Shown: one piece after another, positions 1 through 38,711 of the stretch
Layout: every line of letters begins with the position of its first letter
Numbering within the stretch: position 1 is the stretch's first letter
Assembly: GCA_004151065.3 (NCBI GenBank)
Contig: NWUY0304636274.1
Span: 1-38,711 of the forward strand
DNA: 38,711 bases
DNA from: Larix sibirica
Lineage: Eukaryota > Streptophyta > Pinopsida > Pinales > Pinaceae
Reading direction: 5' to 3'
Made by a program: the position numbers and the translations under genes
The notes under the pieces: model-generated
The model's input: the letters and a program-made list of their open reading frames with translations, nothing else
Databases searched by the model: none
Told to the model about the DNA's origin: nothing

Positions 1-480
1 GAAGCATTCCCAGTCTAAGTTCCAAAAGCATTTCTATCCGCATTCCCAGCAGTTGAAGGGGCAAAATTCCAATGAGCAGTTTAACGAGCATCATCTCCAG
101 CTTCATTAGAACCAGCAGTACAAGGATAATTTCCAGCAGCAAAAGGGATATTACCAGCAAAGGTAGCACGACCAGCAGTTGAAGCGGCATAACCAGTTCC
201 CAGAGCACCAGTTGAGGCATAATTATTGGAAGTTCCAAGGGAGTTCCACCAAAAGTATTTGCATCAAGAGCAGTGAAAGGAGCAGCAATCCCATCATCAG
301 CAGTCTCATAAGCACCAATAGAATCGGAAGTAGCACAAGCAGTTCCAGCAGAATTACCGGAAATCCCAGGGTCATTCCCAACAGCAAAAGGAGGCCCAGC
401 ATAATCCCAAGCAGCAGCCTCCAAAAAGCACCAGTTCCTAGACCAGCATCACAACTGTAAGCCCCAGCACGAGCAGAACA
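1..480 (-). repeat. Diverged short-unit repeat field, GCT/GGT type
   Basis: Read on the minus strand, the stretch is built from recurring words such as GCTGGTAAT, GCTGCTGGAA, ACTGCTGGTT and GGAACT. This gives a three-base periodicity and a Gly/Ala/Thr/Asn-rich reading with scattered stops. There is no clean period, so it looks like an old, strongly diverged tandem array. The same vocabulary returns on the plus strand at 11440-11945 and on the minus strand at 25760-26060. I see no reason to call it a gene; the open frame on the opposite strand is a by-product of the repeat. Confidence 0.65.
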
Positions 481-2380
481 ACTGGCATCGCGACCTGCGG
501 AAAGGTAGAGGTAGTATAAGAGCCCAACAGCATTAAGCGTGAATGCTTATTTCATAAAATAATACGATATGACCTTATTCCAGCTTAAAAGCTACTTCCT
601 TTTATGACGATGAGAGTATAGATTACCTGCCAAGCGTAGCCAAATTCTGACCAGCTGACGATAGAGAGACCATAAAAGTGTACCTTTTATTACGACCTGC
701 CAAGCGGACCTGACCTGCTCTGACGACCGTGAACAAGCCATTAGTATCCTGCCTGTTGCATCCTAAACTGTTGTGTGGCTAAATAGGATGGGCTTATTAT
801 GGGACTCAGTAGAGTATCTTATCAGCGGATATAACTGGTTATTTGTTAACGGGCTTCCGATCAGCACTCGAACCGTCATAATTGGGGATTCTGCAGCGTC
901 TGATATCCTCTCATGTTGTAAGGTAATATATGCTTGCTCTTTCTTATTTTATATTTGAAACCAGCCAGAAGGAACAAGAAGCTCTTGTCGAATGAGTATC
1001 ATTGCTGAGCGGGGCGAGTCTATCTTCTTTGAATAAAGTCAATTGCTTACTGTACTTTGTTTTAGTCCCTCCCCCTTTTGTGAGGCCGGGGCAGGGCACA
1101 GGGCCAGTAAGGGAGTAGGGTTGGATCAATGCCTTGATTACGATACTCCCGAACCTGTCCGTTCATTCCGTAATCAAATTTATCTCCCTAACGGTCGAGC
1201 CTGCTTGCGCATACTCTTCTTTTTCCACCGTTGATTATGAAAATTACAACCTATTATTTATAAATAAATCACTGTCTTTTTCATAACTTGAAGCGGCGCG
1301 TGCCCAGTTCTACCTTATTCACCTTCCTTCCCCTATCTGTGTACCCGTTCCTCATTCTGTCGAGTTCTTCGATCCATGCAGTTTGTGCAGTTTGTTTCTT
1401 TCCCTTTATTTATCCAGCTCTCTATTTAACCATTCCCACCCGCCTTTTGCTTAAGCCATAGAGTGGGCGTCACCGTCTGAATGTCTTCGTCCGGGTGCTC
1501 TTATGGCTCCTATAAATAGGGATATCCCCTCGATCTCCATCTGTGTGTTCAAGCTCTTTATTGTTTGTTTGTTTGTGTGAAGGCATTCCCCGGACAGTTT
1601 CTAAGCTTTACCAATAGGGATCTGGTTCTTTCCTCCCCTTATTGGGTGAAAAACTGGGACTGTGCTTCTTTATGTGAGTTCCTATGATAAAGCGGTAGCG
1701 ATAACTTAAAGTAAGCAGGACCCGCATGCACAAAAGTAAGCAAGCCGTCAAGTTATTCCTTCCTTCATCATTATATCGCAAAAGAAATATATAAAAAAAA
1801 GGCAAGCGCGGAAGTTACAGGGGTACCAACTATGCCAGGTGGAAAAAGAGAAATAAATAAACATGGGAGTCCCTCGATGTATATTCTTTGTAAGATGGGC
1901 CTGCTTGCTAGTGAAGGGTGGTCCTCATCATCATCAGGTGAGGAAGTCGAGATAACGAGAGGTTCTCTGATCAAATGAAGCATGACTTAGAACGTGGGCG
2001 GCGGTGCAAGTGGTGCTGCTTGAGATATTAAGTAGCTTTTTAAAGGACGTAATGGTTCATATGGGAGAGTATCCTCCTATGTGATTTATTTTGGGAGGTG
2101 CACCGTGCCCCAAGTAGGGAAGAGTCTTTCAAGATGTCCGGGCCCATCTCAGTGTAAGATGGTAGGGATAGTGTGCATAGCCTTGATGATGGGCAAAACA
2201 TCGTCAAGATCAACGGGTGAACTGGGCTCATAATATGTCAGTTGGTCCAGAATAATCTTTTTATATCATGGGGAAACATCATGGCATGGTACATAAGATT
2301 GAAGAAAAGCGATTGCCTTCATGGCGTACATGTAGCTGCGGCTAAGGAGAATGTTTTAATCAAGTGAAGCATCGATAACT
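481..2380. other. Anonymous sequence, no gene seen
   Basis: I recognise no coding region or RNA gene. A short TTTG run lies at about 1557-1575. Open frames are at most about 70 codons, overlap on both strands and show no family resemblance. Confidence 0.6.
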
Positions 2381-2402
2381 TATATATATATATATATATA
2401 TA
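2381..2402. repeat. TA dinucleotide microsatellite, 11 units
   Basis: An uninterrupted run of 11 TA units lies in anonymous DNA. Such runs vary in length and are a likely site of assembly or sequencing ambiguity. Confidence 0.95.
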
Positions 2403-3090
2403 AATGCAGTTTTTCCACCAATGAAACGAGGACATTGAACAAATACCTTTGGGTTGGGAAGGGCACCTGTCGTAGGCACGAAGAGTTATGGTGGATGGGA
2501 TTAACTCTGTAGATCCTAGCTTTCACCAGACCGTGGTGGACCATAAGTATAAGCACCTTCATCAACAATGCATCGATATATAATAAGTTGTTTTTTTTAT
2601 TTTGATAGGATGCAATTGAAGGGGGAGCCTTGGCTCAAAATTGTCAAGTCACCAAGGTAATGAAGCATAAATTCAATGGTTAAATAACGCATGGGGTAGA
2701 TCGTAATACATTTTGTTAGGAAGAACAAGTTGGAATAACCTTGAGTGTTTACATGACGACAGTTTATTGGACCAAGTAATTTGAAATACCGTGGCTATGT
2801 GCGGCTTTTGTATGTGGGTTATGTGCAGTTCGACGTCAAGGCGCCTCTCCTTTGGTACATGAGTTGTAGGGTCCACATTAGGTTGCAAGGTCTCGCTGGT
2901 TGAGGGATGGGCGTTATTGTGTTCAGTTAAAATAGGCTCAAGCATGGCATATGCTCGATTCTTAGTTTGAAGGTAAGCCAAAGCAAGCACCCTTTTATTT
3001 ATTCATGCTATATTTTTCCGGAATAGAGGGTGTTTTATGCTTCCCCTCGTTATAGGGGAAGGGGCGGAGTCGCTTTTCTTTATTTTATCT
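2403..3090. other. Anonymous sequence, no gene seen
   Basis: No recognisable gene. The 105-codon minus-strand frame at 2673-2990 has no motif I can name and no supporting context. Confidence 0.55.
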
Positions 3091-3260
3091 ATAGAAAAAT
3101 AAGAAAAATAAAAAAAGAAGGACACATCGCAGGAGCCACCAAGCGAAGACCAAACAAACAAGAAGGGCAAGAACAAGGATAATAACCCAGAAAAGGACGA
3201 AGACAAGGACGAGGACCCCAGCAACAACGAAGACTAGGACAAGGACAAAGGGGAGAGCCC
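3091..3260. repeat. Purine-rich simple-sequence tract
   Basis: A strongly A/G-biased plus strand, with AAGGAC and GAAGAC words recurring most clearly at 3190-3255. The long hydrophobic minus-strand frames over this stretch are the complement of the purine tract, not membrane proteins. Confidence 0.7.
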
Positions 3261-3469
3261 CTAGAGCCTGGCTAGTCATAATCTAAAGGAAGATAATAAG
3301 ATAAGAATACAAGTCGTGCCACCCACCACCAAGAATAAACAAGATAGAAATCTAAATAGGGGAAGCCACCGCCAAGGGGAAAAAAGCATGAAAGAGAGCC
3401 ATAAGTTATCCTTCTTTCTTACTTGAGATTAGTCTTAGTCCAATGCCCGTTGGTTTCGCTTTAGTTCCA

Positions 3470-3765
3470 TGGAAGCCTTAGAGACACTACTTTATTTGTA
3501 GAGTTTAAAGCCTTAATAGTTAAGCTTTAGTTCTAATTAGTTATAAACTTGTAGTTAAACTAACTGTAGTAGCTCAACTTTGAGTCCCGATAGTCGCAAT
3601 ACATAGAAATTATTTTTTTATTTCAATAAGGTGGTATCTAGCTTTAGTCCGTAGCCTTAGCCCTACACTTTATTTATTACTTGCCCTAAGGCCATAGAGT
3701 AAGGACTTCTGGTACTAGCTCTAAAGACTAGCTTAGCTTAGTCTTATGCCTTAGCCCTAAGGTAA
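3470..3765. repeat. Diverged CTTAG/TTAGCCCTA repeat field
   Basis: The words CCTTAG, GCCTTAGCCCTA, TAGCTTAG and TAGTTAAG recur through the stretch without a fixed period. The part around 3667-3705 resembles, in reverse complement, the stretch around 22862-22895, so it is probably one dispersed family. No coding content seen. Confidence 0.5.
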
Positions 3766-4110
3766 TGGATTGTCGGTGCACTCGCTTCCTCGCTGTATCC
3801 CGCTCCTTCCTTTTCCTTCCTCATATCTTGATTGAAGATTCATGGTGAGCATAGGGCTCATCAGCTTTCAAACATCGATCATCAATTGGACTCTGCTCAA
3901 CAAATTGAATTGTGAATCACCATAGGTAACACAGCATGCTTTAGCCTGTATAAGTCCCAGCAAAATAAGCAGTTCCAGACTATCTTACTTGTCCATGCAC
4001 TTATTATTAGTTATATGGGGAGTTCCTTATAGTTTTATAGCCTAATGGACTGGACTAGCTTCAGCCCTATGAACAACTGGACTTTACGAGGACATACCGA
4101 TAGAAACGTC

Positions 4111-4149
4111 CTAAAATGGGATTATTACTATATAATAAATCCATTTTAG
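4111..4149. repeat. Strong 39-nt hairpin (near-perfect inverted repeat)
   Basis: CTAAAATGG at 4111-4119 is the exact reverse complement of 4141-4149. Inside it a G-T pair and one A-A mismatch are followed by six more pairs (4122-4127 with 4133-4138), closing a 5-nt loop. In total 16 of 17 positions pair. It stands alone between gene-free stretches. It could be a transcript-end or processing hairpin like those found in plant mitochondria, or the remains of a foldback element. Confidence 0.85.
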
Positions 4150-4349
4150 TTCCCCGATGATAGAGAGATTCCTTATCCAACCGGATCAAAACTCATTGTT
4201 ATTAGGCAAAAATTGGAATTAGAATAAGTTAATTAATTCGTTCCAACAAAATTAGTTAGGTTCTCCACTTGATCTTCCAGATTGGAAAAAAACAAATTGG
4301 TATATAGATCGTTATAAACAAGTGTTGAACTTATAAAAGAAACAACCAT

Positions 4350-4363
4350 AAGGTGCGAAGCCG
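4350..4363. repeat. Short GC-rich dispersed motif GGTGCGAAGCC
   Basis: The 14-nt motif AAGGTGCGAAGCCG recurs in related forms at 10681-10696 and 34354-34369 (both reverse complement), 12542-12556, and more weakly at 23161-23172. It contrasts with its A/T-richer surroundings. Its length and scatter recall short mobile repeats known in plant mitochondria, but identity with any named family is not established. Confidence 0.45.
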
Positions 4364-4883
4364 CTTGTAGGTGCCTCGGCCCCCCGAACCCGCAGCAGCT
4401 TCAGCTCACATTCCGCACTGGAGCTCAGGAGCCCACAGCTATTCGAACCAACAACGAGAGAACCAACTATGAGATCTGCAAGTGGTTGTTTACTCCCACC
4501 CCAGAAGACAGGCAAGTTTTCACCAGAATCTATGTATGCAGTCCCCGGAATCTATGCAAGTTGTAGAATCCCTATAATACAGGGACTACAGGCAAGTATA
4601 AAAACACAAGTATATATGCCCCCCAATAATGACATACAGGTTAAACTTATATATGTGATGCTTGTATATTTAGATGATCCAACTAGGTCTTAGAGATGGA
4701 TTTGACATAACAGCTGTTTATCTATTGACATTGTTGGAACCACCTCCTATGCTTATGACATTATTGTCTGAAGGATAAAAACTTATGAAATAAAATGGAC
4801 AAGTGGAACCCCATAAACACTTCCACTATGGAAACTGCTGGAAATGGCATTATGACTAGATAATAAAATCCAGTTTATTGACC

Positions 4884-5115
4884 TTATGTAGAAGAGAAGG
4901 TGGAAAAATTGATCGTTTCACTTAGTAACCCTGGGAAATTTGCTAGAGATAAGGTGCCGTGTAAAGATGATAGAGAGAGAGTGAAACGTGGGCTATTAAG
5001 TTCTCCTACATAAACCTGGTCTATCAGGACTGGTAAATTCATAAATAAAAGGTGTAATGGGTAGATGATAGAGAGTACGGACCTATCAAACTGGTAAATT
5101 CCCAGATTTATTATA
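4884..5115. repeat. GGTAAATT-type repeat field
   Basis: Repeated words include ACTGGTAAATTC (twice), GATGATAGAGAG (twice) and TATCA(G/A)ACTGGTAAATTC. The family continues elsewhere at about 21451-21510, 23400-23600, 25623-25678 and 29580-29600. No gene seen. Confidence 0.5.
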
Positions 5116-5279
5116 CTATTATCCTGTAGATCGTGCGAGTAAAAAATCATAATCGGTGACCTCCCTCATACGACTTTACTTCTTCCGTACCCTCCTTTGG
5201 CGGCTCTTCCTTACCGGCCAGCATCTATTGTAAGAATACAATCATGAGTGCACCCACCTAACTAAAACACTGGGATTCT

Positions 5280-5800
5280 AGCTGCCTTTTTATATGGCGA
5301 ACTCTTCCTATGGCGAAAATAAAGCTCACATAATACGGGCGAACTTACTACTTACTATGGCAGAAAGCGGAAACAGACAGTAAGCATACATAATACAGAC
5401 AGGAGGCAGAAATGAAGCATAAAGTAAAGCGGGCATCGGCCTTACTTAAAGCGGACATCGAACAAAAATAATAAAGTAAGCGGCGATAATACGGCGGACT
5501 AAATGTAGCCATCATATGCTCATAGAAAGCTTACAGGATGGGTCATGGCCAACCAAGGGGGAAAATCACATCTAGCTAGAGAAAACGAACATCCTATGGC
5601 GAACAGAAAGGGTAAAACATAAAGCTCACTGAATACGAAATCAAGGGTAAATTATACGGGGAAGCGTACTTAATGTGGGCAGAAACATAAAGGGGATATC
5701 GGACATAAAGGCGGACAGCAGACAGGAAGCGGACACGGACTTAAAGCGTACTTCATACGAACTGACTGAAAGCGCTGATGTAAAAAAGAAAGGCAAGGTC
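5280..5800. repeat. Diverged AAAGCGGAC/CATCGGAC short-unit array
   Basis: The words TAAAGCGGAC, AAAGCGGGCATCGG, GGATATCGGACATAAA, GCGAACTT, AGACAG and CATAATAC recur dozens of times over about 500 bp with no constant period. This looks like an ancient tandem array scrambled by point changes and slippage. Frames inside it have biased composition and no domain. Confidence 0.6.
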
Positions 5801-6869
5801 AAAAGGTGTATAAAGGCGAGGGCATAGGGCAGAGTCAAATTTAGAGTATGTTTCAAAGTACCGGTCATAGTTGACAAGGAAGCGTACAACGTTGGTATGA
5901 GGTAAGGGTCCCAGCAAGGAAGAAGACAGAGGCTTATTTTCTGGATGTTTTCAAAGAATAAGGTGGTTTATGTCCAAATAAGTGTAAGGTCCAAAGGAGT
6001 AATTAAGATGCATAGGTTGTTACCAGGGTAGTTCCAGCAAAGTCTGATTTCCCAAGGCAATTTTTAAGGCAGTATGCAGTTTAATTTTTCGTAGGGCGTA
6101 GGTCTGAGGGTAAGGTTCCCAAGGCTAAAAGGTTATGTATCTGTCCGTAGTCCCGCTCCACCTCAAACCATAGCATCAATGTTCATCGATTACTACTCCT
6201 AATTGGTGACTCAAACACAATTATCCTCAGGATTGGGGTATTTAATGTCTACAGACTTGCCTTATCTGTTACTGACTGAACGTCTGTCTTTGATGGATTT
6301 CAAATAAGTGCATGCTTTAACTCTTATCCTGCCATGGGTTCACATCTCTACTCTGGTCGGTTGGCACCAGGTAATGCATGTATAATTTTTAAGGTTTAGC
6401 ACCTCGCTCACACTCCTTACCTTGTGCTTTCCCCATTCCGTGTGCCGCCCCGTGCGGGGTGTGAACATGCACCACTAAAATAATCCAAGCCATTCACGCC
6501 ATTCACTGAATAGTTGTTGTTAAGCCGCTCACAGCATGAATCCATGATTGAAAATCTTAAAAACACACCCGTGCATAATCCCTGAAATTCCTTCACTTCT
6601 TCTGGCTAGCCAACTAATAATAAGAAATGAAATCAAATAAATAACTCACAATCAATTAATAATCCAATCCTTCCTTGTATTGTTCTCCCAAATATGTTTT
6701 GTCAGGTCCTGCATGCTGGATATAAGAACTGGGATTTAATGGCATTGAGTAGCACCCTCCTAATGGAGTAATCTCGTGTCTAATAAAGTACCTTACAAAC
6801 CTTCCGTCTATTCTGTGTTTATCGCCATGCATGCAGTGACCAGCGGTTAATGAGAGCTCCTATTGGGAG
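5801..6869. other. Anonymous sequence with one GC-rich hairpin
   Basis: No gene recognised. A compact hairpin lies at 6444-6459: CGCCCC pairs with GGGGTG around a GTGC loop, with one G-T pair. Confidence 0.55.
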
Positions 6870-7010
6870 GTGGCTATCTTATTGATCTCTTGGCTAGCAG
6901 CAATTGGTATCTCTCCTGGGGCTCTGCTCTCGTCGGGCTCAATGAGTTGGACGGCTATGATCTACGCCTTTCCTTGCTGGTGCGGTAGTTATAGTATCCC
7001 TGGTATATCT

Positions 7011-7144
7011 TCCCATGTTGGTTGGGTGTGTTCCATTATTAGGTTAGTAGTCTCTGTGGGGTGTGCCCTTGCCGGTGCCATATCTTCTTTCCGTACAGTG
7101 TCCCATACTGGTTGGCATGTTTTTGTGTTGCCCGTTGCCGGTGG
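7011..7144 (+). repeat. Imperfect local duplication
   Basis: TCCCATGTTGGTTGGGTGTG at 7011-7030 recurs as a close variant at 7101-7120. TGCCCTTGCCGGTGCC at 7064-7079 recurs as a variant at 7129-7144. The two offsets (90 and 65) differ, so an indel separates the copies. The 108-codon frame over this region at 6870-7196 shows no recognisable domain. Confidence 0.5.
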
Positions 7145-7242
7145 GAGGCTCTCTTGGCAGGTCATTTTTAAGCGTGCATTAAATATGTTATTATAAACAA
7201 TTGTCTCAGCAATTAAAAACAGCTTCATAGTAAGTAAGCATC

Positions 7243-7510
7243 GTTCATCGGTTCCAAAACATCCAAGAAGAAAGACATGCTGCATCGGTTCTGAAACCTG
7301 AATACATTGACTGCTCTACTCCTGGATGTAGTAGCAGAAGGGAGTACCGGGCATTGAGTGCCTCAACACTAGTGGCAACACCTGAGTTTACATCTGGGCA
7401 TTGGGTGCATCGAGAATTTACATGGCCTCCAGGGTATATTGGCCCACCTCCTGTCAAAGACCATCTCCTTATCGGCGACTACTCGCTATTGACCTCCTTA
7501 TTGGTTTCCA
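7243..7510 (+). repeat. CATCGGTT / GGCGACCACT dispersed repeat, copy A
   Basis: Begins with CATCGGTTCCAAAAC, carries several CATCGAG/CATTGAGTGCC and TACCGGGCATTGAG words, and ends near TCCTTATCGGCGACTACT. The same order of words recurs at 23869-24130 and, more loosely, at 24928-25230. A piece of the end also occurs at about 22073-22096. It is a long, strongly diverged repeat of unknown origin. Confidence 0.6.
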
Positions 7511-8906
7511 TAAAGAAAAGTAATTAACTATTGGGATAGAGTACCAGCATCGGCTGTATCAAAAACTCTTGGGATCAAGTACCAGCGATACCAGCATAAA
7601 AACCTACCTGGATAAAGTGAATATCAAAACCTCCTGTAATTGAGTGGATCACCACCACTGGGTAATAATAGGGAAATGATCTGAAAGGATGTAGTTAAGT
7701 AAATATAAAATCCATTTTATTGCTTCAATGGGTTATCCTGGATGGACCCCGTTAACGTACCGCATAATGGCCGGTACTCAATAATTGCGGTACTTAATAA
7801 TGGTGGGTACTTCTTGATTCCAAGAGGAAAGCCCACGTGGAGATGCCGGTACTCCTATTTTTATATGCTAGCGATACTAAAATAGCTATAGTTCATATTA
7901 ACAGATTAATCTGGTTCAAAGAGGAAAGAGCCCTGTAAAAAAAAAGAAGTCCTGGCCAAAAAGGAATAACCCCATCCGGTTGACATAAGAAAGAGCCTTG
8001 CTTAAATTATAATTCCGATAAATAAGGGAAACGAAGCCTGGTCATTTACATACCAAAACAATACTTCCGCTACTTACCGCCGATACTGCCCGCATCACGA
8101 CCCCCAATCTGGAACGAGCTACGGTAACAGACAGAGACAGAAAATCCAAGTACAAAAAATAGGAGTGTTAAGGCTGGAACTGGCCAGTAATAAATTCCCC
8201 AGGTTAATGAGGAGTTTCATCGAGCTTGCGGGGCTTGAAAATATAGCAGCCATTAAGGAAGCCAGGAAGCCATGGAGCTGAAAGGATAAATCATTTGGAT
8301 CATCAGGCTGCACAGAAAGCACCCGTAACTTAGACTTAGGACCAAGGCAGGTACAAAAGAAAGAGCACAGGCTGGAAATCAATGAATGGTCAGTGAATCC
8401 TAGGTCATTGAGGAGCGTTAATCATATCGCTTTTCGTTGAAGGTCAGGGTAACTCAAGTCAGGTCAGGTCAGGAGCTTCCAACCAGACAGGAAGGAGATT
8501 TAGTTATTACTTTCCACCGATTGTCATGACTAGCAGGAAAGAGATTGATTTAATCTAATCAGCATAGGTAAAGACATGAGCCAGGACAGAAGTGGCAGAG
8601 TCTATGGTTGTGGTTACAGATTCTTATTCCTATCCAGTGCCTGTTTACCTTAAAACTTAAACTGAACAAGAACCACCTCGCCGGCATCCCTTACAGCCGC
8701 CAGTTTTAGAACCAATTTCCGTTTATCCAGTTCTATTTAGAGCAGATCGATATTTAGATCCGGCTTCAGTGACCATTGAACATAACCCGTTGATTCCCTT
8801 ATATATCGTTCAAGGCTGCGGCAGGAGCAGCTGATTTGATTGATTCAATTCAACCACCGCCCATATTGAGATCGAGAGCTAACAGCTTCCCTTCACACCA
8901 AATCCA
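7511..8906. other. Anonymous sequence, no gene seen
   Basis: TACCAGCATCGG and ACCAGCGATACCAGC words at 7540-7640 extend the repeat vocabulary of copy A. AGGTCAGGTCAGG at about 8460 is a small tandem run. I see no coding region or RNA gene. Confidence 0.55.
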
Positions 8907-8952
8907 TATCTTTAGCGAGTTACTGACCGAAAGGCAGACCCCGCTAAAGATA
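8907..8952. repeat. 11-bp perfect inverted repeat (hairpin)
   Basis: TATCTTTAGCG at 8907-8917 is exactly reverse-complementary to 8942-8952, with a 24-nt loop. A perfect 11-bp stem this close is unlikely by chance at any one site, though a few are expected in a long window. Confidence 0.8.
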
Positions 8953-11439
8953 GATACGGTTCCAATTATAGCCTGTTTAAGATTCTCTAGTTTCAGTTCC
9001 GAATACGGGAGTTGGCCGAATGAAAGCAACACGTTGTGCATAGCCAGTTGATCTTGATCCGGATACCCGTGAACCAGAAGATCTAAGTAAATTGTTAATC
9101 TAACGGAAAAAGCTAGAGCTGGAAGGGATGTTGGGCTGGCTATATATAGGTGGTAAACTGCTACTAGGACAATTGAATAAATGGCGTATAGAACCGAACG
9201 AAGAGAAGCTGGTTAAGTAGAAAATAAATCACGGTCAATTGCCATAAACTAGGAATCAACCTAGGCTACTAGTTATTGAAATGAAATTGGACGGATGAAC
9301 GGCAGCAAGGATGCTGATCTTTTATCCAATCAATAATATAAACCTACAGCGGATGAAGCGCCGCTTTATTCTGAACCAAGTGACCCAGCACCAGCAGTGT
9401 GGGCACCTTTGTGATAACCTTGGCTACTTGCTTTACTATATATGTCTCTGTGTCTTTTGCTTTCGCTTCTGGCTTTGCCACTCATGCTGCTGGTGGTTCC
9501 GGATCAACTTCAATGAGCGCAGATGCTGCTACCTTTATTCCCAGTGTTTGCTCCTGCCGCTCTTCCTTTATTTTGCCTGCTTTACCTCGAACTCCTCAAA
9601 ATAAGGTAACGTAATATACCTATTCCTACTGCTTACAAGCGCTACCAAGCTCTTCATTCAAAAACGAAGGGGACAACAAGTGGCAAGTTGTTTGAGCTAT
9701 GGCACAATAATTTTAGTCACTTGCACCGTAGAGAACCTCCTCTATTGAAAGATATGGTGCAGGGATTGCCAGATTGAAAAATTGAGCCAATTGGTGTGTG
9801 CAAAGGATGTGCACTTGGTAAGCACTCCAAGTCTGCTTTCCATATAGCAAGTAGAGATTGATAGAGATTCTCGAGTTGATACATTCCGTCTATGTGGGCC
9901 TATGTATTCCTGTAAGGTCAGTAAGAATTGACCGGATTAAAATGAGAGATTAGGTAAACCCCCCCTTACCTGAGCATGAAGGTAAGTTATAACCTTTAGT
10001 AAGCCTGTATGTAGGCAGGCTCCTCGATAGACCCTTTCTTTCTGGCTGGCTTAGTCATTTCAATTATGGCTTCTGTAACTACGATAGATAGATCGGTTGC
10101 CTACAAAAATTATGTTATAACCTTGACGGATGGACAATGAGATATCCATCCGGCCTCTACCGCCCATCCATTGCATCATGACTTGTTCTTGCCTTACTCT
10201 TGCTTACTCTTGCCGTCCATCCATCTATAGGCTGAGGTAATATAATGGTCTAAGTGCACCCCCAATATATGGAGTCAGGTAGTCATGAAAAAGCGGTTTC
10301 GACGATTCAAAAATAGATGCTGTATTCCATTAATGCAGCTTTACCTGGTTGTCTTTCATAAAAGCAAAGCACATTCAGTGAAGTTTGTTGAGGAGAATGG
10401 AAATCACTGAACGCTTGGGTTGTGCAAATACGAGAGTGCATGTTGTAAAGAAAGCAAATCTTATGTCTGACTGATGACCTAAGGCTTGTTAAAACAGTAA
10501 TTCAATTTCGCCCAAAAGGCGGGTTCTAAAGAAGATTCCAATATAGCATATAAATAATATTATTATATGAGATTCAAGGTGAAGCTTTGTGAGGCGCGGA
10601 GCGTCTACAAAGAATAAGTAGGTTAAAGAAGGCGTTATAGTGCTTAGAATTAGAATTAGCAAGTAATAAAAAAAGTATTAAAGGCTTCGCACCTCGTCTC
10701 GTCCGATCAATCAAGAAGGAATACGAAGAGCTATTCCATACCTTGGAATAAAACCAGGCAGGCATGCCCTAAAGCAAGAGACGACCTCACACCACGAGCG
10801 AGTTACTACAGCCTATATATTATTCACCTGTTGAGGATCATATGCAACATAAGCGCCTTCAGCCTTGAACCTTTTGACAGATGCCAGAAGCCTTTGCCTT
10901 TTTTGCCAAGGGGAAACTTATCTAGGAAATGCCGAATCCCTTTCGGCCGGAGCTTTCTCAATAACGGGAACTTTCTCAGCAGTAAGTACTAAAAAGCGGT
11001 TGGTCCCGGCGCTTGGGATGTTATGGCTCCTCAGTAACGGACTCTGCCCCTTTGCCTCTTTTCTAGCCCCTAGTCATTAATAAGCGAGCGGGAAAAAAAT
11101 AGAAATTGCCCTTATTTATTATAGTTGGATTCTTAGGAAAGTAACCCAATAAATCCTTTTTCCCTTTCATCGGTGAGTGCACGGAAGGAAACTGCTCTGT
11201 AGCTTAGTCATTCCATTAAAACCCGAAGTTGTAAGAAATTCATTAAGGTAAACCCCTTTGATAAAAAGCGATAACAAGGAATATCCGGATATGTCCAGGT
11301 ACGGCGGAGGTTAAGATACGTGTTGGAAGCAAGCTTGCACACGAATGGGGAGGGGAGATGGAAGGGAAGCGTTACTTATTCTACTCACTATAGATGATTT
11401 TCATATGCTTTATCCGTCCATCTCTCATCCAATGTTCGG
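8953..11439. other. Anonymous sequence, no gene seen
   Basis: Around 9440-9600 there is a weak echo of the GCTGCTGGT vocabulary. A GGCTTCGCACCTC motif lies at 10681-10696 and a related GAGGCGCGGAGCG word at 10591. Overlapping frames of 60-97 codons show no recognisable domain. Confidence 0.5.
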
Positions 11440-11945
11440 TTCATTCAACTGGTTCAATTGGTTCTGATGAAGCTGCTGGAGATGCTGGTCTGATAACTGC
11501 TTATGGAACTTAGGCTGGTTGGCTGCTCAGAATCCTTTTTCTGGGCGTGATGGAAGAATGATGAGGCTGCTGGAAATGATCCTGGAACTGAGGAAGCTAA
11601 GAATGCTGGTTCAATTTATGATGGGGATTATGCTGGTTAGACTGGTGCTGTTGGTGCTACTCTGCTTGCTGGGAATGAAACTGCTTCAAATGATTCAAAT
11701 GCTTCTCTTTGAATGCAGGTCCAACCGCTGGGAATGACCCTTATTGAAATGATGGAAATCATGTTGGTTCAATTGGTGCTGCTGGAAATGATCTGGGAAC
11801 TTAGGCTTGAAATCCCAACTTTTGAAACTTATCCTGGGAATGAAAAGGCCGCTTCGACTGCTGCTTATGAAAATGCTATGGCAGAGGCTGGGAATAAAGC
11901 CTATTCTACTGGTGCTTTTGGGAATACTTATCTTATGGAAATATC
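11440..11945 (+). repeat. Diverged GCTGGNAATGATNCTGGNACT-type array
   Basis: The plus strand repeats GCTGCTGGAAATGATC, TGGAACTGAGG, GATGCTGGTT, ACTGGTGCTG and similar words with three-base periodicity. It reads as Gly/Ala/Asn/Asp-rich peptide with stops in every frame. It is the sense-strand counterpart of 1-480. Frames of 72, 78 and 93 codons over it come from this low-complexity structure rather than from a gene. Confidence 0.65.
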
Positions 11946-12130
11946 CTAGCCCGGGAGCCCCATTTGAGTGGCCCATGCTATATTGATTGGGGTATATCCC
12001 CGTATATAATAAAGCTGCTGTTGTAACTCAATATATTCTGGTAATGGCCGGGAACGTATTTAATGTTAAGTCCATACAGTAAGTACCACTAGCTATAGAT
12101 GCGAATACACCTAGATATGTCCTAGCATCA

Positions 12131-12156
12131 GATGTAAAGATATGATGTAAAGATAT
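12131..12156 (+). repeat. Perfect 13-bp tandem duplication
   Basis: GATGTAAAGATAT is present twice, back to back. The identity of the two copies suggests a recent slippage event in otherwise old sequence. Confidence 0.9.
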
Positions 12157-13435
12157 GAGTTGATGTTGAGATTGATTCGAGAATAGATCCTTATCAATTC
12201 TTACTAGCCTTATCTGTATACTTAGCCGGTCTTGCCTTCTTGCTTGGTCCAGAGATAAACTAGCCTATAAGAAAGAGTCTCTTAGTCCATATGGTAAATG
12301 AAATAATAAAAAGGTAGCCTATCTCACCAACCCAAGATATGTTAAATTCAATATTGTTTCATTTGCTTTTAGCTTGAGCGCCTTAATGTTTTCCGCCTGA
12401 GAACTTTTACCTTTAGCTTGTCACTATAGCAAGAGGAATAGGAAGGAAGGTGCAACCTTACATGCAGGCACGAAATGCCCCATATTTAGCAAACTAAAAT
12501 TGAAAATTTATATTATTATATAACCAACGTGGCTTAAGTACAGGCGCGAAGCCGTTAGGCATAGGCATAGACACTTGCACGAACTACGGGAATTTCATTT
12601 AGGATCCATTGGACCCCTAAAAAGAGGTTGTGACAAAGGCCAAACGTGAAATTATAAGTTTTGTAAATTAGGTTCAATTAACTACAAGTCCATTCATTGC
12701 CTTAGGTCCATGGCAGAATAAGACGTACCTACCTGGTTTATTTTGTGTAATACCTCATGGTAAGGGTGTAAATAGAAGCAGTAACAACCACCACCTGTGA
12801 AAGTGTCTCCCTGGGTAGATAGTTGTGACCGGCCTGTTATTCTCTTTCCTCTCAGCTAAGGATATTGAAAGTAGATCTCTAGATAAAGTGTATCCAACTT
12901 ATGTCAATAGAGCATGGCTAAAAGGTCAAGGTGATAAAGTGGGAAAAAAAACAAAAAGGGTAGGTGGGTCGGTACGTCGAACGCTGGTTCCTCGAACGCT
13001 GGGCAACGATGTCCCCCGTCAGCTTTCCAACCTCTCGATATCCTAATGGTGTCGGGCTCGATGCTTGCTTAGTGTCGGTCTCGGTGCTGGCTGGCTTAGT
13101 GACTAGATACATACCGGCTGAACTGAGTAAAGAGCGTCTGGTGAAAGGCTTGCTTAACCCAGTGTCGGAGTTACTTTAAATGTTTGCTGAGCATAGATCC
13201 GTGCTCGGTTCCAATCATCCCCGGATCTTTATCTGTGTTCTGTGCCTTTTGCGCCTCTGTGGTCTCTGCCCCCACCTGCGCTTCTCCTACCTTTCCTCGT
13301 GCTATGAATCCTTACTATACTATTGAGCGTAATCATAGACCATAGTAACCCTTCACAGAGTAACCATAGAGTAACCCGTCATAACCATCCTTTATATAGA
13401 GATTGCCTGCTCCTTTCCTCTATCGTTCTCTTATG
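12157..13435. other. Anonymous sequence, no gene seen
   Basis: A variant AGGCGCGAAGCCGTT motif lies at 12542-12556. An AAGGCCAAACGTGAAAT word at about 12637 recurs near 22787 with similar flanks. Frames at 12825-13179 overlap on both strands and match nothing I recognise. Confidence 0.5.
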
Positions 13436-14000
13436 CTAAGAATGCTCCGATATACTTTTCGGCCGCTGAAATATACAGCCAAAAAACATTTGTCTTTTCT
13501 TGGCGGCATAAGTAAGTACGGGAGGTGTTGGCAAAATACTTTGAATCTCGTCAAATGCCTGCTGAAGTGTCTCTTCCCCTACAAACATTTCCGCATTCTT
13601 AAATTTAAGCAAGGGATATAAAACATTGACTTTACCAGCTAAATTAGAAATAAACCTTTCCGGGCATTTCATGAGAATTCCAAGCAAAAACAATATGTAT
13701 ATTCTTTTAGTAAATTAATAAGAAAATCCATCGCCAATTGAGGTTCCAATAACTGGCTTATATAAGTCGGTCTTGGATCAGATTCCGTTCCTAGATTCAC
13801 CTCGACAAAAGGGTCTTGGACATCTGCTTTTAGATCATCCAGTTTCGCGGGAGCCGGATCCAAATCTGCTTCTGATATCCCTTCTACCGAAACCTCATAT
13901 CCTTCTATATATTTGGACATAGTAACAAAAAATCCTTCCTGCAATTGACCATTTTCATCTTTATCATTAAGATATGCCATTACCTTTTGAAGGGTGGTAG
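13436..14000 (-). pseudogene. Ty3/gypsy pol remnant with the RT core deleted
   Basis: Two minus-strand blocks read as Ty3/gypsy-type polyprotein. The upstream block (13980 down to about 13675) holds the region between protease and reverse transcriptase, with EVNLGTESDPRPTYIS and a CFAW-HEMPG boundary that needs a one-base shift. The downstream block (about 13665 to 13436) holds the end of reverse transcriptase and start of RNase H: RFISNLAGKV, YPLLKFKNAE, QAFDEIQSIL. In the family a reverse-transcriptase core of very roughly 200 residues lies between these blocks, with the YxDD site. Here they touch at about 13655-13670, so the core was lost by deletion. Homology probably continues to about 14140 with stops. 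No LTR was recognised. It is a dead fragment, presumably acquired from the nucleus. Confidence 0.88.
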
Positions 14001-14149
14001 TGGCAGCTAATACCCTTTCTACCCTTTTCCTGCCAATCTACTAAGGAACGATATCAACATGATACTCAGACGATGTCAGATAGGGAATAATCGCCTTTTT
14101 AGCAAGAGTATCCTCCACTACTCTCTTTAATTCCCTTGATTGAGACAAC

Positions 14150-15540
14150 CTGTCTGGAGCAACCTAAATTCCAGTCGGCCTACCATTCCGGTCGCGGCCG
14201 AAAAAGTCAAATGTACCAATATCTTCACCGTATAACGAAGCATCGGCGATATTTTATCCCAATAAAAACAGTGGATTATCCGCCCCAATTATCTCCATGT
14301 CATTACCATTCCAAAACATACAAAACTGATGTAGAGACGCAACACTAAGGGCGGCTGTGCATAAGTATCAAGCAATCATCGAGGCCGTCAGACAATTTCT
14401 CAATATAGTTTTTGCCCCCAAACTAAAAGTAAAAATTTATGGGGAACTACCTGCACACACAATAAATAAATAAGGAATTAATAAGTAAATGTGTGAACCA
14501 ATTCTGGATTGAGCTTATAGGTAAACAAAGATTAATTTAACCAATGAATCCTACTGACTGGCGAAATAAAAATAAGAAAGAGCATGGAACACCTGCAAGG
14601 TTAGGCACAACATACCCTAGGAGTTGCGCTCGACAACCCACCATAAGATCCAGTAGACTGGCCTGCAGTAATTGGTCACATACTTTATTAAAAGACATCA
14701 GGATTTCATTTATGAAGACCGACCAGCCAGACCAACATAATTTTTCATAATGAATATGAAAAGTTTAAGGAAGTAAAACAGCAGTTGCATAACACAAGAG
14801 TTACTGCCACATTGACCAATATTGTCCTAAACAATTTCCATCCTATTATCTAATATCTGCAGCAGACTTAAGGTTACACAAGCCTTTATTTTGGAATGAA
14901 GTAAGAAACCGACGAGAAGCCGTCGTCGATGCCAGGAGCTGGAACACATTGGGAGCACAGTTAAAACGTGAACATCAGCTGGAAGCAGATTTGCGGGCAC
15001 AGGAACAGGAGTGGTTCCAGGAGGGGAATAATGCACAGATGGAAGCCACCAGAACAATTAAACATATTTTGTGTCCCTCAACAAATCCGCCAACTGCCAT
15101 ATAAGTATAACCTGGACCTAGCTACAGTGCAGGACACCCAAATATCGTAGGATTATATGAACTACTTGGTGGAAATGAATAAAATGAATATGACAGCTGA
15201 GCATACTCTGGAGGAATGGCAGCATTTTGAAGGTCAGCTAAAGCAACTGGCTCCACGCATTTACCAAACTTGTACAGATATGGCTAAATAAGCCCCTCCA
15301 CCACGGGCTCAACCAGTCTCACCACCTAGCCCTTTTTTCCACTTGGGTTTAAGCCCCAGCATCCATGCCAGTAGTGCTAGTGTCAGCATCCATTCAAAAT
15401 TATGGTTCCATATCCACTTTAGGTTGACCAAAATGATGAACCGGTTCAAATTGATGACCCGAACCCTCACATGCTTAACCTTGGACATATCCCTACCTTT
15501 ACCGCCTCGATTTGGAACAGTATTATGTCAGTAACTTGAG
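14150..15540 (+). pseudogene. Degraded coding-like remnant, family unknown
   Basis: Consecutive plus-strand segments read like one ordinary soluble protein broken by frameshifts. One segment, 14168-14470, is interrupted only by TGA at 14327. The next, about 14554-14843 in another frame, has about four stops. Segment 14844-15104 in the third frame is fully open. The last, from about 15080 to 15300 and on, has TAG at 15148 and TAA at 15289. Composition is mixed, with charged helical-looking stretches (REAVVDARSWNTLGAQL, EHTLEEWQHFEGQLKQLAP) followed by a proline-rich part (APPPRAQPVSPPSPFF) and a short acidic part near 15440-15530. Order and size (about 450 codons) would suit a gag or a viral capsid or nucleocapsid protein, but I recognise no family and see no CCHC knuckle. 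It runs opposite to the adjacent gypsy fragment. Confidence 0.45.
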
Positions 15541-16407
15541 CCAGGGCCATAATAGTAGAAAAAGAGAAGACACAACTCCCTATGAAAAAACGTAAATTGT
15601 AACCTTCCTGGTGTACACAAAAGTAGCAGGGCGCCTGCCTTTCCTTGCACGTGTTTGGTTAGCTTATCAGAGCAAGGCCCTTTGGTAAATCATTTATACA
15701 GAGCGCTTATTTACTTATTTCCTTGGCTTTATACTATCCCTAGTTACCGAAATTAGAAATGAAATGAAAGCTGTTCAAAATACGATTATTCTTAAAATTG
15801 AACACCTTATCGCCCCAATCGAAGCTAATTAGTTCCATCATATTGATAAGCGGCTCAACCTTTTATAATGCTATAGTTTCGTGGAACAGTATGGATTACG
15901 CGCATCTCGACGTCCTCGCCCTTCTTTGGTCGGGCGAGCCCTCCGTCCTTGCCATATTTATATATGAGTTTGCATAGAGACGTTTACAAAGTCCGGATAA
16001 GTCCGCTTACGTATTAATATATGAACTAGACAATATCAAGTTTCCAATCCAAATAAATAAAATAATAATTCATAATTTGCCTCATCAATCTAAATAATCT
16101 ATCAAATCATTAATTTGTTTTTGCTGTGTGGTATGGGCCCAACCCCACCATATTTCGAAATCTTTGCTCATTTGGTGGTTTTCCCATATTCCAAACCTCC
16201 TTTTTCGCGGAAATCCTAATATTAATATTAATATTATTTATTAGGTTTCTCTGATAGGATCACAGCATTCCTTCTTAATTAAATAGAAAGCTACAATGAA
16301 TTAACTAAACTGTGTATGTATGGGATCCCGCTAGCCAAGAAGAAACCACCAGGCTTTATGTTTGTGAAATGCCGCTGGCCGAGAACAGATGTAATAACAA
16401 TGGCTGC
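15541..16407. other. Anonymous sequence with one GC-rich hairpin
   Basis: CTCGCCC at 15915-15921 pairs exactly with GGGCGAG at 15932-15938 around a 10-nt loop. The rest is anonymous and partly A/T-rich, with no gene seen. Confidence 0.55.
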
Positions 16408-16440
16408 TTGCTTATGAGGTTCCACAACTGCATAGTAGGG
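16408..16440 (+). repeat. Direct repeat, copy 1
   Basis: The first 27 nt (TTGCTTATGAGGTTCCACAAC and on) match 17308-17334 with a single C/T difference. After that the copies diverge through related TAGGGTA words. The copies lie 900 bp apart. Confidence 0.85.
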
Positions 16441-17307
16441 TAGGGCACGCCATAACCCCCATGGTAACCATGCCTATGCTCTATCTATAAGTCAGCGCAT
16501 TAAGATAGGATATATAATCTGTATATACAAACCTGTTAAATCCATATGGTGTTTAGCTTTAGTTCAGAATACGCGAATTCTACAGCTCTACTTTCTGTGC
16601 TTAGTCCAGTGGTAAATACCCGATTTATATGCTATAATTTCATCAAATACAACCATTACTATATGATATCGCCATGGATACGTCCTTTCAAGGGCAAAAA
16701 TAGAACACTTCCTCCACCTTCCTCAATGTGTCCGTCCAAAAAATCAATAAAAAGCTACAGTCTCCATTCTTTCAACATCTGCAGGAGTGGCTAAACTAGA
16801 CCATTTCATGATGTTTCTCTCTGATAGCTAGATGGATTATGTATGCCCCTTATTAACTAAATAGATCATAAAATATGATGGGGCATTATAGGCGAATAAA
16901 TGTGAAGTTATTTATGCCAATAGTTTTATTGAGTCAAAAAGGTACGGTATGGGGGCGGTACACGGTAACAGTAGTTCCTAGCTAGGCGTTATACACATCA
17001 GTATGAGTGGTCCCATGGTAAGCCCCCCCATATGAACATGAACATGTCCATTCAGTTTCCTTAATGGATTCAAGCATGAGTTGGGATATGCACTTAAGAA
17101 TCAACCGATAAGAGTATACTCAGTAGTAGGGATTCAGATTCCCATGTGCCCAGGTAAGGCTGCATGAATTAGTCTGTGTAATCCGGGCGTTACCAGCATG
17201 ATGAGTCCGTGGTCCCCATTTGGCAGTACCAGCATAGTAGAGTCTGTGTGGGTTGGCATCCATATTCCCTGAGACTCACTTACTTAAGTTTATCTCGGCT
17301 ATATCCT
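16441..17307. other. Anonymous sequence, no gene seen
   Basis: Recurring CAGCAT-GAGTC-GTGG words occur around 16990-17260 (for example ATGAGTCCGTGGTCCCC and GTAGAGTCTGTGTGGG). No coding region recognised. Confidence 0.5.
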
Positions 17308-17340
17308 TTGCTTATGAGGTTCCACAACCGCATAAATAGG
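17308..17340 (+). repeat. Direct repeat, copy 2
   Basis: Partner of 16408-16440, with one mismatch in the shared 27-nt core. Confidence 0.85.
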
Positions 17341-18088
17341 GTAAGGGGGTTGCACTCTCAGGTGAGGCGAGTTAGGCCAATAGTGAGTAAGCCCCATATC
17401 GTCGTTCCCTCTTCCCGTCCAATCAATGAGGACTAATCAACAACGCCCATGCATGCTAGACCTCCTCATTTCATATTTTGATCTAGTCAAAACCTTCCCC
17501 TCGTACCTCGGGAAAGTCCCTACGGGTCCTCATTTTGATGGGGTTCGATGAATCCCACATCGGGGCACATAAATGGATTTTACTGGAACTATGCCCATAG
17601 GGAATCTCCCGAAGAGCATATCCCTGTTTTAACAAAGGAGTGAAAATCATGCCATGGTGAGGGCACAAATTAATGTTTGAAATCGCTGGTTAAAGCTGTG
17701 AAGATGACAAACTTCTTCTCATCTTTAAGTTGGGGGATTGAGCAAGCCAGGAGCTCTGTGGAAGCCAACTCATTTCCATTTCTTGTTTGCCCCATTGTTC
17801 ATTGTTGTTGAATACTCTAGGTTTTATGCAACCCAACTTACTAGTTTCAACTGTTGTTTCTTATAAAGTAAGTTACCCATTGTTTAAACCTGAAAAGAAA
17901 GACATTGGAGCCATGTTGGTTACTTAACAAGCGTATACATTAATGTATAGTTGTGATTTGTCCATTTTGAAAGGAGGCCTTGCCGAGACACCCTCATTAC
18001 GTCAGTCAGCCAATAGTCGGTAGCCACAGGAGGTGCCGAGATACAAAATAAGTTCAGTTAAGTACGTGCAGAAAACACAATTGAGGGA
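17341..18088. other. Anonymous sequence, no gene seen
   Basis: No motif, tRNA fold or coding similarity recognised. Confidence 0.5.
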
Positions 18089-18120
18089 TTTATTATCTTT
18101 ATTTATTATCTTTATTTATT
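18089..18120 (+). repeat. Tandem repeat of a 13-bp unit
   Basis: TTTATTATCTTTA is repeated with a partial third copy (TTTATTA at the right edge). Confidence 0.85.
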
Positions 18121-19140
18121 GATACTGAATGTCTTCTGAGAGGTAGGTTCAGACGCCAGTAGCCAATGCCAAGAGGTCATTTTGTGGTCGCCGCTAAGGA
18201 GGTGGTCATTTTAAGCCGGACCATTTACAGAGAGAGGGTCTTTTTCGATCATAGTTTATCGATCATAGCCAGAGAGGCAGTGCCAAGAGAAAAAGGAAGC
18301 CCCCATCATATAATCAAGTTACTACCTTGAGGGGAGTGGATTGGACGACATGAATGAGGCATTACTTATGCTGCACCTGTTTAGAATCATCCCCAGACAC
18401 ATAGATAGATAGTTGCATTCACGTTATAGGAAGAGAGTTCCTGTAAGGGAAGAAGGGAGAGGTGACACCGGATACTGATTGATTGAACGGCAGAAAGAAT
18501 AGTTCTATTAGCATCTAGTTCTCTACAATGGGTATTGGTAATCTTTTTTCCCTTTTCTAGAGCCAATTAGGATGGAGATTGAACCTTCCAAGTTAACACT
18601 TTACAGACTACGAGAGAAGTACCCACGTGAAATGAGATAAGGTTATGTCAATTATGTTCCAACTAACTGATTGCCTGGGCCTGGGATGGGGATTCTATTT
18701 CACAAAGTGCATAATAAATGGTTCTATCTAATGATTCTTGGCTGGATGCAATCATTTGCTTTTAGGTGGAGCGCCTTGATCCGCTATAACGGGTTCAATA
18801 AGGTAGAGCCAGGGAGGGGGAATATCTTTTTTTACTAGATCGTGGCGGTGGGACTAGGCGCGTGCAGTGAACAATTTCTTCTATGCGCTGTGAATGCCGC
18901 GTGAGCCTTATGTTCTCACCTTTAGACATTAAGCCATTTATTTGTTTACTTACGAGCATACCAACCAATTCAATTTATTGAAACGGATTGAAGACTGATC
19001 ATATAAAGAAGGTCATTGCCTAAAGGCGTCATCATAGTAATAGGCAGGCCAACCAGCCATAACTATAGCCCATCAGAGACAATAATTAACATAAAGAAGT
19101 GGTATTTGACAGGAGGTCGATAGCCAGTCGCCAGGAGGTA
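18121..19140. other. Anonymous sequence, no gene seen
   Basis: No open frame above 60 codons and no RNA gene recognised. Confidence 0.55.
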
Positions 19141-19300
19141 GTTACTGAACCATATTCCTCTACCCTCGATATCTATGGAACTCTACCCTTATACCCTTGA
19201 CTCTCCATCTATACGGAACCACAGTCCTTTACCCTCGATCTATACCCTCACCTATAGCTATATCCTTAACCTCTATACCTCCACTTAGCCGCCACAGAGC
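19141..19300 (+). repeat. TACCCTCGATCTATACC-type repeat, copy 1
   Basis: The words CTCTACCCT, ACCCTCGATCTATA, CTCACCTATAGCTATA and CCTTGACTCTCC recur within 150 bp. A related field lies at 21176-21290. It looks like a short-unit pyrimidine-rich array, strongly diverged. Confidence 0.55.
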
Positions 19301-19575
19301 CACACTTACATAGCCAATAGTAATTGCTTGAAGGACGTTGCCCAAAGGTTATTGCTGCTTATAGTTAGCAGTCGTTGACTTTTGGCTTCCGGTTATATAA
19401 AATGGCTTCATTTGATTGATTGAGAGTTTTTGATTGGATTGGATTGATTAGGAGTTGGAGTAGAATATGAGTCTTGTCTTACCCAAACAAATAAAATCAC
19501 CGGATTTAATCCATTGCACCCATTGTTACGTCTCGTCCCACCACATATGAAGAAACAGTTAGTGACACGCCAAAT

Positions 19576-20870
19576 ATGTTAACATCACCAACACTGCTAG
19601 CACACAAAACACGGGACGCTTATGTTTTGTTATATGCCCTAATAAGCCGAGCGAGGTGGGAAAATGGATTCAAACCCCTCGAACTGAGATCTTTTATCTT
19701 CATACCCGTCCGTATATCAATTGCTGCCCATCTATCCCTGCTTAGATATATTCTATCCAAAGTATGGGTCAGATACTTTGCCTGGCCTTTGTAAAGACTC
19801 TCCTGAGATCTTCACAGGCAGAAGCCAGACCTTCCTCCGAGAATAGGGATAATATCTCTATGTGGATTTCGTGCATGATCTCTCTCCCAATCCGCCACAT
19901 AGGGAGGGGTCTTAACCTGCTGGTGCGCAATGGTTGGTATGGCCCAAGATCGACCAATTTAGGGATGAAACTATTGAAACGAAATGCATACGATGATAGG
20001 TTTTGCGAGGCTCAAAAATAGATTGATTCGCCTCACCTCACTCTTGGAAGGGCTTGAAAAACCATCCATTTCTTTCATAATTATGCGTGTGCTGCTGCCG
20101 ATAAAACCGAGGTTGGGGATCGGGAAGGAGGTTGATGGCAACTCACAGGATAGTCGTTCTCTAAACAAATCCAAAAAAAAAGTGTCTCGAGGTCAATCAT
20201 CACCTTACCGGGTTAAAGTGGGGACACCACAGCGCGCTACAAGGACCATCTACATCATTCTTAGCCATTGGACTCATCGCTGCACAGCTGGATGGGATTT
20301 GGGTGGATCAGCTAGCCGAGGACAGTCCTATCGAGTCTCTGATGAGTGTTTATCATGATCGAGAGGGCTGGGTTCAAAAACCTTCCCTCGGAAAGCATCA
20401 GTTGGTGGAATCATCGGAACAACCTTTCTTTTATTGATTCTCGACAGCCATAACTGGGGAGAAACGGTTCAACTGCTGGGCTGGATTAATTGATTCTCAA
20501 CAGCCGCTCCCAATGCCCCCACTATATTATAAGAAGTTGGATAAACTCCGTTCTATATGAATGCTTGGAATGGTTTGAGTTACCATTATTATTTCTTATC
20601 AACAGCAAACAATCAAAATGCAAATTGAATTAGTGAATTTCCCCGAGATCATAGCTCTCGGGCCACCTTTCCACTCCAAAATTGACCAGGTACAAAGGAA
20701 GTAGTTTGGGAGCAGCAAGCACCTTGAACAACAAAATGAACAACAAAATAGATTGACCAGATGCTTGTATGGTAAGGACAAAACGAACGCAGCACCAGCG
20801 AACGCGCAACCGCTGGAAAAACAAAAACTTCCGGAGGTAGTTGGTGTAGGTCCTTCATGGGGGGGGTAGC
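19576..20870 (+). pseudogene. Degraded coding-like remnant, family unknown
   Basis: The plus strand carries a chain of readable segments. 19576-19794 is open for 72 codons. 19856-19990 in another frame has a single TAA. 19984-20358 is open for 124 codons. The frame that starts at 20180, just after a run of nine A at 20173-20181, stays readable to 20866 with four internal stops: TGA at 20435, 20558 and 20576, and TAG at 20702. A run-length change in the A tract would explain the switch between the last two segments. The reading has ordinary globular composition (AIGLIAAQLDGIWVDQLAED, then KMQIELVNFPEIIALG). I recognise no family. Chance is a real alternative, since about 11 stops would be expected in 230 random codons and four are seen. 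Confidence 0.33.
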
Positions 20871-21175
20871 GGTTATACCCATGGACAAATTAATTGGTTT
20901 TACGGATACGGTTGAGACGCTGTCCAGCATATTGGGAAGGACTTATTAATAAATCATTTAGTAAAGTTATTTAGGTCATAAGAGTCCAACGTAGCTAAAA
21001 AGACTAGCTACCAGATCACTAAAAAAATGTGAATTCAGAAAGCTTTTACACCAGAATAGGAACCTTTAAAAGGGAAAAAAGCGCACCAATACATGCATGC
21101 TTCCTATATTTTTGAATATGAAATAAGTAAGTTCAATATTGGATGGGGGGAGGGGGGCCAGCCTTGGGACCCTAA
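20871..21175. other. Anonymous sequence, no gene seen
   Basis: No gene or RNA recognised. A G-rich run lies at about 21144-21158. Confidence 0.5.
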
Positions 21176-21290
21176 AACCCCGCCTTCATACCTCGATTAT
21201 TATACCTCCTTGGGAACCTTCTATCCCTCTTACTAGCCTCTACCCTCACCTCTAGCTATAACTTATATACAATACTCGATATCTATACGT
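21176..21290 (+). repeat. TACCCTC-type repeat, copy 2
   Basis: Shares CTCTACCCTCACCT, CTAGCTATAACTTATAT and CTCGATATCTATACG with 19141-19300, in similar order. Confidence 0.55.
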
Positions 21291-21450
21291 TCAGTTCAGT
21301 TAAAGACAGACGTTCAGTGAATAAGTGACGTAGATGGGACGAAGTGGGAGGTTCAAAGTAGAGTGTATTTATCGAGGATGGATTAACCCATTAATTTGAG
21401 GGAAGAGATTCTGAAATAAAGGGATAACCTCGTGGTAATTTGGAAAATGA

Positions 21451-21510
21451 AAAGATGGCCTTGTCAATGGTAGATTCAACTAACTCTGTTAACCTGGCCT
21501 TATATAGAGC
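21451..21510 (+). repeat. GATGGCCTT...CTGGCCTTAT repeat, copy 1
   Basis: About 55 bp that align with 25623-25678. Both begin AAGATGGCCTT, contain ATGGTA(A/G)ATT and end CTGGCCTTAT. The GGCCTTAT pair forms a direct repeat inside each copy. Confidence 0.65.
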
Positions 21511-22839
21511 AGCTGTAATTGAAATACCTTGCTTCCCCTTTGCTTATTTCATTTACCATCTATTGAACTGGTGGGCATCTATCGCTAGCTGGTGGGCTTA
21601 GCAACCGAAACTGGTCAATTCGCTAGTGAAAGCGCTTTAACTATAAAGTTATTCTATGTGAATCTGGCTGGTCTTACTCAGATGGAAAGGAGGAGTTGAC
21701 AGGACACTGTGCAGAGCTAGCTCACTAAGGCAGACAGGTAAGACCAGGACCTCAAGAGCCTTTTGAGGAGAATAAAGAAACTAGAAATAGCTACTTCGAG
21801 AGAGTAGTATAAAGTATCCTGTACCTGAGCTACGCTCTTTGAAGGGAATAAATCCCCCGGTAGTTAATGCAGGTTGGCAGGCGTCGATGCCAGGACTCGT
21901 GTAGCCTTTAGTCGATCCCAAGAGAGTTGATCCGGTCAATTACAAATTGAAGAAGTGCCATAGCCGTAGTCATTGCTTCGCGCTTTGGTGCCACTCATAG
22001 CCTCATTTATTGTATTGCCTTTTCCTTCTTGGAATCAACAGGGCCTTCCTTAAACTCGGGACCGCGTCCTCCTCTCCTTATCGGCGACCACTCCACTGGC
22101 ACTGCTTATTTGCTTTTTGGATGGCTCCTTGCCAGTGCTATAACTTATATCCCCAGCCATTTTGGATTGAACTGCCCCTTCACTCACTCACTCACTAACT
22201 GGGCACGTGGGAAAGAGAACAGGTAGCACACATTGAATCACCTCACTTCTTTTAATAACCCTCCTGGTGGGTATGGTAAATCACAAACAGATAACGCACA
22301 TAGAGTCCCCCCTCCTAGTGCATGGTAGATTGAGAACTGGTCATGTTTACTAACTAGGCATGCATAGTGGGTATTATAACAACTTGTAATATCTCCTGGG
22401 CAGGGTGAAATAAAAACAGTAAAACCACCTCCTTGGGGATCTCCCGGCTGATTGGCAGTGACCTTTTGGCGATGATATCTCAGCGAACCCATGTGCCTCA
22501 CTCACTTGGTTCCGTACCTTCCCGTACTTCTTATTATGACGATAGTAGCAAGGCTTGAACAACTCTAAAACTTAGTGCATGGACAAAGCTAATAGTATAA
22601 AATGCTCGTTCATTCATACGGCGGCTAGTCTTATTGTGTCCCATTATGTAGTCCCTACCAGGAGTCCTTGCTGATATAAGCGCCTTTCGTGCAGGGAAAT
22701 GGAAGAGATGCTAACCTATATTGGTCTGCTGCTGTTGGCAAGAAGAAGGAGAATCCTCTCCATAAACGTTATTAGGGACGACTAAGGCCAAACGTGAAAT
22801 GAAAAAAAAGAGAATAATTTTGTAGTTAAGGCTAGTAGT
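21511..22839. other. Anonymous sequence, no gene seen
   Basis: A CACT tetranucleotide run lies at 22181-22196. A TCCTTATCGGCGACCACTCC piece of the copy A repeat family lies at about 22076-22095. No gene recognised. Confidence 0.5.
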
Positions 22840-23170
22840 ACCTACTTGGAAACTACTAACAGCCTATAGCCTAGGGCAAGAAATAAAGACTTAAGCTCTC
22901 ATTCTAGGATGTAAAGCAAACCATAGAGCATAGACTAAATACTAAGTCTCTATTACTAATAGATCGATCAATAAGGGAGACGAGCCACCACATTATCCCA
23001 TTAATAATTCCATCTAGTACTTTTATATAAGGAAAAACCTTGTTAGATCAGCAAGCACTCCTGGCTAGGAGGACTACCTACTCTGATAATAAATATCTAT
23101 TCTTTGTAGTTCAGCCTGAGCTCACCCTATAGCAGCTAGCTTTAGCTAACAACTATTAGCAAGGCGAAGC
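22840..23170 (-). repeat. Probable reverse-complement copy of the CTTAG field
   Basis: Words such as GCCTAGGGCAAGAAATAAAGA resemble, on the other strand, TTTATTACTTGCCCTAAGGC near 3667. TAGTAC, ACTAAGTC and CTAGC words are dense throughout. The similarity is short and diverged. Confidence 0.35.
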
Positions 23171-23399
23171 CTTCACATTAATATGGTAGGCTCTCTCATT
23201 TCGAATATTTATATAAGCTAACCTCATCGAACTTGCTCTATTTGCTTTATATATTTTTCCCACCCAAAACGGGGACCTAAAAAAATAGAGGAGAGTTATA
23301 AATGCAATAATAATGAAAGGTGGCGCCTATAGAAAGGGAAATAACTTTTACGCCCTAGTACCTGGTCATTTTGGTAGTGCTAACATGGCAATATATTTT

Positions 23400-23600
23400 C
23401 ATTGTATAGTGAAAAGGTGACGCATATGGGGATGGTAAATTCACGAATTAAAAGGTAGTCTCTATTGTTGGTAATAGTATAAGAGCTTAAACCTCTATCC
23501 AAGTGGAAAAATTAAGTACATAAAGGTAGTGGCCCAAGAAGATATGGTAAATTTAGAAATCAAAGGTGTATGAAGAAACCTATCTTACATAGACTAATAA
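23400..23600 (+). repeat. GGTAAATT-type repeat field
   Basis: GATGGTAAATTCACGAATT, AAAAGGTAGT, ATATGGTAAATTTAGAAAT and CAAAGGTGTATG recur and match the vocabulary of 4884-5115. Confidence 0.45.
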
Positions 23601-23868
23601 GTAGGTACAAATCTTATTTTCCAAATTTGTTTATAATCTTAACATAACTCTTATAGAGCAGCTGATTTGTGATTTACTCAAACTCCGATGAGATCTTATT
23701 TTCATTTGCTGAATCTCCGATGATCCAGGTTATGCTTGAGCCATCTATAATATTCTATTCTATGCTCTGAGGTATAATCAGTAAGGTATACGCAAGTATA
23801 GTAAGTAAATATGTAAGTCTAAGTGAGTAGGTAAGCTGAGTAGTCTTAAATAGAAAAGAAGACGCCCT

Positions 23869-24130
23869 CCATCGGTTCCCAAACAGACAAGAAGGCGTAT
23901 ACTCCTTTCATCAACATCGAGCGCCACCTGTCATCGATTGGCAGCATTGAGTACCAGCAGCATTTACTTTCACCGGCATCGACTACTTATTCTAGGATCG
24001 ACTTTTTCATTGAGTGCCACACTTGGCAGTGACTCTAGGCCATCGCCACCTGGCATCAAGTAGCATTGGAGACCTTCTTTAAATGACCACCCACCTCCTC
24101 CTTATTGGCGACCACTTACTATTGGCTTGT
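23869..24130 (+). repeat. CATCGGTT / GGCGACCACT dispersed repeat, copy B
   Basis: Begins CATCGGTTCCCAAACAGACA, has many CATCGA-type words (CAACATCGAGCGCCACC, GGCAGCATTGAGTACCAGC) and ends CTCCTTATTGGCGACCACTT. This is the same order of words as copy A. Confidence 0.6.
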
Positions 24131-24534
24131 ATCTTCGGGTAGGCTTGTCTAGTGGAGGGGTTTATATTATATAGTTTGAGATATAAAAGGTCAAGAGGTT
24201 GTGTCAATGTAGAGGTTCAAAGAATGGGTAGGTTCTAGGTTCGATTTGTTTGTATGACCATCCCAAACCAAATAGCCGCCGAGCCATAAGCCTCTCTACA
24301 ACAGAGCATATCACACATATCAATATACGGGTATATAATTACTTACGTTGAAATCAAATTATAGTCGCTGAGTGCTAAAAGCTAAGCACCACCTTTATCA
24401 TAGCATGCTTACTAAATACCCTCTTTTCAGAGTCATATTTGGATCGAAAGCAAATTTATCAATTATATAAAGACCCCACGTTCATTTCAGACCCGATGAA
24501 GCATGTTAACCCATACCCCATCAATTAGCCCATC
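24131..24534. other. Anonymous sequence, no gene seen
   Basis: No recognisable gene or RNA. Confidence 0.5.
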
Positions 24535-24535
24535 A

Positions 24536-24757
24536 CTAATGGGATTTATTTTGTTTCCCCCATGCATGGCCCCACCATAAAAATAGGTTGAGCCATGCTT
24601 GGTTAATGAGCATATCAGCCATGTTTCCAACTGACAAGATTGATTGAGTTCCACGGATTGGATTGATAACTACTGAGGTTGGCGCAGGCAATAAGTTCAC
24701 TTGGCACAAATCTTTTTCAACCTTATCATTCGGTCCTATTGGAGTTTTTATTCCCAA
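24536..24757 (-). other. Small open frame, unidentified
   Basis: A 73-codon minus-strand frame begins MGIKTPIGPNDKVEKDLCQV and has ordinary globular composition, ending in a Trp-rich hydrophobic stretch. The same frame stays readable upstream to about 24800 without a start. I recognise no family and see no neighbouring gene. It may be a fragment of an old insertion or chance. Confidence 0.2.
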
Positions 24758-24826
24758 GGCTCTGGATATATTGTGAAGTGGGGAGGGCAGTGTTGTTTAA
24801 ACGGGTGAACTGAACAACTATGGGAC

Positions 24827-24842
24827 ACTGGTTGCAACCAGT
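24827..24842. repeat. Perfect 16-bp palindrome
   Basis: ACTGGTTGCAACCAGT is a perfect self-complementary 16-mer without a spacer. Such a site can be a protein-binding palindrome or a recombination footprint; nothing around it says which. Confidence 0.9.
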
Positions 24843-24927
24843 TGGACTAAAGACTGCAACTATATGGGACGGAAATTATTTACACTATTGGGACGTGGTG
24901 AGAGTAATTAAAGTATAAATAAAGCTA

Positions 24928-25230
24928 AGCATCGAGTGCCTCAACACTTGGATTTAGTGAGCTTTCTTTCTCCACTGCCCTTTCCTTCCTTTTGCCCGGC
25001 ATCAATCAAGAATCAATCCATGGATTTTCAGAGAAGGCATAGCAGCAAACAGGCTATTAAAGAAGGCATCCTCATCGGTTCGCAACCAGATAAGAATAAA
25101 AATTAACTCCTGGCATCGACTGCATAACAACTATTGGATAGACAGCATGAGTAGCAGCATTGCCTGGCTCGACTACCAACATTGACGACACCTGGCCTCG
25201 ACAAAGAATCCGGGATTGGCTAGGGCTATC
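24928..25230 (+). repeat. CATCGGTT / GGCGACCACT dispersed repeat, copy C
   Basis: AAGCATCGAGTGCCTCAACA, CTCATCGGTTCGCAACCAGA, CTGGCATCGACTGCATAAC and CTGGCCTCGAC repeat the vocabulary of copies A and B. Order is less well kept and the GGCGACC end is missing. Confidence 0.5.
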
Positions 25231-25622
25231 AGCAATGACACCTGTCTATAATAGGAAACCGACCCCCCCCTCCCCTTATGACAAGTCCCACCCACAGATG
25301 TAGGTAACCTTAATTTTTTTTATAAATCACTAGAGATCAAATTCTTTTTTATATTATTTATAACCCGCCTTTTGAGGTTATTTCCAAGGGTCTTAGGAAT
25401 CTTCTTTAGACACTTATTCTTATGGCTATTCTTTTTAAACCACACCACAATAATAAAATAGCTGCTCAGGGAATGGGCTTATACTTCGTCCCTCACCCTT
25501 AACTCACTTTGTGCCAGCATACATACTATTAACGGTATTACCTCGCAGTATACCTCTTTCCCAGTAAAGGCTTAATTCAATCTATAGAGTTATAAGGTCT
25601 TGTTTATGATCAATTTTAGAGT
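25231..25622. other. Anonymous sequence, no gene seen
   Basis: No recognisable gene or RNA. Confidence 0.5.
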
Positions 25623-25678
25623 GCAAAGATGGCCTTATCATATGGTAAATTATCAATAAATAAACTGGCCTTATCTCT
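25623..25678 (+). repeat. GATGGCCTT...CTGGCCTTAT repeat, copy 2
   Basis: Partner of 21451-21510. It also carries TATGGTAAATTATCAATAAA, linking it to the GGTAAATT family. Confidence 0.65.
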
Positions 25679-25759
25679 GTTTCATTTTAGGTGTTTCTCG
25701 GACTTTTGTCAGTACATAAATGGGGTTTTTAGTTCTTCCCGAAGGTAAGGCTTTTTCTT

Positions 25760-26060
25760 AAAACCTAGAGCCAACAGCAGCACCTAAAGCAGAGATATAG
25801 GACCTATTACCAGTAGATCCAGTAGCGTATATAATATAGTAGCATCACCAGTGGTTTCATTTGTTCAAGCATGTCCAGTAGCAAAGCCAGCAGTAAACCT
25901 AGCAACGTGTATAGAGGCATAGGTCGCAGATATAGATAAAGATCCAGTAGCTTAGCTAGTTGTTGAACCAGTTGATGATCGAAACCTAGCAACGTATATA
26001 ATAGAGACATAATAGGCAGTTTACCCAGTTTCCATTGACCCAGCACTTCGTTTTGAAGCA
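25760..26060 (-). repeat. Diverged ACTGGT/GCTACTGG short-unit array
   Basis: On the minus strand the words CTACTGGATCT, TATACGTTGCTAGGTTT (twice, with one change), CTGCTGG and ACTGGT recur, as in 1-480 and 11440-11945. The 92-codon Leu-rich frame at 25807-26085 follows from this repeat and is not a convincing gene. Confidence 0.6.
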
Positions 26061-28084
26061 GCATAGATTCGGAGCTTGTCCTCACCTCACTGATGGATAC
26101 TGCGGATAGGGATGACCAGCTTAATGATACTTAGATCAAACATGTTCTTATTGGCCTGTCCCGAACGAGCATCATATATAATGTAAATATATAATTCTTA
26201 TATATCCCATGCCGTATGCGAATAAACGTATTCTGACTGAACATAAAATATTTTATATGCCGATCATTAACCCATAGCGATTTATAAAGTACCCCAGTTG
26301 AATAGGTGGGAGTGCCTTATAGTGCAATAACTAACTTCTATAGCCTATTATGGGCATGCCAAGGTGCGCTGGCCAATGTAAATAATAATTTCATTGGGGT
26401 TGGGGTTGACCGGCTTAGATTGCCCTACTTAGATAGCTAGCGAAGTGCCATGTCCCGAGTCATTTGCTTAACATGCAAAAACTTTCGTTTAATGATACGC
26501 GTTGGGTACAGATACCGATACGAGGATCCAGCTGTTTCATTCCTATCTAGGCTTGCCGCATATTCTTCCGGTTGACCAGGAAACAAAAGGCTAACGCCTT
26601 TCCTCCATCCATGTTGGGCACACATCCCGCGAGGAAAACATGTCCGGATTACTGCTCGACGAGCGATCTATCAAATATAGTGTCCATGATCTGGCTTTTT
26701 CATGCTCACTCTGAACTGCCCTAACAGAGGACTTGGTTATTGATTGACTCGGTTCAGCATACTAAGATTTGAAGTATCAGTTGGCCCAGACATATCTAGC
26801 CTATGTATTGTATGTAAGCGTCGTCAATAAGCAGCTGTTCCACACACGTACTGCCTGCTGATTGAGGATTGCTTACTCCTACCTATGGATGGTAAAGATC
26901 AAAAATTTTGCAATTTGGCATGTATAGCTCTCGATTTGATCTCTCCCAAAATAGGTATAGTAAAGATGTATCCACTTGGTTTGCTGCTCCACCCACCCGA
27001 TATTAAGTAAAAGTATTTGAATGGCCGAAAGTAAGGATCCAGTCGTCATACCCTCCCTAGCCTCGAAAGCGCGTTGTCTTGAATGCCCCCCCTCCCAAAA
27101 TCGGGTTATCCCATTCCGAAAAAGGATCGATCTTAGATCAACCTGAGGTATGGAATAATCGGATAAATTGAGTGCTCACTCAATAAATAAACCGAGCAGC
27201 CAAGAATATTTGGTTCATGAAGGAATCATTTCATAATCGATCGTATCGCGTCATTGTACATCGTATAATAGTGACATAGCTCTTGGCTCTGGGATGAAGC
27301 ATAAATTATCAGGGCAACGTATGGTAATATTTCCACACCCCGCAGTTCCAGGGTTTCCGCGTTCAGTCAATCTATGCAGAGTTAATTGGTCCCTTCTTCA
27401 TCTGCCTACCCAACTTCTCTTTCGCCTACAAACCCTACCTACCCTCGCACATACCCTCCCCGGCTCCTCAATAAGTATCTGCCTAGCTGTCTTCCCTATT
27501 GACCTAGCTCCCTATCGATCTAACCCTTCCCTAGCGAAGGTGAAGGTAAGGTGACGCAAGTAAGGTCATCACCTACCTTTATTTCTTTTTTATTTCACTG
27601 TCCATCGAGGAGGCTACGATGAGGAAGCTTGTTCTCACTCACCCCGTTTGCTTCATTTATAAAATACGAGCCCATAGGACCCCCGACGGTTCTATCCTTA
27701 ACCACCACTGATACCACTTTCACTGATGCAAGTAAAGCAGGCCCCACTCCATTGATCAAGTGTGCTGGAGAAACAGTGGCAAGCTCAGATCTCACTATAT
27801 AGCAGAGTTCGAGCCGGCTCTGGTAGAATGAAGACCGCTAATTCATCCTTTTTAATTCATTCTTTCTTTGGATGCACTTACCGCGCAAAAGAAGGCAAGT
27901 ACTTGAATGTGTAGGCAAGCACTCGAGAAAGCAAGTTATAAGGCAATAACTGGGGTAAGTAGCGGAGCACCAACTAGAGTAAGTCATGGGGTGAACGGGT
28001 GAGGTATAAACCTCTGAAATGGCCATTTTCTATCACTCTATGGCCACTTTGTGACCTGAGATAGGGTGTTTCCCATTTGAGGTC
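26061..28084. other. Anonymous sequence, no gene seen
   Basis: Frames of 62-86 codons are present (for example 27595-27795 minus, with fairly ordinary composition), but none has a motif I recognise. Confidence 0.45.
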
Positions 28085-28098
28085 ATAAGCGCGCTTAT
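28085..28098. repeat. Perfect 14-bp palindrome
   Basis: ATAAGCGCGCTTAT is perfectly self-complementary, with a second AACGC word just downstream. Confidence 0.9.
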
Positions 28099-29809
28099 AA
28101 CGCTTTTTATTGACAAAGATTGGGTTCCATGGGTTTGACCGGCCAAATACGCCTTAAGGAGTTGGTTAATATGATAGCACCCTACTGATCTGCCTTATTT
28201 CACAACTCTTCCTTAACTATTTATGCTATGCTCGGGGAAACAAACTATCCTTCTCCCTACGCTTTTCCATCTGCTTTCGAGGAAGTTGGGCCATCGCTGC
28301 CGAAAGGAAGGTCGGATGAAACAAAGCATTACCCTGCCTACACGGACAATCCTACCTCGTTGGACCTACAGTTTAGTAATTGAATTAGGAAGAGAGTTGC
28401 TGACTCAACCGAACTTGGCTCGCGTAGGGGCAATGATGAGAGTGCATTTTACCTTCTTTCGCATGCACCGGATCGTGCGCTTGTGCTTGTTCACATAGAG
28501 TTTGGTTTTGAAAGTGTGTTATTGAGCGCGGGTTCAGGAAGGCTCTCTCTTGGATGGCTGCCTCTTTAACGGCCCCAGAAAGCAAATCCATCAAGTATAC
28601 AGGTGAGCAGGACCAATTGAGCAGTAGAGTAGTTTAAGAGTAGTTGAATCGATCGTACCAACCATAATATAGTATACAAAGAGATATAAATTATATATGT
28701 AATTATGCTTGCCTTACAAGGGCGAGGGCCTTGCAATATCTTCCCGAACTCTCAGGACCATATCTTCATCTTCCCAAACTATACTCATTAGACTAGGAAT
28801 TGCTGAGTAAGAACCTATCATAACAGAGTGAATTCTTGCACGGGAGGAAGTAGCCTCCGATACAAAAGTGAAATACAAAGGGAAGTTCCATAGACGACAG
28901 TGAGGTACCAAATACGAAGACACACACATAAGGCTGAGCATTTCATAGACACAAATTACCAGATCTACTACTTATAACCGCTACTTAAGGAAGAGCCAAG
29001 CCGATTCATTAAGACTCTAAATTGCCAAAGCCTTGTCCACAGAGAGACCGAAACAAACAGTATACTATTTGGTGATCCAATCATTTCAGGAAAAAGGATT
29101 TCTGCGTCTAACTAACTACTGGATGGCTTAAGGCCGGCCAAGCCCTAAGTGTGCCTGAATGAATATGGAATTGACTCTGCAACTGCCTTTTGTTAAGCCC
29201 TTTTTATCCATTGAGTCTGTTACTTCTGCTCTGCTTCTGGTGGAAATGATAAAACCACTGCGCTTGCCCCTTAAATAATATGATAATTTTTCCTTCAATA
29301 GAATAGGCTTCGAAGACCCATACATCTTGCAAGAATGAGAGGAACGGGGTTCTAACGAGCTCCCTAAGCTAACCTAACGGTCCACCACGCCACGATATCT
29401 TGGCTTTCAAGCAGATATGAGAAGCACTGCATACATAGGTTTTTTTACTTGCAGCATACCGTCTAACCAAGAATGAGACCCCTTCTGCAAACACAGCACA
29501 CAATTTCTGGAGGGTTTATTCGAGCTATGCTCACTCTTTTAGGGGAAGAAATAAAGGGGGCCAAGGAAAAGGGCGGCCTAGATGGTAAATTATCCTCTAT
29601 GAACCCGTCCTCGCCCGACCGTCTCTTTTTAGGGCAATTTTCTTTTTGAGGAGGTTAGACTAAAGTAAAGTTGCCTTAGATTTCTTTTATGTACGCGAGC
29701 TAGTAGCTTCTTTTCAATATTAGAAAGTAATCATTTGCTGAAACTAGCTAGCTGTTGAGGTTGTTTAAATGAAGTGTGCAGTAGTTATACCCATTTATAT
29801 CCGCTCAGG
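28099..29809. other. Anonymous sequence, no gene seen
   Basis: A 91-codon plus frame (28223-28498) overlaps a second readable frame from 28228. Neither matches a family I know. GATGGTAAATTATCC at about 29582 is one more GGTAAATT word. Confidence 0.45.
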
Positions 29810-29852
29810 GCTGCTTAAATTGCTAGCTCGTGTATCTGTTCTTTTAAGCAGC
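29810..29852. repeat. 10-bp perfect inverted repeat flanking the hairpin array
   Basis: GCTGCTTAAA at 29810-29819 is exactly reverse-complementary to 29843-29852, with a 23-nt loop. It sits immediately left of the hairpin array and may be its boundary or its first, longest element. Confidence 0.85.
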
Positions 29853-29867
29853 TATCGACGAATAATA

Positions 29868-31054
29868 AGTCCTTGTGTTATTACATATATAAGAATGGTT
29901 CTCAGCTAATAAACACAATTAGTATAAATAGTGGTTGCGCGAGTGAAAAGCCCGTGCGTTATTACATCTATAATGATGGTTTCCATATGAAAGATCGAGT
30001 CAGTAGAATAGTTGAAGAAACACTTGGTAATAAGTCGCGCGAGAATTTACGTGTCGTGCAAAGAAAGATGCTTGTAGTTAGTGAACTGAGTGAGTGGTCG
30101 CCTCCTGTGGTGACTGACGCGAGTAAGTAATAACTCGTAATTTATTAAGTGTGCGCTCTCCCGTTAATAGGGAGCAGTGCTCAGGGAAGTGTGTGTTCCC
30201 AGATGGAGGGCAGTGATTTCAATATGCCTGTATCCCTTTAGTAGGAGGGGTGAAAGAGTGGTTCGCCTGACATAAGGCGAGGTGCGCGGGTAGTGACTCG
30301 GCTGTATCGAATGAGGTACGGTTAGTTCGGGGTACAATTAGTGCCTGTCATGAGTGGTGAAAAGCAAGTGATTCTCCTTGAGTAAGGAGGATGCAAATTG
30401 GCTTGCCTATATAGATAGGGGTAAGTAGTGACTCGCCCGTAATGAGCGAGATGATTGATTGGGGCCCCCAACCAATAAGGTGGGGTTTATAAGTAATCGT
30501 GCGTCGTAAAAGCGTACAAGTTGGTAAGGGACGATTAGTTTCTTATATCAATTTGGTGAAAAGGATTCACTGATTCACCGTGAAGTTAAGATATACTAAG
30601 TAGATCTAAGAATTATAGTCCTCAAACGGGCTAGTAATTGTGGGGAGTACTCTCATAAGAGTGCTCGGTTCATAGTATAGAAGCTTTCCTAAAGGGAAGG
30701 CAAAAGTATTGTAATGCGCCTCAAAGCAGCGGGTACAAGTGATTTCCCCTATAGGTGGACGATCTTAATAGAAAGAGCAATCTGCCTTATGTGAGCAGGA
30801 TACAGGTAGGTAGTTTACGCACTTCAAAGTGTGTTATAGATGTGCATGAGTCGCTTCTATGAAAGCGAGATGAATGAGTTGGGAGAGTCTAAGGACTTTC
30901 CAGTATGTTAGCTAGGTTTTATAGCGACTTAGCTTATCTCTATCTATTTAGGATTAATAGCGACCGTAATGTGGGTCAATCTATACTTTGTGAAATCGGG
31001 TGGAAGATAAACCCCCTGGTTCAATAATATTATAAGTGTGATAATTATATCACA
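29868..31054 (+). repeat. Array of about 30 consecutive short stem-loops
   Basis: Almost the whole stretch is a string of small inverted repeats: stems of 4-11 bp (G-T pairs allowed), loops mostly 4-9 nt, and centres usually 25-40 bp apart from 30120 on. Clear examples (left arm / right arm) are 30158-30162/30170-30174, 30184-30188/30196-30200, 30263-30268/30275-30280, 30371-30379/30384-30392, 30524-30532/30538-30546, 30645-30653/30658-30666, 30817-30823/30828-30834, 30851-30856/30863-30868, 30882-30889/30894-30901, 30910-30917/30927-30934 and 31037-31043/31048-31054. Many units share a loose pattern: GTGA-T before the left arm, an arm like TCGCC, the complementary arm, then GATG. Arms differ between units but stay complementary. 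The function is unknown. It may be a structured RNA, an expanded palindromic repeat family or a mobile hairpin array. Confidence 0.85.
29873..30130 (+). other. Open frame of 85 codons inside the hairpin array
   Basis: The left end of the array is also open for 85 codons. It contains an in-frame repeat offset by 81 nt (27 codons): YYIYKNG near the start and YYIYNDG about 27 residues later. Hairpins underlie both repeat copies (29957-29964 with 29971-29978, and the matching positions 81 nt upstream with one mismatch). I recognise no protein family. The reading is hydrophilic after the repeats (ENLRVVQRKMLVVSELSEW). It may be a real small gene, but the frame can equally be a by-product of the duplicated hairpin unit, since the array continues unchanged past its stop codon. 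Confidence 0.25.
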
Positions 31055-32689
31055 AATTGTTCTCATTCATAGGACGCTTTATTTTATTTCCCCATATTTT
31101 TTGAGTCGGCCGAAGAATGAGTAATGGCGCACCTTGTTTCTTTCAATTTGGTTCCATTTGAGTTTTGCACGATAATGCAAGCAGGGTAGTTTTTATATTC
31201 ATTTACACCTACGAGGCAATTTCGGCATATTCCTTTTACAATGCACAGAACCTTAATTGAAAAGTGCACTTCTTATATAATTGGTATATCCGCATGCACT
31301 TCACCTTATGTTCTGACGTGCTTCAAGCTTTCAAGCTGACATGGACATATATTTTATGCCTTAATGAACATGGCAATACTTCGAAGTGAGGGTTAACAAG
31401 TGAGAATGAACTAAGGTTTCTTTCCTTCAAAAATTAAGGTATTTTGCATTACATAAAAAGGATAGATGCTAGCATTGAAAAGGCATTTGTTTCTGCATGT
31501 TATTTGCTGAACTCAACGCAACACTGGTTGATTGTATTGCAATTATTTTGATTGATTCTTTATTTCACATTTCCAGCGAGCGTGTAAAAAGAAATCAATT
31601 TGAGGCAAAGTGATCACATTACTTCTTTTGTTGCTAGCTCACATCTTGTTCATTAAAAATAAGGAGTGCCTCAAGGAGGTTCCGTTCAATCTTTTACATT
31701 ATGATCTTTAAGTAAATGCACGATCGCACATGCACGTAACACTAGCACTTTCTTTCGCGCATGTTATACATTCATAATGATTATTCAAGCCGCGTGATTA
31801 TTCTAGACCTAGCTGCTTTTGTTTTGGAACTAGCTAGAACTAGCTGCTGGCAGGAGGTATCGGTATAACGGGAACTCATTGCGAAATATCAGTCAGAGCA
31901 TAGTGACAATGGACAATTGAGGCAGCTGCTTTGTACCATTACCATAATTTCCTTGAGGCGGGGCTTATTATCGAACCAATTGAATGACCATACATTATTG
32001 AACCACTGGAATGACCACTCTTTTTTACCTAATTATCCCGTTAACTGCATTATAAAAAAAAGGAGGAAAGGAGGAGCATGGTCAGAAGTAACATCAGTTG
32101 CTTTCGGAAATTGAACTAATGCCCTGGTAGTTTACTCTTTCTCATATCGACCCTTCGGTGCTACCTTGCTCGAATCTATTGTAAACATCCGTCTTCAGAC
32201 AAAACACTAGCGTCTTTTACACAAGTAGCCCTTGGCATAGATGTTGAAAAGTCATAATTATATATATAGTGGGTAAATGGAAAGAGCATATAAGCCCAAG
32301 ACGACGAAATGGCACGAATTCTTTACCCGAACGTAAAAAACAACCCACTGGATGGAGAAACACCACTCACTCTTTTTAACCATTCCAGCATCCGAATCAA
32401 TCTTGTAATAGATAGGCTCACTGCTAAGCATTGGGCATGTCATTAGTGTTTCGTCGGACCTATCCTTATTGGTTGGGATCTAACAAACTAAATTGTGTAT
32501 ATAAAGAAGAGCCTCAATGGAGTTACGATCGGGAACCATCCAGTTCGAGAATGAATCTAGTTCCAGCAGTGACACACCACGTATCAAAATCAGAACCTAA
32601 TCACGTATCTTATCTTAAGATAACTGTAATCACTCTTGCAGCCGTCTCTTGCAGCATCACCGTCAACATTAAGGGATTCGAGCGTCGGT
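31055..32689. other. Anonymous sequence, no gene seen
   Basis: A/T-rich and without recognisable genes. CTAGCTGCT/GAACTAGCTGCT words form a small repeat at 31808-31850. The 141-codon frame at 32431-32856 is only recognisable in its last third, which belongs to the gypsy fragment below. Confidence 0.5.
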
Positions 32690-34370
32690 GGAAGCATTCT
32701 TTTTTGTGTAAGGGGACTATTATCCATATCGATCATCAACCTTTGCAATACTTGCAGACCCAGACTAAGCTCCAACAAGCAAGACATTTGAAATGGATGG
32801 GGTTTCTGCAAGAGTTACAGATAGTAATAATAATATATAAGTTGATAAACTGCTAACAAATTGGCTGATTTGTTACAGAGACCGCAAACACCCAAAATAA
32901 CATTATGGAAGCCATCATGCACATGGAGCCCTTCACCCACAAAGCATACAAGGAAAGCTACGCTGAATATAAGGACTTTAAGGGGGGGGGTGTATAAACA
33001 ACTGCAAGGTCATCAAGAACTGGCATACAGAGACAATAAGGCTCATTACCATCTTCAAGATGGATTGCTCTAAAAGATAGGGAAGTTGTGTGTGTGTTGA
33101 AGGAAAAAGAGTACATCTAATAAGGGAGGAAAACACCTCCAAGGTTGCTGGACATTCTGTGTTGGGAAGACTGTAGCCAACTTGCAGAGGTATTTATATT
33201 GGCCCAAGATGCAGTAATAAGTATCTAGGTTTAAGAAGTTTATATTGTGTTGTATTAACAAGCCTAGCAACATGAAGCAAGGACTATATAGTACACTTCC
33301 AACACCTACAAGGCCATGAAAAAGTATATCCTGCATGGACTTTGTTGGGGGTTTAAAAAATACAAGAAGAGGGAATGACTTTCTGTATGTGGTAGTCTAA
33401 AAGTGAAATAAGATGTGTGTTTTAATAAGATTATCAAAGGACAAGAAGCAAAAAGCTTGTTCTTTTAAAGGGTCTGTGTGCACTTTAGGAAACCAAGCAA
33501 CATCTCTAATTGGCATACTCTATTTATTAGTACATTATCGACTTCATTATAGGATAAGCTAGATACCAAATTGAAGAGGTCTACAACTTTCCATCTCCAG
33601 AAAGATGGGCATACAAAGGTGGTGAATAGGACATTGTTTCAACTTTTTATAGGATACAATCAGAGGAATATAAGGACCTTAGACAATAATTTGATTTTTA
33701 TTCAATGCTTCTCTAACAAAGTTGTCTGCACTTTCACCATTCCCCTTTTATGTCTTTTTGGGGTATTTACCACCATTACCTTTATACATTGTGTACGGGA
33801 AGCCTGAAGTAGAGTGGGCAGAAACCTCAAGCGATGCACTGAAAGCCAATAAGTTCATTAATAGGATCAAGTATATACACTTTTAGGGTTAGGATAAACT
33901 GAAGAAATCTAAAAGTACAAGGCCAGAAATAATCAATACAGGAATGGGAAGACTTTCAACGTAGGATACATTGTATGGTTGCACCTGAATAAGGGAAGGT
34001 TGCAAGTTCCAGGAAATAAAATAAAGGCCCTAAGATATGGACCTTTCAAAGTCTTAGAGAAGGAAGGAAACAATGCTGACATACTTAGTTTGCTTCCTTA
34101 TATGTACATTTACTCATTAAAAATGTGGTAAACCTTAAACTCTATGAGCCATTGATGATCGATGATAAAAAAAGAGGGAAAAGTCTTACCTTCCATAGAA
34201 AATTTGGTACCAGAAGCACATGCAGGATTACCAAAAGATCTGATTCTACAGAAGAAGATAAGAACAACCAGAAAGGGTCAACAATAACTTTGGTAGGTGG
34301 GATTGAAGGGAAAACTACTATAGAAGGCCAAATGGTACTCTACGGAGAAAGCCAAGGGCTTCGCACCTCA
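32690..34370 (+). pseudogene. Ty3/gypsy pol remnant, RNase H to integrase end
   Basis: Domains appear in the usual order, broken by many stops and frameshifts. RNase H: IHIDHQPLQYLQTQTKL at about 32735-32785. Linker: ADLLQRPQTPKI at 32864-32899. Integrase zinc-binding region: VGKTVANLQRYLYWPKMQ at about 33160-33213, with a CC knuckle at about 33247. Integrase core start: MDFVGGF near 33340. Third catalytic block: DGHTKVVNRTL at 33604-33636. C-terminal GPF module: RYGPFKVLEKEGNNA at about 34033-34078. In the family the third block normally carries the catalytic glutamate where this copy has lysine (AAG, 33616-33618). Part of the integrase core after 33360 is short or scrambled. Reverse transcriptase and everything upstream is absent. 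The fragment is defunct and lies in the same orientation as the copia remnant downstream. Confidence 0.9.
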
Positions 34371-35699
34371 TATCCGACATAACTAAATATTTTTTAGACC
34401 AACAACCTACCAAAATGGGGAGGGATGATCCAAAATGGATCTACATAGTTGCTATATTGCTTTATTGTTTATATAGAATGAGGAAGACAAAATTTGGGAC
34501 CTAGAAGGGGTACCTTGGACCAAATTATGAAAACCACACATACAGACGAGCACTGATAATCCTATGTTTCAGGGGTAGTCAAATTTTCATTTCGGGGTCT
34601 CTGAACTCGAGGAGGACATATGTCCCAGAGGTCCTTTCAATAATTGGCCGTTTTCCTTATACAAAGTTTGTATGCGGAATTTATGCCCTTGGTAACAGCC
34701 CTGAGCATACCCCCTTTAAAGGTAACTGACTAATTATTCTCTGCAGGTTCATGTGGAAGCCGCATCAACTCACCAAGATTCTCCCATATGAAGTTAGGAA
34801 AGTATGGAATTTACTAGAGACTTCTAGAAGCATCGGGAGAATACAAAAAACCTAACCTTAATGGGCAATAAAGTCTTGTAAAACCCTAGTAAAGATGAGC
34901 GAGGAAGCTTTAATAGTAAATTATTCAGAGGACCCCACTGAAGGCATAAGGATTTTTGCATATGAGGGGTCACATCAGTTTGAGACCTCCTTGGACGATA
35001 GGTCTTGCCCTTGATAGGGGCCACCTTTTATTACTTAATTTCTCATCCTTATTTAACGAAGTCTTCTTCTAACAAATTTTATTGATGGGCTAAAGTACTC
35101 CATAGTATAGTGGAGTTATGTACTTCTTTAGTTGGCCTTATGCACTTACTTATATCCCGGGCTCTATTAGTTACCGAAACGAAATACCGGAAACTTATAT
35201 CTAAACAATCTATTGTGGATATAGGGGCATTTACCCTACGCCTATATGCCTACCGGCTAGTTACCAGCGGGTAGTACGCCTAAGATTCGGCTAGTTACCT
35301 AGGTAGCGCATTATTCATATAAGTCCGGGTATTCTTTCTTTGCAAGGAACAGTTAGGTGTTCGCCGAAGGTTTCAAGCATAGTAGCCTCGTAGTATACTT
35401 ACGCTGGTGACCAATGAGCCGTAGGAATTCTGTAGGCAACGTGTTCACTTTGGGGGGGTTTAAATGCTCAGGGCTGTCGCACGGATAAATAAAAGGAACA
35501 GGTACACAAACTAACAAATGGAGTGCTCTCCCTGAACACATGCAACGCCCCTTCCTAAACACATGCGGCGCTCTATCTAAATAGAACCTCCCCCCCCCCA
35601 TGAAATTAAAGGACCTTACCTCATTCGCGCCCACCTTTAAATGTAATATCCCCCACTGCCCATTAAAAATACAAAATATATCAAATTTGAATGGTCGGG
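34371..35699. other. Gypsy 3' flank and unassigned sequence
   Basis: The part next to the gypsy fragment may include its 3' untranslated region and LTR, but I could not define LTR ends. A 12-nt direct repeat, CGGCTAGTTACC, lies at 35254-35265 and 35288-35299 with related words between. A run of C lies at about 35588-35599. The 121-codon minus frame at 35353-35718 has no recognised domain. Confidence 0.45.
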
Positions 35700-37951
35700 C
35701 GAGAAACGCGAAGACCAAAGGAAGAGGAAGAATAAGTCCATTGTTTAGACAACTAAGGCTATGGTTAATGACCTAACTCTGCCTATGTTCCTTTGGGCGA
35801 ACACATGAGTACAACTATATAAATCCTAAACAAGTGTCCTCACAAGGTATTGAAGGAAAAAACATCAAAGGAAGCTTTCACTGGTGAGAAACCCCAAGGA
35901 TCACACTTTCGTGTTTCGGGTTGTCCTGTATATATTCATATTCCTGAGGAGAAAATAACTAAAAATGAACTCTCAGTTTGAAGGGCGTTTTTGTTAGATA
36001 CAATAAATACTCCAAGGCTTATAGAGCCTACATTCCATCACGGAGAAATATAGTATAAGCCAAAACGTTAAGTTTTATGAGGATGCATGGTCCTCAAGGT
36101 CTCAGGAGCCTCCAACAAAGGTTGAGGAGGGATAAACACTTGCTGTCCCAAATGTTGATCAGGATAAAGAAAAGATTTCAGAATCAGATCAGCAAGGTTC
36201 CGAAGATGGAATCAATGCTTCAGTGCCTTCCAGGAAGACAGGAAGCCTGCGTGGCTTACCCAAACATTACAGGATGCACAAAAGCAAGTTGGAGCTCCAA
36301 AGACGTCTTTTTGGGTAAGTCATCCTCCCAAAACGTTTCTGAATTATGTTCATTGATGCCTTCCATCATTGATGCATAACCTTATAGTTATGAAAAGGCA
36401 GCAGGTGAGCAAGTTTGGCAGTATGCTGCAGCCTTGAGCATATATAACCCCCCAAGGAGTATAACTCCATTATGAAGAATAATATTTGGGAGATTGTGCT
36501 GAGACTAGTGGGGAAGTTCGTTATTTATTCCAGGTAGTTGTACAAAGTTTATCATACAACAGATGGCAGCATAGATAAATATAAGGCTCGGTTCATAGCT
36601 AGAGGATTATCCCAGAAAGAGGGAGTTTACTATGAGGAGACCTTTGCTCCATTTGCCAGGTATACTTCTATCAGGACCATTATGTCTTTAGCATCTATTT
36701 TTGGTTGGTTCTAGTTATACAGATGGATGTTAAGACAACCTTCCTTAATGCCCTGATTGAAGAAGAAATGTACATTAATCAGTCGAGAGGGTTTGAGGTG
36801 CGTGGGCGATATACCCATGTATGCAGTTTGAAGAAGGCCCTTCACGAGCTGAAGTAGGCACCTCAGGCGCCCGTACTCTAGGATTGATGAATACTTGTTC
36901 AGTTTGGGCTTCACCAAAACTGCTGTAGATTCTAATTTTTATTACTTATTTTATAGATCTGATTTGCTTGTTGTGGTCCCTTAAAGTATATGATTTAATA
37001 CTTACAAGGAGTTTAGAGAAGCTCATTGCAGGGTGCAAGGCTTCATTGGCACAAGAGTTTGACATGAAGCATATTGGACTCATGCACTATTTCTTGGGTC
37101 TAGAGGTATGGCAAGGTGCAGCTTAATTTTTACTGGGGGCAAGGAAAATACATTGTTGAGATCTTTAATAGGGTTCACATGGTGGATTGTAACCCCATGA
37201 CCACTCCTATGATGCCAAATCTGCAGTTGCATGGCAACTTGGATTCATATTTGGTAGATCTTCCTTGTATAGACAGTTAATTGGATCTTTGATGTATCTA
37301 GTTAAAACCAGACCTAATATATGTTTTGCAGTTAACACCTCGAGCTAGTTCGTGGTTGGGCCAAGGCAAATTCATTGGATTGCTGCAAAACGTGTGCTCC
37401 GATATCTAAAGGGCACAATACATTTTTGGTTTTAGCTATGTAGGAGATGGTAAGTTTCTTTTGCATAGATTTGTTAATTCTAACTAGGCAGGAGATGCAG
37501 GTGGCAGGAAGAGTACTTTATTTAAGTATGTTGTTTCAACTTGGGTTTAGGAGTGATTTCCTGGTTCAGCAGGCGGCAAGTTTCAGTAGCATTGAGTTCA
37601 GCTGAAGCAGAGTACATGGCAACCAACACAACTAGTTGTGAAGCCATATAGCTTTGCAAGTTTATTGTAGAGTTGATAGGCGAGATGCTGGAGCCTACTA
37701 TGATCTACTGTTACAATTAGAGTTGTATAAAACTCTTTTTGAATCCTGTATTTCATGACTGCTCCAAACACATGGACATTAGGTACCATTTTATAAGGGG
37801 CAGAGTTTAGAAGGGAGCAGTTGCTCCAGAGTATGTTTGGACAGATCAACAGATTGCGGATATTTTTACTAAGCCCTTGGCCAAAGGGAAGTTTTTTATG
37901 TTCAGAGAGCTACTTAGAGTAGTTGAGAACACTTTACTAGGTAAGATGGAG
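35700..37951 (+). pseudogene. Ty1/copia pol remnant, integrase to RNase H
   Basis: A nearly colinear run of copia-type polyprotein with dozens of stops and frameshifts. Integrase end: KNKSIV and KAMVNDLTLPMFLWA (about 35730-35805), then SHFRVFGCPVYIHIPEEK (about 35898-35955). Post-integrase: YNKYSKAYRAYIPSRR (about 35999-36045). Reverse transcriptase: KYKARFIARGLSQKEGVYYE and FAPFARYTSIRTI, then MDVKTTFLNALIEEEMYI (36722-36775). The YVDD catalytic site should fall near 36983-37006, where the sequence reads KVYDLILT, so one aspartate is missing. Later come HYFLGLEVW (about 37087), RPDICFAVN (about 37312), ALSSAEAEYM (37589-37618) of RNase H and ADIFTKPLAKGKF (about 37857-37896). Gag, protease and most of integrase are absent. 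It is a dead nuclear-type retrotransposon copy. Confidence 0.95.
37943..37951 (+). other. Probable polypurine tract of the copia element
   Basis: AAGATGGAG lies directly before the TGTTAGAAT sequence that opens the putative LTR, where copia elements carry the plus-strand primer site. It is short and broken by one T. Confidence 0.5.
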
Positions 37952-38250
37952 TGTTAGAATATGTACCTCGGACAGTTTTCTACAACAGCAACAACACGCA
38001 CAACAGATTTGGGCACCTTCTTTTCAGCAGCAGATCCGCACATCATAATGAGGGCGCAGGAGCAGTTATAGAAGACTAGGGTACAAGTATAAATTTAGCA
38101 TATATCTCTAAATTTAGGGCACCAGCTTTATATAGATGGACAAGGTTATCTCTCAGTTCTAAATAAAACACTCAGTTTACTTTTATTTTGAGCTGAATCT
38201 GTTTACCATTTGTTATAAAATTTAGCAAAAGTTATAAGATGCATTCAACA
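37952..38250 (+). mobile_element. Probable 3' LTR of the copia element
   Basis: Starts TGTTAGAATATG immediately after the pol remnant and purine tract. A TATA-like TTTATATAG lies at 38127-38135 and an AATAAA at 38162-38167, as expected for the promoter and polyadenylation part of an LTR. The right end is uncertain; TCAACA at 38245-38250 would give TG...CA ends. No 5' LTR is present in the window to compare with. Confidence 0.6.
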
Positions 38251-38711
38251 ATTTGAAGATATGCTCAAAGTGAAAAGTTCAAACTAAAACTCTCATAAAA
38301 TGTTGACAAAATAGGCCATAATAAAACAAAACTACTTAGTTCTAGAGACTACATTTATAATAGTAAAAAGAAAAAAAAAGTATCTACAAAGCTTTCCTCT
38401 TGCCACGAGAAACTTATAGTTTGTTTTCCCGTGCTCTATGAAAAGCAGAGTAGTAGGTGGAAGTGGTCATGGAACACAACCAACAACTACATGGCCTCCA
38501 CGCAACGTTGGACGTTGTGAAGATAAAGGCAAAGCTCCTGCATCTGAAAACTCGCTGGTGGATAGGGGTGGCGTCTCTGTTGCAGGAATATTTTAACCAA
38601 AAAGTTCAGCCTCCAAGTGCTCTAAAACTATGGCTCCATCCTCCATATTAGCCTCCTTTGGATTGTTGTCCCAAGTAACATATGCTATATCAGTCTTCGT
38701 CGCCTCACAAT
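38251..38711. other. Anonymous sequence to the window edge
   Basis: No recognisable gene. The 64-codon frame at 38457-38651 has no motif I know. The window may cut a feature here. Confidence 0.45.

Follow-up and report, generated by a model that had tools for sequence, protein, structure and literature searches.

Large plant organelle genomes contain DNA that is mostly of no known function. A strand-specific RNA architecture within gene-free DNA of this kind offers a concrete place to ask whether a working RNA is present. This question is raised by a run of small stem-loops in a contig of Larix sibirica (NCBI assembly GCA_004151065.3, contig NWUY0304636274.1), which was analysed over its full 38,711 nucleotides, referred to here as the window. 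The array also bears on whether mitochondria have carried RNA elements besides the mitoviruses. No gene can be named in the window, and it contains no tRNA genes; the relaxed mitochondrial tRNA modes return one weak candidate on the − strand (29838-29894), outside the core of the array. Cytosine methylation leaves an excess of TG and CA. The window is low in CpG (0.60) without such an excess (1.02 and 1.04), and this composition, together with the general appearance of the sequence, is suggestive of DNA from a plant mitochondrion.

The window also carries the remains of two retroelements. A decayed Ty3-type element is marked by an RNase H-like domain on the + strand at 32701-32853 (Pfam PF17917, E 1.8e-5; a longer piece gives E 4e-6). 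A decayed reverse transcriptase of the Ty1/copia type lies at 36562-36711 (+), with 50 residues matching Pfam RVT_2 (PF07727, E 1.4e-8), and additional pieces seen by eye in the reading frames give this element a wider extent of 36500-37950. Short repeats are found towards the left of the window. Near the left end the + strand has five copies of the heptamer CCAGCAG (46, 112, 133, 172 and 345; 46-351), along with a 21-nt tandem repeat at 111-159. Four copies of the hexamer GCGGAC fall in 5451-5735 (5451, 5494, 5711 and 5729), compared with two across the remainder of the window, both strands counted.

The extent of the array was assessed with two folding measures. The first is a scan of the window in 100-nt segments, each compared with 40 dinucleotide shuffles, and the second is a local-fold z-score for which the pairing span is limited to 45 nt or less, again against 40 dinucleotide shuffles. 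The 22 segments of the scan with starts at 29901-30951 have a mean z of −1.70 on the + strand and −1.20 on the − strand, compared with −0.05 and −0.06 for the remaining 751. The running mean of the + strand z over 23 segments reaches its window-wide minimum at the array (−1.64), the next lowest value being −1.05 at 35951. The folding signal of the scan spans from about 30050 to about 30950. Over this core the local-fold z is −8.1 on the + strand and −5.6 on the − strand, and the + strand forms 21.1 hairpins per kb compared with 8.8 in the shuffles. The hairpin array is confirmed as genuine and as distinct from the rest of the window.

An earlier note on this DNA, made by inspection, had described the stem-loops and proposed a shuffle test of their density, which the array passes with the values just given. 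All seven of the hairpins and inverted repeats it had located fold as claimed (29810-29852, and those beginning at 30371, 30611, 30645, 30882, 30910 and 31037 in the table), several of their stems including a G-U pair. The interval it gave, 29810-31060, is upheld in its centre, 30050-30950. The outer parts do not rise above chance: on the + strand the z of the four segments with starts at 29851-30001 ranges from −0.50 to +1.09, and that of the segments with starts at 30901-31001 from −0.21 to −0.95. The stretch 29850-30050 taken by itself also folds at the level of chance.

The same note had seen nothing comparable elsewhere in the window. This is correct for a run of + strand hairpins but not for single sites. 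One 100-nt segment at 28001-28100 is strong on both strands (z −4.84 on + and −3.93 on −), segments at 8851-9000 reach −4.33 and −3.05 on the + strand, and the 1.1-kb chunk 36001-37100, which overlaps the decayed Ty1/copia-type retroelement, stands out on the − strand with a local-fold z of −5.1. These sites lend some weight to the view that the array is a product of chance or composition, a G-rich and C-poor stretch that folds well by accident, as single segments at 28001 and 8851 are equally extreme. The excess of the array is also smaller, and modest, with a finder which accepts Watson-Crick pairs only and scores both strands alike (24.4 versus 17.5 hairpins per kb, or 16.6 versus 10.5 at a stricter threshold). 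Such an accident is nevertheless very unlikely, as shuffles that preserve the dinucleotides still leave a z of −8.1 over 901 nt and the mean over the 22 local segments is the minimum of the window.

A feature overlooked in the earlier note is the one-strand character of the array, which belongs to the + strand. Within the core, long terminal stems, defined as those with at least six uninterrupted pairs, favour the + strand over the − strand by 16 to 5. When 170 chunk-strands of 900 nt are ranked by this count, the top three (15, 11 and 11) overlap the array, the next has 10 and the median is 4. The whole fold of 29800-31060 has an energy of −406 kcal/mol on the + strand and −288 on the − strand, and with pairs of up to 45 nt the stretch 29781-31080 gives −345 and −232, respectively. 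The G-C skew of the core is +0.29. The highest-scoring G-over-C segment of the window, which was located without folding, coincides with the array.

The share of G-U pairs within the array is that expected from its composition (z +0.4 against shuffles). The strand preference therefore rests on composition and energy, with no separate excess of G-U pairs. The strand-symmetric finder likewise counts G-T against A-C mismatches at 18 to 6 where composition predicts 1.87 to 1, which is no clear excess. A G-U excess beyond composition is thus unsupported. Among the unpaired positions A is over-represented (z +3.4) and C under-represented (z −2.9) relative to shuffles.

Table. Coordinates of the array, its hairpins and its flanking features
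Feature	Position	Strand	Basis or folding energy
Significant core, string of hairpins	30050-30950	+	Local-fold z, hairpin density, long-stem count
Top G-over-C segment of the window; independent estimate of extent	29922-31006	+	Maximum-scoring segment, G minus C minus 0.06 per base
Succession of 30 outermost local hairpins, mean 8.9 pairs	30070-30934	+	Span-45 parse
Inverted repeat with 10-11 bp arms, left edge; no sign of belonging to the unit	29809-29853		Fold
Diverged 34-nt direct duplication, copy 1, left of core	29867-29900	+	Local self-alignment
Diverged 34-nt direct duplication, copy 2, 81 nt downstream	29948-29981	+	Local self-alignment
Hairpin, 7-bp stem, 6-nt loop	30262-30281	+	Span-45 parse
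Hairpin, 9-bp stem, 4-nt loop	30371-30392	+	−8.9 kcal/mol
Hairpin, 11-bp stem with one bulge	30611-30639	+	−7.7 kcal/mol
Hairpin, 9-bp stem, 4-nt loop; inside a 17-pair structure at 30637-30676	30645-30666	+	−11.4 kcal/mol
Hairpin, 8-bp stem, 4-nt loop	30882-30901	+	−9.7 kcal/mol
Hairpin, 9-bp stem, 7-nt loop	30910-30934	+	−8.7 kcal/mol
Perfect 7-bp hairpin, right edge, beyond the skewed segment	31037-31054		−5.4 kcal/mol

The figure of about 30 stem-loops, given from inspection, fits one span-limited parse (table), the count being dependent on the parse. In 60 shuffles of the same segment there are 24.6 ± 1.8 hairpins of 9.6 ± 0.7 pairs. At the same length (865 nt), 20 pieces of levivirus genomes contain 23-30 hairpins and 12 chunks of the window outside the array contain 20-27. 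What sets the array apart is thus its wealth of small hairpins, and little weight should be placed on the number 30 itself. The triplets UAA, UAG or UGA are present in 22 of 28 loops compared with 17.7 ± 2.2 in shuffled loops, a weak difference. Kissing loops are unsupported (0 pairs, with 2.5 ± 1.5 expected). Regular spacing of the hairpins was considered and rejected, their coefficient of variation (0.54) lying within that of the controls (0.44-0.64). Pairing of the array end to end and direct repeats at its flanks are unsupported, the longest being 9 nt.

The explanation might also lie in the DNA itself, the array being a cluster of mobile palindromic repeats like those of the mitochondria of fungi, algae and sponges. 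The abundance of short inverted repeats in DNA of organelle character would agree with this, as would the diverged 34-nt duplication at 29867 and 29948, which is the best internal match of the array (79%) and scores 44, above the best score of 38 reached by 60 shuffles. Mobile elements of this kind consist of near-identical copies of a unit, and no such copies are found in the array. The mean self-alignment score of the array is 21.3 versus 18.8 ± 0.58 in shuffles. Its internal near-matches number 62 versus 38.9 ± 9.7, an excess which in units of standard deviation is surpassed by four of the six stretches of the window that served as controls. As these controls show as much excess or more on this other measure, no repeat unit is claimed, and a tandem origin from one unit is rejected. 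No common unit is repeated among the hairpins, and a comparison of the window with itself by blastn finds no copies of them within it. Palindromes acting as DNA should, furthermore, serve both strands equally, whereas the long stems are divided 16 to 5. An origin in mobile palindromic repeats is accordingly extremely unlikely, and the earlier view of such elements as distant analogies only was sound.

A coding origin of the array was rejected on every count: Pfam, PHROGs, genetic codes 1 and 4, and triplet periodicity are all negative. The triplet periodicity is 0.29 compared with a shuffle mean of 0.74. No Pfam family is found in the array when its six frames are searched with stops as X at E up to 1, and no PHROG is matched in its three + strand frames at E up to 0.1. 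These searches return neither a replicase nor a coat protein gene of an ssRNA phage or RNA virus. Pfam includes a mitovirus polymerase model, and no fragment of a mitovirus polymerase is among the results at E up to 1. An open frame of 103 residues at 29819-30127 was also set aside; its one candidate relative is not retained at E up to 1, and its length is unremarkable in a window where 23 frames from stop to stop reach 100 residues or more.

Searches for relatives of the nucleotide sequence are similarly negative. No relative is found among plasmids by blastn, and the single phage match (56 nt, E 0.03) is taken as chance. Exact-pattern searches, three of viral contigs and one of prokaryote genomes with a single pattern each and sensitive only to near-identical sequence, return 0 matches. 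No motif resembling the plant mitochondrial promoter is found upstream of the array, and across the window its matches occur at the rate expected by chance (25 versus 30.1 ± 4.6). The titles and abstract openings surveyed in the literature describe no such array, which does not prove its absence. Against Rfam 15, the window has no match at the gathering score and 29600-31300 has none at E up to 5, and the initial impression that no described element looks like this holds within those limits. The models without a match include group II introns, ribosomal RNA and the other Rfam covariance models. Neither the hammerhead nor any other ribozyme of a self-cleaving viroid-like RNA is found in 29600-31300 at the same E value.

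The comparators for the folding of the array were E. coli rRNA (three pieces), the genomes of five leviviruses, namely MS2 and four metagenomic relatives (15 pieces in all), and eight other chunks of the window. The local-fold z of the core (−8.1) falls among those of the leviviruses (−3.8 to −9.5), compared with −2.6 to −2.9 for rRNA and −2.3 to +3.5 for the window chunks. Its hairpin density of 21.1 per kb compares with 10.9-19.1 in the leviviruses and 9.7-13.0 in rRNA. Local pairs account for 86% of the global folding energy in the core, the highest value recorded, with the comparators at 0.61-0.82. The positional entropy, in a comparison covering nine pieces, is 0.547 for the array (z −3.2 against shuffles), a mark of a sharply determined predicted fold, 0.467-0.677 for four levivirus pieces and 0.776-0.876 for three rRNA pieces. 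The local order of the array thus matches the level of ssRNA phage genomes, while its skew and its A-rich, C-poor unpaired positions are nearer to rRNA.

This rRNA-like skew and the A-rich unpaired positions would be accounted for if the array were a diverged part of a known structured RNA, for example of a group II intron or an organelle ribosomal RNA. Such an identity is improbable, given the silence of Rfam over the ranges stated above and a structure stronger than that of the rRNA comparator and more confined to local pairs. GNRA and UNCG tetraloops are also absent from the 28 hairpin loops, which weighs little with 0.4 GNRA loops expected from shuffled loops.

It is rather unlikely that the array is instead the fossil of an RNA replicon. 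The DNA would then descend from a satellite-like RNA, or from a stretch of an RNA virus without coding function, that was reverse-transcribed into organelle DNA and whose hairpins compacted and protected the replicating RNA. The ssRNA phages are the sole comparators which attain both the local structure and the low entropy of the array, so that the strong local structure characteristic of such genomes is present. Fragments of mitovirus polymerase are known in plant mitochondrial genomes, according to one report (PMC4393810), and the nearby retroelement remnants show that copied elements have reached this DNA. Against this stand the lack of any viral protein (Pfam in six frames, PHROGs in the three + frames) and of triplet periodicity. 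The skew of +0.29 also lies outside the −0.04 to +0.10 of the 15 levivirus pieces, although these comparators are phages and eukaryotic RNA viruses or satellites would be more relevant. Pairs of G and U are depleted in three of four levivirus pieces (z −2.5, −2.7 and −4.2; the fourth −0.6) and not in the array (+0.4), which suggests that in the array only one strand mattered. The strength of structure points towards RNA genomes, while a genome of the phage type is disfavoured by the skew, the lack of coding and the absence of G-U depletion.

The explanation preferred here, put at about an even chance, is that the array encodes a non-coding RNA of approximately 0.9-1.1 kb, or is a copy of one, and that its + strand was selected to fold as about 30 small stem-loops. 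Strong local structure, the preference for one strand, the composition that accompanies it and the lack of a coding signal are shown by the analysis, and selection on an RNA is what we infer. The RNA of the + strand would fold locally, hairpin by hairpin, with few long-range helices, and each hairpin could close while the RNA is being synthesized. The finished RNA would be compact and resistant to nucleases and would avoid long duplexes. It may serve as a stable scaffold or decoy, as opposed to a message. The array would then be either a resident RNA gene of the organelle or a dead copy. The presence of decayed retroelements in the neighbourhood of the array is counted against this explanation, as are the unexceptional share of G-U pairs and count of G-T mismatches, the irregular spacing of the hairpins and the lack of a promoter-like motif upstream.

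Among known systems, the hairpin elements of sponge mitochondria and the double-hairpin elements of fungi resemble the array in that hairpins lie in intergenic, organelle-like DNA. Those elements repeat one or a few units in nearly identical form (PMC2800124), whereas the hairpins of the array differ among themselves and favour one strand. Genomes of the levivirus type are alike in their level of local structure, hairpin density and low positional entropy. They differ in being coding and unskewed, with more of their energy in long-range pairs and with G-U depletion in three of four pieces, whereas the array lacks coding sequence, shows skew and pairs more locally.

A numerical likeness exists to the RNA of satellite tobacco mosaic virus. 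This RNA has 1058 nt; 30 stem-loops are proposed for it in the particle, and the crystal structure contains 30 stems of nine pairs (PMC3551766). The 30 hairpins of the array, averaging 8.9 pairs in one parse, are alike in these numbers only, and the numbers depend on the parse. The viral RNA encodes the coat protein and, when free, is extended with long-range pairs (PMC3551766), whereas the array has no coding signal and no partner protein is evident for it. By analogy, it is conceivable, if a long shot, that the array represents an undescribed mitochondrial element. This would be a non-coding RNA of about 1.1 kb, replicating now or formerly, with about 30 hairpins of some nine pairs, either packaged or capsid-free in the manner of a satellite, belonging to plant mitochondria and kept as a DNA copy. 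On the same doubtful reading, the design of about 30 hairpins would repeat, in a form that lacks a coding sequence, what has been proposed for RNA of the smallest icosahedral viruses.

Two further systems concern how an RNA might arise in, or come to, such DNA. It has been reported that gene-free plant mitochondrial DNA can give abundant transcripts, which is a precedent for the array, although a string of hairpins does not feature in the passages of that account drawn on here, and the term 'secondary structure' is absent from its text (PMC4647634). The mitovirus inserts of plant mitochondrial genomes are fragments of polymerase, whereas none is found in the array by Pfam at E up to 1; they represent a known route of RNA sequence into plant organelle DNA (PMC4393810).
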